Source: an uncultured Lachnospiraceae bacterium (GTDB lineage: Bacteria > Bacillota > Clostridia > Lachnospirales > Lachnospiraceae). Taken from it: 64,000 nt of DNA. The stretch lies in the NCBI GenBank assembly GCA_900319245.1, contig ONNQ01000010.1, positions 1 through 64,000 on the forward strand. Reading direction: 5' to 3'. Under the pieces are notes generated by a model, which was given only the letters and a program-made list of their open reading frames with translations, made no database searches and was not told the origin of the DNA. Position numbers and translations under genes: made by a program. Of the stretch, positions 1-64,000 are shown one piece after another; the stretch's first letter is position 1; every line of letters starts with the position of its first letter.

Positions 1-250
1 CCCTGTTACACAGGAAACTTGGATTCAAGTTTAATACTGACAGATAAACGTTAACGTTTCTCTGCTTCCGTAATTTGCTTGGTTTGGTTCGTTCTGAAAT
101 ATATCCGAAGATCGTTCTTAAACGATTTGTCCCGATCTTCTTTAGGAATATATTCAGGGTTGCATTTCTGTTAAGTTGTCATATATTCGATTGTTATGGG
201 GTTTCGGATGCCTGCCTGGCAGGCGATCCGTGCCGTTTCTTTTCATCGGC
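1..250 (-). other. Non-coding leader downstream of a strong promoter
   Basis: I see no convincing gene here. Read on the minus strand it is the start of a transcript leaving the left edge. It can fold into several hairpins, including GAAGATCG paired with CGATCTTC (about 108-141) and AAACTTG paired with CAAGTTT near position 25. A structured, AT-rich, non-coding leader behind a consensus promoter would fit an rRNA or tRNA operon just outside the window, but no mature RNA sequence is visible, so that is inference. Confidence 0.4.
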
Positions 251-259
251 AACTCTGAT

Positions 260-288
260 ATCATATCTCTTTCAATCAGTTTTGTCAA
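260..288 (-). promoter_or_regulatory. Consensus sigma-A promoter, minus strand, possibly rRNA
   Basis: On the minus strand TTGACA (283-288) and TATGAT (260-265) are separated by exactly 17 bp. Upstream, about 290-320 is A-rich in phased runs, resembling an UP element. No protein gene follows within the window. A near-perfect promoter with an UP-like element is typical of stable RNA operons, so an rRNA operon to the left is the favoured guess. Confidence 0.6.
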
Positions 289-443
289 CTACTTTTTTGA
301 GGAATTTTTCAAAACTTTTTAAGTCGTGATTACGATTCTGTTACCGTTTTGTTTCGTTTCCCCAGCGGTGTATTTAATAATATCATCACCTCTCCCCATT
401 TGCAAGCATTATTTTCAAGAATTTGAAGAAAGTTTTTGAATCC

Positions 444-486
444 AAAAACAGCCGGCCGGACCCGATCAAAGGGCCGGCCGGCTGTT
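444..486 (-). terminator. Rho-independent terminator after the CvpA-like gene
   Basis: A perfect 13-bp stem (447-459 with 474-486, AACAGCCGGCCGG) is followed on the minus strand by a run of T (444-448). It lies 45 bp beyond the stop of the CvpA-like gene and closes the minus-strand gene run that starts upstream at dnaX or pfkA. Confidence 0.85.
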
Positions 487-530
487 ACGGTCTCGCTGTA
501 TTTTGGCAGAGCTGCTGCACACCCCAACGG

Positions 531-920
531 TTATACGGCTACAAAGTAGCGAAGGAGCGTGTCTGCCAGGTAAAGAACTACGGCGCCTTCCACGAAGCCG
601 CCGAACACGCCCAGGATGTTGTCCAGGATTCGGATCACCGGCAGGCGCGAGAATATGTGGATCGACGAGAAGATGAGGTGGAATATGCCAAAGGCACTCG
701 CCACCACGACGAGTAGAAGGATCCCGACAAGCGCCGAGGACACGTTGCCCTTGGAGTAATTGGCCGCAAGGCCAGCCGCCAGACGATAGCAGGCCGTCGC
801 GCAGATCAGCGTCAGCACCGTATTCAGTTCCTGTATCAGGCCTCTCTCCGAGCCCTTTTTAATACAATAGGCCCAGACAATGATCCCGATGATAATAAGG
901 ATCCAGAAAGTTCGCGTCAT
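531..920 (-). CDS. CvpA-like small integral membrane protein
   Basis: A protein of 129 residues with about four hydrophobic segments (near 4-20, 29-48, 58-79 and 100-122 from this start). The size and pattern, with a Gly-rich FGGFVEG segment before the last helix, resemble the CvpA/colicin V production family, but similarity is weak and the function is unknown. I chose the ATG at 920 because GGAG lies a few bases upstream; a longer reading to 965 would overlap the preceding gene. It starts 25 bp after the DUF5711-like gene and ends just before a strong terminator, so it is the last gene of the run. Confidence 0.6.
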   Translation of the reverse strand: MTRTFWILIIIGIIVWAYCIKKGSERGLIQELNTVLTLICATACYRLAAGLAANYSKGNVSSALVGILLLVVVASAFGIFHLIFSSIHIFSRLPVIRILDNILGVFGGFVEGAVVLYLADTLLRYFVAV

Positions 921-945
921 GATCGCTCTCCTATGATAGTTTCTG

Positions 946-2559
946 CTACCGCAGCTTGATCGCATCGATCTCGTTTTCCGAGACCGCTGTCAGGCCGCCC
1001 AGCCAGCGCGACGGGATGAGGACCTTGATCGCGCGGTCAAAGCCGCCGTTGAAGATCTCCTTGCCGTCGGTCGTGTAGATCTGCATCGTCTGCTCGTTGT
1101 TGATGTACACTCTGCCGCCCGTCATCTGGAGGTCGTTGTAGGCCATCGTGAAGCCAACATCTCCTTCTTTCTGGCCATTTTGGTCATACAGATCCAGGCG
1201 GTACATATTCTCCTGCGTGAGGTCGTTGAAGAGGAGTCCGACATGGTCCCCGTCCTCGAACAGCCCCTGCAGATTTTCCGTCAGCATGTTGTTGATGCTG
1301 TTCTTGGGCTCTGTTCCGCTCGTGTCAAAGACAACGAATCGGGAATCCGACACAGCTGCGCACCGGTTGTTGCCCATGAACCACACGTACGGAAGCACTT
1401 CGTTTTCATACTCGAAGCTGGCCGCCACGTGCTGCTCATAGTTTTTGCCTGCTTTGCCAAAATCGTAAAAGGTCAGGTTGGATACAACCGACATATCCTT
1501 CATCATCAGGCTCGACACACACACCATCGATCCGCTGGGCGAGATCGCAAGGTCCATCGGATAGCCATTTTCCTCCATGGAGCGCACGAAGTAGGCGACT
1601 TCCTTGCCCGTCTTGGAGTAGAGGCGGATCCAGGTCGACGTCTTGTCGTCGAGAACCGCTGCCACTTCGCCGCACTCGGACGCCTCCACCTTGTGAATGG
1701 GGAGACTGGTGCTGACCGTGTAGAGCTGCTTTTTCTTGTTCATCACGTAGATGGTTCTGCCGCCGTAGTCCGCGATGGCCGCTATTTTGCCACGGATGCT
1801 GATGATTGGCTCGTCCATCTCATAGGTGATGCTCCACTTGACGTGCCCGTTGGTGTCCGCACAGACAGCCCCGTTGGGCCCGTACTGGAGCACGCAGCCG
1901 TCGAAATTGGCGCAGACGGCCCCTTCCTCCGCGACGAAATCCCTGATCTTGACGATCTCCGCGCGGTTATAGTGCCGATTCATCATGAACAGCACGACCA
2001 GAAGGACCGCCATAACAGCGATCACGGCGGCAAAAAACCGATACGTCCGGTTCTTCGCCCTGTAGCGCCGGATCTTCTCCTGATAGCTCAGGTTCGAAGC
2101 GCCTTCTTCCTTCTTCTTGCGGAATAGACCGGGGAAGCCGATGAGCACGTTTTCTCCGTCCTCGTCCTCTTGAGAATCTCTGCGTGCGCCGCGTCTTGCA
2201 TCGCCTCTCGCGCCTTTGCCGGCGTCTGCCCGCTTGTCAGCGCTGCTGCCCATAAGAAGGGTGTCGTCAGGAAGCGTTCTTTTTCGCGGCTCCCTTGCGC
2301 CTCCTTCGTCGTTCTCTTCCATGCGCGCGCGGTCAGAATCGGGGATTCCCTCTGCCGACCGATCACGGCCCGTACCGGCGTCCTCTCCGGCCAATCGATC
2401 ACCGCCCGGCCCCACGCGCGTATCCGTCGCCTGTTCGGGGACAGCTTCCTTTATCTGATCGCGGACCTCTTTGGTGATCTCTTTTGTTTTCTGGGCCTTG
2501 ATGTCTTGTTCAATTGTCTTTTCTCCGGACGGATCCGGAAACTGTTCCACTTTAGCCAT
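946..2559 (-). CDS. DUF5711-like membrane-anchored beta-propeller protein
   Basis: A protein of 537 residues. Residues 1-165 are charged and low-complexity (Glu/Arg/Asp-rich, probably disordered and cytoplasmic). One transmembrane helix lies at about 172-194. The C-terminal 340 residues contain repeated short beta-strand motifs such as IAAIADYGGRTIYVMNKK and VYINNEQTMQIYTTDGKEI, typical of a WD40/PQQ-like propeller, here expected outside the cell. This architecture matches the DUF5711 family of Clostridia, whose function is not known. It sits between galM and the CvpA-like gene on the same strand and is probably cotranscribed with both. Confidence 0.65.
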   Translation of the reverse strand: MAKVEQFPDPSGEKTIEQDIKAQKTKEITKEVRDQIKEAVPEQATDTRVGPGGDRLAGEDAGTGRDRSAEGIPDSDRARMEENDEGGAREPRKRTLPDDTLLMGSSADKRADAGKGARGDARRGARRDSQEDEDGENVLIGFPGLFRKKKEEGASNLSYQEKIRRYRAKNRTYRFFAAVIAVMAVLLVVLFMMNRHYNRAEIVKIRDFVAEEGAVCANFDGCVLQYGPNGAVCADTNGHVKWSITYEMDEPIISIRGKIAAIADYGGRTIYVMNKKKQLYTVSTSLPIHKVEASECGEVAAVLDDKTSTWIRLYSKTGKEVAYFVRSMEENGYPMDLAISPSGSMVCVSSLMMKDMSVVSNLTFYDFGKAGKNYEQHVAASFEYENEVLPYVWFMGNNRCAAVSDSRFVVFDTSGTEPKNSINNMLTENLQGLFEDGDHVGLLFNDLTQENMYRLDLYDQNGQKEGDVGFTMAYNDLQMTGGRVYINNEQTMQIYTTDGKEIFNGGFDRAIKVLIPSRWLGGLTAVSENEIDAIKLR

Positions 2560-2570
2560 TCAGTCCTCAA

Positions 2571-3614
2571 TTACCTGCAAGCCGGAAACCGAAAGACAGT
2601 AACCGACTCATATTCCTTGCCGGGGCCATAGATCGCCTGGGGGAAATTCGCATGATGTACGTTATCCGGGAAGAACTGGGTCTCCAGCGCATACGCGGAT
2701 CTGGAGCCGTAGGTCCTGCCGCCCTTGCCGCCTTCCACGACCATTCCGTTTGCTGTATAGAATTGGATGCCGGGCAGGTCGGTCAGGACTTCCATGACAC
2801 GGCCGCTGCCGGGATCGCATACTTCCGCCGCCTTGCGAAGGCTTCCGTCGCCGGTATAGCCGTCGATCACGAAGTTGTGGTCGTAGCCGCCGCCAAAGCG
2901 CATCTGCGCATCATCGGCGTCGATATCTCTACCGATGGGTTTGGGCGACGTAAAATCAAAGGGCGTTCCCTTGACAGGCGCAAGTTCGCCCGTGGGGATC
3001 AGATCTTCGCGGACGGTTGTCGTATAGCTGCAGTTCATCTGCAGGATCTGATCCGCAATGTCCCCGCTGTCCTCTCCTGCCAGGTTGAAGTAGGAGTGGT
3101 TGGTCAGATTGATGACCGTATTCTTGTCCGATTTCCCTCTGTACTCGATCCGGAGCTCTTCCTCTGTCAGCGTATAGGTGATCGTAAAGATCCTGTTGCC
3201 GGGGAAGCCCGCGTCGCCGTCAGGGAGTCCCAGCGTAAACGTCACGCTGTTCTCACCAAGTTCCGTATTAAAGAATCTCTTGTAAAAGAGCTTGTCTGAG
3301 TGCAGGTTGTTGCCGCGCTCGTTGACCGGCAGATGATACTCTTCCCCGTCGATCACAAAGGACGCGCCCGCGATTCGGTTGGCGTTCGGGCCAACCACAG
3401 CGCCAAAACAGGGCGGATTGTCCATATAGTGCGGGACGTCGTCATACCCCAGCACGATATCCTTCATAACGCCATCCCGGTCCGGCGTCGTAAGGCTCAC
3501 AAGCAGTGCGCCAAGGTCCGATACCTTCGCGGTAAGCCGGTTTGTGCGGATCGTGTAGAGCGAAACCTCACGCCCATCCTGCAATTTGCCAAAATACTCC
3601 TTCTGTACGCTCAT
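2571..3614 (-). CDS. galM: Aldose 1-epimerase (galactose mutarotase)
   Basis: Interconverts the alpha and beta anomers of aldohexoses such as galactose and glucose in the cytoplasm, feeding the Leloir pathway. At 347 residues it is full length. The family catalytic residues can be placed: His105 in GNNLHS, the general acid His173 in TNHSYFNLAG, and the general base Glu311 in ALETQFFPD. It follows recR by about 30 bp and precedes the DUF5711-like gene by 11 bp, so it is part of the minus-strand run. No other galactose gene is present, so its placement beside DNA-repair genes is probably only positional. Confidence 0.93.
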   Translation of the reverse strand: MSVQKEYFGKLQDGREVSLYTIRTNRLTAKVSDLGALLVSLTTPDRDGVMKDIVLGYDDVPHYMDNPPCFGAVVGPNANRIAGASFVIDGEEYHLPVNERGNNLHSDKLFYKRFFNTELGENSVTFTLGLPDGDAGFPGNRIFTITYTLTEEELRIEYRGKSDKNTVINLTNHSYFNLAGEDSGDIADQILQMNCSYTTTVREDLIPTGELAPVKGTPFDFTSPKPIGRDIDADDAQMRFGGGYDHNFVIDGYTGDGSLRKAAEVCDPGSGRVMEVLTDLPGIQFYTANGMVVEGGKGGRTYGSRSAYALETQFFPDNVHHANFPQAIYGPGKEYESVTVFRFPACR

Positions 3615-3643
3615 CTCTACTCCCCTTTTCTATACATATATAA

Positions 3644-4243
3644 TTACAGCTCTGTTCTGCCTTCGAGGGCCCGCAGCAGGGTGACCTCGTCAATATATTC
3701 CAGATCACCGCCGACAGGCACGCCGCTTGCGATGCGGGTCACCTTGATCCCTGTGGGCTTGATCAGTTTGCTGATGTACATTGCGGTCGTCTCGCCTTCC
3801 AGGCTCGAATTCGTCGCAATGATCACTTCGCCCACTTCTTCATTCTGCAGTCTTGTGATCAGTTCCTTGAGCTTGATGTCTCCGGGGCCTATGCCTAGCA
3901 TGGGGGAAATCGCGCCATGGAGCACATGATAGACGCCTTTATATTTACCGGTCTTTTCGTACGCCGCAAGATCCCGGGAGTTCTCCACCACCATGATCGT
4001 AGAATGGTCTCTCCCCTTGCTGCCGCAGATCGGACAGATTTCCTCATCGGTCAGGTTCTGGCATATTTTGCAATAGGTGACATGCTCCTTGGCGTTCACA
4101 ATGGTATCCGCCAGATGCTTCACTCTAGCCGGCGACATTCCGATAATATAAAAAGCGAGGCGCTGAGCCGATTTGTTTCCAATTCCGGGCAGCGCCGCCA
4201 GTTCATCGATTAGTTTATTGATGTATCCGCTGTATAGTTCCAC
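3644..4243 (-). CDS. recR: Recombination mediator protein RecR
   Basis: RecR works with RecO (and RecF) to load RecA onto SSB-coated single-stranded DNA during gap repair. At 199 residues it has the normal length. It has an N-terminal helix-hairpin-helix ([16 protein letters not shown]), a four-cysteine zinc site (Cys58, Cys61, Cys70, Cys73), and a Toprim domain with [18 protein letters not shown] followed by [10 protein letters not shown]. It starts 3 bp after ebfC ends, the classic dnaX-ebfC-recR order, so translation is probably coupled. Confidence 0.97.
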
Positions 4244-4246
4244 GAG

Positions 4247-4570
4247 TTAAAAACCACCCATGCCGCCGAAGAGTTTCTCGCTCTCCGCGTCAACCTGCTT
4301 CATTGCTTCTCCGACTGCAGCCAGGATCATATCCTGCAGCATCTCGACGTCATCGGGATCCACTGCGTCGGGAGAAATGGTCAGGGACTTGAGATCCTTC
4401 TTGCCGGACACAACGACCTCGACAGCGCCGCCGCCGACTGAAGCTGTGAATTCCTTCTCTTCAAGGGCTCTCTTGTTCTCTTCCATCTGGCGCTGCATTC
4501 TCTGCGCCTGTTTCATCAGGTTATTCATATTGCCGGGCATACCGCCGCCAAAACCGCCTCTTTTTGCCAT
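4247..4570 (-). CDS. ebfC: YbaB/EbfC family nucleoid-associated protein
   Basis: A DNA-binding nucleoid protein of 107 residues that acts as a dimer in this family. The N-terminus is Gly/Met/Asn-rich ([16 protein letters not shown]), followed by the long helix [22 protein letters not shown] and the conserved [27 protein letters not shown]-type beta core. It lies between dnaX (16 bp) and recR (3 bp). That context supports a role linked to replication or repair; the exact job of the family is still not settled. Confidence 0.95.
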
Positions 4571-4586
4571 GTTATTCTCCTAATTC

Positions 4587-6269
4587 TTATTCTTCTTCAA
4601 TTTCCATCTTCACAAGATCGGATAAATCCACATAATTGTCCGTGAATTTCTGACCCTTGTCAAGAGCCTTGTACTCTATTTCCACGTCCTTGCCCGAGCA
4701 CTGCCGCAAAAAGTAGCGCAGCCTGTTTCGGTACCCTTCGTCGTGCAGGAAGTGGTCCGCCGTCACGTAATTGTTGAACACGATCACAAGCTGTCCGTGG
4801 TCTCCTACGCTGTGCTTGGCCGCAAGGAGGGACACCCGGGTCATGCCGGGCGGGAGTTTGGAAATATACTTGGTCCAGTTGCGCACGATATCCTTGACGT
4901 CCTCGGGGACAGCCTTGGGATACTGTTTTTTGACAGGGGGCTTCTGCTGGGCCGCGTTCTGCCCCGGTGCGCCTGGTGCGCCGCCGGCTTGTCCACCGAT
5001 TGCGCCGCCGGGTCCTGCCGCGCCGCCGTCCGCGGGTTCTCCCCAGCTGCTGGCTGCCGGCCGCTCCGCGATCTTTTTCTCGTCTTCGAGAAGCCTCTGC
5101 TCCAGCTCCCGGATCCTATTGCGAAGGGTATCCAGCTGGTCCTCTGCGCCGGCGTCACTGCCGCCCATCCGGCCTCTCGCGGCGCGGATGATCGCCATCT
5201 CGGTGAGAATTCTTCGGCTGGCGCTGTAGCGGATCTGTTCTACAAGTGAAGAGAAGATGCGGATTTCGCGCATGATCTCCGACATTTCGGACTTTCGCGC
5301 GTCCTCGATCATCTGTGCGAGGTTGTCTGCCGAAATATCGAGAGAATCCTTGGTGCTCTCCGAGGCGTTCAGGAGCATCAGGTTTCTCAGGTACCACAGA
5401 AAATCCGCCACAAACTGCATCATTTCCCGGCCCTGCATCAGGACGTCCTCCAGGACCCCCAGCGCTTCTGCCACCTGTCCCTCATGGATATGTCCGTAAA
5501 GCTTACTGAATACCCTCGTATCCACGGCGCCGAGAATTTCCAGCGTCTTCTCATAGGTGAGCGTCTCATTTCCATAATTAAACGCATTGCACTGGTCGAG
5601 GAGACTCAGTCCGTCTCGCATGGAGCCGTCCGCCGCACTCGCGATATAGCGAAGCGCCTTGTCCTCCGCCTTGAGTTGCTCTGCGTCCGCGACTTCCCGC
5701 AGCCGTCCCTCGATCGTCTCCGTCGAGAGTCTGCCGTAATCGTAGCGCTGGCAGCGGGACAAAATCGTGACCGGCAGCTTATTGGGCTCCGTCGTCGCGA
5801 GGATAAAGATCGCATAGGACGGCGGTTCCTCCAGGGTCTTGAGCAGCGCGTTGAAGGCGGCTGTCGACAGCATGTGTACCTCGTCGATAATATAGACGCG
5901 GTACTTGCCCTGGGTCGGGGAATAGGCGACCTGGTCGATGATATTGCGGATATCGTCGACGCCGTTGTTGGAGGCCGCATCCATCTCCACTACGTTAAGG
6001 CTTGCGTCCGCGCCGATCGCCCTGCAGGAAGGGCACTCCCCGCAGGGACTTCCGTCCTGCGGGTTCTCGCAGTTCACTGCCTTGGCGAAAATCTTGGCGA
6101 TCGTTGTCTTTCCGGTTCCTCTCGTGCCGCAGAAGAGATAGCTGTGTGCGATCCTTCCGGACAGAATCTGGTTCTTGAGCGTGCGGACAATGACCTCTCT
6201 GCCCCGGACGTCCTCGAACGTCCTGGGCCTGTATTTTCTATATAATGCCAGATAGTGCTGCTCTGCCAT
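4587..6269 (-). CDS. dnaX: DNA polymerase III subunits gamma and tau
   Basis: Clamp-loader ATPase and replisome organiser, 560 residues. The Walker A motif GTRGTGKTT is near residue 48, with a four-cysteine zinc module (CENPQDGSPCGECPSC), Walker B DEVHML and sensor-1 TTEPNKLP, followed by SRCQRYDYGRL. The clamp-loader domain III runs to about residue 370. A low-complexity Gly/Ala/Pro linker (about 410-445) then leads to a C-terminal domain that in tau contacts the polymerase. I saw no clear slippery sequence for producing a short gamma form. It begins about 45 bp after pfkA ends, and no SRP RNA gene lies in that gap. Confidence 0.96.
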   Translation of the reverse strand: MAEQHYLALYRKYRPRTFEDVRGREVIVRTLKNQILSGRIAHSYLFCGTRGTGKTTIAKIFAKAVNCENPQDGSPCGECPSCRAIGADASLNVVEMDAASNNGVDDIRNIIDQVAYSPTQGKYRVYIIDEVHMLSTAAFNALLKTLEEPPSYAIFILATTEPNKLPVTILSRCQRYDYGRLSTETIEGRLREVADAEQLKAEDKALRYIASAADGSMRDGLSLLDQCNAFNYGNETLTYEKTLEILGAVDTRVFSKLYGHIHEGQVAEALGVLEDVLMQGREMMQFVADFLWYLRNLMLLNASESTKDSLDISADNLAQMIEDARKSEMSEIMREIRIFSSLVEQIRYSASRRILTEMAIIRAARGRMGGSDAGAEDQLDTLRNRIRELEQRLLEDEKKIAERPAASSWGEPADGGAAGPGGAIGGQAGGAPGAPGQNAAQQKPPVKKQYPKAVPEDVKDIVRNWTKYISKLPPGMTRVSLLAAKHSVGDHGQLVIVFNNYVTADHFLHDEGYRNRLRYFLRQCSGKDVEIEYKALDKGQKFTDNYVDLSDLVKMEIEEE

Positions 6270-6313
6270 GTAGACCTTCCTTATTGTTGCAAATGAGTCT
6301 CAATGAGTCTAAA

Positions 6314-7390
6314 TCAATCTCCGAAGCTGATGCCGATCATCTTCGCTTCTTTAATAATGCTGGCCTTGGGATCGACAGTCTTGAGCTTGCCGGCGACCTC
6401 GCTGAGCGGGGTCTTGACGATCTCGCGGTTCTTGTAGGCTACCATATATCCGAATTCGCCCTTGAGGATCATCTTACCTGCCTCCGCGCCGATTCTGGTC
6501 GCGAATACGCGGTCATAGGGATCCGGCGCGCCGCCGCGCTGGGTGTGTCCGGGCACTGTCACGCGTACTTCACGGCCGGTCTCTTTGGTGATCGCGTCCG
6601 CGATCTCGTAAGAGACGGAAGGATATTTGTAATTGGCCAGTTTCTTCTTATATTCTTTCTTGGAAAGCTTGGCGTCCTCTTTGGAGATCGCGCCTTCCGC
6701 CACGACGATGATCGTGAAGCGGCTGCCGTGCTTGTCTCTCTCTTCGATCGCCTCTACGACCTTTTTGATGTCATAGGGGATCTCCGGGATCAGGATGATA
6801 TCCGCGCCGCCCGCAATGCCGGCGTTCAGAGGGAGCCAGCCGACCTTGTGACCCATAATCTCGACGATAAAGACGCGTCCGTGGGAGCTCGCCGTTGTGT
6901 GAATATCATCGATGCACTTGGTCGCGATATCGACCGCGCTCTGGAAACCAAACGTCATGTCGGTGCCCCAGAGATCGTTGTCGATGGTCTTGGGAAGTGT
7001 GATCACGTTGAGTCCTTCTTCGCTGAGAAGGTTGGCTGTCTTGGTGGATCCGTTGCCGCCGCCCATTACCAGGCAGTCAAGCTGCAGCTTGTAATAAGTC
7101 TGCTTCATAGCCTTTACCTTGTCCAGGCCGTTCTCATCGGGTTCGCGGATCGTCTTAAAGGGGACACGGCTGGTTCCCAGGATGGTTCCGCCTCTGGTCA
7201 GGATGCCCTTGAAATCCTGTCCGGTCAGCATGTGGAATTTACTGTAGATGAGGCCCTTGTAGCCGTCTTCAAACCCGTAGAATTCCACCGGTTCTTTGGC
7301 ATTGTTCACCACGCATTTGAAAACGCCGCGCATCGCCGCGTTCAGCGCCTGGCAGTCGCCGCCGCTCGTAAGAAAACCAATTCTCAACAT
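6314..7390 (-). CDS. pfkA: 6-phosphofructokinase, GGNG/PKTIDND variant
   Basis: Phosphorylates fructose 6-phosphate to the 1,6-bisphosphate, the committed step of glycolysis. The protein has 358 residues, with the N-terminal phosphate loop FLTSGGDCQALNAAMRG, the catalytic PKTIDND, and substrate-binding MGHKVGW and PGHTQRGG. The nucleotide loop reads GGGNGS where ATP-type enzymes usually have GGDGS, and Lys replaces the Gly of PGTIDND. That Gly/Lys combination belongs to non-classical PFK groups, so the phosphoryl donor (ATP or pyrophosphate) cannot be settled by sequence alone. An AGGAGG site lies just upstream, squeezed between a terminator hairpin and the start codon. Confidence 0.9.
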   Translation of the reverse strand: MLRIGFLTSGGDCQALNAAMRGVFKCVVNNAKEPVEFYGFEDGYKGLIYSKFHMLTGQDFKGILTRGGTILGTSRVPFKTIREPDENGLDKVKAMKQTYYKLQLDCLVMGGGNGSTKTANLLSEEGLNVITLPKTIDNDLWGTDMTFGFQSAVDIATKCIDDIHTTASSHGRVFIVEIMGHKVGWLPLNAGIAGGADIILIPEIPYDIKKVVEAIEERDKHGSRFTIIVVAEGAISKEDAKLSKKEYKKKLANYKYPSVSYEIADAITKETGREVRVTVPGHTQRGGAPDPYDRVFATRIGAEAGKMILKGEFGYMVAYKNREIVKTPLSEVAGKLKTVDPKASIIKEAKMIGISFGD

Positions 7391-7405
7391 ATTCCCACCT
7401 CCTGT

Positions 7406-7437
7406 TTTTAAAAATGCCCGCTGGGGTCAGCGGGCAT
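7406..7437 (-). terminator. Terminator between tRNA-Ser and pfkA
   Basis: A 10-bp stem (7414-7423 with 7428-7437, ATGCCCGCTG) with a GGGT loop is followed on the minus strand by TTTTT. It ends the tRNA-Ser transcript. The pfkA ribosome binding site starts within a few bases of the T-run, leaving no room for a separate promoter, so pfkA mRNA must either read through it or start inside or upstream of the tRNA. Confidence 0.85.
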
Positions 7438-7450
7438 ACAATGGATAAGC

Positions 7451-7538
7451 GGAGGACATGGGATTCGAACCCACGCGCCGGTATTAGCGGCCTATCGCAT
7501 TTCGAGTGCGACCTCTTCGACCTCTTGAGTAATCCTCC
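7451..7538 (-). tRNA. tRNA-Ser, anticodon CGA
   Basis: An 88-nt class II tRNA on the minus strand. The acceptor ends GGAGGA and TCCTCC pair at 7533-7538 and 7451-7456. The anticodon stem TCGCA/TGCGA encloses the loop CTCGAAA, giving anticodon CGA, which reads UCG. A long variable arm and the T-loop GGTTCGAATCC are present. No CCA is encoded. A promoter lies just upstream and a terminator just downstream. Confidence 0.96.
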
Positions 7539-7551
7539 GTATTCGCCATAC

Positions 7552-7581
7552 ATTATAGGACAGGAGAGCGACCCAGCGCAA
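7552..7581 (-). promoter_or_regulatory. Promoter of tRNA-Ser
   Basis: On the minus strand TTGCGC (7576-7581) and TATAAT (7552-7557) are 18 bp apart, and the tRNA 5' end lies 13 bp beyond the -10 box. The spacing and perfect -10 make it a plausible sigma-A promoter for the tRNA and, by read-through, pfkA. Confidence 0.6.
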
Positions 7582-7631
7582 GAAGAATTTAATAACTCGT
7601 ACAAGTTTCGTAATAAGTTAGGGGAAGCTCA

Positions 7632-7640
7632 TGTTATAAT
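7632..7640 (+). promoter_or_regulatory. Extended -10 promoter for the ABC exporter pair
   Basis: TGTTATAAT on the plus strand carries the TG extension before a perfect TATAAT (7635-7640). The start codon of the ATPase gene follows at 7674 behind a strong AGGAGG site. No good -35 box is visible, which is normal for extended -10 promoters. Confidence 0.5.
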
Positions 7641-7673
7641 ATACCCTGTAATGATATACGAGGAGGATCCTTC

Positions 7674-9014
7674 ATGTTTGGATTAGCAATCAACTGGGTA
7701 GACATTCTGACTTTAGTACTGTATGCAGCCTCAAGCTTCTGGCTTTCCAAGTACTTTGAAAAGTACAAGATCGAGGGCTGGTGGGCCTGGATCCCCGGTG
7801 CGCGCACATACTGGCTGGCCCGCTGCGCGGACAGAGAAAGCGATGGAAAGGCCGCTCTGGTTCTGGACATTCTCTATGCCCCCTTTTACCTTTTTGGCAG
7901 CACATTCAATGTATCGGAAGATGTGAAGGCAGTCATTGCCCTGATCGCCCTGTTCCTTGGGATTGGGCGCATGATCTACAAGGCCAGGATCACGATCGAT
8001 CTGTGCGGCGATCTGAAGGTCAACAAGGCGTGGGGCTGGCTCTGGGTATTCGCCGAAGTGATTCCCTGCTACGTCTGGTCCCATAATGAGAAGTATTGGC
8101 CCAAGACCGCCGTCCAGCGCTACAACGGTGACGACCCTCTTCTCTCCAAGGAAGTCAAGCAGGGCATCGCCGACAATATGGACGACACCAATCAAGGTCT
8201 CTCTGTGAGGATCGAAGATCGTACCGTTCGGAATTTCCTGGATAAGCGCTACCTTCTGCGTGAGATCTTCATGAACATCGAGCCCGGCCACATGGTGCTT
8301 CTCCTTGGCGGCTCCGGCGCCGGAAAGACCACCTTTATCAACGCGGTGACCGGTTACGAGAAGGCGAACGCACAGATTCTTCTGGGCGGCATGAACGTGT
8401 ACGATGAATACGATAAGATGAAGTATTCCATCGGTTTTGTTCCCCAGCTGGACCTGATCCGCAGCAATGACACAGTGTATAGGACACTGATGGACGCCGC
8501 GCTTCTGCGTCTTCCCGCGGACACGCGCATATCCGAGCTTCTTTCGCGCGTGGAATCCGTGCTCGAACAGTTCGGCCTTGCCTCTGTCAAAAGCAGCCTG
8601 GTCGAGAAATTGTCCGGCGGACAGCGCAAGCGCCTTTCCATCGCGATGGAGTATATCTCCGATCCCTTCCTCTTCGTGCTCGACGAGCCGGATTCGGGAC
8701 TGGACGGCGTCATCGCAAGAGACCTCATGCGGAGACTTCGCAGCATCACGGATCAGGGCAAGATCGTCATTGTCATCACCCACACGCCGGACCGCGTCGC
8801 AGATCTGTTCGACGACGTCATCGTTCTGACCAAGGATTCCCGCAGAACCGGCCGTCTGGCCTACTATGGCAGTATTGATGAGGCAAAGGAGTTTTTTGGC
8901 ACAGATACTATGGAGGGAATCCTCCGCAAGATCAACCAGAAAGACGAGGGCGGAGAAGGCCTTTCCGATGAATTCGTCAAGAAATACGCAGAAAGGCAGG
9001 TGGTTTCTGAATGA
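7674..9014 (+). CDS. ABC transporter ATP-binding protein with N-terminal membrane domain
   Basis: A 446-residue two-part protein. Residues 1-150 form a hydrophobic domain with about four membrane segments and conserved Trp/Pro loops (GWWAWIPGARTYW), similar to the DUF5684 type of small membrane domain. Residues 175-446 are an ABC ATPase of the ABCG/multidrug type: Walker A GGSGAGKT at 212-219, signature LSGGQRKR at 313-320, Walker B FVLDEPDSGLD near 334-344, and the switch His in THTPDR. Its stop overlaps the permease start by 4 bp, so the two form an ABC-2 exporter. The substrate is unknown. Confidence 0.85.
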   Translation: MFGLAINWVDILTLVLYAASSFWLSKYFEKYKIEGWWAWIPGARTYWLARCADRESDGKAALVLDILYAPFYLFGSTFNVSEDVKAVIALIALFLGIGRMIYKARITIDLCGDLKVNKAWGWLWVFAEVIPCYVWSHNEKYWPKTAVQRYNGDDPLLSKEVKQGIADNMDDTNQGLSVRIEDRTVRNFLDKRYLLREIFMNIEPGHMVLLLGGSGAGKTTFINAVTGYEKANAQILLGGMNVYDEYDKMKYSIGFVPQLDLIRSNDTVYRTLMDAALLRLPADTRISELLSRVESVLEQFGLASVKSSLVEKLSGGQRKRLSIAMEYISDPFLFVLDEPDSGLDGVIARDLMRRLRSITDQGKIVIVITHTPDRVADLFDDVIVLTKDSRRTGRLAYYGSIDEAKEFFGTDTMEGILRKINQKDEGGEGLSDEFVKKYAERQVVSE

Positions 9015-10012
9015 GTACGGAGAACAAGACTGCTGCAGAAGTCAATACAAATGAACAGAACAAGAAGCCTGCCAAGAGTTTTTCGCTGATGCAGGGAAGA
9101 CACCGCGGCCGCCTGGCGCAGATTCCGATCTATCTGGGCAAGGATTTCCGCATGTTCATCTACCAGAATGACTGGAAGGTGCTTCCCATGGCAGCGCTGA
9201 TCGCCGGCATGATCGGATTTGTCGTCGGCGAGAACATGTTCGTCACCATGGAGGGAACTTTCCAGTGCTCCCTCGCGCTGACCTGTATTTGTATCTGGAA
9301 CGGATTCTTCAATTCCATCCAGTCGGTCTGCCGCGAGAGGCCCATCATCAAGAGAGAGCATCGCTCCGGCATGCATATTTCTTCTTATATTACCGCGCAC
9401 CTGATCTACCAGATGTTTCTGTGCGTGATGCAGGCGGTGCTGACGGTGGGCGTCTTCAAGATGGTCGGACTCAAGTTTCCGGAGAAAGGCTTTATCACGT
9501 CCTGGTTCCTGCTGGACATCTGGATCACTCTGTTTCTGACGACGTACGCCGCGGACATTACATCGCTCTTTATTTCCTGTATTGTTCACACGACGACGAC
9601 GGCCATGACGGTCATGCCCTTCATGCTGATCTTCCAGCTGGTCTTCTCCGGCGGCGCGTTCACGCTCTCCGGTCCGGCGGCGGTCCTCACCAATGTCACG
9701 ATCAGCAAATACGGCCTTGTGGCGCTCTGTGCGCAGAGTAACTACAACTCCCTGAAATCTGTCACCTTGTGGAATACGATTTTCAAGCTCCGCGAACGCA
9801 GCGAGGAGATCAAAGAAGCGCTGTACCTGATTGAGAAGGAGGGACAGCTGGAAAACATCCTCGCAGAGAGCGGCAAATCCATGCAGGTCGCGGCGTATGA
9901 AATGACAAAGACCAATATCTACAGCTGCTGGGGACATCTCCTCTTCTTCACAGTCCTCTTTGCCGTCCTCTCGATCATCGTGCTCGAGTTTATCGACAAC
10001 GACCACCGCTGA
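9011..10012 (+). CDS. ABC-2 type transporter permease
   Basis: A 333-residue integral membrane protein with a hydrophilic, cytoplasmic first 55 residues and about six membrane helices, arranged as in ABCG-like ABC-2 permeases (QNDWKVLPMAALIAGMIG, SLALTCICIWNGFFNSIQSV, then RERPIIKREHRSGMHISSYI as the coupling region before the next helices). ATGA overlap with the preceding ATPase gene shows translational coupling. A strong terminator follows, so this is a two-gene operon. The substrate cannot be predicted. Confidence 0.88.
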   Translation: MSTENKTAAEVNTNEQNKKPAKSFSLMQGRHRGRLAQIPIYLGKDFRMFIYQNDWKVLPMAALIAGMIGFVVGENMFVTMEGTFQCSLALTCICIWNGFFNSIQSVCRERPIIKREHRSGMHISSYITAHLIYQMFLCVMQAVLTVGVFKMVGLKFPEKGFITSWFLLDIWITLFLTTYAADITSLFISCIVHTTTTAMTVMPFMLIFQLVFSGGAFTLSGPAAVLTNVTISKYGLVALCAQSNYNSLKSVTLWNTIFKLRERSEEIKEALYLIEKEGQLENILAESGKSMQVAAYEMTKTNIYSCWGHLLFFTVLFAVLSIIVLEFIDNDHR

Positions 10013-10053
10013 TCTGCGGGGGCAAAATACTGTTCAAACAAAATGATTCGATC

Positions 10054-10079
10054 CGGGTGCCTGCGGGCACCCGTTTTTT
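10054..10079 (+). terminator. Terminator of the ABC exporter operon
   Basis: The stem CGGGTGCC/GGCACCCG (10054-10061 with 10066-10073) with a TGCG loop is followed by six T residues. It lies about 40 bp after the permease stop. Confidence 0.92.
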
Positions 10080-10084
10080 GTGTC

Positions 10085-10807
10085 TATATTTAACATTGTT
10101 TGAAGCCTTCCTCATGGTCGACTTCTCCTGCGCGCTGAAGCTGTCCATGCCGCTCTCTGTGCTCTCCGCAATCCGGGAGGCCGGCGAATGCGATATCACC
10201 GTCAAGGGCGGAAAGTTTCTGGAAGCGGCCGCACAGGCGGATACTATTGTATTTGACAAGACCGGTACGCTGACCCACGCCACGCCCACAGTTGTGGACA
10301 TCGTGACCTTTGCAGGCGCCGATGAGACGGAATGCCTGCGACTCGCGGCATGTCTGGAGGAGCACTATCCGCACTCCATCGCCAATGCCGTCGTGGAAGA
10401 AGCCGCCCGCAGGGGACTCGAGCACGACGAGATGCACTCCAAGGTGCAGTACGTCGTGGCGCACGGCATTTCCAGCTCCGTCAATGGCAAAAAAGCGCTG
10501 ATCGGAAGCCGACGTCGGAATTGCAATCAGCGACGGGGCTGCCATCGCAAGAGAGGTGGCGGATATCACGATCTCGTCGGAGAGCCTCTACCGTCTGCTC
10601 GTTCTGCGTAAGCTCAGCACGCAGCTGATGCGCCGCATCCGTTTCCAGTACCGGTTCATCATCTCCTTCAATGCGCTGCTGATCGCACTCGGGGTGCTCG
10701 GCATTCTGCCGCCCGCGTCGTCAGCCCTGCTCCACAACGGATCCACGATCCTGACAGGGCTTAAGAGCATGACGGATCTTCTTGACGAGAAAGAGAAAGA
10801 AGAATAA
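10085..10807 (+). pseudogene. Remnant of a heavy-metal P1B-type ATPase
   Basis: Two pieces of a metal-transporting P-type ATPase are joined in different frames. Piece one (about 10085-10510) holds the last part of the transmembrane core (FLMVDFSCALKLSMPL), the phosphorylation motif DKTGTLT, and an HP-type nucleotide-domain motif (HYPHSIANAV). Piece two (about 10505-10807) resumes at DVGIAISDGAAIAREVADI and includes the last two helices and normal C-terminus (LLHNGSTILTGLKSMTDLLD). The beginning of the gene and roughly 150-200 residues of the P domain, including the GDGxND hinge, are missing, and the junction shifts frame. It cannot make an active pump. Confidence 0.85.
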
Positions 10808-11098
10808 AAAATGCTCGCACAACGAGACGCACATTTTTGAAACCGCACAAATAAGCGCCGCCTCCTGCTGCGACAGGTCTTCTTTGAGCGCCTCGATGCG
10901 ATAGAGGTAGATGAGCACAGTCTTGTCACTATAGCGGAGCGGAATGACGCGAAGCCCTCTGGGTACCAAAATCTTGTTCAGGCGCCGCAGATCCCTGCTC
11001 ACTTCTTCCCTGCTCTCGTAGGAATACGAAAACATATTCCCGGTCTTAAGGCCCGCCAATGTGGGCGACCCGCACTTGATCAAAAGCTCATCCGACAT
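10721..11098 (-). pseudogene. Truncated DUF3793 family gene
   Basis: Read from the ATG at 11098, the first 90 or so residues match the start of the DUF3793 family: an N-terminal SDELLIKCGSPTLAGLKTGNMF and later LVPRGLRVIPLRYSDKTVLIYLYR. After about residue 95 the similarity stops. The reading frame then runs antisense through the end of the ATPase remnant, giving a meaningless Phe-rich tail. The usual second half is therefore missing. The broken end meets the ATPase remnant, so a single deletion or a series of rearrangements probably damaged both genes. Confidence 0.65.
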
Positions 11099-11142
11099 AT
11101 GTTGTGCCCTCTCTATCTGTCTGACTCTGTATTGTTCTGCGA

Positions 11143-11424
11143 TCAGCAAGCATATTTCTCAAGGATTCCGCGAAGGGCGAACATGGACGCGGTCTTGGAA
11201 TGCTCAACCGCCGTGCCGCATCCCCGAATCTCGTTCTGCGCGTTTTTGAGCACTTTATGGGACAGCGCGCCGGTAAAGCAGATCATCAGATCCGGATTTC
11301 CCAGCTTATTCTTGAGGCTGCCGGAGGGCTTTATAAAGATCTTCGCTTTGCAGTTGTACTCTTTACAGAGTTCCTTGTACTGCCGTTCCATACATTCATT
11401 GCCGCCGAGGATGATTACGCTCAT
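11143..11424 (-). CDS. DUF2325 family protein
   Basis: A 93-residue protein with the family features: an N-terminal strand and glycine motif VIILGGNE, a central LMICFTGALSHKVLKNA with the conserved Ser-His, and a C-terminal HSKTASMFALRGIL. DUF2325 proteins have a Rossmann-like fold and no established function. In Clostridia they often sit near DUF3793 and metal-transport genes, as here, but those neighbours are broken, so this gene may be the surviving member of a decayed metal-related cluster. Confidence 0.75.
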   Translation of the reverse strand: MSVIILGGNECMERQYKELCKEYNCKAKIFIKPSGSLKNKLGNPDLMICFTGALSHKVLKNAQNEIRGCGTAVEHSKTASMFALRGILEKYAC

Positions 11425-11464
11425 GTAGGTTTCTCCTGTATTTGTAAAGTAAGGGGTGTTCCAG

Positions 11465-11516
11465 CCTTTAGTTAGTTTCTTATAACTATCTTGGTTAATT
11501 ATAGCTAACTGTAAGG
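11465..11516. promoter_or_regulatory. Imperfect inverted repeat upstream of DUF2325 gene
   Basis: GCCTTTAGTTAG (11464-11475) and CTAACTGTAAGGC (11505-11517) form an interrupted inverted repeat with several TTAGTTA/TTATAACT-like elements between them. The position upstream of a gene with metal-cluster neighbours would suit an operator for a metal regulator, but no known box is matched closely. The rest of the 11425-11769 gap holds only the PPK2 promoter and start region. Confidence 0.25.
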
Positions 11517-11644
11517 CCTACTGCTACTCCAAACAGGCGTATTCTGCGCCTGCTCGTCAATGCTGTCGGCAGACCACAAAGTGAAACTGACGGAAAATCG
11601 CTGGTTTTTTGAGTCATCTCGCCAATGCATGCCCATTTTCTGTC

Positions 11645-11653
11645 TGTTATAAT
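11645..11653 (+). promoter_or_regulatory. Extended -10 promoter of the PPK2 gene
   Basis: TGTTATAAT (TATAAT at 11648-11653) lies 116 bp before the start codon of the PPK2 gene. No clear -35 box exists at the expected distance. Confidence 0.45.
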
Positions 11654-11769
11654 GGTTTCATAGTATTCAATTCATCGTATTGATCGATGGCGTTTCCGGT
11701 CTGTCTGTGCGGTATTTTGACACGATCCGCGCCAATACACGGGAACCACAGCTAGCAGGAGGTCACGAA

Positions 11770-13248
11770 ATGTTGAAGGATTTTGTCAAGGCGATCGAGC
11801 CTGAAGAGGAGGAGCTGAGGAAAGAACTTAAGGAGGCGCAGGCCAAGCTGGCTGGTTTTCAGACACAGATCAAAGAGGCCAAGCTCCCTGTCATGGTCAT
11901 TTTTGAAGGTTGGGGCGCAGCCGGCAAGGGCAGCGTCATCGGGCGCGTGATCAAGAGCATTGATCCCCGTTTCTTCCGGGTCAAAACAATGGCGGCCCCC
12001 ACAGCGGAAGAACTCCGCTACCCCTTCCTGCACAGATATCTACTGGAGATTCCGGAAGCCGGCAAGTTTGCGTTTTTTGACACCTATTGGATGAACGAAG
12101 TGACCACACAGCTGATGGAGGGCGAGCTGGACGAGCACAATTACAAGCAGCGTGTACGCAGCATCAACACCGCCGAGCGCTCTCTCACCGACAACGGCTA
12201 TCTGGTGATGAAATTCTTCTTCCACATCAGCAAGAAGGAGCAGAAAAAGCGTCTCGACGCGCTGATGGCCGACAAGAACACGCGCTGGAGAGTCAATCGG
12301 GACGACCTGCACGAGAACAAGCACTACAAAGATTATCTGGATGTCTATGAGCAGTACCTGTCTGACACGGACCGCTCCGCGGCGCCCTGGTACATCATCG
12401 ACGCCAGCAACAAGAAATGGGCGGAGCTGCAGGTTCTGCGCTTCCTCAACCAGGGGATTGAAACCGCGCTCAAGAATCACGCCCTCGCGGCGCCCATCCG
12501 CCAGAACATTTTCCCGCTGAACCCGATTCAGAAGCTCGCCGACGTCGACCTCTCGGACAAAACATTGACCAAAGAGGAATATGACAGCGAACTGGACCGC
12601 CTGCAGAAAGAACTCAGCAGCCTGCACAACGAGCTCTACCGCAAGAGAATTCCGGTCATCATCGCTTACGAGGGATGGGACGCAGCCGGCAAGGGCGGCA
12701 ATATCAAGCGCATTACCAGCGCGCTGGATCCCCGCGGCTACGAAGTGCACCCGATTGCGAGCCCCGAGCCCCACGAGAAAGCAAGACATTTCCTGTGGCG
12801 GTTCTGGAACCGGCTTCCCAAGGACGGCCACATCGCGATCTTCGACCGCACCTGGTACGGACGTGTCATGGTGGAGAGACTGGAAGGCTTCTGCAGCGAG
12901 AACGACTGGCAGCGCGCCTACAACGAAATGAATGAGTTTGAGAAAGAGCTCGCCGACTGGGGCGCTGTCGTGATCAAGTTCTGGGTCCACATCGACAACC
13001 AGACGCAGCTCGAGCGCTTCACAGACCGCCAGAACACCCCCGAGAAACAGTGGAAGATCACCGAGGAGGACTGGAGAAACCGCGAGAAATGGGATGTGTA
13101 CGAGGCGGCTATCGACGAGATGCTGCAGAAAACCAACACAACCTACGCCCCCTGGTACATCCTGGAGTCCAACGACAAGAAATACGCGCGCATTAAGGCG
13201 CTGCGGATCGTCGTGGATGCGCTGAAGAAGGCGTGTAAGGAGAAATAA
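11770..13248 (+). CDS. pap: Polyphosphate:AMP phosphotransferase, two-domain PPK2 family
   Basis: Transfers phosphate from polyphosphate to a nucleotide, typically AMP to ADP for two-domain members. I start it at the ATG at 11770, which has AGGAGG 7 bp upstream; an earlier ATG at 11680 lacks this. Counting from 11770 there are 492 residues in two PPK2 units. The second has the full active-site set (Walker A EGWDAAGKGG, Walker B IAIFDRTWYGRV). The first keeps the P-loop (EGWGAAGKGS) but its Walker B is FAFFDTYWMNEV, so it has probably lost catalysis, the usual pattern in this class. A terminator follows at once, so it is monocistronic. Confidence 0.92.
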   Translation: MLKDFVKAIEPEEEELRKELKEAQAKLAGFQTQIKEAKLPVMVIFEGWGAAGKGSVIGRVIKSIDPRFFRVKTMAAPTAEELRYPFLHRYLLEIPEAGKFAFFDTYWMNEVTTQLMEGELDEHNYKQRVRSINTAERSLTDNGYLVMKFFFHISKKEQKKRLDALMADKNTRWRVNRDDLHENKHYKDYLDVYEQYLSDTDRSAAPWYIIDASNKKWAELQVLRFLNQGIETALKNHALAAPIRQNIFPLNPIQKLADVDLSDKTLTKEEYDSELDRLQKELSSLHNELYRKRIPVIIAYEGWDAAGKGGNIKRITSALDPRGYEVHPIASPEPHEKARHFLWRFWNRLPKDGHIAIFDRTWYGRVMVERLEGFCSENDWQRAYNEMNEFEKELADWGAVVIKFWVHIDNQTQLERFTDRQNTPEKQWKITEEDWRNREKWDVYEAAIDEMLQKTNTTYAPWYILESNDKKYARIKALRIVVDALKKACKEK

Positions 13249-13254
13249 GTGATT

Positions 13255-13289
13255 AAGCGCAGCGCCGCGAGGCGCTGCGCTTGGTTTTT
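13255..13289 (+). terminator. Terminator of the PPK2 gene
   Basis: A perfect 12-bp stem (13255-13266 with 13271-13282, AAGCGCAGCGCC) and GCGA loop are followed two bases later by TTTTT. Confidence 0.92.
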
Positions 13290-13301
13290 GTGGGGGAGGT
13301 T

Positions 13302-13741
13302 GCATTCCCGGTTTCATAAACCTTGCTCCACTTGCCTTGCACAGGCCCTTCGTCTGTTCCTAGCCCTGCGGTGCATCTCATCTTAGCGATTCTTCTTGTG
13401 AGAGATGCATTTCCAGCCGAACGACTCGATTTGTGTGCATCTTCTTTTTGGGGATTTTCCAGCTATAGGATGCAGATTTTTCAAGTGGGCAGAGGGATTT
13501 GGATTTCTTCTAAATTAGGATGCATTTTTCATAAAAAGATGCATCTCTTAAATCTGGTCCTACAAATATAGGATGCATCTCGGCCGGCTTTAGTAGTAAG
13601 TCGGCCGAAAGTGCATCCTACTTTTCTTGTTTTCCTTATTGGAGATGCGTCATTTGCATCCTATTTTCTCATTTTCTTGATTTCCTCTGCCCTCTTTCAA
13701 AATCCGCATCTCATATCGCGAGTATTTCCATTTGATGATGC
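13302..13741. repeat. GCATC/GATGC motif array, copy 1 of a ~400-bp direct repeat
   Basis: This gene-free stretch contains fourteen GCATC or GATGC motifs in about 370 bp, where roughly one is expected by chance. Several form inverted pairs whose starts lie 31-32 bp apart (13373/13404, 13437/13469, 13613/13644, 13706/13737). Some pairs can fold into hairpins, the best being AGGATGCA (13570) with TGCATCCT (13612) plus an inner CGGCCG/CGGCCG. The block recurs at 14809-15206 in the same orientation, with roughly 15-20 substitutions and a few small indels, but with the motifs kept. Confidence 0.85.
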
Positions 13742-13755
13742 ACTCGCTCAACACT

Positions 13756-14598
13756 TCACAGGCAGTACCTCTTCACCATCTGCTTCACGACGTTAAGATT
13801 GATCGGCATATCATTTGTCTCCATTGTAATGATCAGATTGTCGCCGAGGCAGTAGCCTGCAAGTTGATAGCAATTAATTCGATGCACCGCATCCCTCGCA
13901 TAGGAATCACTATCCATCCTCCCACAATGCTCCCATATAATTTCCTTGCGCAAGCGCACATTCAAAATAATGAAATCCGGGTGTACAATCCCCAGCCCCT
14001 TAATATTGATTGGGTACTCATACCTGTAGGGAATTCCGCAGCGCTTCAGATAATTTGCTATTAGTACTTCTGATTTTGACCGTACAATCTCGCCACGTTC
14101 TGTGACGAATTCCTCTTTTTTGCCCTCCACGCGGCTAGGCTCATATTCCACACTGAGCCAACGGGCCACAAATTGAGCATCCGTTTCAATGATTGGACGC
14201 ACAAGCTCTTTCCAGTTCTCGCTCATCAGACCAAACTGATCTTCTGCCGTGTTCAATGGATACTGACGGCCGAGCCTCTCCAAAACCCTGAGCTCCTCTT
14301 CCGCCGCTTTCAAAACTCTCTTGTCATATTCTTTCTGCGCAAGCCGTTCAATTCTGTCTCTTTCACTCTTCTTCAGATAGATTCCGTTTCTGTCATGGAT
14401 GTCCATCCGATGATAGTACTGTGTCCTCGACTTGCTCTTGCTGATCCGAAGCGACCCGCGAGGAGCTATTTTAATTGCTTCCTGCTTGCATTTGATCAGT
14501 CCCCTCAAATATTCAATTCGCTCATCATAGCCATCTCTGGAAATTATGCTAGTGTGTGAATTGTAATGCTTAAGACTTGTTCTTTTGATGTGATTCAT
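13756..14598 (-). CDS. PD-(D/E)XK-like nuclease protein of unknown function
   Basis: A 280-residue protein with a GGGAGG ribosome site 8 bp before its ATG. Residues 1-150 are charged and helical, with a likely coiled coil at 75-110. Residues 165-280 show the pattern of a PD-(D/E)XK nuclease fold: SKSEVLIANYL with Glu177, YRYEYP with Glu194, HPDFIIL with Asp208, and EIIWEHCG with Glu223-His224, followed by RINCYQLAGYCLGDNLIIT. I do not recognise a named family. It stands alone between two direct copies of a GCATC/GATGC motif array and is less GC-rich than its neighbours. That suggests a mobile or accessory cassette; the nuclease assignment is inference from motifs. Confidence 0.6.
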   Translation of the reverse strand: MNHIKRTSLKHYNSHTSIISRDGYDERIEYLRGLIKCKQEAIKIAPRGSLRISKSKSRTQYYHRMDIHDRNGIYLKKSERDRIERLAQKEYDKRVLKAAEEELRVLERLGRQYPLNTAEDQFGLMSENWKELVRPIIETDAQFVARWLSVEYEPSRVEGKKEEFVTERGEIVRSKSEVLIANYLKRCGIPYRYEYPINIKGLGIVHPDFIILNVRLRKEIIWEHCGRMDSDSYARDAVHRINCYQLAGYCLGDNLIITMETNDMPINLNVVKQMVKRYCL

Positions 14599-14735
14599 GA
14601 TGTCTGCCTCCCTTAGATGTGAATTGAATTATGCCTTAAGAAATGTAATAAAAAAGAGATTCTAAATTGAATCTCCAAGAAAATTGTAGGAAGTATGCGG
14701 GGTAAAAGTCAAAGTGTTTATTACACCGAAGAATT

Positions 14736-15206
14736 ACCTTGCTCTAGCCATTCGTCTGTTCCTAGCCCTGCGGTGCATCTTATTTGTGTAATTCTCCTAG
14801 CTTGAGATGCATTTCCGGTTTCATAAACCTTGCTCCACTTGCCTTGCACAGGCCCTTCGTCTTGCGGTGCATCTCATCTTAGCGATTCTTCTTGTGAGAG
14901 ATGCATTTCCAGCCGAACGACTCGATTTGTGTGCATCTTCTTTTTGAGGATTTTCCTGCTATAGGATGCAGATTTTTCAAGTGGGCAGAGGGATTTGGAT
15001 TTCTTCTGAATTAGGATGCATTTTTCGAAAATGGATGCATCTCTTAAAATTGATTCCACAAATATAGGATGCATCTCGGCCGGCTTTAGTAGTAAGTCGG
15101 TCGAAAATGCATCCTACTTTTCTTGTTTTCCTTATTGGAGATGCGTCATTTGCATCCTATTTTCTCATTTTCTTGATTTCCTCTGCCCTCTTCAAAAAGT
15201 TGCATC
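14736..15206. repeat. GCATC/GATGC motif array, copy 2 of the direct repeat
   Basis: Positions 14809-15206 repeat 13302-13710 in the same orientation. A short internal deletion sits near 14861, and an extra upstream unit (14736-14808) repeats the TTCCTAGCCCTGCGGTGCATC segment. Motif pairs again fall 31-32 bp apart: 14775/14806, 14869/14900, 14933/14965 and 15109/15140. Differences between the copies avoid the motifs, and the CGGCCG stem changes to a G-T wobble pair rather than breaking. The remaining gap (14599-14735 and 15207-15361) shows nothing I can name. Confidence 0.85.
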
Positions 15207-15361
15207 TTAAATCAAGAATTGTTCCATTTTTCTCTTCTTAGCCTAGATGACTGCCTAGATAGCTGCGGAGATGGCTTCGGCAAGCCCTCAAAGAGGCGCG
15301 AAAGAAGAGCGTCAAAAGCCGCTCAGCCTAGACGCCTGCAGCAAGCCCTGAAAAAATCCAA

Positions 15362-15739
15362 TCACCAAATCAGCACTAATGCCCCAACAATCACCGCAAA
15401 AGCAAGCACATAGATCATTCCTATGCCAAGGGATGCCTTCAGCATGCCAAGGACATACATGCGTCGCTCGCTGCTGTCCATTTCGGGGGCTGGAATTTCG
15501 TGCCGGCTGCGGCCGCCACCATAGCGTCCGCCCGCGCCGCCGTAGCCACTCGAACCGTAGCCACCGGCACCATAACCTCCGGCGCCGCCGCGTCCGAACG
15601 CCCCAAAGGCCCCGAACAGCCCGCCATTTTCGGCATTATCTTTGTGGATTCCTGACCACCGTCCTACTATAGAGACATCCGGAAGGTCGCTCATATCCGC
15701 GATGGTTCTCCCGTCATCGTCCTCATATTCTCGTCTCAT
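15362..15739 (-). CDS. Small membrane protein with Gly/Tyr-rich linker
   Basis: A 125-residue protein of unknown function. An acidic N-terminus (residues 1-40) is followed by a Gly/Tyr/Ala-rich tract (about 42-78, repeats of GGYG and GAGGY) and a single C-terminal membrane helix (about 100-123). It starts 25 bp after the last gene of the peptide transporter operon on the same strand, so it may be cotranscribed. The low-complexity linker looks like repeat expansion. No motif gives a function. Confidence 0.55.
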   Translation of the reverse strand: MRREYEDDDGRTIADMSDLPDVSIVGRWSGIHKDNAENGGLFGAFGAFGRGGAGGYGAGGYGSSGYGGAGGRYGGGRSRHEIPAPEMDSSERRMYVLGMLKASLGIGMIYVLAFAVIVGALVLIW

Positions 15740-15763
15740 GGCCGGTTTCCTCCCAAAATAATA

Positions 15764-16807
15764 TCAATCATACAAATGGCACACCACAAAATGTCCGGGC
15801 TCGATCTCTTTCTGCTGGGGCTCCACGGTCTTGCATTTTTCTGTGCAGTATTTGCAGCGTGTGTGGAACTTGCAACCGGTGGGCGGATTGGCCGGGGAAG
15901 GAATGGAGCCTTCCAGGACAATCCTCTTCATGCCCGCATTGGGATCCGGGATCGGGATCGCGGAGAAGAGTGCCTTTGTGTAGGGGTGGAGCGGGTTCTT
16001 GAAAATGTCTTTCTTGGGGCCATACTCCACCAGGTTGCCGAGGTACATGACGCCTACGGAATCGGAAATGTGCTCAACAACGGACAGGTCGTGAGAAATG
16101 AAGAGATAACTCAGATTTCTCTGCTCCTGCAGTTTCTTGAGCAGGTTGATGATCTGCGCCTGGATGGAAACGTCCAGGGCGGATACAGGCTCGTCGCAGA
16201 CGACGAATTCCGGGTTCAGGGCAAGTGCACGCGCGATACAGATTCTCTGCCTCTGACCGCCGGAGAACTCGTGCGGGTAACGGGACTTGTGGAAAGGCTG
16301 CAGGCCGCAGTCATCCATGACTTTGTCCACGTAATCGTTGTATTCCGCGCGGGATACCAGGCCGTGCTCGCGGACCGCTTCTCCGATGATCTCGCCGACG
16401 GGAAGTCGAGGTGAGAGGGATGAGAAAGGATCCTGGAAGATGATCTGCATCTTGGTGCGCAGAGAGCGCAGCTCGCTGTGGGACAGATCGTACACTTCCT
16501 GCCCGTTAAAGAGAACCTGGCCGGCGGTCTTCTCTCCCGCAAGACGCAGGATTGTGCGGCCGGTCGTTGTTTTGCCGCATCCGGATTCTCCAACGAGGCC
16601 CATCGTGGTGCCGCGCTTAAGGTTAAATGTGACGCCGTCGACTGCCTTGACGTTTCCGACAACGCGGTTCATCATGCCGCCCTTGATGGGGAAATACTTC
16701 TTGAGGCCGTTGACCATCAAAATATACTGCGGGTCGTAGGTCACAGGGGTGATCGGGGTCCCGTTCGCCGCATTGCTTCCGTTCGCGATATTGCTTCCGT
16801 TCGCCAT
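15764..16807 (-). CDS. oppF: Oligopeptide/dipeptide ABC transporter ATPase, OppF-type
   Basis: One of the two ATPases that power peptide import. At 347 residues it has Walker A GESGCGKTT, signature FSGGQRQR, Walker B FVVCDEPVSALD, and the C-terminal OppD/F extension with PPTGCKFHTRCKYCTEKC, a Cys cluster that in related transporters can hold iron-sulfur or zinc. The first 20 residues contain an unusual NGSNIANGSNAANG repeat. Its start overlaps the OppD stop by one base. The order binding protein, permease, permease, ATPase, ATPase is canonical for this transporter class. Confidence 0.93.
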   Translation of the reverse strand: MANGSNIANGSNAANGTPITPVTYDPQYILMVNGLKKYFPIKGGMMNRVVGNVKAVDGVTFNLKRGTTMGLVGESGCGKTTTGRTILRLAGEKTAGQVLFNGQEVYDLSHSELRSLRTKMQIIFQDPFSSLSPRLPVGEIIGEAVREHGLVSRAEYNDYVDKVMDDCGLQPFHKSRYPHEFSGGQRQRICIARALALNPEFVVCDEPVSALDVSIQAQIINLLKKLQEQRNLSYLFISHDLSVVEHISDSVGVMYLGNLVEYGPKKDIFKNPLHPYTKALFSAIPIPDPNAGMKRIVLEGSIPSPANPPTGCKFHTRCKYCTEKCKTVEPQQKEIEPGHFVVCHLYD

Positions 16808-18033
16808 CAGTTCTCCCCTCCTTTCGCGCCGCTTGCAGCGGTCTGCTGCATCTGCTTGAGCAGCGGATTTTCCGCTGTCTGACTGACCAGATCCTTGTAC
16901 GCTTCATAGAAGCGATAGCAGCTGACCTTGTGGGTATCCGAGATGGAGATCTCACAAGGATACTCGCCGTCGCAGCAGGGAAGCCGCATCTCGCAACGAT
17001 CGCGGAAATAGCAATAATTCGGCATGTTGATGGGGTTTGGCACCTTGCCGGGGATTGAATACAGCTCGTCCACTTCTCTGCCGACGACGGGTTTAGACGC
17101 CATCAGACCGATCGTGTAAGGGTGCGCGGGATGATAGAAAATATCCTCTGCCGTGCCCTTCTCGACAACACGGCCTGCATACATGACGACGACATAGTCC
17201 GCCATCTCTGCGATGACGCCCAGGTCATGGGTGATCAGCATGATGGAGGAATTGATCTTGTCCTTGAGGCCGCGCAGAAGGTCCAGGATCTGCGCCTGAA
17301 TGGTAACGTCCAGTGCCGTTGTAGGCTCGTCCGCGATGATGATCTTGGGGTTGCAGGCAAGCGCCATTGCGATCATGACACGCTGACGCATACCGCCCGA
17401 GAGTTCGTGCGGGAACATGGAGTAGACACCCTCGCTGTTCGCGATGCCGACCATATTCAGCGCCTCGATCGTGCGCGCCTTGATCTCCTCTTTGGTCTTT
17501 CCTTCGCCGTCGTGCAGCTCAATGACTTCATCTACCTGGTCGCCAATTCGAAAGACCGGGTTCAGGGAAGTCATGGGCTCCTGGAAGATCATGGAAATCG
17601 CGTTTCCTCTGAGCTTCTGCATGCGCTCCTGTGTGATCTTGGAGATATCGTAGGCCTTGTCGCCCAGATTCAGACGAATGTGGCCCGATACGATCTGTCC
17701 CTGGGGCCTCTGCAGAAGCTGCATCAGAGACAGGGAGGTGACCGACTTGCCGCAGCCGGATTCACCTACGACACCCACTGTTTTGCCGATCGGGACGTCA
17801 AAGCTGACGCCGTCGACACTCTTGACCGTGCCCGCATCTGTGAAGAAATAAGAATGCAGGTCGTCGAATTCCACCGCGTTGGCGGGGTCGCGCATCGTGG
17901 TCAGGTACTCGGACTCCGGCACGTTCTTGCGCTTCCACTTCTTCTCCATCTCCCCGGTGATCTTACGGTTTGCCTTGGAGATGGCACGTATTTCTTTCGC
18001 TGAGAGGTAACCCTCTTCGTGTTTCTTGGCCAT
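16807..18033 (-). CDS. oppD: Oligopeptide/dipeptide ABC transporter ATPase, OppD-type
   Basis: Second ATPase of the peptide importer, 408 residues, longer than usual because of an N-terminal basic extension of about 50 residues (LSAKEIRAISKANRKI) and a C-terminal extension. It has Walker A GESGCGKS, signature LSGGMRQR, Walker B IIIADEPTTALD and the C-terminal YCYFRDRCEMRLPCC cysteine cluster. It lies 11 bp after the OppC-like permease. The substrate is assumed to be peptides; nickel or sugars cannot be ruled out by sequence. Confidence 0.93.
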   Translation of the reverse strand: MAKKHEEGYLSAKEIRAISKANRKITGEMEKKWKRKNVPESEYLTTMRDPANAVEFDDLHSYFFTDAGTVKSVDGVSFDVPIGKTVGVVGESGCGKSVTSLSLMQLLQRPQGQIVSGHIRLNLGDKAYDISKITQERMQKLRGNAISMIFQEPMTSLNPVFRIGDQVDEVIELHDGEGKTKEEIKARTIEALNMVGIANSEGVYSMFPHELSGGMRQRVMIAMALACNPKIIIADEPTTALDVTIQAQILDLLRGLKDKINSSIMLITHDLGVIAEMADYVVVMYAGRVVEKGTAEDIFYHPAHPYTIGLMASKPVVGREVDELYSIPGKVPNPINMPNYCYFRDRCEMRLPCCDGEYPCEISISDTHKVSCYRFYEAYKDLVSQTAENPLLKQMQQTAASGAKGGEN

Positions 18034-18044
18034 ATGCCCCTCCT

Positions 18045-19610
18045 TTACCGTTTCATCTTGGGATCAAATGCATCTCGCAGACCATCGCCGACAAGGTTGA
18101 AGGCGAGTACAGTTGCCAAAAGACAGACGCCTGCAGGAATCCAGATGAACCAGTAATTTGTGAGGACGTAGGTGTCGTTGACATCGTTGATGATGTTACC
18201 CCAGGACGCAAACGGAAACTTGACGCCCAGACCCAGGAACGACAGGGTCGCCTCTGTGATGATCGTGGAACCGAGGCTCATGGTCATTGTGACGATCAGC
18301 TGCGGGATGACGTTGGGAATCAGGTGCCGGAAAATCCTGCGGGACGCACGGATGCCGGTCGCCTCTGCTGCTGTCATAAATTCCTGTTCGCGAAGGGACA
18401 GAATCTGTCCGCGAACCAGTCTTGCGATGCCGGGCCAGCCGAGGAAGCCCAGGATCAGCATCAGATAGAACATACGGATCTGCGGATCCATGCGCATTGC
18501 ATCCATGGCCGCACCGAGGATGATGATGATCGGCATGGAAGGAATGCAGTAGAAAATATCAACGATACGCATGATCAGGTTGTCCACCCAGCCTCCGCAA
18601 TAGCCGGAAAGGCCGCCGAGCACAACGCCGATAATGGTCTCGATAAACACGACGATGAAACCGATGTACAGGGAGACACGTCCGCCGTACATTAGGCGGG
18701 TGAGCATGTCCATACCGTTGCGGTCTGTGCCCAGAAGGTGTTCCTTGGTGGGCTCGTGATAGGTGTCAAAAACCCGAGTCTCCACAGTCTGCAGGACTGA
18801 GTAGCTCAGTGTTTTGGCATCATAGGAAATCTTATAATCCGCGGTTGTGCCGTCCTCATCCGTAAAGATGAAGTCGTCGCTGCCGGCCTCGATGGCTTCG
18901 AGGAGCTGCGCCTTGAAGCTTCTTGTGAGGAAAACGTCCGACATGATGGGCTGTACGACATAGCGTCCCGCGTAGGCCACTTCGGTCGTTCCGTCGAGGA
19001 TTTCTCCGTCTGCAGAAACTGTGTAGGTCTTTCCCTCATAGTCCAGCGATTTCTCGCCATTGGTGACTGCCTTCAGGATCGCATAGTGAAGATCAAAGGG
19101 AATCTTGTCATCTGCGTTCGGAGGCGTCACGACGTCGAAGGCTGCCGTCGCGATCAGCGTGCTTCCATCTTCGGAATAGATTGCGTAGAAGTCTGTTCCT
19201 TCTTTGGCAATGGTGTAGACCGTCTTGCTGGCTTCAAAGCTTTCCGCGTTCTTCTTGGCCGCCATGACGAACTTAGCCTGGGCTACGGAAGGGAACTTCT
19301 CCCCTTCTGCCGTCGTATAGCGATATTCCGTGTTCTCTTTGACAGCTGCGTACTGCTTTTTCTGCTCGTTGTTGCGATAGAACAGCTGGTCCTCCTTGTA
19401 GGGCGTGATCGCGCCGCCGATAAAGGAGAATACGAACATGAAAGCCAGGATCACAAGGCCTGTGACGGCCACCCGGTTTCTCAGAAATCTCCGTGCGACA
19501 AGTGCGCCGGGGGACAAAGTCCTGACACGGCGGTCATCGTTCAGAGAATACTGCTGGCTGTTCTCATTCTCAGAAGGCGCGTTATTCATCATATTCTTAT
19601 CTTCGCTCAT
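18045..19610 (-). CDS. oppC: Peptide ABC transporter permease, OppC-type, with large extracellular insert
   Basis: A 521-residue permease. The C-terminal 230 residues are a standard binding-protein-dependent permease domain with the EAA-type loop ATGIRASRRIFRHLIPNVIPQ and the entry motif HLLGTDRNGMDMLTRLMYG. Between the first membrane helix (about 47-70) and that domain lies an insert of nearly 200 residues (about 75-285) rich in Thr, Asp and Tyr with beta-strand character, which should lie outside the membrane. Ordinary OppC proteins are about 300 residues. The insert may help dock the binding protein; that is inference. Confidence 0.9.
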   Translation of the reverse strand: MSEDKNMMNNAPSENENSQQYSLNDDRRVRTLSPGALVARRFLRNRVAVTGLVILAFMFVFSFIGGAITPYKEDQLFYRNNEQKKQYAAVKENTEYRYTTAEGEKFPSVAQAKFVMAAKKNAESFEASKTVYTIAKEGTDFYAIYSEDGSTLIATAAFDVVTPPNADDKIPFDLHYAILKAVTNGEKSLDYEGKTYTVSADGEILDGTTEVAYAGRYVVQPIMSDVFLTRSFKAQLLEAIEAGSDDFIFTDEDGTTADYKISYDAKTLSYSVLQTVETRVFDTYHEPTKEHLLGTDRNGMDMLTRLMYGGRVSLYIGFIVVFIETIIGVVLGGLSGYCGGWVDNLIMRIVDIFYCIPSMPIIIILGAAMDAMRMDPQIRMFYLMLILGFLGWPGIARLVRGQILSLREQEFMTAAEATGIRASRRIFRHLIPNVIPQLIVTMTMSLGSTIITEATLSFLGLGVKFPFASWGNIINDVNDTYVLTNYWFIWIPAGVCLLATVLAFNLVGDGLRDAFDPKMKR

Positions 19611-19624
19611 GAATTGCCTCCTTC

Positions 19625-20611
19625 CTATGCGATACGTACGCGGGGATCCACGACCGCATACAGAATATCGGAAATCAGGTTTCCGATCAGTGTGAGCACA
19701 GCCATAAATACCAGATAGAACATGGAGAAGGGAATGTCACCCGCCACCATGGACTGGTAGGATACATAGCCGATGCCGGGGATGGAATACAGCGTCTCCG
19801 TGATCAGCGCGCCGGCAAACAGTCCCGGAAGGGAACCGCCCAGCATGGTGACCAGGGGGATCAGGGTATTGCGGAAGGCATGGTGATAGATGACCTTGCT
19901 CTCCGACAGTCCTTTGGCACGTGCGGTACGAATATAGTCCGCATTGAGGACTTCCAGCATGTTGGTTCTGGTATAACGCATCAAAGATCCGATGCTGATG
20001 ACGACCAGTGTGACGATCGGAAGCACCAGGTGATGCGCGCGGTCCGCGAACTTGGCCGCCGCGGACAGGTTCTCATAGTTTCTGCCGATCAGGCCGCCCA
20101 GGTCGAACCAGCCGAGCTTTACGCAGAACACGAGCTTGAGCAGGGACGCGAAGAAGAATGTCGGCAGTGAGAAACATGCCAGCGCAACGATCGTGATCGT
20201 GTAGTCTGTCTTCGTGTACTGCTTGGTCGCCGCGATGACGCCGAGCGGGATTGCGATGAGGATCTCAAGGATGAAGGCAATGCCGCCCATGATAAAGGAA
20301 ATCCATACAGAATCCTTGAATTTCTCTGTAACAGGAACCGTCCATCTCCAGCTGTCGCCGAAGTCGCCCCGAAGTGCTTTGCCGGCCCAGGCAAGAAATC
20401 CGGGAATGATTCCCTTATCCATTCCGTAAGTGGCGCTGAGCTGTTCCATCCACTCCTCGAAGCTCTTAGAGCCGGGCTGCATGGACTTCTGCCTTGCGAC
20501 CTGCTCCAAATAGGAGGTCGGGAGGCTGCGCATCAGCACATAAATGATAAATGCGACAAAGATCAGAATAAATACGGAGATGATCAGTCGCTTTGCAATG
20601 TATTTTTTCAC
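19625..20611 (-). CDS. oppB: Peptide ABC transporter permease, OppB-type
   Basis: A 328-residue membrane permease with six predicted helices, a typical first helix (LIISVFILIFVAFIIYVLMR) and the EAA loop RAKGLSESKVIYHHAFRNTLIP, which contacts the ATPases. The length is normal. It follows the binding-protein gene by about 125 bp, and that gap contains a strong stem-loop that may reduce read-through so that permease is made in smaller amounts than the binding protein. Confidence 0.94.
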   Translation of the reverse strand: MKKYIAKRLIISVFILIFVAFIIYVLMRSLPTSYLEQVARQKSMQPGSKSFEEWMEQLSATYGMDKGIIPGFLAWAGKALRGDFGDSWRWTVPVTEKFKDSVWISFIMGGIAFILEILIAIPLGVIAATKQYTKTDYTITIVALACFSLPTFFFASLLKLVFCVKLGWFDLGGLIGRNYENLSAAAKFADRAHHLVLPIVTLVVISIGSLMRYTRTNMLEVLNADYIRTARAKGLSESKVIYHHAFRNTLIPLVTMLGGSLPGLFAGALITETLYSIPGIGYVSYQSMVAGDIPFSMFYLVFMAVLTLIGNLISDILYAVVDPRVRIA

Positions 20612-20644
20612 GTGTACACCTCTGGATAGTATCTACATATTAGA

Positions 20645-20685
20645 AGGGAGCTGCCTATTGGATACAGACCATAAGGCAGCTCCCT
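20645..20685 (-). promoter_or_regulatory. Intra-operon stem-loop between binding protein and OppB genes
   Basis: A perfect 12-bp stem (AGGGAGCTGCCT, 20645-20656 with 20674-20685) with a 17-nt loop. No clean T-run follows on the minus strand, so it is more likely an mRNA-stabilising or partially terminating hairpin than a full terminator. Such hairpins are common after binding-protein genes. Confidence 0.65.
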
Positions 20686-20736
20686 ATTCATCTGCGGATC
20701 ATAGAGTTGAAATTGCTCCCCCGCAGGGGTACAGCA

Positions 20737-23048
20737 TTATTTCAGCTCGATGTTCTGAATCTCTTGCATCCATCCATAGAAGGTGGTGATATCAGGTGTT
20801 ACAGTATCCATGTTCACGCGCTCAGTACTGAAGATGATCGCGTTCTGTCTCTGATAAACGGGGATCTCGCAAGCCCAGTCAATGATGGTATCCAGGCATG
20901 CCTTATACATTGCTTTTCTGTATTCCTGATCGGTGGACTCTCTGGCCTCAAGGATCATGGAATCGAGTTCTTCGTCCTCGATCTGGTACATATAGTTGGA
21001 GCCGCCGGGCTGTGCGCCGCCGTTGGCAACATCGCTGTAATAAATCTGGTACATATCAGGATCTACGGTTGCACCCCATGCTGCGCACCACATCTCGACC
21101 TGTCCTGCCTCCAGACCAGTCCAGAGATCGCTGGAGTTGGTGAGGTCAGTGACGATCAGGTTGATGCCGAGCTCTGCCAGTGCATCCTTCGCCAGTGTCA
21201 GGATCATGAAGGAAGGATGGTCGCCGCTGCCGTCTGCAGGAATCTGGACCTCATATTCCATCTTCGCGCCTTCGGGTGCTGCTGTAACCTTGCCGTCTGC
21301 AACTGTGTAGCCTGCTGCCTCGAAGAATCCGAGCGCTGCTGCCTTGGCTGCTGCGTACTTGGCATCTGCATCCATATCGGAGGTGTAGATCGGGTTGCCT
21401 TCTACATCCTCGGAGAACGCGATCTCATAGCCGTCGTCCGTAGGCTGCGGTGCTGCCCAGGAAGTATTGGAAATAGGATAGTTGATGACGGATGCAACTT
21501 CGCCATAGTAGGAATCAATTGCTACATCTCTGTATACAGAGAAGATGGTCGCGAATGCGCGGCGCAGGTTCTTGGATTCCTCGGAAGCGGGGTCGTCGCC
21601 GACCATTACGTTGTGAGAGTTGATTCCGATGTAACCATAGCCGAGGTTGTCAACGGTATCGGTTGTGATCTTGTCGCCGGTGAGCTCGCCGCCGTTCTCT
21701 GCGGAGATGGCTGCTGCCGCGTCAACGTGGAAGGAAGGATCTGTGATATCGATGGTTCCGGTCACAACGCCGTTGAGCTTATCCTGATCCTGTACTTCAC
21801 GGAAGTTGACATATTTGGTCTTGGGTGCGCCAAGATAATAGCTGTCATTGGCCTCGAAGTTGACAACGCCGTTCTCGAACTTGACGAACTTGTAGGGGCC
21901 TGCGCCCATGGGCTCTGTGGTCTTTGCACGAACCATGCTCAGGTCGCCCTTAGGGAATCCGAACTGGTTGTTGTCGTAATCGTACTGTGCCTTGTCGCCA
22001 TAGTAGTGAAGAGGCGCAATAGCAGTTGCCAGCTGATAGATGAGCGTCGCGTCAACCTTGGTTGCTACGACACGCATGGTGTAATCGCCGGTCTTCTGGA
22101 TACCGGTGATGTTGGGAGCGGACTCGCCTGTCTCCACACCGATTGTGTACTCGGAATAGCTGGGCATCAGATCTTCGATCGTGGAACCGGCTGTTTCTGT
22201 GCCGACCATTTCCAGAACGTCGCCTGCATAGCCGTCTGCGACCATCTTGTCGAAGGCTTCCGGTGCTGTGATGGCATCGTCAAATTCAAAGCCCCAGTTT
22301 TTAAGACATGCTGCTACAGAATCGCCTTCCGCGTTCAGGCCAGCTGCAATGCAGTAGTCACAGATTTCCTTGATGAAGGTCTCTTTACCGGCATTGAGCT
22401 CGGACCAGAACTTGTCCTGCTGCTCCTGGGTCCAGAAAGTGAAATCAGTATTGTCCTCGCCCGCTGCATAGATGAGGTTGAAGAGTGTGTCCATACCGGA
22501 ACGATACTCCTGCATACCCTCGATGGGCTGGGAGAAAAGTGTGGCGGATCCGTCATAAGTGGGATCGCATACCACGTACATAGAGAAGATGACATCGTCG
22601 ATCGTGACGGGCTCTCCATCGGAGAATACCAGATCATCTCTGAGGGTGAAATCATAGAATACGGTTCCGTCCTGGTTCTCTGTCACTTCCAGATCCGCCG
22701 GTCCGTAATAGGTATAATCCGTTCCATTGTAAGGAATGGTCTCACCTTCAATACCCTTATAGATGATCGCGCCCATACGTCGCTGGTCAGCAGCGGAAGC
22801 TGTGTCAGTGCCTGTACGTCCTGATCATAGGCCGTCTCCGAAAAGAACGGTGAGAACTTGCTGTTAAAAGGGGAGTAACCTACTACCAGAGGGGTCTCTC
22901 CGCTTTCAGCCTCTGCTGCTGTCTCCGCCGCTGCTGTGTCCCCGGCGCCTGCACTTGTCGATGCCCCTGTGCTGCCGCCGCAAGCCATAAGGCTCAGGGC
23001 CATGACAGACGCAAGAATCAGGGAAAGCATTCGTCTTCTCTTAATCAT
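20737..23048 (-). pseudogene. oppA: Peptide-binding lipoprotein (SBP family 5), frameshifted
   Basis: The first reading frame (from 23048) encodes a lipoprotein signal peptide with lipobox LMAC, an Ala/Ser/Glu spacer and the SBP start VVGYSPFNSKFSPFF...YDQDVQALTQL. It goes out of frame near 22775, after LLTSD. The rest of the protein continues intact for 679 residues in another frame (GAIIYKGIEGETIPYNGTDYTYYGP onward) to the C-terminus at 20737. One extra base in the GACGTATGG context would restore a single open frame of about 770 residues. With every other operon gene intact, this is either a very recent mutation or a sequencing error. Confidence 0.85.
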
Positions 23049-23135
23049 GTTCTTTCTCCTCCCTTATTCATAAAAATCATTGATTTCGGTGGTTTGGTCA
23101 AAACACACCGAAATTCAACTGGTATAGATATCAAA

Positions 23136-23164
23136 ATTATAAGATTTGCACATACCTGTGTCAA
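23136..23164 (-). promoter_or_regulatory. Consensus promoter of the peptide transporter operon
   Basis: On the minus strand TTGACA (23159-23164) and TATAAT (23136-23141) are exactly 17 bp apart, a perfect sigma-A consensus. The start codon of the binding-protein gene follows about 85 bp later. This implies strong expression unless repressed. Confidence 0.85.
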
Positions 23165-23193
23165 TAAAGCGGCGGGGCTATTATTAAATAAAA

Positions 23194-23760
23194 TCAAGTT
23201 TTCTCGACAGTTGAACTATTTTCACTCCATACACCCACAGGATTTCGTTTTTTAACAGCTAAAGCCACCGCGAAAAGCAGCGCCTGCGATAGGGCCAGAG
23301 CCAAAAGTCCTGCCGGCTTAAAGTCCAAGGTCCCGCGGATCAGGCAAGCCACTGCATCCACAGCCGTGATAACGGGCAGGATCTGTGCCGCCGTCAGGTA
23401 TCCGTCCAGCTTTTCCGCTGTCGCCTTGTACACATACTCGCGAAGAGACGTGCCGTTTTTGATAAGGCGGCCCAGGATCCACAGGATCCTGACCGTGCAC
23501 CCGATCCCCAGCGCATAGGGAAGCAGCATGAGAAGATGGCCTTCCATCCCGGTCCCCGGGATACAGCCGGCTGCAATCTGGCCGACAAGTACTGCTGCAA
23601 AGGCTGCCATCGCCCCGCGGATCTCCTTCCGAAACAAGTCAAGGGCCTTGCTGCTGTGCCATGTTGGGCCCCGATAGCTGTATTTGCCGCTGTCATCTGC
23701 CTTGAAATCTTTCACATACGCATGCCGGGAAGCCGGCCGTTTATTTCTGTGTTCTGCCAA
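23194..23760 (-). CDS. Membrane protein of unknown function
   Basis: A 188-residue protein. A basic, polar N-terminus (about 1-48) is followed by four hydrophobic stretches (about 49-66, 75-97, 122-140 and 148-168) with charged loops, one reading LIKNGTSLREYVYKATAEKLDGY. I do not recognise a family. It lies upstream of the peptide transporter promoter on the same strand and may be a single-gene unit. The 263 bp upstream (23761-24023) carry no gene. Confidence 0.55.
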   Translation of the reverse strand: MAEHRNKRPASRHAYVKDFKADDSGKYSYRGPTWHSSKALDLFRKEIRGAMAAFAAVLVGQIAAGCIPGTGMEGHLLMLLPYALGIGCTVRILWILGRLIKNGTSLREYVYKATAEKLDGYLTAAQILPVITAVDAVACLIRGTLDFKPAGLLALALSQALLFAVALAVKKRNPVGVWSENSSTVEKT

Positions 23761-24023
23761 TTCTGTACTCCTTCTTCATGGCGCCCGGACAAGCGCCGGT
23801 TCGTCAAATGCTTGCTTTCATTCATGTACGGTTCGTAATCGCTCGCGTCAATCTTCTGCCGATCTTCTGCCGATCTTCTATATGATACTATCCTTTGCGC
23901 TTTTACAAAAGCTTCCTTTGTTTGACATCGCATATGTATCCTTTATACTGAATTATGAAAAGGTTCAATCGGTCTTTCCCATGGGGCAGGCCGTCCTCCA
24001 TCTTGAAGGGAGAAAAAGATTAA

Positions 24024-24692
24024 ATGAAAAGAAGACATACATTCACTGCGCTCCTCATGCTTTTGACTGTGCTTGCGGTCTCCGCTCTCACCGGCTGCGG
24101 AAGCAAGGCACCTACCGCACAAGATGCACAGAATTATGCGAGGGCAGTGCTGGATTTGATGTGTACCGGCGACTATGATCACAGCGTAAAGCTTGCCGAT
24201 GTCGAAGAGGGTAAGGAGCTGGAGATGCGCGACCAGATGATTGATGACACCATCGCTTCCCTTGCCGGCGAAAACGGGCTGAGCGAGGAGGTCCAGGCGG
24301 AATTCAAGGAGGTCTTCGTAGAAGCCTTCTCCAAGTGCAAATATACGGTCGGATCTGCGGCTCCGGACGAACAGGGCGAATTCGACGTTTCCATCTCGAT
24401 CGAGCCGCTGAAGCTCTTCGCCGGCATGGAGGAAAAACTGGATGCACAGATTTCCAGTGCCTTCGAAGATGTGGATGACGCCTCCTCCTTATCGACCGAA
24501 GAATACAACAACAGGGTGTTCTCTCTTATGGCCAAGCTGATGAAGGAAAACCTGCAAACTCCTTCCTACGATGCACCAGTAGAGGTCGTCGTGCACTACG
24601 GAGTTCTGGATGAGGAATCCAAGTCCTATGGCATCAGCGAAGAGGATGGCGCAAGGCTCGGTCAGGTCCTGTTCTCCACTTCTTTGGACTGA
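24024..24692 (+). CDS. Putative lipoprotein of unknown function
   Basis: A 222-residue protein with a lipoprotein signal peptide: a KRR N-region, hydrophobic core and lipobox LTGC with Cys at residue 25. The mature part is acidic and largely helical (QNYARAVLDLMCTGDY, then VQAEFKEVFVEAFSKCKY), resembling DUF5105-like lipoproteins of Firmicutes, though I am not certain of that family. GGGAGA precedes the start. A terminator-like hairpin lies 125 bp downstream, before the potassium genes. Confidence 0.65.
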   Translation: MKRRHTFTALLMLLTVLAVSALTGCGSKAPTAQDAQNYARAVLDLMCTGDYDHSVKLADVEEGKELEMRDQMIDDTIASLAGENGLSEEVQAEFKEVFVEAFSKCKYTVGSAAPDEQGEFDVSISIEPLKLFAGMEEKLDAQISSAFEDVDDASSLSTEEYNNRVFSLMAKLMKENLQTPSYDAPVEVVVHYGVLDEESKSYGISEEDGARLGQVLFSTSLD

Positions 24693-24815
24693 TTGCAGCG
24701 AACCAACGGGTTTAGCGGCCCAGCGCTGCCGATCCAACGATATGCGCGGCATCTTTATACTATCTTAATGCGATTCCCTATCGCTTTATCCCCGATTTAA
24801 TACCGTCTTATGTAA

Positions 24816-24849
24816 ACTGGTCGCATACAATGTATGCGGCCGGTTTTTT
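24816..24849 (+). terminator. Terminator or leader attenuator before ktrB
   Basis: The stem ACTGGTCGCATA/TATGCGGCCGGT (24816-24827 with 24833-24844, two wobble pairs) is followed by six T residues. It is far from the lipoprotein stop and only about 80 bp before the KtrB start, so it could end the lipoprotein transcript or act as an attenuator in a ktrB leader. I could not match the upstream sequence to the c-di-AMP (ydaO) riboswitch. Confidence 0.7.
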
Positions 24850-24926
24850 ATTCGATCTGTGAATTACCTACCACCTGCAGAGGCGGGAGGCTTCTGCGGA
24901 AGCATGACAACATGACAGGGAGAATC

Positions 24927-26258
24927 ATGCGCAATATATATTCGTTCAAAGTATCCTCATTCCAGATTATCATCGGAAGCTTCCTCGGCATAATCCTGTT
25001 GGGGACGTTTCTGCTCATGCTGCCGATCAGCTCCGCAGAAGGTGTTGTGACGCCCTTTTCAGACGCGCTGTTCACTTCGACGTCCGCAGTCTGCGTGACA
25101 GGTCTGGTCGTTCATGATACTTACCGCTACTGGTCTTTATTTGGCAAGACCTGTATTTTGGTACTGATCCAGATCGGCGGTCTCGGGACCATCACACTGG
25201 CCATGATCGTGACAATGCTGTCAGGCCGCAAGATCAGCCTGTTTCAGCGCAGTGTCATGAAAGACGCGATCTCCGCCGATCAGATCGGCGGGATGGGTCA
25301 TTTCTCACTTTTTATTCTGCAGAGTACTCTGGCAGCGGAGCTTCTGGGAGTTCTTCTTCTCTTCCCCAGTTTCTTCCGGCGGTTTCCGCTGCTTCAGAGT
25401 ATTCAATATTCTGTCTTCCATTCTATTTCTGCTTTCTGCAACGCAGGCTTTGACCTTATGGGAAAGCAGCAGCCCTACTCCTCCCTGACATCTTTTTCGG
25501 GAAACGCTCTCGTGAATCTGACCATTATGGGACTGATCATTACGGGCGGCCTCGGTTTCAGGACCTGGGAGGATATCAGGAATAATCGTTTCCGGGTTCA
25601 CAAATACAGGCTGCAGACCAAGCTGATCCTGTTCACGACCGCAGTCCTCATTTTTCTGCCCGCTATCGGCTTCTTCTTTATTGAATTCAGAGGCGTACCC
25701 CTCAAAGAGAGGATCCTGTCCTCCCTGTTTCAGTCCGTCACGACCAGAACAGCCGGTTTTAATACAGCCGATTTTGCCTCTTTCAGTGATTCCGGAAAGC
25801 TCCTGAGTATTATCTTAATGCTGATCGGCGGCTCTCCCGGCTCCACGGCAGGCGGTATGAAGACAACGACGATCGCCGTTCTCATTCTCAACGCGAACGG
25901 CACTTTCCGTCACAGAGATGAAGCTTCTGCCTTCTTTCGCAGGATCAGCGATCAAACGGTCAAAATAGCGGCGACCATATTCGCGCTCTACCTCTCCTTG
26001 TTCACGATCAGCGCCATGCTCATTAGCCTGCTCGAATCGCTTCCTCTTCTCACCTGCATGTTCGAAGCCGCCTCCGCCATCGGAACCGTAGGCCTGACAC
26101 TGGGAATCACACCGGATCTCGGGCTGGCGTCCAGATTGATCCTGGTTTTCCTCATGTATTTTGGCCGCGTCGGCGGACTGACACTGATCTACGCCGCCGT
26201 GCCGGCGCGCAGGATGCGCAACCAGAGGCTGCCGCTTGAGAACGTTTCTGTGGGCTGA
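24927..26258 (+). CDS. ktrB: Potassium uptake protein, TrkH/KtrB family
   Basis: Membrane subunit of a Ktr-type potassium (or sodium-coupled potassium) transporter. From the ATG at 24927, preceded by AGGGAG, there are 443 residues; ATGs at 24912 and 24834 are alternatives. Four M1-P-M2 repeats are visible with selectivity-filter-like segments: TSTSAVCVTGL, SAFCNAGFDL, VTTRTAGFNT and SAIGTVGLTLG. The intramembrane glycine-rich gate GGSPGSTAGGMKTTT lies in the third repeat. It is followed directly by ktrA and a two-component system, indicating a regulated potassium uptake operon. Confidence 0.93.
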   Translation: MRNIYSFKVSSFQIIIGSFLGIILLGTFLLMLPISSAEGVVTPFSDALFTSTSAVCVTGLVVHDTYRYWSLFGKTCILVLIQIGGLGTITLAMIVTMLSGRKISLFQRSVMKDAISADQIGGMGHFSLFILQSTLAAELLGVLLLFPSFFRRFPLLQSIQYSVFHSISAFCNAGFDLMGKQQPYSSLTSFSGNALVNLTIMGLIITGGLGFRTWEDIRNNRFRVHKYRLQTKLILFTTAVLIFLPAIGFFFIEFRGVPLKERILSSLFQSVTTRTAGFNTADFASFSDSGKLLSIILMLIGGSPGSTAGGMKTTTIAVLILNANGTFRHRDEASAFFRRISDQTVKIAATIFALYLSLFTISAMLISLLESLPLLTCMFEAASAIGTVGLTLGITPDLGLASRLILVFLMYFGRVGGLTLIYAAVPARRMRNQRLPLENVSVG

Positions 26259-26295
26259 AGCGCCCATTCACAGATATTTACCTGGAGGTACCAAT

Positions 26296-26946
26296 ATGAC
26301 TACTAAAAATATTCTTATCATAGGACTGGGAAGATTCGGAAGACACTGCGCCAGAAAGCTCAATGAGCTGGGACATCAGGTCATGGCCGTTGACATCAGT
26401 GAAGACCGTGTAGATGCTGTGCTCCCCTATGTGACAGACGGACTGATCGGCAACAGTACCCGCTCCGATTTTATGAAAACGCTCGCCGTCCGCAGCTATG
26501 ACGTGTGCATAGTCGCGATCGGCGACGATTTCCAGAGTTCCCTGGAGACGACCGCACTTCTCAAGGATCTCGGCGCGCAGTATGTCGTTGCAAGGGCTGC
26601 CAGAGACGTACACGCCAGATTTCTTGCAAGAAATGGCGCCGATGAGGTGATCTATCCTGAAAGACAGCTTGCTGAATGGACCGCAATACGATATAGTTCG
26701 AATCATATTCTGGACTATACTCCGCTCAGCGAAGAGTATGCCGTCTACGAAGTGGAAATCCCCGCCGGCTGGATCGGAAAGAGTCTGGCAGATCTTGATC
26801 TGCGCCGGCGCAACCAGATCAACGTATTTGCAATCAAGCAGGGCGATCTGCTGATCACAGATATCAATCCGGACGCCCCTCTTAAGAGCAACCAGACGCT
26901 TCTGGTCATCGGAAGGAACAAGGAAATCGACAAATGCTTTCAATGA
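26296..26946 (+). CDS. ktrA: Potassium uptake regulatory subunit, TrkA/KtrA family
   Basis: A cytoplasmic octameric-ring subunit that gates KtrB by binding ATP/ADP and, through its C-terminal domain, often c-di-AMP. I start it at 26296, behind GGAGG 7 bp upstream, giving 216 residues. The N-terminal RCK_N Rossmann domain reads ILIIGLGRFGRHCARKLNELGH with the acidic residue AVDIS at the end of strand two. The RCK_C domain starts near residue 138 (YAVYEVEIPAGWIGKSLADLDLRRR). The end overlaps the histidine kinase gene by 13 bp. Confidence 0.94.
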   Translation: MTTKNILIIGLGRFGRHCARKLNELGHQVMAVDISEDRVDAVLPYVTDGLIGNSTRSDFMKTLAVRSYDVCIVAIGDDFQSSLETTALLKDLGAQYVVARAARDVHARFLARNGADEVIYPERQLAEWTAIRYSSNHILDYTPLSEEYAVYEVEIPAGWIGKSLADLDLRRRNQINVFAIKQGDLLITDINPDAPLKSNQTLLVIGRNKEIDKCFQ

Positions 26947-28529
26947 ACACTGATTCCCTGCGGCGTTTTGCCAGGAAATACATGACGATCAATGCCGGGA
27001 AAAGCAGGAATGTGATTCGCGATTTTGGCATCTACAGCGCCGTTATGGCGGGATGTACCCTGGTGGGTCTTCTCTTTCGCAAGCAAGGCTTTTCAGATGC
27101 GACCATCATCACTGTCTATATTCTGGGCGTCCTGATCTCCGCCGTGCTGGTCAGCAGCTATATCAGTAATATCTTCGTCTCCTTCATGGCCATGATCGTG
27201 TTCAACTTTTTCTTTACGGAGCCTTTATTCACCCTTCACGCCTATGACGCAGAGTATCCGGTGACCTTTGTTGTTATGCTGATCGTCTCCTTCATCTCCT
27301 GCTCCATCGCCGCAAGGCTCAAGGCCATCGCCATAGCGTCTGATGCCACCTACGCGCGCACGAAGCTTCTGTTTGATACCGCCAGTCAGCTCCATCAGAC
27401 CAGCGGATACGATGAGATTCTGTCCACCACCGGCGGCCAACTTGCCAAGCTCTTGAATGAGCCCATATACTTCTATGATCTCTCCAAAGGTCCGGAAACC
27501 TGCCTTCGCTTTACGCCCGGCCGGCCTCTCCCCGAGCAATTGCCTACGGATGATAATAGCCTCCCTGCCGTGAAATGGGTGAGCAGTCACAATGCGCAGG
27601 CCGGAAGCGGCACCGAAATGTTTCCGGCAAATCCTATGCGCTTTCTGCCGGTCAGTATCCATGACCGGGTCTACGCTGTGGCCGGCGTCTCCCTCGAAGA
27701 CGACTCGCTCGCACAGGAAGATCCCTTCGACCGGGAGTTGATCGTTTCCATTCTCGGCGAATGCTCCATGGCGCTTGAGAAAGACCGGATCCAGCGTGAG
27801 AAGGAAGAGGAAGTCCTGCGGCGCCGAAATGAAAAGCTGCGGGCCGATCTTCTGCGTTCCATTTCCCATGACCTGCGTACCCCCCTGACGTCCATCTCCG
27901 GCAACGCCAGCAATCTTCTGAGTTCCGGAGACGAGTTTGACGAGTCTGTCCGCAGGCAGCTCTACTCCGACATCTATGACGACTCCGTCTGGCTGACCAG
28001 CCTTGTCGAAAACCTGCTCGCAGTAAGCCGGATTGAAGACGGATCTATGCAGCTGCACCGCAAGCTTGAGCTGGTGGACGATATTGTGTCAGAGGCCCTG
28101 CTCCATATAGACAGGCGCAGCGCCGAGTATGTGATCCTGACGGAGCCCTCGCCGGAAACCCTCCTCGTGGATGTGGACGGACGCCTGATCGTACAGGTCC
28201 TGATCAACCTGATCAATAACGCGATCCAGTATACGCCTGCCGGCTCTGCGATCACCATCCGCAGTGAGCGGGAGGAGGACCACGCCCGCATTACCGTTTC
28301 TGACAATGGTCCGGGCATTCCGGACACTGAAAAGCCCTATGTATTCGCCATGTTTTACAGCGGCAGCAAGAAGGTGACGGATAGTAAGCGAAGTCTCGGA
28401 TTGGGGCTTGCCCTGTGCCGCTCCATCATCCGCGCGCATGGGTGCGAGATCACCCTCAGCGATAATGTCCCCGCTGGCTGCTGTTTTAGCTTCACGCTTC
28501 CCATGAAGGAGGTAGCCGTACATGAATAA
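26934..28529 (+). CDS. KdpD-like sensor histidine kinase lacking the N-terminal KdpD domain
   Basis: A 531-residue kinase. Four closely spaced membrane helices (about 32-125) form a DUF4118 domain as in KdpD. A GAF-like region follows (about 145-275), then HisKA with phosphoacceptor His312 in SISHDLRTPLTS, and HATPase_c with NLINNAIQYT, DNGPGIP and GLGLALCRSI. The cytoplasmic KdpD/universal-stress N-terminal half (about 370 residues) present in classical KdpD is absent. It overlaps both neighbours (ktrA and the regulator gene), so the four genes are one operon, and potassium or turgor is the probable signal. Confidence 0.9.
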   Translation: MLSMNTDSLRRFARKYMTINAGKSRNVIRDFGIYSAVMAGCTLVGLLFRKQGFSDATIITVYILGVLISAVLVSSYISNIFVSFMAMIVFNFFFTEPLFTLHAYDAEYPVTFVVMLIVSFISCSIAARLKAIAIASDATYARTKLLFDTASQLHQTSGYDEILSTTGGQLAKLLNEPIYFYDLSKGPETCLRFTPGRPLPEQLPTDDNSLPAVKWVSSHNAQAGSGTEMFPANPMRFLPVSIHDRVYAVAGVSLEDDSLAQEDPFDRELIVSILGECSMALEKDRIQREKEEEVLRRRNEKLRADLLRSISHDLRTPLTSISGNASNLLSSGDEFDESVRRQLYSDIYDDSVWLTSLVENLLAVSRIEDGSMQLHRKLELVDDIVSEALLHIDRRSAEYVILTEPSPETLLVDVDGRLIVQVLINLINNAIQYTPAGSAITIRSEREEDHARITVSDNGPGIPDTEKPYVFAMFYSGSKKVTDSKRSLGLGLALCRSIIRAHGCEITLSDNVPAGCCFSFTLPMKEVAVHE

Positions 28530-29211
28530 ATTTATGGTCCTTGTTGTGGAAGACGACAAACTGATCCAGAATCTCATGACCACAACCCTTGATCTTCATA
28601 ACTACCGCTATCTGACCGCATCGACAGCATCTGACGCCCTCATGCAGATCACCTCCCACAATCCGGACGTCATCTTTCTGGACCTGGGACTGCCCGACAT
28701 GGACGGCGTCGACCTGATTCGCAAGATCCGCACCTGGTCCGTCACGCCGATCATCGTCATCAGCGCACGCAGTGAAGATACCGACAAGATCGAAGCACTG
28801 GACGCAGGTGCCGACGATTACTTGACCAAGCCTTTTTCCGTAGACGAGCTTCTGGCAAGGCTCCGCGTGACGCAGCGCCGCCTCTCCTCCCAGCAGGGCA
28901 TGCCCTCCCACATCTTTGAGAACGGCGACCTGAAAGTAGATTTTGCCGCCGGTACCGCCTTTATGAACGGCGAAGAGCTGACGCTGACGCCCATCGAGTA
29001 CAAACTGCTCTGCCTCTTCTGTAAAAACGTCGGCAAAACATTGACCCACACCTACCTGACCGACGCCATCTGGGGCAACACCCTGGAAAGCGACCTGGCC
29101 TCCCTGCGGGTGTTCATGGCGTCTCTTCGCAAGAAAATGGAAAAGGACACCACCCATCCCCAGTATATACAGACCAGGATCGGTGTCGGGTATAGAATGA
29201 ACCGGCTGTGA
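28522..29211 (+). CDS. KdpE-like response regulator, OmpR family
   Basis: A 229-residue transcription regulator. The receiver domain has the acidic pair Glu10-Asp11-Asp12, phosphoacceptor Asp54 in FLDLGLPD and the conserved Lys in YLTKPF. The C-terminal winged helix (about 130-229) has LTPIEYKLLCLFCKNVGK and the recognition-helix region LRVFMASLRKKME, as in KdpE. It overlaps the kinase gene by 8 bp. No kdpFABC genes are present in the window, so the likely target is the adjacent ktrBA operon. Confidence 0.92.
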   Translation: MNKFMVLVVEDDKLIQNLMTTTLDLHNYRYLTASTASDALMQITSHNPDVIFLDLGLPDMDGVDLIRKIRTWSVTPIIVISARSEDTDKIEALDAGADDYLTKPFSVDELLARLRVTQRRLSSQQGMPSHIFENGDLKVDFAAGTAFMNGEELTLTPIEYKLLCLFCKNVGKTLTHTYLTDAIWGNTLESDLASLRVFMASLRKKMEKDTTHPQYIQTRIGVGYRMNRL

Positions 29212-29214
29212 GGT

Positions 29215-29251
29215 AAAAAAAATGGCTGCCGCATCCAACATGCGGCAGCCA
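29215..29251 (-). terminator. Convergent terminator, strongest for the NSS symporter gene
   Basis: A perfect 12-bp stem (TGGCTGCCGCAT, 29223-29234 with 29240-29251) is followed on the minus strand by eight T residues (29215-29222). On the plus strand it is followed by only ACTTTTC. It separates the Ktr regulator gene from the convergent symporter gene and may serve both. Confidence 0.92.
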
Positions 29252-29270
29252 CTTTTCAATTCCAGATTAA

Positions 29271-30638
29271 TTACATGGAGATCCATCCAAACGCATTCGC
29301 AATGGAGCTCAACAGAATAATTGCTACGAAGAGCGGTGCAATGTAACGGATCATGACCCGGAAGATCTTCTTGCGACGGAAAGGATGTCCGTCCACTTCT
29401 ACTTCCTGTTCGACCCGCTTGATGGTCATGCACCTGGTCACCAGTATGCAGATGGCCAGCGCTGCAATGGGCATCATGACGGAATTGGTCAGGAAATCAA
29501 AGAAGTCCAGGAACGGCATTCCGATGATGGTGATAAAGGAAAGCGGACCATATCCAAGGCAGGACAGTGTTCCGAGGGCGACCATGACCACGGCCATGAT
29601 CGTGGTGCACTTAAAGCGGCTCAACTTAAACTCATCGGCGAGGGTGGATACAGCGCTCTCAGTCAGTGCGATGGAGCTTGTCAGCGCTGCGAATAGAACC
29701 AGTGTGAAGAACAGGATGCCGATTATGCGTCCAAAGCCCATGTTCTTAAAGATCTGGGGCATTGTGATGAACATCAGGGAAGGACCGGCCTTCAAATGCT
29801 CCGGATCGCCGCCCGAGAAAGCGAACACAGCGGGAATGATCATCATGCCTGCCAGAATCGCAATCGCTGTGTCAAAAAACTCAACCTGGCGAGTGGAATC
29901 CTCAATACTGACATCCTTCTTCATGTAGGAACCGAAGGTGATCAAGATACCCATGGCAATGGACAGGGAGTAGAACATCTGTCCCATTGCAGAGACAACG
30001 GTCATCCAGGAGAAGTTCTCCAAGTGCGGAATCAGCAGATACGCAACGCCCTGCATGGCACCGGGTCTTGTGATCGTGTAGACGCTGATGACAACGGCCA
30101 GGACCAGCAGAATCGGCATCATGAAGCGGGATACGCGCTCGATACCATTTTCAACACCCATGTAGATAATCACCAGGTTGAGGGCTACGAATACGCAGAA
30201 CCAAACCTCGGCAGAAACGCCGTTGGTGATAAAATCTGTAAAAAATGCATCTGAAGTGATCGTGTCCATATCTGTTGTGAGGAATGCGTACAGATATTTG
30301 CAAACCCATCCGCCGATAACGGAATAATAGGGGCAGATCAGAATAGGGACGATCGCGTTGAGCCATCCGCCCGCTTTGGCAAGGGGAGAACGGCTGTAGA
30401 AAGTGAAGGCGCTGACCGGACTCTTCTGTGTAGAACGCCCGATTGCGGTCTCAGCGATGATCATCGTGTAGCCAAATGTAAGGGCAAGGATGATGTAAAC
30501 CAGAAGAAAAGCGCCGCCGCCGTATTTGGCTGCCAGGTAAGGAAATCTCCAGATATTGCCCAGACCGACGGATGCGCCGGCGGCCGACAGGACAAACCCG
30601 AGTTTACCGGTAAATGAACCTCGTTGATTTTGTTCCAA
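29271..30638 (-). CDS. Sodium-dependent transporter, NSS (SNF/SLC6) family
   Basis: A secondary transporter that uses sodium to import amino acids or related amines across the membrane. At 455 residues it has about 11-12 helices. The N-terminal signature GSFTGKLGFVLSAAGASVGLGNIWRFPYLA includes the unwound TM1 sodium/substrate site, and SAMGQMFYSLSIAMGILITFGSYM is the TM6 counterpart. The substrate cannot be read from the sequence; tryptophan, tyrosine and methionine transporters exist in bacteria. It is a single gene, bounded by a terminator at each end. Confidence 0.92.
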   Translation of the reverse strand: MEQNQRGSFTGKLGFVLSAAGASVGLGNIWRFPYLAAKYGGGAFLLVYIILALTFGYTMIIAETAIGRSTQKSPVSAFTFYSRSPLAKAGGWLNAIVPILICPYYSVIGGWVCKYLYAFLTTDMDTITSDAFFTDFITNGVSAEVWFCVFVALNLVIIYMGVENGIERVSRFMMPILLVLAVVISVYTITRPGAMQGVAYLLIPHLENFSWMTVVSAMGQMFYSLSIAMGILITFGSYMKKDVSIEDSTRQVEFFDTAIAILAGMMIIPAVFAFSGGDPEHLKAGPSLMFITMPQIFKNMGFGRIIGILFFTLVLFAALTSSIALTESAVSTLADEFKLSRFKCTTIMAVVMVALGTLSCLGYGPLSFITIIGMPFLDFFDFLTNSVMMPIAALAICILVTRCMTIKRVEQEVEVDGHPFRRKKIFRVMIRYIAPLFVAIILLSSIANAFGWISM

Positions 30639-30758
30639 AACGTATGCCTCCTTTAAAATTGCTCGATTTTACAATCATATAACAAATTTGTGGCAAAAGC
30701 TATCTTTTTCAACGATTAATCGGTGTAATCAGGCACATATTCAAATATTTGACAACAA

Positions 30759-30790
30759 GAAAAAGACCAGACTTCCCAGTCTGGTCTTTT
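30759..30790 (-). terminator. Terminator of the ABC exporter gene pair
   Basis: A 13-bp stem (AAAAGACCAGACT, 30761-30773 with 30778-30790) with a TCCC loop has A- and T-tracts on both sides, so it can work in either direction. It lies about 45 bp beyond the stop of the CydC-like gene. Confidence 0.88.
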
Positions 30791-30832
30791 GAGTCATATA
30801 GAATCTGCAGAGCACAGCATTCGTATTTCCTT

Positions 30833-32602
30833 CTACATTGCGATCTCCACATCCGCCACTCGCATCGTGGACTTTCTGTGGGATACCAGCAGCACCGTTC
30901 TGCCTTTGGATTCTTCCCTGAGCGCTTTGAGGATGACCGCCTCATTGAGGCTGTCCAGGTTGCTCGTGGGTTCGTCCAGAAGCAGGAAGGGCGCACCGTG
31001 CAGGAAGGCTCTCGCCAGGCCGATTCTCTGCCTCTCACCACCGGAAAGCGTATCGCCCAGCTCTCCCACATTGGTCTCATAGCCGTTCGGAAGCGTCATG
31101 ATCCAGTCGTGGATGGATGCCTTTTTGCAGGCGTCTTCAATTTCCTCCTGCGTCGCATCCAGCTTGGCCACCCGAATGTTGCCGGCGATGGTATCCTTGA
31201 ACATCTGGGTCTCCTGCGTCATATAGCTTTCCATATCCCGCAGGTTGGATGTGTTGATCTCATTGATGTCAATCGGAACAGCTTTGCCGGGGCCATACGT
31301 GGACGTCTTGGCATTGTCAGGGTCATCGGGATTCGCACCCATGATCGCGATTTTGCCCTTCTTCACCTCCCAGAAGCGCATGAGGAGCTTGAGCAGGGTG
31401 GACTTGCCGCATCCGCTCTCTCCCACAATGCCGATGATCTGGTTCTCCGGGATGCTCAGAGAGAAGTTGCGCAGGACAGGAGGCGCGCTGTGGCCATCCT
31501 CAGTCTTGCCCTTTCCGTAGCGGAATGTAACCATCTTGCACTCCGCGCCGCGGAATTCCACGTCCTCGCGTCCTGTGATCTCTTCTGTCTCAGGCTCCTC
31601 CTCAAGGATTGCGAGTACGCGGGCTCCGGACGCTGTCGTATTCTGCAGCGTCGTTCCCAGGCTTGCCAGTGCAGAGACAGGTCCAAAGGAGGACAGCATC
31701 GCCAGGACCGGCAGCAGGAATCCGTCAAAACCGACCTTCCCCTGCAGGTACAGCCATCCCGCCGTAACTGTCATCACTATGTCAAAAACCAAAATGAACG
31801 AATTGGCAATTGCCAAATTGAGGCCCGTCAGCCGGTTCAGCGCACTCTGGTGCCACTGAAGCGCCTTGGTCTTCTTGCGCATAACGGTCATCCGTTCTTT
31901 GCTGCTGCCATACTGGATCGTCTCATCCAGACCGCGGATATTCTCCAGAACACAAGAAGCGAGCTCTGCGGACTGCTGCCGCACCTTCTCTCCCATATCT
32001 CCGCTGAGCGAAGAAATGATGAGCGGCACCACAATGCCCACACACAAGTAGGCGGCCAAAGCCAGGATCCCAAGCCCAATGTGGAAGGATCCGATATACA
32101 CGCACATCACAGTCTCCACGATCAGCGCAATGCAGATGGGCGAGATTGTGTGCGCATAGAAGACTTCCAGAAGTTCCACATCCGCTGTGATCAAGGAGAC
32201 TAGCTCTCCCTTGTCTCTTCCCTCCAGCTTGGCCGGGCAGAGTATTCTGAGCGCGCCAAAAACTCGATCACGGACAATCGCCAGAAGCGTGAACGCAATA
32301 TAGTGGTTGAGGCGTTGCTCGATAAAGCGCAGAACCGCGCGGAGCAGTGCCAGAAGGGGCAGAATGATCCATATAGTCGCTGCCGGGATCGGCACATCCA
32401 GTCCCAGTCCGTCGAGGATTGCGTAGCCGCCCAGAACCGGTATGAACTGCACTGCCAAAAAGGCCAGCGTGCCTGCCAGTACAGCAAGCACCATATGGCC
32501 GGAAAGCGGTTTCACAAGGCCCAGCATCTTGAACAGTGTGCCCAGCTTCGATGCATTTCCAGAGGCGCTCTGTGTGGTATGTTCTTTACGCATGCTGGTC
32601 AC
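30833..32602 (-). CDS. Heterodimeric ABC exporter subunit, CydC-like
   Basis: A 589-residue fused permease-ATPase. The membrane half (about 25-320) has the CydC-type segment LLRAVLRFIEQRLNHYIAFTLLAIVRDRVFGALR. The nucleotide-binding half has Walker A GESGCGKST, signature LSGGERQR and Walker B FLLLDEPTSNLD. An insert of about 20 residues (PDDPDNAKTSTYGPGKAVP) sits between Walker A and the Q-loop. It overlaps the partner gene by 17 bp. CydCD exports glutathione or cysteine for cytochrome bd assembly, but no cydAB is nearby, so the substrate is open. Confidence 0.82.
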   Translation of the reverse strand: MTSMRKEHTTQSASGNASKLGTLFKMLGLVKPLSGHMVLAVLAGTLAFLAVQFIPVLGGYAILDGLGLDVPIPAATIWIILPLLALLRAVLRFIEQRLNHYIAFTLLAIVRDRVFGALRILCPAKLEGRDKGELVSLITADVELLEVFYAHTISPICIALIVETVMCVYIGSFHIGLGILALAAYLCVGIVVPLIISSLSGDMGEKVRQQSAELASCVLENIRGLDETIQYGSSKERMTVMRKKTKALQWHQSALNRLTGLNLAIANSFILVFDIVMTVTAGWLYLQGKVGFDGFLLPVLAMLSSFGPVSALASLGTTLQNTTASGARVLAILEEEPETEEITGREDVEFRGAECKMVTFRYGKGKTEDGHSAPPVLRNFSLSIPENQIIGIVGESGCGKSTLLKLLMRFWEVKKGKIAIMGANPDDPDNAKTSTYGPGKAVPIDINEINTSNLRDMESYMTQETQMFKDTIAGNIRVAKLDATQEEIEDACKKASIHDWIMTLPNGYETNVGELGDTLSGGERQRIGLARAFLHGAPFLLLDEPTSNLDSLNEAVILKALREESKGRTVLLVSHRKSTMRVADVEIAM

Positions 32603-34658
32603 CTCCTTCCTCCACGACGGTGTCTTTCGCAGCGACTACACCGGTGTTTGCGATGCTGCCTGTGTTGCCGACACGGCCTGTATTGCCGATGTTTCCTGTG
32701 TTGCCGACACGGCCTGTATTGCCGATGTTTCCTGTGTTGACGACACGGCCTGTATTGCCGATGTTTCCTGTGTTGCCGACACGGCCTGTGTTTCCAACCC
32801 GGCCCGTATTACCGATCTTGCCGGTCAGATTGATCTCGCTGGTTGCGGCGATCTTCTCGATTTCGCCGGTCAGCCACTCTTCACCGGAATCCTCATCCCG
32901 TCCGAAGCGCTCCAGCTTCTGCTGCGTCCTCCACAGGATGGAGTAGACGCCGCCCCACTTCATGAGTTCTCTGTGGTTGCCGCTCTCCGCGATCTTTCCT
33001 TTTTCCATGACGAAGATGCGGTCCGCGTTGCGTGAGTTCACAAGACGATGAGAGATCAGGATCACGGTCTTGTGACCTGCCAGAGCGCGGATCCTAGAGA
33101 GGATGATCTCTTCACTCTCCACGTCGATATTGCTGGTCGCCTCATCGAAGATATAGACCGGGCTGTCATGCAGGAGCGCCCTGGCAAACGCCAGGCGCTG
33201 CTTCTGTCCGCCCGACAGGTTCTGCGCGTTTTCTGTAAGCTGCGTATCCAGCCCGTCATTTCCCTGGCTGCGCAGGAATTCGTCCATTCTGCACTCTGCG
33301 AGAACCTTCCACAGCTTTTCATCCGTTGCAGCTGGATCCCCCATGAGCAAGTTGTCTCTGACGCTGCCCTTGAAGAAATAGGACTGCGTTCCAATGTAAG
33401 TGATTCCCTTCATGATGCTCTCCTCCGAGCACTCGGAGAGGGGCACGCCGTCGATCAGGATGGAACCGGTTTCCACGGTGTTTCGACCTGTGAGGAGCGA
33501 AGCGATCGTGGATTTTCCGCTTCCGCTCTCTCCCACGATGCCGATAAAGCTGTTCTTGGGAATCTGCATGTTGACTCTGTGCAGGACTTCCCGCTCCCCG
33601 TCGTAGGAGAAGCTGACGCTCTTTAAGAGGAAATTGCCACCGTTTGCGGGGAATACCGCTGTTCGTTCAGCGGGCTCCTCCACCGCAAGGAAGGTAAAGA
33701 TCCTGTCGCTGGCCGCCATTCCGTTCATGGCCACATGGAAATAGCTTCCAAGCCTTCTCATGGGCAGGAAGAAATCTGCAGAGAGAAGGATCATGAACAG
33801 GCAGGGAGCAAGCCCCAGGGTGCCCGCCACAAATTCGCGTGTCGCAAGGACAATTCCTACTGCCGCACCGCCATAGGCCAGAAGATCCATGATAATGATG
33901 GAATTGAGCTGCATGGTCAGCACTTTCATGGTCACGACGCGGAAATGCTCAGACTCCTCATTCATCTTCTCATGCTTGTCCTGGTCCGCCTGGTAGATCT
34001 TGAGGGTCGTCATGCCCTGCAGGTTTTCCAGGAAGGTGCTGCCCAGCTGTGTATACTGGTCCCAATATTTGGCCAAAATCTTCTTGGCGATCTTCTGCAC
34101 CATCATGATGGTACCCGGGATCAGCGGAACGCAGATCAGAAGCACCACGGCCGTGCGCAGGCTCCCTGCCGCAATGAACATGATGAACAGAGTGATCGGC
34201 GCCAGGAATGCATAGAAAAACTGCGGCACATATTGGCCAAAATAGCTTTCCAACTGATCAACTCCCTCGACCGCCTCCTGTACCAGCTCCGCCGTCGTCA
34301 CTTTCTCGCGGTAACTCATGCCGAGCTTTAAGAGCTTTTTGTAGATCAGGTCGCGCATCTTGCGCTTGACCGTTCTGGATGCCAGATAGCTCATCCGCAC
34401 AGCGTAGCGGGACGTGAAAAAGCGCACGACAATCGTCACCGCGATGATCACAATGGGCAGAACCGCGTCTGCGGATGTCAGTTCCCGGCGATAAAGCTTC
34501 TCCGCCGTACTTGCAATGAGGCCGATCATAACTGCGTTGAGGAAAAGTTCGATCCACTGCAGAACGATATTGCCTGCAATGTATACGCGGCTCTCCGGGC
34601 ACAATTTCATTAGTCTCTTGTCAAACATACTTGGGTTTCCTCCAAAAAGGATCTGCAT
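32586..34658 (-). CDS. Heterodimeric ABC exporter subunit, CydD-like, with repetitive tail
   Basis: A 690-residue fused permease-ATPase. Six membrane helices occupy residues 25-300, with the RTVKRKMRDLIYKKLLKLG and EGVDQLESYFGQYVPQF loops seen in CydD-like proteins. The ATPase has Walker A GESGSGKST, signature LSGGQKQR and Walker B YIFDEATSNID. The normal protein ends near residue 600. The remaining 80 residues are about ten copies of the hexapeptide NTGxVG, where x is R or N, probably disordered in the cytoplasm. The tail is in frame and overlaps the start of the CydC-like gene. Confidence 0.82.
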   Translation of the reverse strand: MQILFGGNPSMFDKRLMKLCPESRVYIAGNIVLQWIELFLNAVMIGLIASTAEKLYRRELTSADAVLPIVIIAVTIVVRFFTSRYAVRMSYLASRTVKRKMRDLIYKKLLKLGMSYREKVTTAELVQEAVEGVDQLESYFGQYVPQFFYAFLAPITLFIMFIAAGSLRTAVVLLICVPLIPGTIMMVQKIAKKILAKYWDQYTQLGSTFLENLQGMTTLKIYQADQDKHEKMNEESEHFRVVTMKVLTMQLNSIIIMDLLAYGGAAVGIVLATREFVAGTLGLAPCLFMILLSADFFLPMRRLGSYFHVAMNGMAASDRIFTFLAVEEPAERTAVFPANGGNFLLKSVSFSYDGEREVLHRVNMQIPKNSFIGIVGESGSGKSTIASLLTGRNTVETGSILIDGVPLSECSEESIMKGITYIGTQSYFFKGSVRDNLLMGDPAATDEKLWKVLAECRMDEFLRSQGNDGLDTQLTENAQNLSGGQKQRLAFARALLHDSPVYIFDEATSNIDVESEEIILSRIRALAGHKTVILISHRLVNSRNADRIFVMEKGKIAESGNHRELMKWGGVYSILWRTQQKLERFGRDEDSGEEWLTGEIEKIAATSEINLTGKIGNTGRVGNTGRVGNTGNIGNTGRVVNTGNIGNTGRVGNTGNIGNTGRVGNTGSIANTGVVAAKDTVVEEGGDQHA
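32640..32825. repeat. 18-bp tandem repeat coding for a hexapeptide tail
   Basis: Units of 18 bp (consensus on the plus strand roughly TTGCCGACACGGCCTGTA, alternating with TTGCCGATGTTTCCTGTG, so the higher-order period is 36 bp) are repeated about ten times at the 3' end of the CydD-like gene. All unit lengths are multiples of three, so expansion or contraction keeps the frame. Confidence 0.85.
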
Positions 34659-34664
34659 TTACTC

Positions 34665-34700
34665 AAAAAAGCAGCCGACACAATCGCTTCGGCTGCTTTT
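34665..34700 (-). terminator. Terminator of nadE
   Basis: A 12-bp stem (AAAAGCAGCCGA, 34667-34678 with 34689-34700) is followed on the minus strand by TTTTTT (34665-34670, partly within the stem). It separates nadE from the ABC exporter pair, which must therefore have its own promoter. Confidence 0.85.
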
Positions 34701-34716
34701 AAGAAATCACTCACTA

Positions 34717-35502
34717 TTACTCGGCTGTGCGGGTTGTCTCCGTAGGCTCGTAAGCGGGCATCAGGCGAAGCTTGTGCAGGTTGATCCTGTGCAGGCGGTC
34801 GATCTTGTTCTTGATCGCCTCGTCCTCACAGATGCCAGTCAGCACATATTTGTCGAGCATGGCGTAGGTGAATCCAAGCTTCTGCTCGTCGTCCTGTCCG
34901 CTGAGACCGTCGGAAGGGGTCTTGTGTACCAGGTCCTGCGGGAGTCCCAGCACGTCGCCGATCTGGCGCACTTCATGAACCAGAAGATGGGACAGCGGGC
35001 TGAAATCGCCGGCTGCGTCGCCGTACTTGGTGGAATAGCCCACATAATCCTCGGACGCATTGCAGGTGTTGACGACTCTTGCACCGCCGGGGAGCATCTG
35101 GCCGACCGCATAGAGCGTAGACATGCGAAGCCTGGGCGGAAGATTGATCTCGGTATCCCTTGTGATGCCGTCTGTGCCGCTCAGCGCCAGAAGGTCCTTG
35201 CTGCCTGTCAGCATGGCCTTCATCGCCTGGAAGGCGTCGCCGATATTGAGCTCCACATAGGGGATGCCGAGGAATTCCACAAGTTTTCTGGAATCGGAGA
35301 TGTCGCTCTGCACGCCGTTGGGCATCAAGACGCCTACAACGCGGTCCTTGCCGAGCGCCTCTGCGCACAGAGCCGCCGCGATGCTGGAATCCTTGCCGCC
35401 GGAAATTCCGATGACAGCCTTGCAGCCTTTGCCGTTCTCTTCAAAATAGTCTCTGATCCACTGTACGATTTCATTCTTGGTCTTGACCGGGTCTTTAAGC
35501 AT
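34717..35502 (-). CDS. nadE: Ammonia-dependent NAD+ synthetase
   Basis: Last step of NAD synthesis: amidates nicotinic acid adenine dinucleotide with ammonia and ATP. I start it at 35502, with GGAGG 6 bp upstream, giving 261 residues, normal for the single-domain enzyme (no glutaminase domain). The PP-loop motif GISGGKDSS is near residue 33. The conserved NTCNASEDYVGYSTKYGDAAGDFSPL region binds the dinucleotide and ATP. A terminator follows. Confidence 0.95.
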   Translation of the reverse strand: MLKDPVKTKNEIVQWIRDYFEENGKGCKAVIGISGGKDSSIAAALCAEALGKDRVVGVLMPNGVQSDISDSRKLVEFLGIPYVELNIGDAFQAMKAMLTGSKDLLALSGTDGITRDTEINLPPRLRMSTLYAVGQMLPGGARVVNTCNASEDYVGYSTKYGDAAGDFSPLSHLLVHEVRQIGDVLGLPQDLVHKTPSDGLSGQDDEQKLGFTYAMLDKYVLTGICEDEAIKNKIDRLHRINLHKLRLMPAYEPTETTRTAE

Positions 35503-35606
35503 ATCCTGCCTCCTTGTGCCTGCCAGCTTCCGCCGTTTGTTTCGCGCTATCGCTGCGTTTTGTATCATACTCTTTTATACGAAACTTTTTATACGAAATT
35601 TAATCC

Positions 35607-35635
35607 GTGTCATATTCCGTAACTGTTTGTATAAT
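35607..35635 (+). promoter_or_regulatory. Putative promoter of the 200-residue protein gene
   Basis: TATAAT (35630-35635) lies 17 bp after GTGTCA (35607-35612), which matches four of six -35 bases. The start codon follows at 35673. The divergent nadE start is at 35502, so both promoters share this interval. Confidence 0.45.
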
Positions 35636-35672
35636 AGCATTATTGAACGAATTTGAACAGTGGAGGTAACAC

Positions 35673-36275
35673 ATGACCGAACGCTCTGAACTCCTTGAAT
35701 CCTATTATGAAGAACTGGATCCGTCCCGCAGGCGAGACATTCTCGCGTCCTACGAAGAGGCAGAAGGCGCTGACGATCCCGTCCTCTCCTACCGCAAAGA
35801 TTTAATGTCCTACCGCTATACCGATCCCAAGGATCCTTCCCGGCAGGTGGACCAGTTCATGATGGCGCTCCTGACCTTTATGTATATCTTCAAGCGGGGC
35901 ATCATCTTCCCCGGGCGCTATGCCAAAGAAGTGCGCGGCCTTGTCAGGCGCATGGAACGCGATGAGAAGGTCCACACCGACAAGGATATGGCGGACGCCT
36001 TCAAGATGGAAGTGCGCAATGCGGTACGGCGATATTTTGACACCTGCAAGTCGGATTCCTACCACAAGAAGTTTTTTGGCATACAGGCGTCCTCGGCGGA
36101 TGAAAAGGAGACACAGCGCTGCCTGGATACGTGGAGAATGTCCCTCGGCATCGCGGAACGCCTGAGCCTCAAAGACGAAATGACCCTGCTCTGCCAGGCG
36201 GTCGACGAGGAGTACCGATTGTCCCGCTCGGACGGCCTGTCTCTGGAAGAAGCCTACCGGAAACTACACAAATAA
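35673..36275 (+). CDS. Conserved protein of unknown function
   Basis: A 200-residue soluble, highly charged and probably all-helical protein, with GGAGG 9 bp before its ATG. Recognisable blocks are LLESYYEELDPSRRRDIL at the N-terminus, a central hydrophobic helix QFMMALLTFMYIFKRG, and a C-terminal RMSLGIAERLSLKDEM. I do not recognise a named function. It is followed about 110 bp later by a glycosyltransferase gene on the same strand, with no clear terminator between. Confidence 0.6.
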   Translation: MTERSELLESYYEELDPSRRRDILASYEEAEGADDPVLSYRKDLMSYRYTDPKDPSRQVDQFMMALLTFMYIFKRGIIFPGRYAKEVRGLVRRMERDEKVHTDKDMADAFKMEVRNAVRRYFDTCKSDSYHKKFFGIQASSADEKETQRCLDTWRMSLGIAERLSLKDEMTLLCQAVDEEYRLSRSDGLSLEEAYRKLHK

Positions 36276-36386
36276 GGCGCATTGCGCCCTAATATGCGGG
36301 AAACTGCTGAAAATACGAGGCGCTGAGCCCCATTATGCGGTATAATAAAAGGTACCGTATTGATCAACCATGACTGAGGAACCACT

Positions 36387-37367
36387 ATGAACCGGCCGCT
36401 GATTTCCGTTGTTTTACCGATCTATAAAATTGAACAATACCTTGACCGCTGTATGGAAGCCGTTCTCGGACAGACCTATGAGAACCTCGAGATCCTGATG
36501 GTGGACGACGGGTCCCCGGACAACTGCCCGGCTCTGTGCAACGCATATGCACAGAAGGATCCCCGTGTCAAAGCACTGCACAAGGAAAACGGCGGTCTCT
36601 CCGACGCCCGCAACTACGGCATCGCGCATGCGACGGGCGAATACATCGCCTGCATCGATCCGGACGACTACGTGGACAGCGATTACATCGAATACCTGTA
36701 CAGCCTCATTGAAAAGTACGGCACGCGCATGTCCATCTGCCAGCACATGACAGAATTCGACAACGGCTCTGTCAAGGATTACGGGAGCGAGGGCGACGAG
36801 TGCATGTCCATCGAGAAGTGTCTGGGACGCCTTCTCTATCACGACGTGATCGACACCTCCGCCTGGGCCAAGCTCTACCACAAGAGCCTGTTCGACACGG
36901 TCGCTTATCCCAAGGGCAAGATCTTTGAAGATATCGGCACGACCTATGCGCTGATCATGCAGTGCAGCGAAGGGATCGCCGTGGGCTACGCGTCCAAATA
37001 TCACTACATGTACCACATGAATTCCATCGTCAACAGCGTCTTCACCCCCAGAAAGCTGGACCTTCTGGAGATGACCGACAAGATGGGACACGCCGTCGTG
37101 AAGGCCTATCCGTCCCTCAAGCAGGCGGTGCTTCGAAGGCGCGTCTACGCGCGCTTCAGTACGCTCAACCAGATGCTGCGCACGGAAGGATATGATGTAG
37201 AGCGCGCGAGGATCATCCGCTTTATCCTGCACTACCGCAAGCAGATTCTCCAGGATCCCCTGGCTCCCAAGAGGGACAAGATCGCGATCGCACTCCTCAG
37301 CGTGCATTACGATCTCTATCGGGCGTTCTGGATCAGCTATCAAAATATGATTTTTAAGAAGAAGTAA
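36387..37367 (+). CDS. Glycosyltransferase family 2
   Basis: Transfers a sugar from a nucleotide-sugar donor to a cell-surface or polysaccharide acceptor. At 326 residues the GT-A fold reads SVVLPIYKIEQYLDRCMEA at the N-terminus, the nucleotide-binding VDDGSPDNC near residue 35, GGLSDARNYGIAHATGEY, and the metal-binding DPDDYV near residue 91. The C-terminal 120 residues are helical, as in EpsJ/CpsI-type enzymes. It stands outside any polysaccharide cluster, so the acceptor is unknown. Confidence 0.9.
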   Translation: MNRPLISVVLPIYKIEQYLDRCMEAVLGQTYENLEILMVDDGSPDNCPALCNAYAQKDPRVKALHKENGGLSDARNYGIAHATGEYIACIDPDDYVDSDYIEYLYSLIEKYGTRMSICQHMTEFDNGSVKDYGSEGDECMSIEKCLGRLLYHDVIDTSAWAKLYHKSLFDTVAYPKGKIFEDIGTTYALIMQCSEGIAVGYASKYHYMYHMNSIVNSVFTPRKLDLLEMTDKMGHAVVKAYPSLKQAVLRRRVYARFSTLNQMLRTEGYDVERARIIRFILHYRKQILQDPLAPKRDKIAIALLSVHYDLYRAFWISYQNMIFKKK

Positions 37368-37422
37368 TGCCTGGGGCGTGTTTAGGACATGTCCGGGGCG
37401 TACAAATAAGAATGATGAAAAT

Positions 37423-37451
37423 GGGCTTGCCGCAACCATTGCGGCAAGCCC
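37423..37451. terminator. Convergent terminator between glycosyltransferase and DUF4132 genes
   Basis: A perfect 13-bp stem (GGGCTTGCCGCAA, 37423-37435 with 37439-37451) with a three-base loop lies between two convergent genes. T-rich sequence follows in both directions (CTTCTTTG on plus, ATTTTCATC on minus). Confidence 0.8.
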
Positions 37452-37477
37452 CTTCTTTGTGTTGCTCTGTGCCCATG

Positions 37478-40400
37478 TCACCGCAGCTGCTGCAGGATGT
37501 AGGGATCCTTGATCTTGTTGTCCTCGGCGAGGAGCAGGATTTTGGCAAGGATTTCTGCGGTCTTGGGGTCCTCATCGAGGAAAGGCAGGAAGATCTTGCC
37601 GCGCTGCTGGGAGTGCACCGGCACGATGTTGACCATGCCGCCGCTCTCCTTGTGGATGACGCCGCTGCCCAGCTGCACGTTGTAGTTTCCCATGGTTCCC
37701 TTGATATAGGCGTGGGTGCCCTCGAAGGTGACGTTGGTGAGCCCGAAGAGTTCCATGTTGAACGCGAAGATCACGCGGCGCATCTCGATGGTGGAGTGGC
37801 TGGTCTCGGGATCCACGCCGCCCACATGGGCCACGCTGACCGCGAGATCCACGTCCCGCATGACCTCGGAGTAGAGAATGTCCGGAATCTCGGACAAGTT
37901 CTTCTGCCGATAAGTCTTTCTGTCATAGAAGGAGACGTATTCCAGCGTCGGGCACTCGGTGTCCGCCGGTGAGAACCAGTCTGCCAGCGCATAGATGGTC
38001 GCCGAGATGTTCTGCTTGAAGAAGACCTTCTGCAGTCCCTCGTCGTAGTCGGCCACCCACCTGCGGCCGCGCAGCGCTGCGATTGTCTTCTTGGGCTGGA
38101 TCTGATAGCCTGCGAACATTCTGGAGTCCTTGGCGTCCTTTTCTTCCTCCAGCTTTACATAGAATTCCCGGAAGACCTGCTTGAAGGGCTGGCGTGTGCC
38201 AGATTCCTTCTGCTTCTCGAAGAAGATTCTCTGGTATTTGGAGAGGAGGCCCAACTGGTACAGGGTGATCGGGTGCGCCACAAGGAGCTGTTTGTCCCCT
38301 GCCGGTTCTGTTCCGGCGCTTCTTAGTTCCTCCAGTGTGCCCACCAGAGGCTGTCCGCTTGCTGCGGGGTCCGAATCCGCCAGCCCCTGCTCTGCCTGTG
38401 CCTGGTCCGCCGCCGGATTCTGCTCCGCAGATGCCATCTCCGCCGCACCAACTTCAATGAACACCAACCGATTCAGAATGCCCGCCGTCACCGGGTTGAC
38501 GCACAGATCGCGCAGTTCGCCGTAGCTGTAGGGATCCTCTTCCTCCATAGCCCGCTCGAACATGGCGACGCAGCGGGAGTACTGGTTCTTGAGCTTCGTC
38601 GCGAATTCCTTGATTTCCAGGAATGTCTCGTCTTTCTTGAGGGCGGCCGGCACGGATTTGACGGCCTTTCCTTTTTTGACCAGCAGCAGCTCCGACTTTC
38701 CGTCCGCATCCACCGCAATCCTGACTACATAGTCGCCAATCGTAATGCCGTCAAAATATGCCTGGTTGGACGTCACGAGCTCCGTCTCCATGGCCAGCGT
38801 CAGGCGCAGATCGTCGGCGTAACCCGCCGTAGTTGCCATGTTCTTGAGCGCGTACTGGACGCACTGTGCCTCGCTCTGCCTGCGCTGCGCGCCGAACTGC
38901 TTGCTCTCCTTGAGGAATTTCTGCAGGAATTCGTAGCGGTGCAGGGCGTCCTGCCGGTCCTTCATGGGGATCAGGCCGTAGCTCATGAGCAGGTCCTTGT
39001 TGCGCTTATCATTGATTATCTTCTCCAGCTCATCCCGGTCCACTTTGCCGGTCGCCGCGTCCGCGTACTTTCTCGCGCGGGTGTGCTTGCTGCCGTCCGC
39101 GATGTATTTGGCCGCCTTGTAGAGCTTTCCGAAGGTCTTCTCACCCAGCTTCTCATACACTTCGAAGAACCAATTGGTGTCGAAGCATCCGTTGTTGAGC
39201 TCCTCGGGCGAGAGCGGCGTGTAGCGTGCGATCACGGCCTTCTTGCGGTCATCGAAGCGCTCGTTCATGTGGGCCATGAAATAATAGCAGCCGCTCGTAA
39301 AGCCGTCGATGCCGAGCACCTCCTCGATGAGCTGCATCCACTGCGGCGCGTACATAGCCACTTCGATCAGACGATCGTCGGAGACCTTGCCCGCCTTCAC
39401 GGCCTTTTTCAGGTCCGCTGCCGTCTCTGCAGCAGGTGCGCCCTTCACTTCAGCAGCCGCGGCAATCGATGCTGCGCCGTCCGCGCCCAGAAGGCCGACC
39501 GCCGGTCCCGCCAGGAGGCTCCCCTCCACGACCGGATAGGAAACTTTGAGAAGGTGCGACAGGCACTCTTTCTTACTGGTTCCGCCGACGTAGGAGTAGT
39601 AGGTGCTTCTGTCCAGCGGATCCTTGCCCATGGCCCGCAGGATCTCCATCAGGCGCGGAATGCCCTCCACACGGTAAATGCGAGAGATCACCTCTGAGAA
39701 GACCGTCGCTGTGTCGCCGCGCTTCAGCTCCACGTCCAGGATCAGGCTGACCAGACTGCGATAGACCTCCGCGCACAGCTTGTAGAAGCGGTTCTCCCTG
39801 TCAATCGTCCGCTTCTCCATGTCGACCGGCATAAACCACCTGAGCTTTTGCAATGTCGAGATGACAAGGGTGGGCCGGAATAAGTCGCCCAATTCGCCCA
39901 CTGCGAACTTGATCCCCACCATGTCAAAGGCCGCCTTGTAGAGAAAGTCCCTACTGATCAGTCCCTCTTCATAGGCCTTCACGTATGCGTACATGGTCAA
40001 AAGATTGCTATTGGTGCTGGAATATCCCCTGCTGGGGTTATTCTTCTCAAATTCATAGACCTTGTCCATCTGATAGAGCAGCGGAAACGCGGTGCTAAAT
40101 TCCTCGTTATTCTCGTAGCGGTACACCCGCGAGAGGATCGGCTGGAACTTGCTGGTCCGGATAAAGCACGCTTTGCTGCTGCTGTTGTAATAGCCATATT
40201 TGGGCGGCACTTTCTCCATCCAGCGAATATTCTCGGGCAGGGCCAGCGCCTTGAGAACGGCCGCCTGCGCCACCTCCATGGGCAGGACCAGATGCTTGAT
40301 GCTGGCAATGATGTCCAGAATCGTCTCGTACACGCTGTGCCTGCCATAGCTTCCCATAAACTTGGGATCCGTGTAATAGTAGCCCGAATAGGCCTCACCG

Positions 40401-42949
40401 AAGATGCCGCGCTCCGCCTTTCGGTACGCCGCCAGATCTTTCACCGTGCTCTCGTCGTAGCCGCCCCGGATCGCATAGGAGAGGTTGAAGAAGACCACCA
40501 GATCGCGGATGATCGTATCGTAGACCTCCTCCCAGAGTTCGGGGAAGGGATAGTGCTGCTCGATAGGCGTCGCGTAGTTATAGCTTGTGACGAACAGGCC
40601 GTTCTCCAGCAGCTGCTTCTCGCCGTTGGCGCTGGTATACTCCAGCTTTCCGTGCGCCAATATGAATGCCCTGATCTTGTCAAAATACTGATCCATCTCT
40701 TTGGCGCTCAGCGTAAAGAAGCCCTTCAGAATTGCATCGGGCGTTCTGGCATCGCTGCTGCCGCCGGAGAGCATGCTGAATACCTTGCCGAGGAGACCTT
40801 TCCCGGTGCTTCCGCCCTTTGCGGCGGCTGCGTTTCCGGCGTTTGCGGCGCCTTGTGCGGTCTTGTCTTTGGATCTGTTCAAAATGCCGTCCAAGTCAGG
40901 CGTATAATCCGCCGACGGATCATAGAGTCCGTATCCTTCTGTGTTCAGGATGCTGCCGGCGCCTTCGCTGCCCGCAATCTCCTCATAGAGGACCTTCTCT
41001 TTATCCGACAGGCTTGTGTCATCGGGGAGGACTTCGCGAAGAAGTGCGGCGCTCGATTTTTTGGCATCGCGCCCTTCTTCACTGCGGCGCTTGAGCATGT
41101 CAAGTCCCGCCAGGCGCATCTGCTCCTGACCGGCGGCGAGAAGTCGGCGGATGCTCTCGTCGAGATGGACTTTGTCCTGCCGCTCCAGAAGGTCGATGAC
41201 ATGGTGCCGCGTGTCCTCGTTCTTGAGGCGCAGATGCTTCTCCAGCTGCCGGTACTCCTCGTCCGAAATCGGCAGGGTCCCCAGGATCTTCCAGGCGGTC
41301 GTCCGCGTAAAGCCCTCTTTGTCCGCCACATAGGCGATCAGGGCGTCTTTCTGGACCTTGGTCTTGGGATCGTGCAGAAGAATGCGCACATAGTTGTAGC
41401 GCGTGTTGTAATAGGAATCCGTGATATCCGACAGGCGCACGCAGACGTCGTCGATCATCGCCTGGTCCTGCAGCGCGTAAGCGATCACCGCCATGCGCTC
41501 CACAAAATCGCTCTTCTCCAGCGTCACGCCATACCAGGGGAAAACAAGCGGGACGTACTCTGCCTTTTTCTTCTTCATGCTGTCCGCCATGCGCTTCAGG
41601 ATTCCGTAGTGGAGGCGGGCCTGCTCCTCTGTGTCAAACAGCTCATGGACGTCAAGCGGGCGATAGTGCAGGTTCTCCGCGGCTGCGCCGTAGACAGGCT
41701 TGTCCTTCTCATCGCGGACACAGTTCCTTGCCATGACGTCCACGGCGCCCAGGTAGGTGGGCATGAAAGCAGCCGCCATCTGCATATCGTCCGGATAGGT
41801 CTCCAGAATCCTGGCGGCCGCTTTGTCGCTGTACTCCGAAAACTGCATATATTGGTTGTAGTAGGAAATGGTCAGGCGCTGGTTTTTCGTTCCGCTCTCC
41901 GCGATCTCCAGCATGCGCTGAATGGCGTCCTGCGCCTCGTAAAAGCCCATGGCCCACAGACCGGTGACAATCTGCACACTGTCGTCGGTCTCTGTCATCG
42001 CGTGCGCCGCATCCATATCTCGCACCGCTGTGCCGATACCTGCGAGGAGCTTGTTCGAGACCCTGTCCATGGAATCGAGGTTGCAGATGCCGGTCCAGGT
42101 GGCAATCGCGCGTTTCACCGCCGAAAAGCGCAGCAGATCGTTCTCTTCGATCGCTGTCAAAACACTGAGAAACGCCTCCGCTCTGCCGCAATCCGCATTC
42201 TCGCAGACCGCCTGGCGCACGCCTTCCTGCAGCCTTGCCGCCACCAGGAATTTGGCCAGAAGTTCATGGAGCTCTTTATTAGCGGACTTCACAATGCCCC
42301 GGATCAGCGGCACGGTGACCAGCACAGTATTGTTGTCACTGAGAATCGCCTCGCAGGCCGCCTCGATGACTGCATTGTCCCCCTGGTCGATCCTCGCTGC
42401 CACGATATCGTCAAACTGAATCATATGCAGATGGCGCGCATAGGAATCCTGCCCGATAAAATCGGCAAGTTCCGGATCGATATCGCTCGCTGCGCCGCCG
42501 GCCTGCAGGTATTGAAGCGGCGTGATGCCATACATGCCCAGCACCTTGTAGGCCTGCATGAGGCCGAAGGCGTCCAGCACATGCGCCATGGGATCTTTGG
42601 TGCGCACCGTGGGTCGGAACAGCGCTCTGGAATACTGGAAATCCGCAAACTGATCCAGCATATAGTCGTAATCCGCGCGGTACTCCTCCGGCACCAGCAG
42701 CGCGATCAAGTCCTCGCACTCAGCGTGCATGATCTCTCGAAGCGTCTTCCCACTGCCGCGGACCATCTTTCTCGCCCACTTGTTGAGCACGGGGAACCCG
42801 CAGTGGGGATAATTGCTGAAGTTGCCGATCTCCTCAAAGAGCTCCTTGCTTTCCGGCGAAAGTTTGCGAACTGCTCTCTCGTGCTCCTTGTTCCATTTTT
42901 CTACTCTTTCCTTCTCCCATTTGGTTCTGGAATTATAGTCAAATGCCAT
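37478..42949 (-). CDS. Giant DUF4132/DUF5724-type protein of unknown function
   Basis: From the ATG at 42949 (AGAGG 7 bp upstream) there are 1823 residues with no signal peptide or membrane helix. The N-terminal 700 residues look like helical repeats (HEAT/ARM-like: RLAGLDMLKRRSEEGRDA, LIAYVADKEGFTRTTAWKILG). A low-complexity Gly/Ala linker follows near 710-730. The C-terminal part has the DUF4132-type core ending in MRDVDLAVSVAHVGGVDPE, LGSGVIHKESGG and FLPFLDEDPKTAEILAKILLLAEDNKIKDP. Another Ala/Gln/Asp-rich insert lies near 1530-1565. The biochemical role of the family is unknown. A small partner gene precedes it by 24 bp. Confidence 0.8.
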   Translation of the reverse strand: MAFDYNSRTKWEKERVEKWNKEHERAVRKLSPESKELFEEIGNFSNYPHCGFPVLNKWARKMVRGSGKTLREIMHAECEDLIALLVPEEYRADYDYMLDQFADFQYSRALFRPTVRTKDPMAHVLDAFGLMQAYKVLGMYGITPLQYLQAGGAASDIDPELADFIGQDSYARHLHMIQFDDIVAARIDQGDNAVIEAACEAILSDNNTVLVTVPLIRGIVKSANKELHELLAKFLVAARLQEGVRQAVCENADCGRAEAFLSVLTAIEENDLLRFSAVKRAIATWTGICNLDSMDRVSNKLLAGIGTAVRDMDAAHAMTETDDSVQIVTGLWAMGFYEAQDAIQRMLEIAESGTKNQRLTISYYNQYMQFSEYSDKAAARILETYPDDMQMAAAFMPTYLGAVDVMARNCVRDEKDKPVYGAAAENLHYRPLDVHELFDTEEQARLHYGILKRMADSMKKKKAEYVPLVFPWYGVTLEKSDFVERMAVIAYALQDQAMIDDVCVRLSDITDSYYNTRYNYVRILLHDPKTKVQKDALIAYVADKEGFTRTTAWKILGTLPISDEEYRQLEKHLRLKNEDTRHHVIDLLERQDKVHLDESIRRLLAAGQEQMRLAGLDMLKRRSEEGRDAKKSSAALLREVLPDDTSLSDKEKVLYEEIAGSEGAGSILNTEGYGLYDPSADYTPDLDGILNRSKDKTAQGAANAGNAAAAKGGSTGKGLLGKVFSMLSGGSSDARTPDAILKGFFTLSAKEMDQYFDKIRAFILAHGKLEYTSANGEKQLLENGLFVTSYNYATPIEQHYPFPELWEEVYDTIIRDLVVFFNLSYAIRGGYDESTVKDLAAYRKAERGIFGEAYSGYYYTDPKFMGSYGRHSVYETILDIIASIKHLVLPMEVAQAAVLKALALPENIRWMEKVPPKYGYYNSSSKACFIRTSKFQPILSRVYRYENNEEFSTAFPLLYQMDKVYEFEKNNPSRGYSSTNSNLLTMYAYVKAYEEGLISRDFLYKAAFDMVGIKFAVGELGDLFRPTLVISTLQKLRWFMPVDMEKRTIDRENRFYKLCAEVYRSLVSLILDVELKRGDTATVFSEVISRIYRVEGIPRLMEILRAMGKDPLDRSTYYSYVGGTSKKECLSHLLKVSYPVVEGSLLAGPAVGLLGADGAASIAAAAEVKGAPAAETAADLKKAVKAGKVSDDRLIEVAMYAPQWMQLIEEVLGIDGFTSGCYYFMAHMNERFDDRKKAVIARYTPLSPEELNNGCFDTNWFFEVYEKLGEKTFGKLYKAAKYIADGSKHTRARKYADAATGKVDRDELEKIINDKRNKDLLMSYGLIPMKDRQDALHRYEFLQKFLKESKQFGAQRRQSEAQCVQYALKNMATTAGYADDLRLTLAMETELVTSNQAYFDGITIGDYVVRIAVDADGKSELLLVKKGKAVKSVPAALKKDETFLEIKEFATKLKNQYSRCVAMFERAMEEEDPYSYGELRDLCVNPVTAGILNRLVFIEVGAAEMASAEQNPAADQAQAEQGLADSDPAASGQPLVGTLEELRSAGTEPAGDKQLLVAHPITLYQLGLLSKYQRIFFEKQKESGTRQPFKQVFREFYVKLEEEKDAKDSRMFAGYQIQPKKTIAALRGRRWVADYDEGLQKVFFKQNISATIYALADWFSPADTECPTLEYVSFYDRKTYRQKNLSEIPDILYSEVMRDVDLAVSVAHVGGVDPETSHSTIEMRRVIFAFNMELFGLTNVTFEGTHAYIKGTMGNYNVQLGSGVIHKESGGMVNIVPVHSQQRGKIFLPFLDEDPKTAEILAKILLLAEDNKIKDPYILQQLR

Positions 42950-42973
42950 GTCGTGCCTCTCTTTCACAATTTC

Positions 42974-43393
42974 CTACCACATGCGTCCCGCAAGGAAGGT
43001 CAACCTGATAAACGTGACCTCACTTTGCTCTCTGAGCGGCAGCACGTCCTCCCGTTTCTGATAGCGGACGCCGTCCACAAACAGCGCAACCATCCCGTCG
43101 TCAAAACACTGCAGCGCATTAGCCACTGCCTTCTCCGCATCTGCTTTCCGATCGTCCATCGGATCCCCATACGAAACCTTCCCGGCAGCCGCCTTGTCCT
43201 CAATAGCCTCTTCCGTGAAGAGCCGCAGAATTTCTCCGGCATCTTTCTTCTCATTGTATTCCCGCACATTGCGTCTGACGGTTTCTGCCAGAAACTCCTC
43301 CACCGTCATCTCCCTGTCCGGATACTCCTCCACCCTCTGCACAATCGTGGGCTTTCTCCGCGACGCGCCTTTTACGTTGATCCTGATCTGCAT
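42974..43393 (-). CDS. Small partner protein of the DUF4132-type giant
   Basis: A 139-residue soluble protein starting at the ATG at 43393, which has AAGGGGG upstream. It opens with a beta strand (MQIRINVKGASRRKP), has a helical middle (MTVEEFLAETVRRNVREYNEKK, then ADAEKAVANALQCFDDGMVALFVDG), and ends with the distinctive VTFIRLTFLAGRMW. The alternation could fit a small alpha/beta fold, but I cannot name it. The tight spacing to the 1823-residue gene suggests they act together. Confidence 0.65.
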   Translation of the reverse strand: MQIRINVKGASRRKPTIVQRVEEYPDREMTVEEFLAETVRRNVREYNEKKDAGEILRLFTEEAIEDKAAAGKVSYGDPMDDRKADAEKAVANALQCFDDGMVALFVDGVRYQKREDVLPLREQSEVTFIRLTFLAGRMW

Positions 43394-43552
43394 TTTAACC
43401 CCCTTGACCGGATTTATTCCGTCTATACCATCATACCACAATACAGAGGGTTCTTTATCTCAATCCTCCCTGCTTGCATGCCTGCTTTCCTTGACAAAAC
43501 AATACTTATGTCATTCAATTGACTTTGCGGGAAATCGATGCACTGCAAACGA

Positions 43553-43594
43553 TACGATGTAAGCAGTACGATGTAAACGGTACGCTATAAGCGG
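43553..43594. repeat. Three 14-bp tandem repeats upstream of the DMT transporter gene
   Basis: TACGATGTAAGCAG, TACGATGTAAACGG and TACGCTATAAGCGG are head-to-tail at 43553-43594, about 80 bp before the transporter start. Imperfect 14-bp repeats in a promoter region could be binding sites or a simple expansion. The rest of the 43394-43673 gap has no gene. Confidence 0.6.
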
Positions 43595-43673
43595 CCCTTT
43601 GAGAATGGCCCTTCACTGATACTGCATCGCAAGTTTCCCCAATGACCTATCGAAAAGGATGTGAGAAAAAGAC

Positions 43674-44693
43674 ATGGATCATACAGAAGTAACTATCAAT
43701 CATAACGCCGGTAAAAGTTTTGCCATCTCCGCCGCCATGGTCATCGCCAGCGCGATCCTATGGGGGCTGTACGGCACCTTTGTCACAATACTGACTTCTA
43801 TGGGACTGTCCCGCAATGCGTTGGTCTTCCTGCGCATGCTGGGCACGTCTATCCCCGTGGGACTCCTGATCTGTGCGACGGACCGCAAGGCCTTCCGGGT
43901 TCGCAAGGCGGACATCCCTCTTTTCCTCTGTAACGGTCTGCTCAGCCTGCTCTTCTTCACATTCTGTTACACAGCCGCGATCAAAGTCACCAAAATAGCA
44001 ACCGCCGCCGCACTTCTCTACACAGCGCCGGCCATCGTCATGGTCCTTTCCGCCATTCTCTTTCATGAAAAAATGAATGCGCGCAAAGTCTTCTGCTGCC
44101 TGCTGGCTGTGGTGGGGTGTGCCTTTGCGTCAGGACTGGGGGCAGAATTGTTTGCAGGAGGCGGTGTGCCCATTGCTGCCGCCGCAAATACTGCTTCCAC
44201 TGCAGTTTCCGGCTCTGCTGCGGTCTCCAGCTCTGCAGCCTCTGTTTCCACCAGCTCCTTGATCACGCCCGCAGGGCTCTTACTGGGCCTCGGCGCCGGT
44301 CTGGGCTATGCGCTCTACAGCATTTTCAGCAGAATCATTCTCAACCGGGGCTATTCCGTCTACACAAACGTATTCTATAGCTTCGGCGTAGCCATGATCG
44401 GCTTCTTCGTTCTCTCTGTCATGGATGGCAGTATCGGACAGGTATGGGAGAGTCCTTCTCGCACAGCGCTTGCGCTTCTGTGCGGCCTCCTCACCGGAAG
44501 CTTTGCCTATGTGCTCTATACGACCGGTATGAAGGGCATGGAAACTTCCCGCGCGGCGCAGCTCACCACAATCGAGCCTGTCACGGCAGCCCTCCTCGGC
44601 AGCCTGCTTTTCCATCAGCCTCTTTCCCTCTGGGAAATCGCAGGCATCGTGATGGTTGTGGGCTCTGTCGTACTCATGAATGCAGGCGATTAA
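43674..44693 (+). CDS. DMT superfamily transporter, EamA family
   Basis: A 339-residue, ten-helix membrane protein made of two EamA repeats, predicted to export or import small metabolites. The N-terminal repeat includes SAILWGLYGTFVTILTSMGLS and the second SFAYVLYTTGMKGMETSRAAQLTTIEPVTAALLG, with the conserved helix-9 Glu-Pro. Between helices 5 and 6 is an Ala/Ser-rich insert (about residues 160-195, TAVSGSAAVSSSAAS). The substrate is unknown. Confidence 0.85.
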   Translation: MDHTEVTINHNAGKSFAISAAMVIASAILWGLYGTFVTILTSMGLSRNALVFLRMLGTSIPVGLLICATDRKAFRVRKADIPLFLCNGLLSLLFFTFCYTAAIKVTKIATAAALLYTAPAIVMVLSAILFHEKMNARKVFCCLLAVVGCAFASGLGAELFAGGGVPIAAAANTASTAVSGSAAVSSSAASVSTSSLITPAGLLLGLGAGLGYALYSIFSRIILNRGYSVYTNVFYSFGVAMIGFFVLSVMDGSIGQVWESPSRTALALLCGLLTGSFAYVLYTTGMKGMETSRAAQLTTIEPVTAALLGSLLFHQPLSLWEIAGIVMVVGSVVLMNAGD

Positions 44694-44864
44694 CCATAAG
44701 CAATGCGATTGAAGCCGCTGCTATTCTCATTTACTCGGCACAACGACTTGCACACGTGAGTGCCTGCGCTGCACTTCACAAACGCGCTGCCTATGTGCTA
44801 TCCTATTCATTACGTCACCCGTAAATAACACAACATTTTTTTTTACTTAAAAGAGGTAACCATC

Positions 44865-46361
44865 ATGCCCTGTACAACCCTGCTTGTCGGCAAAAAAGCA
44901 ACCTATGACGGCTCTACCATGATCGCCCGCAATGACGATTCCGGTGCCGGCCGCTATACTCCCAAGAAACTGATCATGGTCACACCGGAGCAGCAGCCCC
45001 GCACCTATCATTCTGTGATCAGCCACGTAACCATCGAACTTCCCGACAACCCCATGCGCTACTCCTCAGTTCCTAATGTCCTTCCCGATGAGGGCATCTG
45101 GGCAGGCGCCGGCATCAACGCCGCAAACGTAGCCATGACGGCCACTGAGACCATCGCCTCCAACGAACGCGTTCTCGGCGCAGACCCACTCGTCGTCTAT
45201 AAGGCCGCTGAGGGTGAAACGCCCGCGCAGATCGGCGGCATCGGCGAGGAAGATCTCGTCACACTCGTACTGCCCTATATCCACAGTGCGCGCGAGGGCG
45301 TCCTTCGCACCGCATCTCTGCTCGAGCAATACGGCACCTATGAAATGAACGGTATGGCTTTTGCCGATGCCGATGAAATCTGGTGGATGGAGACCTTTGG
45401 CGGACACCACTGGATCGCCCGAAGAGTGCCGGACGACCAGTATGTCGTCATGCCCAATGAGTCCGGCATCGACCGATTTGACCTAAGCGATGCGTTTGGC
45501 AAGCAGAAAGAGCACATGTGCAGCGCCGATCTTCGCACCTTCATCGCGGACAATCACCTGAATCTTTCTATGGAGGATGAAGACGGTATCTTCAATCCGC
45601 GTGTGGCTTTTGGCACACAGACAGACGCCGACCATGTGTACAACACGCCCCGCGCGTGGTTCATGCTGCGCTACTTTAACCCCAAGAGCGCCAAGTGGGA
45701 CGGCCCCGACGCACAGTACACGCCTGTGAGCGACGACCTGCCCTGGAGCATGAAGCCGGAGCGCAAGATCACGGTCGAGGACTTCAAATACATCCTCTCC
45801 AGCCACTTCCAGGGAACGCCCTACGACCCCTACAATGTGTGCGGCGACGTTTCTATGCGCGGCGCCTATCGCTGTATCGGCGTCAACCGGACCGATTTCC
45901 TGGCCCTGCTACAGATCCGCCCTTACATGCCGGAGGCGTTTAGAGCTGTGGAATGGCTGACTTTTGGCTCCAATGTATTCAACACATTTGTGCCCTTCTA
46001 TACCAATACAGAAAAAGTGCCGGCCTACCTCTCCTGCACGGAGAAGGAAGTCGACACCGATAGTTTCTATTGGAGCTGCCGCCTTGTCGGCGCACTCGCG
46101 GACGCGCAGCACAAAGCCTGCAAGATCCACATCGAGCGCTACCAGATCAAGACCATGGCCGAGGCGCATCGGATCCTAGGCGAGGCCGACAAGCTGGCGG
46201 CCGATCTTCTGGAGATGAAAGCCGATCCGCAGGTCGTCATCGACTCCGCCAACCAGGAACTGGCGGACATGCTCAAGCGTGAGACCGATGACGTGCTGGG
46301 CAAGGTGCTGACTGAGACCAGCAACCTCATGAAGAATGCGTATGCGAGATCGGATGCGTGA
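44865..46361 (+). CDS. C69 family dipeptidase
   Basis: Cleaves dipeptides, probably recycling peptide amino acids in the cytoplasm. The 498-residue protein has the family start MPCTTLLVGKKATYDGSTMIARNDDSG, where Cys3 would be the N-terminal nucleophile of an Ntn-hydrolase after processing. Later family blocks are GINAANVAMTATETI, DADEIWWMETFGGHHWIARRVPDDQYVVMPN and HMCSADLRTFI. The length is typical. AGAGG precedes the start. It could use peptides brought in by the Opp system at 15.8-23 kb, though they are not linked. Confidence 0.9.
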   Translation: MPCTTLLVGKKATYDGSTMIARNDDSGAGRYTPKKLIMVTPEQQPRTYHSVISHVTIELPDNPMRYSSVPNVLPDEGIWAGAGINAANVAMTATETIASNERVLGADPLVVYKAAEGETPAQIGGIGEEDLVTLVLPYIHSAREGVLRTASLLEQYGTYEMNGMAFADADEIWWMETFGGHHWIARRVPDDQYVVMPNESGIDRFDLSDAFGKQKEHMCSADLRTFIADNHLNLSMEDEDGIFNPRVAFGTQTDADHVYNTPRAWFMLRYFNPKSAKWDGPDAQYTPVSDDLPWSMKPERKITVEDFKYILSSHFQGTPYDPYNVCGDVSMRGAYRCIGVNRTDFLALLQIRPYMPEAFRAVEWLTFGSNVFNTFVPFYTNTEKVPAYLSCTEKEVDTDSFYWSCRLVGALADAQHKACKIHIERYQIKTMAEAHRILGEADKLAADLLEMKADPQVVIDSANQELADMLKRETDDVLGKVLTETSNLMKNAYARSDA

Positions 46362-46410
46362 TAGTGGCGCATGCTTGTTGACGCATCAAAAATAATCTTA
46401 TGAACCAGAA

Positions 46411-46455
46411 GAGCCTGTTTCATACCGCTAGTCTTCGGTGGTATAAAACAGGCTC
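46411..46455 (+). terminator. Terminator of the dipeptidase gene
   Basis: The long stem GAGCCTGTTTcATACC (46411-46426) pairs with GGTATaAAACAGGCTC (46439-46455), and T-rich sequence (ATTTCTTTTTC) follows. It lies between the dipeptidase gene and the convergent PHP phosphatase gene. Confidence 0.8.
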
Positions 46456-46503
46456 ATTTCTTTTTCAGATTTCTCACAGCTTATCGCGACAGTTGCAGAT
46501 AAT

Positions 46504-47277
46504 TTAGAAATCCAGCACATCCACTATTCTATCCCTCGGGATTCCGCACCGCTCTGCAAATCGATCTGCCTTGGCGATCACATCCGGCGAATAGACATGA
46601 TCTGCATGATGCGCGTCCGCTCCATAAATAACAGTATTTCCTACTCTCGCAGCAATCTTCCAGAACTGCTCACAGGGGTAGTTGCGGTCCTCACGAACGC
46701 CCAACAGATTGATCTCCAATGGTATTTCAATTTCTTTGCAATATCGGCAGAGAGCAGTCATCTCCTCTTCATAGATTTCGGTCGGACCCGTGTACCAGAT
46801 CACATCCGGGTGAGCAAAATAGAGGAATTTTCCTGTTTCCAACGCTTCTTGAGTCTGTTTGCAGTAGTTTCTGAGCCTCTGTACACTGTCAGAACGAGCC
46901 CCACAAAAAGGTGCATTCACACCATTCCCCAGATAATGCTGCCCCAGAATCATATATTCAATCGGATAGGGCTCTAAAAGTCTTAACAGAGGTTCCCATA
47001 ACGTGTACAGATACTCAACTTCCAGCCCCAAGCGGATATCTATATCGTCCTTATATTCCCACTTCAAGTCCAGAATTGTATCTACATAACCTTCTAAGTC
47101 CTTGGGTTCCATTTTGACGGGACATACAAACCCGTCAGGATAGACCTGCGGCGTGTGATCCGAAAATCCCAGTATTTTAATCCCTGTAGCGATGGCGTTC
47201 TCCACATATTCCCGTTCAGTACCGTCCGCGTGATGGCAGCGCCAGGTGTGGTTGTGATAGTTTGCGATCATTTCCAT
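46504..47277 (-). CDS. hisK: Histidinol-phosphatase, PHP family
   Basis: Dephosphorylates histidinol phosphate in histidine synthesis, although many PHP proteins act on other phosphoesters. From the ATG at 47277 (AGGAG upstream) there are 257 residues. PHP metal-site motifs are visible: YHNHTWRCHHADG at the N-terminus, ILGFSDHTP, LGLEVEYL, and late VIYGADAHHADHV with two His ligands. No histidine genes are nearby, so the substrate assignment is moderate. Confidence 0.8.
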   Translation of the reverse strand: MEMIANYHNHTWRCHHADGTEREYVENAIATGIKILGFSDHTPQVYPDGFVCPVKMEPKDLEGYVDTILDLKWEYKDDIDIRLGLEVEYLYTLWEPLLRLLEPYPIEYMILGQHYLGNGVNAPFCGARSDSVQRLRNYCKQTQEALETGKFLYFAHPDVIWYTGPTEIYEEEMTALCRYCKEIEIPLEINLLGVREDRNYPCEQFWKIAARVGNTVIYGADAHHADHVYSPDVIAKADRFAERCGIPRDRIVDVLDF

Positions 47278-47360
47278 GTTTACTCCTGTTCCTGCGGCCG
47301 CTTTGTGCACCGCCATAATCCCATACTATCACAGATTACGCCGGAATGGTCTCCTTTGTA

Positions 47361-47454
47361 TTACGCTTCCTGCGCCGCCTTTTCCTGGTTTTCCTTGATC
47401 TTGCGCTGATCCTCTTCCGCGTACTTCTCAACATTAATCTTAATATCAGCGATG
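47361..47454 (-). other. Open frame fragment beyond the CRISPR trailer
   Basis: Directly beyond the last (oldest) repeat, the minus strand carries an uninterrupted 30-codon frame ending in a TAA at 47361-47363, rich in Lys, Glu and Gln (for example YAEEDQRKIKENQEKAAQEA). It reads like the C-terminus of a gene, but its upstream part is replaced by the array. I do not recognise it. It may be a gene end trapped when the array was established, or chance. Confidence 0.25.
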
Positions 47455-50091
47455 GTTTAAGAACTATTGAAATCTACAGGGCTCTCAAACTCCGGAGGAA
47501 TCAAGACGAGGCCTTACTTTGTTTAAGAACTATTGAAATCTACAGGGCTCTCAAACCTGGATCCGCAGGGAGAACTCTCGCCGTTCGTTTAAGAACTATA
47601 TGGATCTACATGGCTCTCAAACAAGCAGTTCCGCGGTGCGAAGCACGCCTTGTTTAAGAACTATATGAATCTACAGGGCTCTCAAACTCCGGAAGGACGT
47701 AAATCATTCGACCGTTGGTTTAAGAACTATATGAATCTACAGGGCTCTCAAACGGAAGTTCCCACTTACTATTAATTCCGCACGTTTAAGAACTATATGA
47801 ATCTACAGGGCTCTCAAACTGCTTGAGGCTCTCATACATGCTCTGCATCGTTTAAGAACTATATGAATCTACAGGGCTCTCAAACCCACCTTGAACTTAG
47901 CGCGGATGTTTTCAAGTTTAAGAACTATATGAATCTACAGGGCTCTCAAACTCTTCCGTTTCCTTGATGAGCTCACATGCGGTTTAAGAACTATATGAAT
48001 CTACAGGGCTCTCAAACGTTGAGATAAAATGATAGTGTCGCAAGATAGTTTAAGAACTATATGAATCTACAGGGCTCTCAAACGTATCCCTTGCTTGATA
48101 AGTAGTAGTCCAGGTTTAAGAACTATATGAATCTACAGGGCTCTCAAACCTTCTTAATAAATTGTCATGTGGTTTTCATGTTTAAGAACTATATGAATCT
48201 ACAGGGCTCTCAAACCGAGGAACTTTCTTGTCTTTGTCCAGAGATGTTTAAGAACTATATGAATCTACAGGGCTCTCAAACAAAGTATGAATATCCTCCG
48301 GAAGTGGCCAGTTTAAGAACTATATGAATCTACAGGGCTCTCAAACCCGTAATGAGGATATAAGACACACGTACAAGTTTAAGAACTATATGAATCTACA
48401 GGGCTCTCATGAGCTGTCCTCGGTTTAAGAACTATATGAATCTACAGGGCTCTCAAACTGCGGTGCGGTATCGGACAACCAAGAAACTGTTTAAGAACTA
48501 TATGAATCTACAGGGCTCTCAAACCTAAGTGAACGATCTTACTCGAGTTCCAGTGTTTAAGAACTATATGAATCTACAGGGCTCTCAAACCCGTAATGAG
48601 GATATAAGACACACGTACAAGTTTAAGAACTATATGAATCTACAGGGCTCTCATGACGAGTTCATCTGTTTAAGAACTATATGAATCTACAGGGCTCTCA
48701 AACGATAAATCGCTTCGTGATGCTGTTTGGCTTGTTTAAGAACTATATGAATCTACAGGGCTCTCAAACACGGTGTTTACGCATGGGGTTATTTTGGATG
48801 TTTAAGAACTATATGAATCTACAGGGCTCTCAAACACACCTTCACGGATACGTCCACGTCTTCCGGTTTAAGAACTATATGAATCTACAGGGCTCTCAAA
48901 CACGAGTGATTGACCGGAAAAAGAACGCCGAGTTTAAGAACTATATGAATCTACAGGGCTCTCAAACAGAGATCGGCGTTGACGGATCGGTCAGAGAGTT
49001 TAAGAACTATATGAATCTACAGGGCTCTCAAACAACAGGGCGCTTATGAGGGCACACCGGCAGGTTTAAGAACTATATGAATCTACAGGGCTCTCAAACG
49101 CGATACAGAAGCAGGGATATGTTACAAAGTTTAAGAACTATATGAATCTACAGGGCTCTCAAACACAATCTGTCCGCAGTAACCGGCTACGATCGTTTAA
49201 GAACTATATGAATCTACAGGGCTCTCAAACCCCTTTTCCTGTAGCACATGAATCTCCGCAGTTTAAGAACTATATGAATCTACAGGGCTCTCAAACCAAC
49301 GGCGCTTATTGGCCTGGTGATGACAAGTTTAAGAACTATATGAATCTACAGGGCTCTCAAACCAAAGCAACAGCTCGGAAAGTAGGAAGAAAGTTTAAGA
49401 ACTATATGAATCTACAGGGCTCTCAAACCGGGCCGTTGCCTTGCACGGTGGCGTTAAAGTTTAAGAACTATATGAATCTACAGGGCTCTCAAACAAGCTC
49501 GTGATCTTTCCCTCGCCTCCGGAGAGTTTAAGAACTATATGAATCTACAGGGCTCTCAAACTAACCAAAAACTTCGAGGAAATCACTCGATGTTTAAGAA
49601 CTATATGAATCTACAGGGCTCTCAAACCGAGCGGGACGAAAGAACAATCGTCCGGCTCGTTTAAGAACTATATGAATCTACAGGGCTCTCAAACGAAACA
49701 GCAATATTGGTGAGCGGAATATCAGTTTAAGAACTATATGAATCTACAGGGCTCTCAAACACGGGCCGTCCGGTCGTGTACAACAGCAGGGTTTAAGAAC
49801 TATATGAATCTACAGGGCTCTCAAACTGATGAACGACAACCCCAGCGCGCGAAACGGTTTAAGAACTATATGAATCTACAGGGCTCTCAAACTTACGCCG
49901 GTCAGGATCATGCTTGAGCCTGGTTTAAGAACTATATGAATCTACAGGGCTCTCAAACGCTTGAGCCGCTCACTGTATCCGTCGATTGGTTTAAGAACTA
50001 TATGAATCTACAGGGCTCTCAAACTACACGGACATGCAGGAGTTGGCTGGAATGGGTTTAAGAACTATATGAATCTACAGGGCTCTCAAAC
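47455..50091 (-). CRISPR. Type II-A CRISPR array, 41 repeats and 40 spacers
   Basis: The 36-nt repeat in transcription orientation (minus) begins GTTTGAGAGCCCTG and ends TAGTTCTTAAAC. The usual period is 66 bp (30-nt spacers, with a few of 29 or 31). I counted 41 repeats, first at 47455 and last at 50056. The three at the low-coordinate end (47455, 47521, 47587) are degenerate, marking the old trailer end; new spacers enter at 50091. Two repeats, at 48377 and 48621, lack the three bases that are GTT at their 5' end on the minus strand and abut shortened spacers of 13 and 14 nt. The spacer beginning CCGTAATGAGG occurs twice (48347 and 48591), each time next to a shortened repeat. Confidence 0.99.
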
Positions 50092-50159
50092 CTCAAATTT
50101 CTTTGAGATTCTCTCCGAGCTTTGCTGCTTGGTATGCAGTCGTAGATTTGTATATGTAC
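50092..50159 (-). promoter_or_regulatory. CRISPR leader with ATTTGAG integration motif
   Basis: The 68 bp between the csn2 stop and the first repeat form the leader. Its last seven bases on the minus strand are ATTTGAG (50092-50098), a leader-end motif known to guide Cas1-Cas2 integration in type II-A systems. It is part of a small palindrome (CTCAAA...TTTGAG, 50092-50107). No strong promoter is obvious in so short a leader, so the array may be transcribed from the cas operon or from weak internal promoters. Confidence 0.75.
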
Positions 50160-50831
50160 TTACTTGATGATAACACATTTATCCTTATCAATTATATAAG
50201 TTCTTGAGCCAGCCTGAAATACTGGCTCTCTATTCTCAATAAAAACAATTCCCAGTTTATGGTATTCGCAAATCTCAATCAATTTATGGACAGCTTCTGC
50301 ATCCAAGTAACTAAATATACTTACGAAAATAACCAATTTCCGATTTAATAGCCGTGCTTGTACTTTTATATATTCTACCAGCCTTTCCAGCAACGTATTG
50401 CATTGTGGATCCAGCCTTACATCAAACGCTTTGAACATCTTGAGCAAGTCAAGATCCATTTCATTTGTGATCATTTCATACGGCACATGATAGGAAAGCT
50501 TATCCAAATAATCGATGATTCGTGTTTGGAGTTCTGCCCTCTCTTCCACATACAGTTCCGTTGCTTCTAATAATTCACCATATAATCTGCTTTGAATCTT
50601 TTTAGAATTGAAGTCTATTGCAAAAGGATTGATGATCAGCTCTGCGGACTTTTCAAAAGACAACGCTTTCAAGCCATCAGACAGCACAGAATTACCTTCT
50701 CCATTAAGGCAGAGATTATAGAGGTCTTCTACAATTTCTGCCATAGCTTCACTATTTTCTAAAACCAGAATTGCCGGGACATTTTCATCAATAGCAATAT
50801 CTAACATCCAATCAGCATTTACTAATTTCAT
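50160..50831 (-). CDS. csn2: CRISPR adaptation protein Csn2
   Basis: Type II-A signature protein, 223 residues. Family members form a tetrameric ring that binds free double-stranded DNA ends during spacer acquisition. It resembles the short Csn2 form: MKLVNADWMLDIAIDENVPAILVLEN at the start, a central helical lobe, and KLVIFVSIFSYLDAEAVHKLIEICEYHKLGIVFIENR at the end, matching the degenerate P-loop-ATPase-like core. Position after cas2 with a 4-bp overlap, directly before the leader, supports the call. Confidence 0.93.
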   Translation of the reverse strand: MKLVNADWMLDIAIDENVPAILVLENSEAMAEIVEDLYNLCLNGEGNSVLSDGLKALSFEKSAELIINPFAIDFNSKKIQSRLYGELLEATELYVEERAELQTRIIDYLDKLSYHVPYEMITNEMDLDLLKMFKAFDVRLDPQCNTLLERLVEYIKVQARLLNRKLVIFVSIFSYLDAEAVHKLIEICEYHKLGIVFIENREPVFQAGSRTYIIDKDKCVIIK

Positions 50832-51148
50832 AAAAAAACTATCCTCTCCGAGGTGTCCAGCATCCCATTTGCTGCTTTTCCAACGATATACTCCATGCGC
50901 GCAAATTGTTTCTCCGTAACCCTCAGAACTTGAACCAGCCCCTCCGGCGGTTTGTGCGCACGCACGTTTGTCACGATAGTTTCTGCTGCTGTATCATTGG
51001 TCGCAAGTTTGCAATAAATACTTTCTTGTAGCATTAAGAATCCCGATTTAATCAGGTATTTACGAAAACGAGTATATTCTTTTCTCCCTGCTGCCGTTGT
51101 GACCGGAAGGTCAAACATCACAATTACTCTCATATATCGGAAGCTCAT
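50828..51148 (-). CDS. cas2: CRISPR-associated endoribonuclease-like protein Cas2
   Basis: A 106-residue protein that pairs with Cas1 as the spacer integrase. The ferredoxin-like fold starts with MRVIVMFDLPVTTAAGRKEYTRFRKYLIKSGF, the conserved Asp after the first strand being in FDLP. SIYCKLATNDTAAETIVTNVRAHKPPEGLVQVLRVTEKQF is typical of type II Cas2. It overlaps cas1 upstream and csn2 downstream by 4 bp each. Confidence 0.96.
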   Translation of the reverse strand: MSFRYMRVIVMFDLPVTTAAGRKEYTRFRKYLIKSGFLMLQESIYCKLATNDTAAETIVTNVRAHKPPEGLVQVLRVTEKQFARMEYIVGKAANGMLDTSERIVFL

Positions 51149-52011
51149 AGCATGTAAAACTTGATTTGGGAAATATCCTGATCGTTTAATGCATCAAATA
51201 CACTGCGCGTGTAAATTTTAACTGCTTTTCCCAAAATCTCTTTCCGGCCATCAATTTGAACTTCTTGATTTAGAATCGATATCATATGATGCTTCTCATC
51301 CTTTTCAAACTGTGTTGGTTTCATCTCCACAACAAATCGGTCAACAATTGGCCGATATGGTTCCATGAGATCGCACGCCAAATTGAATTGATTGAACATA
51401 TTGTCATGGAATAACCCGATCTGGGTTATGTAACCGTTTGATACAATTTCACGTGTGAATAGTGAAAGTATGATGCTATATCCATAATTCAGTGCTGCAT
51501 TTAATGGAGAATCTTCGGTTCTTGTAAAGTCCTTTCCAAATAGTGCATTAAAGTATACCTTTGCCGCATGCCCTTCTCTATTTGTCTCATCTCCAAATGC
51601 CAATTCTTTTATATACTGATATAGTAAGGATGCTTCTGACTTATTTCGTTCTTGAAGATGCTCCGCCTGTTTTCGTATCTTCTCCGCAACAATTTCTGTC
51701 CAAACAGCCGCTTTGTTTTCTTCTGACCATTCAACCTGATGTCGGATTTTAGCACTTGTATCGTGTGATCCATAATACGGTATCAGTTCGGAAGATGGAT
51801 TTCTTTTCTCGTCACAGAAAATCACCTTAACCTTGTTCTTGATAAGTTCATTCATGAGGTACGCTGTAAACGAAACTGCCGTGCTCTCTACAATCAGCAT
51901 CTCAATTTCATTTACATGTACCTTTATTGTTTCTTCGCCGCGGACTACCATGCAGCCGAGCTGATAATCAAGCTTGGCTGTACTGGTAATCACGATTGTT
52001 CTCCAGCTCAT
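51145..52011 (-). CDS. cas1: CRISPR-associated integrase Cas1
   Basis: Catalytic subunit of the spacer integrase, 288 residues, type II-A length. The metal-binding active site is intact: Glu146 in TNREGHAAKVYF, His202 in GLFHDNMFNQFNLACDLMEPYRP and Glu217 in the same block. The N-terminal beta domain (MSWRTIVITSTAKLDYQLG) and the VHVNEIEMLIVES strand are typical. ATGA overlaps on both sides place it in the cas9-cas1-cas2-csn2 operon. Confidence 0.97.
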   Translation of the reverse strand: MSWRTIVITSTAKLDYQLGCMVVRGEETIKVHVNEIEMLIVESTAVSFTAYLMNELIKNKVKVIFCDEKRNPSSELIPYYGSHDTSAKIRHQVEWSEENKAAVWTEIVAEKIRKQAEHLQERNKSEASLLYQYIKELAFGDETNREGHAAKVYFNALFGKDFTRTEDSPLNAALNYGYSIILSLFTREIVSNGYITQIGLFHDNMFNQFNLACDLMEPYRPIVDRFVVEMKPTQFEKDEKHHMISILNQEVQIDGRKEILGKAVKIYTRSVFDALNDQDISQIKFYML

Positions 52012-55000
52012 ATTGTCAGCATATCCGTCTCATATTCATAGATACCAGACGGAGACATTGAAACCAACATGAATTGATTGTATCCGTTTATTTTTTTGTT
52101 TAGCGTCGGCACGCCTTCATTTGGACTTCCACCTATTAAGCTCAAATCTGCCTGTTTTTTACTACCCGATGTCAATTGTAAAATCTGTTTCAACACTAAA
52201 AGCTGTTCCGCAATAGTAATACTCTCAAACTCTTCTTCATATTTGGCCAGTTTATCGCCAATTGAATTGGGTCGATTTTTGTATATTCCATTAGTGTGTT
52301 TTTCTTTTAATGCGTCATAAAGCGTCTTGTTGTTCTCTTTATTTATCAGGCTCCTTGTATTTCTGTTGTTTTTTCCTTCTGACCTATTTTTATTCACCAA
52401 TTCGTTCCACTTTTCAACAGCACCTGACACATTCTTAGGATCCTCTGTGCACTTAATCAATCTGCTGACATACTCATTCATTTCAGCCTGCAGTTTTGTT
52501 TCAACCGCACTAGTCACCGTAAGCTGTTTGTTTGTTCTGCCTGTAAGATATAAGAGGAAACCATTCACCTTAATCAGCGAATACATTTTAATCTTTTTCA
52601 ACCTTACTGACGGATCCTGGTACCCGAGCGTATCTTTGCAATACTGTTCCATCTTTTCTTTGGAATTCAGCTTGTCTTTCAGATACAACGGCATTGCCTC
52701 AAGTGTACGTATCCTTTGTTTTTTCACTGTATGCTCAACCAGGAAGAAATATGCGCCAGTGTACTTTTTATATCCTCCGTACCTTGTTACATCATGCATT
52801 TTTCCGTCTGTCGAACTGACAGGAACATACCCCACACCTTTTGCCTTTGTCGCATCATCTGCGCTACAAATATTGATATCCCACAGTTGGCCATGCTCTT
52901 CATAGTTCATTCTTGTGACCAAAGGTGTATATCTGGCCATTACGCTACGCACAGTACGTATGCTTTCCCAGCCTTTTGTTTTCCATGCCACTTCATCGCC
53001 ACGGATGACCGGATAATCGAACAATTTGTCCATATGATATTTATAGTGCTCAGGGTCTCTTTTATACTGCTTTACGAAGTTTATAGGATTCTTAGTAAAC
53101 TTCACATTATATGCATTGCCAACAACGATGTTCAGATACGCATCGTTTGCATGGTGGAAGTTATTCACCTCCCGGCACTTAATCAGATCAAATTTGTGCC
53201 TGAAATCACTTACTACTCCTGCTTTTGAGTATATGATCTCCGATTCAGGGAATGAGTTCTCAAATATATCTGTGATTGTCTTTGTTCCCTGCCTGGTTTC
53301 TACAATCTGACGGCTGATAAAGGACGCCAGTTCCTCTTCAGAGAACTGCGTGCTGCGTACAAGCCTTTCAAACTTCTCTTTTGTAATAAATCCCTGATCA
53401 CATAGGTTCTTCCACCATGCAAATCTTACTCTCCTTATTTCCGCTTCGATCGGGAACGTATCACTTTTGTGGCTGTTAAGCTGTTTTTTGACCAAAACAA
53501 GGTTCTTCTCGATACTGTCATCCTTCACAAAGTGCCGAGGGTAAATATGATCGATATCGTAAAGGTTATCATTAAACAGGTCCCCTAATTCAATCGGTTC
53601 CCCTGTGTACATGCATCTTCCCTTTTGTGTGTAGTAAAGATATAGTTTCTTGCTTCTAAATCTGGAATCCGGAGTATCAGAAATTTCTTTGCTCCACTCT
53701 CTGCCATCCTCTTTGCAGCCTTTGTACAGTTCTTCAAACTTTTTCTTACGGCTGTCCTTTCTTGTCTTATCATTTTTCCCTTCAGCGTCTCGCGCCATCT
53801 CAATAAAGATCTTAGCAGGCGGGCACTTCATGACCTTAACAATTTCACGCACCACAAGAATAGTCTGCCATACCATACGGCGGACTGGCGCAGAAATATA
53901 AAGATCTTCAAGATCTTCGTACTCTATCTCTTCGAAGGATTTATTGATTTCTCTTCCTTTCTCCTGCAGTTCATCGATATATGTATAATGACCGCTTAAG
54001 CACTCCATCAGATTTACATTTTCATTCCACATTCTTCCAATGAGCGTAAGTACCTCTCCGGTTTCTCGATCTGCTCCCTCCAGCTCAAGTACTGCCTTGG
54101 ATAGTCTTCCCCAGTCTCTGAACTTGATGCCGCATATCCTTTTAATCTGTTTATCTGTAATCTGATCTCCAAATTTTTCTTTGATCCGCTCTTTCAGAAA
54201 AGACTTAGAGTCGCCATATACCGTTGCCCAGAAAATAATCTTTTCCGCCATTTTCTCCTGCTCATACGACAGCACATCTGTGGAAAAAATTTCTCTAAAA
54301 CGGAGGTAGCTTGACAACGAATTCTTAAAGTCTCCATCAATACCCGTAATTTCTATTTCATCTTTCTTAGATGCCAGTCCCCGTACAATCAGATACTCTC
54401 TGATCTTTTTGTCCGTGACTTTTTTCTCTCTGCGGAACAGATCATTGTAGATACTCTGCTTTAACTCAACACCTATTGGATTGCCGTTGATCTTTAAATT
54501 GTTTAACTCATTTAGCACCATGAATTTCTCATAGAGCAATGAATTCTTGGGTAGTACATATTCAGATTGAATGTATGTACAATGGCGCACCATTTTCTGA
54601 ATAAATTCTTCTGATGATGCCTTCACATCTATTTTTTTATTAAAATTCCACGGTAATACTCTGCCTGCTTCTCTTCGCACAACCCATGCATTATGCGCCC
54701 CATCGTTATAGAGCGGGCCAATATAATAGGGAATCTGAAAAGAGAACAGCGCAACGATCTTCTCACTATTTGTGAGGCCGGATTCATCAGTATTTCGGAG
54801 AAAAGGGAGATATCCCTCTGCATTGGAAAGTATTTTCCGCAGTTCTTTAAGGTGTACTTGATTGGGGATTACACCATTTGCAGAAGTTAACTGCTTGGGC
54901 AAAAAGCTTTCTTTATCTATTTCGTCCAATACATATTGTATCCTTTCATCCTGCGGTACCTTCTCCTGAAAAGCTTTCAGGTCCTTTTTAATCCTGCTGT

Positions 55001-56120
55001 AAAACTCATCACGGTTCTTCTTTGCTCCTCTTCTGACTTTTCCTTTTTCTTTATCAGAATTGACCGAACCCACATAGGCGCTGTAGTTATTGTCAGCCAT
55101 GATGCGGAACATCTTGTTATACTGGCCTTTTCCATATTCCCTATATAGTTCTTTAAGAAGTCTCAAGTCATCGGCATGTTTGTTATAGGACTGAATTCTC
55201 GCATCTGATAAATATTTTTCTCCACCCATAATATGGGCGAGGAGACCCCAGTCATGCATTTGCTTTAACAACTGAACTATTTCATAAGAGTCTTCATCAA
55301 GCATTGTCTGAATTTCCGCATCTTTTTCCTCGTAGCTTCCTTCTCGGAAAGATACTGAAAATTTCTTATTTTCCTCATCGAACTCAATATCCGGAAATGC
55401 TTTAGAGAGAACGCCTTTTAACCCGCAAATCAGTTTTATCATTTCTGCTTCAGGCATTTTCTTGTTAATCTGCAGCAATTCCATTAGCTGCTCGCTGCGT
55501 CTGGAATTACTAAACTTTCTGGATGCGAGTATGCCTTTCATCTTCTCCACATCGTAAGCGGAAGGAAAATTAATGGTTCTCTCAACTAACTGGGCATAGA
55601 TATCTTCAAGCCCATCAGAATCGCTATCTGACAGATTTGCATTTAAGAAATGCCCGCGGTGTTTGAAAATATTCAATATAGCAAGGTAAACAAGTCTAAC
55701 GTCCTTGGGCTCTTTAGAATGAATCAAATCACTTCGCAAGTGAAACACTGTTGGATAGTCTTTGTAATAGTCCTTATCCGTATAACTGTCACCTGCAAAC
55801 AATGCAAATCGCTGCTCTTGTGTTTTATCATCAGGAAAGTACTTGCTATCATCCAACCGTTGATAAAATCCCGGATCAACTTTCTCAATTGCATCCGAAA
55901 AAATCTCCTTTACCAGGCCAATCCTTGCCTTTTCTCTTTGCAATCTTCTTCTGGAAACACGCTGGGTCCTTCTGACTGCTGCAGACTCCGCTTCTTGGAA
56001 TAGACGAACTCCCCACAAATCCTTTCCCTTTGCCCTTATTAAATGATATTCTGGGTCTGTGACTGCCCACCCCAAAGAAGATGTACCCATATCAAGTCCG
56101 AGATAATATTTTCTAGCCAT
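52008..56120 (-). CDS. cas9: CRISPR-associated endonuclease Cas9, type II-A
   Basis: RNA-guided DNA nuclease, 1370 residues, close to the length of the Streptococcus pyogenes protein. All catalytic sites are present. RuvC-I is LGLDMGTSSLGW with Asp10, RuvC-II IFIEMARD with Glu774, HNH DIDHIYPRHF with His858, and RuvC-III HHANDAYLN with His990 and Asp993. The arginine-rich bridge helix (RRTQRVSRRRLQREKAR) follows RuvC-I. The long helical recognition lobe occupies roughly residues 95-760 and the PAM-interacting part the last 250. AAAGGGG precedes the start. It heads the cas operon, and the tracrRNA gene lies divergently about 100 bp upstream. PAM preference cannot be read from this window. Confidence 0.98.
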   Translation of the reverse strand: MARKYYLGLDMGTSSLGWAVTDPEYHLIRAKGKDLWGVRLFQEAESAAVRRTQRVSRRRLQREKARIGLVKEIFSDAIEKVDPGFYQRLDDSKYFPDDKTQEQRFALFAGDSYTDKDYYKDYPTVFHLRSDLIHSKEPKDVRLVYLAILNIFKHRGHFLNANLSDSDSDGLEDIYAQLVERTINFPSAYDVEKMKGILASRKFSNSRRSEQLMELLQINKKMPEAEMIKLICGLKGVLSKAFPDIEFDEENKKFSVSFREGSYEEKDAEIQTMLDEDSYEIVQLLKQMHDWGLLAHIMGGEKYLSDARIQSYNKHADDLRLLKELYREYGKGQYNKMFRIMADNNYSAYVGSVNSDKEKGKVRRGAKKNRDEFYSRIKKDLKAFQEKVPQDERIQYVLDEIDKESFLPKQLTSANGVIPNQVHLKELRKILSNAEGYLPFLRNTDESGLTNSEKIVALFSFQIPYYIGPLYNDGAHNAWVVRREAGRVLPWNFNKKIDVKASSEEFIQKMVRHCTYIQSEYVLPKNSLLYEKFMVLNELNNLKINGNPIGVELKQSIYNDLFRREKKVTDKKIREYLIVRGLASKKDEIEITGIDGDFKNSLSSYLRFREIFSTDVLSYEQEKMAEKIIFWATVYGDSKSFLKERIKEKFGDQITDKQIKRICGIKFRDWGRLSKAVLELEGADRETGEVLTLIGRMWNENVNLMECLSGHYTYIDELQEKGREINKSFEEIEYEDLEDLYISAPVRRMVWQTILVVREIVKVMKCPPAKIFIEMARDAEGKNDKTRKDSRKKKFEELYKGCKEDGREWSKEISDTPDSRFRSKKLYLYYTQKGRCMYTGEPIELGDLFNDNLYDIDHIYPRHFVKDDSIEKNLVLVKKQLNSHKSDTFPIEAEIRRVRFAWWKNLCDQGFITKEKFERLVRSTQFSEEELASFISRQIVETRQGTKTITDIFENSFPESEIIYSKAGVVSDFRHKFDLIKCREVNNFHHANDAYLNIVVGNAYNVKFTKNPINFVKQYKRDPEHYKYHMDKLFDYPVIRGDEVAWKTKGWESIRTVRSVMARYTPLVTRMNYEEHGQLWDINICSADDATKAKGVGYVPVSSTDGKMHDVTRYGGYKKYTGAYFFLVEHTVKKQRIRTLEAMPLYLKDKLNSKEKMEQYCKDTLGYQDPSVRLKKIKMYSLIKVNGFLLYLTGRTNKQLTVTSAVETKLQAEMNEYVSRLIKCTEDPKNVSGAVEKWNELVNKNRSEGKNNRNTRSLINKENNKTLYDALKEKHTNGIYKNRPNSIGDKLAKYEEEFESITIAEQLLVLKQILQLTSGSKKQADLSLIGGSPNEGVPTLNKKINGYNQFMLVSMSPSGIYEYETDMLTI

Positions 56121-56190
56121 TTGTACCCCTTTCTTTACACTACTAATGGTCTTTCAATTATCCGCCACATTCGCCTTTTGATGAATTACC

Positions 56191-56219
56191 TTGACGATTA
56201 ACCCTGAAATTGTTAATAT
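56191..56219 (+). promoter_or_regulatory. Promoter of the tracrRNA gene
   Basis: TTGACG (56191-56196) and TAATAT (56214-56219) are exactly 17 bp apart, with a TG extension (TGT) before the -10. This predicts a start near 56226, at the first base of the anti-repeat. Confidence 0.75.
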
Positions 56220-56225
56220 ACTTCT

Positions 56226-56322
56226 ATCTACAGGGTGAGTTCAAATAAGGCTTTAGCCGATATCGCACCTCGTGTCCGCATTGTGCGGGATTTTAAGAGA
56301 ATCGTTTCGATTCTCTTTTTTT
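56226..56322 (+). ncRNA. tracrRNA
   Basis: The plus strand, divergent from cas9, carries an anti-repeat: ATCTACAGGG (56227-56236) is complementary to the crRNA repeat, then a bulge (TGAGT), then TCAAAT, which pairs with the repeat's first bases GTTTGA. It continues as AAATAAGGCTTTAGCCG, the typical nexus of type II tracrRNAs, followed by a hairpin TCCGCA/TGCGGGA and a terminator hairpin. The predicted length is about 97 nt. With this RNA the locus has every part needed for interference. Confidence 0.9.
56296..56322 (+). terminator. tracrRNA terminator
   Basis: The stem AGAGAATCG/CGATTCTCT (56296-56304 with 56308-56316) with a TTT loop is followed by a run of seven T residues. Beyond it, 56323-56597 contains no gene. 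Confidence 0.92.
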
Positions 56323-56597
56323 ATGTCTTAAGGCTTTTTTAAAAAAATCGTAAACATAGTCTCAAGTCGACTTATATATTGTACAATAGGTTTGTTGGCT
56401 ATGAGCTATTCGATTCAAGGTTGTGGTCCGAGTTGGTCAAAAAAACGACCTCCTGCCATTTTTCTGCTAATTAATCCCCACATACAGCGCCATACAGCGC
56501 ACTTAAGGGTGCATCTGTTGAAAAATCAACTCCGCAAAATGCGCTGAACATATGGATTCGATGAAAATAAGTGTCCGTCACAGTGACTTCAACCAGG

Positions 56598-56813
56598 CGC
56601 AACGCAAGATGGAGGAAAGAATATATGGATTGGGAAATGACTCTACGCAATGAACGCGAGAAGGGGCGAGAAGAAGGCCGTATAGAAGAACGGGCCAAGA
56701 CAGAGGAGCAGCGGAAGCGAGCGGAGGCTGAGAAAAATCGCGCTGACGCTGCAGAAGAACGAATTCGAAAATTAGAGGAAAAGCTTGCGCTGTTGGAAAA
56801 AGATGTTCATTAA
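56598..56813 (+). pseudogene. C-terminal remnant of an Rpn/PD-(D/E)XK nuclease-transposase family gene
   Basis: About 70 codons encode a charged coiled-coil tail, with EYMDWEMTLRNEREKGREEG followed by EERAKTEEQRKRAEAEKNRA. This matches the C-terminal tail of Rpn-type (recombination-promoting nuclease, putative transposase) proteins common in Firmicutes, where the catalytic domain precedes GREEGREEG repeats. No catalytic domain is found upstream; 56323-56597 has stops in all frames, so only the tail survives. An ATG at 56571 could start an 80-residue peptide, but a function is unlikely. Confidence 0.55.
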
Positions 56814-56905
56814 CTAGCGGCTCTATTTCACATCGCAGAGATTTCTCTTATACAGCCTCAAGCTGTATAATAAACATAATAAACACATCATATTAGGAGG
56901 CCCCC

Positions 56906-57571
56906 ATGAACAACATAGAAAGACGCGAAAACGGAATGCTATATATCTCGGACGACGCAGTGATGGCCGAGCAGAAAATTGTTCGCAAGCTTGTGCAGGA
57001 ATTCAATACAATGGATCGGTCAGATTTTGATGGGCTGGCCGCTCAGATCAAGAAGATTCTCGGCAAGTCCGAAAACGCTTTTATCAATCCGCCTTTCTAT
57101 TGCGACTATGGCAAAAACATTGAACTGGGTAAGAACTTCTTTGGCAACTACAATCTGACAATCTTGGATACTGGCAAGGTCAGGATTGGCGACAACTGCC
57201 AGTGCGCGCCCAATGTGTCCATTTATACTGCAGGACATCCGGTACACCCCGCGACCCGCAACACACTGTATGAATATGGAATCGACGTCACGATTGGCGA
57301 CAATGTCTGGATTGGCGGCAATGTCGTCATCTGCCCCGGCGTTACCATCGGCGACAACGTTGTGATCGGCGCCGGAAGTGTTGTGACCAAGGACATTCCT
57401 GCATGGAGTGTCGCCGCCGGCAACCCTTGTAAGGTCATCCGCAAGATCACCGAGGCCGACCGCTACACATACTATAAGGGCGTTTCCGCGGACGATGAGG
57501 CTGTCGCGGACATGCAGCGCATGTGGGCCGAGAACACGGATCCGGTGAAATTCCCCACGGCAGACGAGTGA
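56906..57571 (+). CDS. Sugar O-acetyltransferase (maltose/galactoside acetyltransferase family)
   Basis: Transfers acetyl from acetyl-CoA to a sugar hydroxyl. The 221-residue left-handed beta-helix enzyme has an N-terminal Mac domain (residues 1-55), repeated hexapeptides (ITLGDNVWIGGNVVICPGVTIGDN-like run near 130-150), and the catalytic His in TAGHPVHPATRN near residue 110. AGGAGG lies 6 bp before the ATG. It is somewhat longer than LacA, with a C-terminal extension. The acceptor sugar is uncertain; it may detoxify non-metabolised sugars. Confidence 0.92.
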   Translation: MNNIERRENGMLYISDDAVMAEQKIVRKLVQEFNTMDRSDFDGLAAQIKKILGKSENAFINPPFYCDYGKNIELGKNFFGNYNLTILDTGKVRIGDNCQCAPNVSIYTAGHPVHPATRNTLYEYGIDVTIGDNVWIGGNVVICPGVTIGDNVVIGAGSVVTKDIPAWSVAAGNPCKVIRKITEADRYTYYKGVSADDEAVADMQRMWAENTDPVKFPTADE

Positions 57572-57720
57572 TACTCAGGTCAAAATACGAAAAGACAATT
57601 CAGTCATGACTCATATTCATAGGGCTCATGACTTGCATATGCTATGTTACACGGCTGGACAAACATATCCATATAAAAAACAGATCGCAACCAAATCAAA
57701 TATTGTTTTTACAGCAAGTA

Positions 57721-57769
57721 AAAGGGGTGTTAGACTGGGTTAGAAATGATAGCCCGGTCACACCCCTTT
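57721..57769. promoter_or_regulatory. Long hairpin between acetyltransferase and DMT transporter genes
   Basis: AAAGGGGTG (57721-57729) pairs with CACCCCTTT (57761-57769). Inside it GACTGGG pairs with CCCGGTC through one wobble, with a small one-sided bulge. There is no long T-run on the plus strand, so it is not a standard terminator there. On the minus strand only TTTT follows. It may end the acetyltransferase transcript weakly or be a leader structure of the next gene. Confidence 0.5.
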
Positions 57770-57809
57770 CACAGCGTTTGTGAACAATACAAATATATCA
57801 AGTGAATCG

Positions 57810-58685
57810 ATGAATACAACATCCAAACTCTTCTCCAACACCCGCACGCTAGGCACCGCCTGCATGCTGGCCGCCTCCCTCTGCTTCTCGACGGGAGGCC
57901 TTCTCATGAAGCTGATTCCCTGGAATCCGCTCGCCATCAACGGCGCGCGCAATCTGATCGCCTGCTTGGTGATCGGCCTCTACATTCTTGTGACCCATCA
58001 CAAGATCAAATTTAATTTCACTGTGCTAGTCGGCGCGATCTCCATGGCCGGCGTGACGACGCTCTACTCGATTGCCAACAAACTGACTACCGCGGGCAAC
58101 ACGATCATTTTGCAGTACACTGCGCCGATTTGGATCGTGATCCTGATGTTTCTGATTTTTGGCCAAAAACCAGATAGAACCGCCCTAATTTCCATCCTGA
58201 TCGTATTCGTCGGCATCCTCTGCTTTTTCTTTGAGGGACTGTCGACCGGTAAGTGGCTGGGCGACGCGTTGGCGCTCCTGTCCGGCATCTTCTACGCAGG
58301 CGTGTTCATGCTCAACAACTTCGAAAAGGGAGACGCGCTCTCGTCCGTCTTCTTCGGACAGCTGGCATGCGGCGTGTTCCTCTCACCGTTTGTGTTGCAA
58401 GAGACCAACTTCACCCCGCCGGTCCTCCTCGCCGTCTTCCTGCTCGGCGCAGTCCAAGTGGGCCTGGCCTACGTCTTCTTCACGACGGGAACCAAGTACA
58501 CGGATCCGGTCACGGCCTCCATCATCAACGCGCTGGAGCCCATCCTCAATCCAGTGCTGGTCGCGGTCTTCTATGGCGAGCTGCTCGGCAAGTGGTCGCT
58601 GGTCGGCGCGGCAATCGTCATTTGCGGGATCCTGTTCTATAACTTGGCGTCCATCTATACGGATCGCAGGCAGGCACAAGTGTAA
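57810..58685 (+). CDS. DMT superfamily transporter, EamA family
   Basis: A ten-helix small-molecule transporter. I start it at the ATG at 57810, giving 291 residues; an in-frame GTG at 57780 is an alternative and neither has a strong ribosome site. Two EamA repeats are clear: MLAASLCFSTGGLLMKLIPWNPLAINGARNLIA and later LSGIFYAGVFMLNNFEKGD, with TNFTPP and SIINALEPILNPVLVAVFYGE carrying the conserved Glu-Pro. It is a different subtype from the one at 43.7 kb. The substrate is unknown. Confidence 0.87.
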   Translation: MNTTSKLFSNTRTLGTACMLAASLCFSTGGLLMKLIPWNPLAINGARNLIACLVIGLYILVTHHKIKFNFTVLVGAISMAGVTTLYSIANKLTTAGNTIILQYTAPIWIVILMFLIFGQKPDRTALISILIVFVGILCFFFEGLSTGKWLGDALALLSGIFYAGVFMLNNFEKGDALSSVFFGQLACGVFLSPFVLQETNFTPPVLLAVFLLGAVQVGLAYVFFTTGTKYTDPVTASIINALEPILNPVLVAVFYGELLGKWSLVGAAIVICGILFYNLASIYTDRRQAQV

Positions 58686-58770
58686 CCGTTTTTGACATGC
58701 GTGCTGTATGTGACCAACATTCGCTTTTAACTGGCGCAGAGAGATTTCCATTGTAATTACAAATATAAAT

Positions 58771-58808
58771 ACCGGACAAACGAGCAATCACACTCGCCTG
58801 TCCGGTTT
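58771..58808 (+). terminator. Terminator of the DMT transporter gene
   Basis: ACCGGACA (58771-58778) pairs with TGTCCGGT (58799-58806), with an inner CGAG/CTCG pair, followed by TTTTCATTTTTT. It also sits just after the convergent hydrolase gene's stop and may serve both. Confidence 0.82.
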
Positions 58809-58815
58809 TCATTTT

Positions 58816-59505
58816 TTATAGAAACTTTTTTACAGTCCGCATCACTTTTCGGATCGTCTTAATATCTTTCATCGCCTTCCCGCACTCCAGCGAGTGATTC
58901 GCGTCCTTGGTCAAGTACAACGGCACGCCCTTTTCCTCGCAGATTCGGACGATCTCCTCGGTCACCGCCCACGGATCGCCGGTTCCGTGGAAAGCGATCG
59001 CGCTGGATTTGCCCACGTCGCTCGTCTCAGCCGCGTCGACTGCATCCGTCTCACCGGCCGCCCCAGCCGATTTGCCCGCATCAATCGCCTCAGCCGCGCT
59101 GACCACACTAGCCGCGCCGGCTGCACCAGAAACGCCAGCTGCGCCGTCCCCCACCGGGAACCGAAATGTCTCGACAAGCGGCGTGTAGAGAACCTGCCGC
59201 ACATTGATTCCGTGCTCCGACGCATAGGACAGCGCGACGACCGTTCCGACGCTCTTGGAGAAGAACACGATCTCATCATAATCGCTCCACGCCACGTCCT
59301 TTAAGATGTCCTCCGACTGCTCTCTCGCGCTGACAAAACACTGATACATCTTGGCCGCATCACCCTTCACATTGGGCGGGAAGTTGCCATAGGGCACCCG
59401 CACGACTTCGAATCCCTTCTCCGCAGCGAGCTTCGCGCTGTAATACAAAAGCGGCTTGTCACATGTATAGCCGATGCCGGGAAATAATACTGCAATCTTA
59501 CTCAT
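58816..59505 (-). CDS. Alpha/beta-hydrolase-like protein with Ala-rich insert
   Basis: A 229-residue protein. The N-terminal VLFPGIGYTCDKPLLYYSAKLAAEKGF, the nucleophile-elbow-like FFSKSVGTVVALSYA (Ser in KSVG), and AFHGTGDPWA followed later by DANHSLE give the order Ser-Asp-His of an alpha/beta hydrolase. An insert of about 50 residues rich in Ala, Gly and Ser (about 120-170) separates the core from the Asp motif and looks like repeat expansion. The substrate is unknown. It is a single gene with its own start region. Confidence 0.7.
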   Translation of the reverse strand: MSKIAVLFPGIGYTCDKPLLYYSAKLAAEKGFEVVRVPYGNFPPNVKGDAAKMYQCFVSAREQSEDILKDVAWSDYDEIVFFSKSVGTVVALSYASEHGINVRQVLYTPLVETFRFPVGDGAAGVSGAAGAASVVSAAEAIDAGKSAGAAGETDAVDAAETSDVGKSSAIAFHGTGDPWAVTEEIVRICEEKGVPLYLTKDANHSLECGKAMKDIKTIRKVMRTVKKFL

Positions 59506-59654
59506 TCGATTTCCTCACTATTCTTGATCTTATAAAATGAAAAGGCTGGTTTTAACTTCCCCGCCTTTTCAATAATTCTCTTATGAATGTGAGTATAACA
59601 TCTAATCAAGGCTTGTGCACTTGTCGGCCGCCTGTTTCGCAACCTGAATGCAGC

Positions 59655-60863
59655 TTACGCCTCCGTCGGCCGGCCGTATCTGGCTTCGATGAATTTTTTG
59701 ACAGCGCCTGCGAGGATCCAGAGGATCCAGGAGATGGCCCAGGTACCTGTCAGGAAGCTGAAGCCCAGATAGACGCAGGTCACAAGCGGCCAAAACACAG
59801 CCATGATGGACTGCAGGTTGCGGTCTCTGTAAGTGTACTTGTACGTGTCTTCCTTCTCGACGTGAATGAATCTCTTCCTGCCTTCGGCGGCTCTGGCCGC
59901 TCGCTCTTCAGCCTGTGCCACGCGTTTGTAGTGCGACTTTCTGAAGATCTTGAGGGCGAGCATTGCGACACCGGCTCCGACAAAGAAGAAGAACAGAGCG
60001 GCTCCAAAGCCGGACTGGAAAAGGACAATGGGCACCGGGCTGAGCATGCAGAGCACGATTCCGGTGACCTTCTGTCTCGCGCCTTCTTCCTCGGACTGCT
60101 TGCGCTGATCTTCGAAGATCTCCCTCGCCTCCTCATCAAGGACACAAGGCTGCGCTTTGAGGAACTTCCACGGCTTCATGAGAGAGCCAGAGATCAGGAA
60201 GCAGGCAACTGCCGCTGCAATGCAGACAAAGAACATCGCGACCCCGAAGGAGGAAAGGAAATCTACAAACCAGCCATAGCCCATATCACCCAGCCATATC
60301 GCACTGGCCGGAGAGATTATGCACAACAGTACGCCAAAAGCTCGCAGTAATGTGGAAGAATTCCCTGTCCCCAGGTACTCGCAAATCTCATCCGCAGTGA
60401 TGATCCGGCGCTCCTGCGCATAAGTGCGCTTAGCCGAAGACCGCGTTCTCTTCGTATATGCCCGCTCGTCCGAAGACCGCTCTCTCTTCGTATATGCCCG
60501 CTCGTCCGAAGCCCGCTCTCTTCGTGCGCCTGCATAGGCGTATGTCTTCCGCTCTGCAGATTCCCGCACAAACTCTGCCGCTCTCTCCCGGCTTTGTGCT
60601 TGTGCACCGTTTCCGCTCACGTTCGCCTGCGCACCGTTTCGGTTCAGGCAGTCTTCGATGCCCAGATCCTGCGCCAGTTCCTCGAGATTTCCGAATTCAG
60701 CGATTACTGTTCCGATTGCCTCGTTCTCACTGCGGCCTTCCTCGATCAACTCCGTATATTTGTCCTCCATCATGGCCGCAAGCTCTTCATACGCTCTGCG
60801 CACCTCCGGCGTGTCAGGAAGACCTGCAAACATCGCATTCAGATAATTTCTGATCGTTTCCAT
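59655..60863 (-). CDS. HAAS/DUF1700-type membrane protein, PadR partner
   Basis: A 402-residue protein. The first 75 residues are a helical HAAS/permease-prefix domain (YLNAMFAGLPDTPEVRRAYEELAAMMEDKYTEL, then GNLEELAQDLG). A basic linker (about 80-150) contains three copies of a 12-residue unit RERSSDERAYTK. After it come about six membrane helices (from residue 175). Such proteins usually follow a PadR regulator and are thought to be controlled by it; here the PadR gene ends 19 bp upstream. The function of the membrane part is not known. Confidence 0.75.
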   Translation of the reverse strand: METIRNYLNAMFAGLPDTPEVRRAYEELAAMMEDKYTELIEEGRSENEAIGTVIAEFGNLEELAQDLGIEDCLNRNGAQANVSGNGAQAQSRERAAEFVRESAERKTYAYAGARRERASDERAYTKRERSSDERAYTKRTRSSAKRTYAQERRIITADEICEYLGTGNSSTLLRAFGVLLCIISPASAIWLGDMGYGWFVDFLSSFGVAMFFVCIAAAVACFLISGSLMKPWKFLKAQPCVLDEEAREIFEDQRKQSEEEGARQKVTGIVLCMLSPVPIVLFQSGFGAALFFFFVGAGVAMLALKIFRKSHYKRVAQAEERAARAAEGRKRFIHVEKEDTYKYTYRDRNLQSIMAVFWPLVTCVYLGFSFLTGTWAISWILWILAGAVKKFIEARYGRPTEA

Positions 60864-60882
60864 GACGTCTCCTTTCTCTATA

Positions 60883-61242
60883 TCACTGCCTTCCGGGCAG
60901 CGAGCGAACTCCCGTCGGGGAGATAAAGTGCTCGATCACTTCTTTGGTGAGATTCCACTCTGCACACTTCTCTCTGTAGTACTCCCTGCCCGCATCCGTA
61001 ATGCTGTAATAGGTGCGGCGCTTGCCGTTCTCTGCGTTCTGGGAAAATGAGGTGATATACCCATTCTTCTCCATGCGCGTAAATGCCGAATACAGGGTCG
61101 TCTCCTTGATCACATACTTCTCGCCCGAAATCGTGCGGATCATTCTGGAAATCTCATATCCGTAAGAAGGTCTGTCCAAGAGAAGGTACAGAATGATCGT
61201 GTCATTGTATCCGCGGATCACATCGCTGCTGATCGTGGTCAT
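60883..61242 (-). CDS. PadR family transcriptional regulator
   Basis: A 119-residue winged-helix repressor, from an ATG with AGGAGG just upstream. The PadR fold reads MIRTISGEKYVIKETTLYSAFTRMEKNGYITSF with the wing NAENGKRRTYYSITDAGREYYREK. PadR proteins respond to small molecules and usually repress their own operon. The upstream region carries a good promoter with tandem direct repeats that could be its operator, and the HAAS-type membrane protein gene is in the same transcript. Confidence 0.92.
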   Translation of the reverse strand: MTTISSDVIRGYNDTIILYLLLDRPSYGYEISRMIRTISGEKYVIKETTLYSAFTRMEKNGYITSFSQNAENGKRRTYYSITDAGREYYREKCAEWNLTKEVIEHFISPTGVRSLPGRQ

Positions 61243-61330
61243 GTGCCTTCCTCCTTTCTCGTACCTGCTTCCAGTTTCGTTAATACATTCCGTTTCATCG
61301 TTGCATTCCATTCTCCAAATACATTGTCAG

Positions 61331-61398
61331 TCGTTGCAACGACTGTCGTAGTATACCTGTCGTAGTAAGAATATAGCACACTCCAAATGCTTTGTAAA
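61331..61398 (-). promoter_or_regulatory. Promoter and probable operator of the padR operon
   Basis: On the minus strand TTTACA (61393-61398) and TATATT (61370-61375) are 17 bp apart. Right after the -10 come two direct copies of CTGTCGTAGTA (plus-strand coordinates 61343-61353 and 61357-61367) and the palindrome TCGTTGCAACGA (61331-61342). Their location over the start site fits autorepression by PadR; that is inference. Confidence 0.6.
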
Positions 61399-61446
61399 CA
61401 CCCGGCTCAAATAATTGACCTCTCGTATTCATCCTATCGAGTAACG

Positions 61447-61490
61447 TAAAAAGGCACAGAAATCATCTATGAAGATGACTTCTGTGCCTT
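61447..61490 (-). terminator. Terminator of the YbaK-like gene
   Basis: AAGGCACAGAA (61451-61461) pairs with TTCTGTGCCTT (61480-61490), and TCATC/GATGA extends the stem inward. On the minus strand it is followed by TTTTT. It lies 24 bp after the stop of the YbaK-like gene. Confidence 0.88.
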
Positions 61491-61513
61491 ACGTACATTG
61501 AAACGTTTTCTGT

Positions 61514-62062
61514 TCAATACCCCACCAGCTGTACAGTCGTATAGGTGACGTTCATGGCCGGCAATATCCGGTCAAAGAGGTCGCGCGTCGAGAAGCGGAT
61601 CGAACTCGTGTTGACGCAGGGGTGGCAGCCGAACTGCGCCTCCTCCAGCAAGTCCTCATCGATGAGCAGCCGCACCTTGTGGTCGTGGTCATTCATGAGG
61701 CCCAGCACCGATACGCTGCCAGGGAGCAGGTCCAGATACTTCTCCATATATTCCGGCTCGCCAAAAGACAGCCTGCTGATACCCAACTGCCCCGACAGCT
61801 CCTTAGTCTTGAATGGCTTGTCGCCGGGCATGATCAAGAGATAGAAATTGGTCTTCTGCCGATTGCACAGAAACAGGTTCTTGCAGATCCTCACATTCAG
61901 AATGGCGTCAATCTTCTCACAGGCCTCCATCGTCGTGGCTGGCTCGTCAAAGTGATCCGTGCGCACAAAGTCAACACCAAGCTTGTCCAACAGCTTGTAG
62001 GATCTGATCTCTCTGTCCTGTCTGCCTTCCATGTTGTCAGGCGACCCGTGATATAGTTCCAT
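61514..62062 (-). CDS. YbaK/ProX-type aminoacyl-tRNA deacylase
   Basis: A 182-residue single-domain protein of the family that hydrolyses mischarged tRNAs (such as Ala- or Cys-tRNA-Pro) in trans. Recognisable parts are the N-terminal LLDKLGVDFVRTDHFDEPATTMEACEKI, the CRNLFLCNRQKTNFYLLIMPGDKPFKTKEL-like block with the conserved Lys, and a C-terminal GCHPCVNTSSIRFSTRDLF, the GxxP-type motif. It resembles ProXp-ala/PrdX proteins most. Which tRNA it edits cannot be told from sequence. Confidence 0.88.
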   Translation of the reverse strand: MELYHGSPDNMEGRQDREIRSYKLLDKLGVDFVRTDHFDEPATTMEACEKIDAILNVRICKNLFLCNRQKTNFYLLIMPGDKPFKTKELSGQLGISRLSFGEPEYMEKYLDLLPGSVSVLGLMNDHDHKVRLLIDEDLLEEAQFGCHPCVNTSSIRFSTRDLFDRILPAMNVTYTTVQLVGY

Positions 62063-62109
62063 TTGTTTTGCCTCTTTCCATGTGAGTCAGCGGACCTGTT
62101 CTCTTTGAC

Positions 62110-62796
62110 TCACCACTCAAACGTCAACTGCTCATACGGCCGTTCCGCCTGCAGCATCGGCAGCTCCTTGACAAGAAGGCGCTCCGCCTCCGCGCGCTCG
62201 CTGACCCAGGGTGTCACTTCTTCTCTTGTGAGGATCAGCGGCATCCTGTCGTGGACCGGTGCCATGGACGCATTGGCTTCTCTGGTCAGGATCACGAATC
62301 GCTGTTCCGGTCCGTATGGCCTCCAGATTCCCGCCAAATACAAGATTGGCTTGCCGGGGACCGTGAATGTGACCTTTTCTTTGCTCTTATCCCACTCATA
62401 AAAGCCTGCTGCCGGCAACACACATCGTCCCTGCTCGAAGCTTCCCCTGAAGGTCGGTCTGTCCATGACACTCTCCGCTCTCGCATTGATCAGCAACTTC
62501 CCCTTCTCAAAACCCGGAAATCCCCACTGCAAAACCTGCACCGCAAGAGGTGTTCGGGACGCGCCGTTTTCGCGATTTCCCTGTCTCACTGGATTGCTAT
62601 CGGCATAGCCTGCAGAACTGCCAGCGTTCCCGCCCGTCAGCGCCAGCGCCTTCATAGCCGGTGTGTAGTCTCCAACGCGTTGAACAGCCATCTTCCCAGG
62701 TGCATCCGCCTGTCGCAGGATCTGCCCAACGAGCTCAGGAAAATCTTCTTCCAGTGCGTCTTCCGCATCATGGGTCCAGAAATATCGGCCGCACAT
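62110..62796 (-). CDS. SOS response-associated peptidase-like protein (SRAP/HMCES family)
   Basis: Forms a covalent thiazolidine cross-link with abasic sites in single-stranded DNA, shielding them. Starting at the ATG at 62796 gives 228 residues, so Cys2 of MCGRYFW becomes the N-terminal nucleophile after Met removal. The family motifs NARAESV, RCVLPAAGFYEWDKSK (active-site Glu) and MAPVHDRMPLIL (active-site His) are all present. A poorly conserved insert lies near residues 60-85. It lies just downstream of the purine nucleoside phosphorylase gene. Confidence 0.93.
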   Translation of the reverse strand: MCGRYFWTHDAEDALEEDFPELVGQILRQADAPGKMAVQRVGDYTPAMKALALTGGNAGSSAGYADSNPVRQGNRENGASRTPLAVQVLQWGFPGFEKGKLLINARAESVMDRPTFRGSFEQGRCVLPAAGFYEWDKSKEKVTFTVPGKPILYLAGIWRPYGPEQRFVILTREANASMAPVHDRMPLILTREEVTPWVSERAEAERLLVKELPMLQAERPYEQLTFEW

Positions 62797-62807
62797 ATAA
62801 ATCACCT

Positions 62808-63632
62808 CTAAAACTGCTTCACAACTTCCTTCACCAGCTTCTGCAGCTGTTTGCCCGCGCGGTTGGCCACCTTCTGGATCTCCTCGTGGGAGGTCTCGAA
62901 GGTCGTGTTGACAATCGCCATATCCGTGATGCAGGTGATGCCGAGCACTCTCATGCCCATGTGGCAGAGCGCCACGCCTTCACAACCGGTGCTCATGCCA
63001 ACCGCATCTGCGCCGAGCATTGCATACATCTTGACTTCGTTGGGCGTCTCGTACGCCGGACCGGTGATCTGCAGATAAACGCCGTCTGCGAGCTCGATGC
63101 CCAAATCGTCCGCTGCTTTGTGCAGGAGTGCCTGCAGTTCTTTGTCATAAATGGCGCTGACATCCGGGAAGCGGACGCCGAGCTTGCTGTCGTTGGGTCC
63201 GACGAGTGGAGAGGGGACGAAGGCAGTGTTTTGATCCGTAATGCACATCAGTGTGCCCGGATGGAAACTGGTGTTGAGTCCGCCCGCCGCGTTGGTCAGG
63301 ATGATTGCCTCCACGCCCATGAGCGCCATGACGCGGACCGGCAGGACAACCTTCTGTATAGGATAGCCTTCGTAATAGTGCACGCGTCCGTTCATGAGGA
63401 CAACCGGCACCTTATCGATGTACCCAAATATATACTCGCCCTTGTGCCCCTCCACAGTGGACTGCGGGAATCCATCGAGTTCAGAACAGGGAATCCGTGT
63501 CACCACTTCGATGTCGTCGGCGAGTCCGCCCAGACCGGATCCGAGCACAATTCCAATTCTCGGCTTGAAATCTGTGCGCGCACGCACCGCCTGTAATGCC
63601 AGATCATAATCCGCCATTTTCTTGTCACCCAT
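62808..63632 (-). CDS. punA: Purine nucleoside phosphorylase with Asn-to-Asp change in the base site
   Basis: Cleaves purine (deoxy)nucleosides with phosphate to the base and ribose 1-phosphate. At 274 residues it is a trimeric class I type, with phosphate loop GSGLGGLAD, His63 in EGHKG, NGRVHYYEGY, ITNAAGGLN, and the substrate block GPAYETPNEV (Glu near 195). The base-contact segment reads CITDMA, with Asp237 where 6-oxopurine enzymes have Asn (ITNxA). In human PNP the equivalent Asn-to-Asp change favours 6-aminopurines such as adenosine. The start at 63632 has GGGGG 8 bp upstream. mazG follows upstream on the same strand. Confidence 0.9.
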   Translation of the reverse strand: MGDKKMADYDLALQAVRARTDFKPRIGIVLGSGLGGLADDIEVVTRIPCSELDGFPQSTVEGHKGEYIFGYIDKVPVVLMNGRVHYYEGYPIQKVVLPVRVMALMGVEAIILTNAAGGLNTSFHPGTLMCITDQNTAFVPSPLVGPNDSKLGVRFPDVSAIYDKELQALLHKAADDLGIELADGVYLQITGPAYETPNEVKMYAMLGADAVGMSTGCEGVALCHMGMRVLGITCITDMAIVNTTFETSHEEIQKVANRAGKQLQKLVKEVVKQF

Positions 63633-63672
63633 AGTTTTACCCCCTTTTCCACTTTTTGTAGGCGAGATGCGC

Positions 63673-64000
63673 TTATCTGAATCCTTTACGTCTCTCCGCC
63701 ACGTCGATCAGTTCCTTTGCTTCCTCCATAGCTGCTGCCAGATAGGGTTCCTGCCACTCGCGGCCCTTCTTCTCCGCTTTCTTGATCTCCTCCCAGGCTG
63801 CGTCCTTCTCCGCGTCAGACGCATACCGCGCGTCACCAAACACATGCGGATGCCGTCTCACCATCTTGTCGGCCGCCGTCCGCGCCACATCTTCCAGCGT
63901 GAACAGCCCCTCCTCCTCGGCAAGGCTTGCATGAAAAAGGACCTGGAAGAGCAGGTCGCCCAGCTCCTCCCGGAGATTTTCGGCATTCCCCGTCTCTGCC
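63673..64000 (-). CDS. mazG: Nucleoside triphosphate pyrophosphohydrolase MazG, C-terminal part (cut by window edge)
   Basis: The minus strand from 64000 to 63673 reads through without a stop. It encodes the MazG C-terminal domain: NLREELGDLLFQVLFHASL (the EELGD metal-binding motif), then EDVARTAADKMVRRHPHVFGD, and a helical end with EWEEIKKAEKKGREWQ-like residues. The start lies outside the window. MazG hydrolyses nucleoside triphosphates and, in some bacteria, lowers ppGpp or removes damaged nucleotides. It lies 40 bp upstream of punA on the same strand. Confidence 0.88.
   Translation of the reverse strand, partial: AETGNAENLREELGDLLFQVLFHASLAEEEGLFTLEDVARTAADKMVRRHPHVFGDARYASDAEKDAAWEEIKKAEKKGREWQEPYLAAAMEEAKELIDVAERRKGFR

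Follow-up and report, generated by a model that had tools for sequence, protein, structure and literature searches.

Phased arrays of inverted half-sites beside a PD-(D/E)XK-like nuclease family in Clostridia

Enzymes encoded beside repeats

REP/RAYT systems, as their published accounts describe them, consist of extragenic, inverted palindromic units dispersed through the genome, with an enzyme gene lying beside the repeats and varying along with them (PMC2817692, PMC3733652). TIGR-Tas loci, in the description of their layout, place a compact array next to a nuclease gene, upstream and/or downstream of it, with motifs peculiar to each locus; the units consist of repeats of 8-12 nt and spacers of 9 nt, and their transcripts serve as guides that a Nop domain binds (PMC12045711). 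Then there is PDC-S68, a candidate defence protein in PADLOC whose models run to more than 1200 positions. In restriction-modification systems, a separate small regulator binds control (C) boxes, which are one or two inverted sites. Phage integrases have arm-type sites, multiple short and phased, and an arm-binding domain of beta-beta-beta-alpha form. The nuclease and arrays described here share something with each of these.

The likeness is closest to REP/BIME elements with their RAYT (TnpA-REP), as far as the accounts of those elements go: our units are inverted, palindromic and extragenic, copies are dispersed, and the enzyme gene sits beside cognate repeats that co-vary with it, a REP/RAYT trait. 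The differences are substantial. The enzyme is PD-(D/E)XK-like rather than an HUH/Y1 transposase, for which Pfam scans of five of the nucleases gave no match at cut-off. Exact TGCATC pairs number 0-16 per genome across 29 genomes and 19 in the genome of our locus, at least two of these 19 probably arising by chance, against more than 100 repeats per genome in REP/RAYT. The conserved motif shows no compensatory stem changes, complementarity being about the same within units as between them. Spacing is locked to helical turns, and the enzyme's candidate DNA-reading end and the array are exchanged jointly, as a cassette, while the locus stays the same.

As in the TIGR-Tas loci so described, a nuclease gene adjoins a compact array with locus-specific motifs. 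Unlike them, the five nucleases scanned with Pfam have no Nop match, the arms of a unit at nuclease loci lie about 25-37 bp apart (not 8-12-nt repeats with 9-nt spacers), adjoining units are 51-192 bp, or 4-18 helical turns, apart, and two arrays searched against phages gave no sign of guides. PDC-S68 has a homologous C-terminal nuclease domain; most proteins of our family are 260-290 aa long and have a different N-terminus as well as an array. Control of a nuclease gene through short inverted sites before it, which we propose below, would recall the C boxes, except that the nuclease itself would bind many-site arrays and no modification methyltransferase was found among ten neighbours at five loci. 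An N-terminal beta-beta-beta-alpha look, judged by eye, together with phased short sites recalls phage integrases; Pfam found no recombinase domain in the five nucleases.

The nuclease and its two arrays

The window, by which we mean the whole 64,000-nucleotide stretch analysed, comes from an uncultured Lachnospiraceae bacterium. Its relevant features are these:

13756..14598, minus strand: nuclease gene, 280 aa, with an N-terminal candidate DNA-binding region and a C-terminal PD-(D/E)XK-like domain
14314..14469, minus strand: candidate DNA-reading segment, about residues 44-95, aligned to the sister-genus segment that tracks the array motif
13765..14109, minus strand: PD-(D/E)XK-like catalytic domain, residues 164-278, placed by PADLOC match and alignment
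13301..13745, no strand: array A, on the 3' side of the nuclease gene, with units at 13372, 13436 and 13540 and further half-sites
14734..15230, no strand: array B, on the 5' side of the nuclease gene, with units at 14774, 14868, 14932 and 15036 and further half-sites
13488..13494, plus strand: GGCAGAG box of array A, inside a 50-bp GATGCA-to-GATGCA module
13685..13691, plus strand: CTCTGCC box of array A, inverted partner
14984..14990, plus strand: GGCAGAG box of array B
15181..15187, plus strand: CTCTGCC box of array B, inverted partner
14683..14712, minus strand: weak promoter-like TTGACT-18-TACAAT, between array B and the nuclease gene

The C-terminus of the window nuclease matches the end of PDC-S68 at E=1.1e-24. 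Across the family such matches reach E=4.5e-31, are to nuclease-ended PADLOC models, and span the nuclease domain only; the same domain matches the ends of AAA/helicase proteins on plasmids. E177, P207-D208 and E223-H224 are invariant in an alignment of nine sequences, and lysine is absent from its usual place. Residues 44-95 or so have what we take, by eye, to be a beta-beta-beta-alpha arrangement. The best Pfam match among the five nucleases scanned had E=0.068, with none at its cut-off, and the PDB offered no convincing relative (two matches, best E=0.14). For five close nuclease pairs, all relatives of the window gene, dN/dS is 0.06-0.21, values that point to purifying selection acting on the pairs tested. 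Phage and plasmid relatives of the protein align mainly to the C-terminal domain, a single 4.2-kb phage record covering 83% at 32%. The stretch 13302-15230 had no match in phages and plasmids, nor did the exact array pattern occur in viral contigs, and with the protein relatives mostly C-terminal we set a phage or plasmid origin aside.

The unit of both arrays is a paired TGCATC-N26/27-GATGCA, TGCATC being a refinement of the GCATC core reported in the first-pass annotation. All eight inverted GCATC/GATGC pairs listed there were recovered on recounting the sequence, one in each array terminating in GATGCG. Its figure of about 14 motifs per array is exact for array A (13373-13741); array B holds 15 (14775-15206). 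Across the whole window there are 219 GCATC or GATGC motifs, with 214 expected, and enrichment is confined to the two arrays. Each of them contains the two-pair pattern TGCATC-N26/27-GATGCA-N25/26-TGCATC-N27-RWKSM, of which 100 shuffles gave no instance; together with the motif counts, this rules out chance clustering of GCATC. The arrays are indeed direct repeats, 300 bp aligning ungapped at 95% and a leading block of 55 bp at 98%, with an extra unit in array B (14774-14811). Shared motifs are, as claimed, unchanged between the copies: within the 300-bp block none of 63 motif positions differs, against 14 of 237 others (Fisher p=0.047). The reported stem change to a wobble pair, CGGCCG to CGGTCG, is also there. 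GCATC is what we take to be the site of the type IIS enzyme SfaNI; that reading was dropped because other nucleases of the family carry unrelated motifs.

Arrays among relatives of the nuclease

Relatives of the nuclease are found in 28 of 29 genomes of the sister genus and 23 of 391 genomes of the class, with up to 11 copies per genome. Under a strict test, phased arrays lie beside 39 of 88 nuclease loci, 38 of them upstream, and beside 1 of 61 control loci (Fisher 3e-10). Upstream regions with at least three units number 56 of 82, against 0 of 164 shuffles; 46 of 82 have at least four, against 0 of 164 base shuffles and 2 of 251 real control segments; and 26 of 82 have fewer than three. These nuclease-linked arrays use about 20 motif words across five families of the class, and they flank the nuclease on both sides at the window locus and four others. 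That nuclease and arrays form one unit, as was suggested from the window, is borne out by divergent relatives carrying phased arrays of their own and by the joint change of array motif and N-terminal domain at an orthologous locus.

The locus in question lies at guaA. There the N-terminal 70-120 residues or so are replaced jointly with the array, and the nuclease domain (95-96%) and flanks are kept. Between G248 and G327, the flank and C-terminus are 83-98% identical and the N-terminal end and array about 40%. L175/L184 and L171/L173/L174 show the same joint swap against L187 (L180 and L187, both used in the swap comparison, each have one in-frame TAA in the search match). Identity over N-terminal residues 30-75 is 72.6% in 66 same-motif pairs and 39.2% in 210 other pairs; for the C-terminus the figures are 83.8 and 73.4. 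The guaA variants look like the outcome of homologous allele replacement rather than transposition. L172 and L178, 94.8% alike, were not accepted as a single unit present at two separate loci: each is downstream of guaA, G429 having an extra intervening gene. No simple motif-reading code appears to be transferable between genera, because the N-terminal segment of the window nuclease is no closer to the sister-genus TGCATC class (14-29%) than to other motif classes (21-38%).

Unit spacings fall on multiples of 10.5 bp. With each of the 24 motif-by-lineage classes represented by a single locus, 54 distances gave R=0.822, and none of 5000 random sets, drawn as integers from 50 to 200, was as high. 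In the sister genus, 59 distances from 21 clusters gave R=0.924, some of these arrays being mutually orthologous. The quantisation extends over 4 to 18 helical turns, as would be expected of sites on a single face of double-stranded DNA. Poor fits to the rule are the window family's 50-bp GATGCA-to-GATGCA module, at 4.8 turns, L206 with its 54-bp tandem, and L214 with its 28-bp repeats. The arms do not covary: 3.48 of 6 positions match within units and 3.52 between them (p=0.65, 46 units), and in 26 arrays with at least four units the differences in complementarity are small and run in both directions. Half-sites are conserved, with 1 of 240 positions differing across six orthologous array pairs, against 93 of 1723 in the rest; a seventh pair is weaker (6/42 against 52/273). 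The first-pass annotation had offered either dimer sites or small hairpins. Protein sites on double-stranded DNA are now favoured, and RNA hairpins disfavoured, because the arms do not covary and spacing follows DNA turns.

Arrays also stand alone, so that part of what the first-pass annotation named as refuting its own inference does occur. Nucleases still usually have arrays, and arrays do not always have nucleases, so the association is one-sided. The window genome has two full solo arrays (C47, C49) and four partial or single-pair ones (C73, C62, C54, C35), the last with a distant nuclease paralogue some 3.6 kb off; the stretches examined around arrays in G030 and RGIG6995 hold no nuclease; and in the sister genus 16 of 21 array clusters have no nuclease directly adjoining. 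All solo arrays inspected are intergenic. TGCATC-type arrays occur in sister-genus genomes, G454 and G460 (the latter assembly 81% complete) among them, that lack a nuclease scoring like the TGCATC class. TGCATC pairs average 8.2 in the 11 sister-genus genomes with a TGCATC-type nuclease, as assigned from search scores and tallied by hand, and 3.4 in the 18 without (p=0.003); we set this aside, since the linked array alone would explain about that difference.

In the sister genus a conserved promoter-like sequence precedes nuclease-linked arrays by about 125-150 bp, in five of five such arrays against none of 15 others tested. Of 22 loci inspected, 9 showed a common leader. The layout from promoter to array differs in the window. 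The promoter-like site there is weak because three such sites were found with 3.9 expected in shuffles, making them no commoner than in the shuffled sequence.

A proposed unit and its alternatives

Our main reading, to which we give a probability of about 0.55, is of a two-part unit made up of a PD-(D/E)XK-type nuclease and its cognate array, in which inverted half-sites are spaced by whole helical turns. The N-terminal domain would read the short half-site, a nuclease dimer would grip one unit by arms three turns apart, and dimers would line up along one face of the DNA across the array. Because the sister-genus promoter precedes the nuclease-linked arrays, dimers covering an array would stop or reduce transcription of the gene that encodes them. 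The array would then serve at once as an operator, a storage platform and an ownership tag, and would hold a potentially dangerous nuclease at low levels. If a DNA-reading head lacked the array that matches it, regulation would be lost, which would account for the two changing as one cassette; unit and specificity cassette would spread by recombination. As to purpose, the most likely and least certain part, the unit may be a compact nuclease element, selfish or competitive, which varies its specificity by cassette exchange through homologous recombination.

On balance, we think it probable that this is an undescribed class of genetic unit in Clostridia, in which the nuclease is self-addressed to a private phased array, the DNA-reading domain and array form an exchangeable specificity cassette, and cells hold several distinct pairs, each with its own motif, alongside solo arrays acting in trans as decoys, anchors or targets. 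The nuclease-array system is apparently undescribed: our search of the open literature, which left subscription papers mostly outside its reach, found no account of one. If true, the pairs would make up an evolving, naturally occurring set of protein-DNA address systems orthogonal to one another. The spacing locked to 10.5 bp in the 24 classes is evidence, at the level of genomes, of a protein lattice on DNA, and some unassigned intergenic repeats of Clostridia may find their explanation here. Since DNA-reading end and array are swapped together in natural alleles, these supply cognate and non-cognate combinations with which specificity, autoregulation and the purpose of solo arrays become directly testable.

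An unlikely alternative is that the arrays are mobile DNA of the REP/RAYT kind, autonomous where the nuclease serves as a transposase-like mobiliser and non-autonomous as solo copies. RAYTs act on single-stranded hairpins, unlike the double-stranded DNA that the phasing indicates. Nuclease-free arrays do recur at several intergenic sites, with repeated layouts and in both orientations, and arrays can be two-sided. A unit of leader, array and nuclease is 80% identical at two loci with unrelated flanks (L176 and L181), the one comparison in which unit boundaries are visible; of the earlier suggestion that the unit is possibly mobile, the association stands and mobility is shown in part. Enzyme and repeats co-vary, as the account of RAYTs and REPs describes (PMC2817692). 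Yet the copies are few and old (array pieces at C47 and C49 are 70-77% alike), the 15 solo arrays tested lack the leader, unsystematic inspection noticed no terminal repeats or target duplications, and the guaA variants resemble homologous allele replacement.

We are more doubtful that the nuclease serves defence, cutting incoming DNA as a restriction enzyme would, with arrays marking self or keeping the enzyme in reserve and exchangeable specificity giving new targets. The C-terminal matches to PDC-S68 and to plasmid AAA/helicase proteins speak for it, as do the difference in specificity among alleles of a single locus, a trait shared with restriction systems, and the presence of up to 11 copies per genome. 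Against it, the PADLOC matches are limited to the nuclease domain, and the ten neighbours scanned at five loci included neither a DNA-modification methyltransferase nor another defence gene. At one guaA locus, where ORFs were read by eye, a methyltransferase-like gene of DNA-repair type lies about 3.4 kb away, with no modification enzyme.

It is improbable that the array is the transcribed leader of hairpins or guide RNAs for the nuclease, in the manner of TIGR-Tas or CRISPR. In the sister genus nuclease-linked arrays have a promoter ahead of them, so such an array would be transcribed; the units are palindromic with variable inner segments; and HEPN models account for two of the weak Pfam matches (E=0.22 and 0.15). 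Those matches, like all the others, are below cut-off, and both the lack of arm covariation and the quantised spacing count against RNA. Two arrays searched against phages gave nothing convincing as guides, one a 23-bp match at E=5 and the other none, and an Rfam scan of 12500-16000 gave three matches, each under its gathering score, leaving the arrays with no known Rfam family at that threshold.

That the arrays amount to ordinary dispersed repeats, or to sites of host regulators, neighbouring these genes by chance is very improbable, for all that nuclease-free, intergenic arrays exist, being already contradicted by the co-replacement of N-terminus and array and by the class-wide association across many motif words and five families.

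The window arrays have one further element in common with each other: each holds a GGCAGAG...CTCTGCC box pair, at 13488/13685 in array A and 14984/15181 in array B.

The nuclease locus and its arrays

Two direct copies of a non-coding array flank a gene for a PD-(D/E)XK-like nuclease, array A (13301..13745) on its 3' side and array B (14734..15230) on its 5' side. The features of the locus are as follows.

13756-14598, minus strand: nuclease gene, 280 aa, flanked by the two direct array copies
ending at 13248: polyphosphate kinase 2-like gene (named by eye), the neighbour on the array A side
15362-15739: small glycine-rich gene, the neighbour on the array B side
13372, 13436, 13540, 14774, 14868, 14932 and 15036: TGCATC inverted pairs

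The GCATC and GATGC positions listed in the first-pass annotation proved correct when we re-read the sequence. The core of the array is TGCATC. It stands both in inverted pairs, whose two starts lie 32 or 33 bp from each other (each pair a unit), and as single half-sites. Over the whole window the motif is not enriched (219 against 214 expected), and none of 100 shuffles contains the double-pair pattern. When copy A is compared with copy B, none of the 63 motif positions is changed, against 14 of the 237 remaining ones. Elsewhere in the window, an ORF at 10057-10611 shows, by eye, the DKTGT motif at which P-type ATPases are phosphorylated; a complete pump would need a much longer gene, and the ORF appears to be a fragment.

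The same genome holds diverged relatives of the array at C47 and C49 (pieces 70-77% identical) and partial or single-pair arrays at C73, C62, C54 and C35. One layout is kept in the four full copies (A, B, C47 and C49): a pair, a second pair 64 bp on, a third 104 bp after that, then a mirrored close pair. All four have a GGCAGAGG box within a 50-bp GATGCA-to-GATGCA module, whose second half-site is GATGCG at C47, and in three of them the mirror-image module holds a CTCTGCC box without mismatch. No nuclease relative was found in the stretches examined around the C47, C49, C73, C54 and C62 arrays; at C35 a nuclease paralogue at 28% lies about 3.6 kb away. The GGCAGAG/CTCTGCC boxes, which in the window lie within mirrored 50-bp modules at 13488-13691 and 14984-15187, recur in this genome's full arrays, and their 50-bp spacing departs from the 10.5-bp rule described below.

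An array scan of 84,980 species returned seven stretches. One is the array of a genus mate (G030, a Lachnospiraceae MAG, UBA2734), and another Lachnospiraceae MAG, RGIG6995, has two arrays, with units such as TGCATCGGGAT...ATCCCGATGCA recurring every 62-63 bp. The remaining four look like chance hits or repeats of another kind; two were judged from their sequence and two from motif positions only. RGIG6995 comes from sheep rumen; the settings of its arrays, L087 and L092, are a ClpB-like gene and the space between two gene 3' ends that resemble pilT and rpoC (all named by eye). A three-motif pattern occurs in 2 of 62 genomes of the window's genus and in 9 of 392 sampled from the order: the window's own genome, five of a sister genus in the same family, here g34, and three others, in which the matched strings look by eye like other repeats or coding sequence.

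Arrays beside a nuclease family

A protein related to that of the window, at 31-34% identity, is encoded immediately next to the array in 5 of 21 g34 array clusters and at two further loci. Profile A3, made from eight array-linked relatives, finds the family at E<=1e-10 in 28 of 29 g34 genomes, with up to 11 copies per genome. Within the window's genus the profile recovers members from 35 of 62 genomes, and in a class-wide sample of 391 genomes and 223 genera it finds them, at E<=1e-20, in 23 genomes and 13 genera. The arrays of other paralogues use other words, among them TACAGT, TACGGA, TACGGG, TACGTG, TACGTC, CCGATA, ATCCAT, GCACCG and ACGGAC (22 units), and an unbiased inverted-word search around nuclease genes places differing motifs in five families of the class. 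At L276 the 22 ACGGAC units, spaced at about 53 bp, flank the nuclease gene on both sides, which by eye seem inverted copies of one another.

We examined 88 nuclease loci (L171-L230 and L271-L298), a subset of all family matches. By a strict test (at least three exact 6-mer units), an array is present at 39 of them. Among 61 control loci, which came from motif searches and so are not random, a single one (L149) has an array, and its motif is the TGCATC of solo arrays, those with no adjoining nuclease. Of the strict arrays 38 lie upstream, five of these on both sides, and one downstream only. With one mismatch allowed, at least three units occur in 56 of 82 upstream regions versus 0 of 164 base shuffles. 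Four or more are present in 46 of the 82 regions, versus 2 of 251 segments from control loci; the other six of the 88 loci had no usable upstream stretch.

At some loci a leader comes before the array; its elements are a TGGCA...CGCCA box and a promoter of the form TTGACA, about 17 bp, TATATT. The leader is present at 9 of 22 loci inspected, in five motif classes. The promoter pattern stands before 5 of 5 nuclease-linked arrays versus 0 of 15 solo arrays tested (Fisher 6e-5; a sixteenth solo cluster, L170, was omitted). Across five close nuclease pairs dN/dS is 0.06-0.21.

Half-sites, hairpins and helical phasing

The first-pass annotation had offered two readings of the inverted pairs, binding sites for a dimer or small hairpins. 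Hairpin arms should change together. Across 46 distinct units from g34, 3.48 of the six bases inside the core agree between arms of one unit versus 3.52 between arms of different units (p=0.65), and 26 arrays with four or more units behave alike, with small differences in both directions. The two arms thus change independently, and each half-site is conserved on its own account. Across six orthologous array pairs, half-sites differ at 1 of 240 positions versus 93 of 1723 elsewhere; a seventh (TACAGT) gives 6 of 42 versus 52 of 273, and three solo-array pairs by themselves 1 of 136 versus 49 of 775. For these counts one array of every pair served to locate the half-sites, which introduces a mild bias.

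Spacing points the same way. In 21 array clusters identified in 20 g34 stretches, neighbouring units lie 43, 52, 53, 61-65, 73, 94, 95, 105, 127 or 158 bp apart; the 59 distances fall near multiples of 10.5 bp (the best period, R=0.924), some arrays being orthologous and not all independent. The spacing series is alike at different loci and in both orientations. A sample thinned to a single locus per motif-by-lineage class (24 classes, about 20 different words) yields 54 distances with R=0.822 at 10.5 bp; when integers between 50 and 200 were drawn at random, 0 of 5000 sets scored as high. Such phasing is expected of protein sites that share one face of double-stranded DNA, and the RNA-hairpin reading is disfavoured because hairpin linkers have no reason to step by the helical turn. 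Some g34 arrays (L151, L154, L155, L165, L167) carry a second box, TAGAGNNGATT, in their linkers, six times in 5,986 bp of array versus 11 in 244,314 bp of whole loci.

A proposed specificity cassette and its possible role

The nucleases reach no family cut-off in Pfam or NCBIfam; among the weak Pfam matches (E 0.07-0.23) are two to HEPN models, and a PDB profile search with the family gave nothing convincing. The last 115-130 residues of the nucleases align with the end of PADLOC PDC-S68, and a related domain is found in plasmid-borne AAA or helicase proteins. Residues E177, PD208 and E223-H224 are invariant in the alignment and fit a putative PD-(D/E)XK-like site whose last position is atypical. 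To the eye, the N-terminal segment is similar to the arm-binding domain of phage integrases, which we take as a candidate likeness.

Protein and array can be seen to vary together in g34 at the site that follows guaA, by eye the gene for GMP synthase. The guaA flank was found in 26 of 29 genomes, with at least 1 kb beyond it in 20, and in 12 of these 20 a nuclease lies within 1.5 kb. The arrays of the 12 are TGCATC (8), TACAGT (2), TACGGA (1) and TACGGG (1), those of G248 and G266 visible only with mismatches or by eye. G424 has a decayed nuclease with an array, G472 only a 14-residue nuclease match (E=0.001), and G179 a TACGGA array and no nuclease. Five sites have neither, G429 and G219 carrying the unit just past an extra gene; in G457 the order is guaA, terminator, radical SAM gene, apparently an empty site. 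Some sites hold other cargo (L246 and L263, in G279 and G467), by eye a small HTH gene with a DUF1016-like gene and an HTH gene with an acetyltransferase-like gene, as might be expected of an integration hotspot.

Between G248 and G327 at this site, the flank and the C-terminal part of the nuclease are 83-98% identical, but identity falls to 56-59% over the next 200 bp and to about 40% across what remains of the N-terminal end plus the entire array, and in guaA itself, beyond the array, it is 87-96%. Likewise L175 and L184 share 96% of the C-terminus and 42% of residues 30-75, and L171, L173 and L174 share 95-96% and 36% with L187. A single in-frame TAA falls within the search match of L180 (G248), and likewise within that of L187 (G453). 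Over 24 g34 loci, residues 30-75 are 72.6% identical in 66 same-motif pairs versus 39.2% in 210 different-motif pairs, the C-terminus 83.8% versus 73.4%, and thus the motif follows the N-terminal segment, in which a short strand differs by motif class (STVRG, SRCRG, SNSNG, SKSHG and others). The window protein, with its TGCATC array, is no nearer the g34 TGCATC class than other classes, which counts against a simple code.

We suggest that the N-terminal domain reads the half-site, that a nuclease dimer would hold one unit, and that the array may be the nuclease's own operator and holding platform. Head and array would then be replaced together because both must match.

Nuclease and arrays had been taken at first reading for one functional or mobile unit. 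At L176 and L181, leader box, array and nuclease form one block of about 1.2 kb, 80% identical, gap-free past its first 50 bp and set in unrelated flanks, so the unit is not tied to one location. The ten neighbouring genes scanned, from five nuclease loci, are ordinary genes or unknowns (flagellin, a competence protein, acetyltransferases, MazG-like). Since the unit is solitary where examined, multi-copy, diversified at one locus and sometimes decayed, we lean towards a selfish or competitive element over a defensive or other role. Solo arrays occur even in genomes without a nuclease scoring like the cognate class; tested pairs retain their motifs, and those tested lack the leader.

A search of the open literature found no description of such a nuclease-array system, though absence from print is not proven. 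The likeness to REP/RAYT is partial: an enzyme stands beside its own repeats and the two co-vary, but the enzyme, hairpin and copy-number features of that family are not seen here. With TIGR-Tas the sole likeness is an array plus a nuclease. One array is found in two g34 genomes adjoining the end of a pyruvate phosphate dikinase-like gene (by eye; L110 and L111): the gene end is intact in G327:C1, and in G248:C16 a recombinase-like gene (by eye) has been inserted and only the last codons of that end remain beside it.
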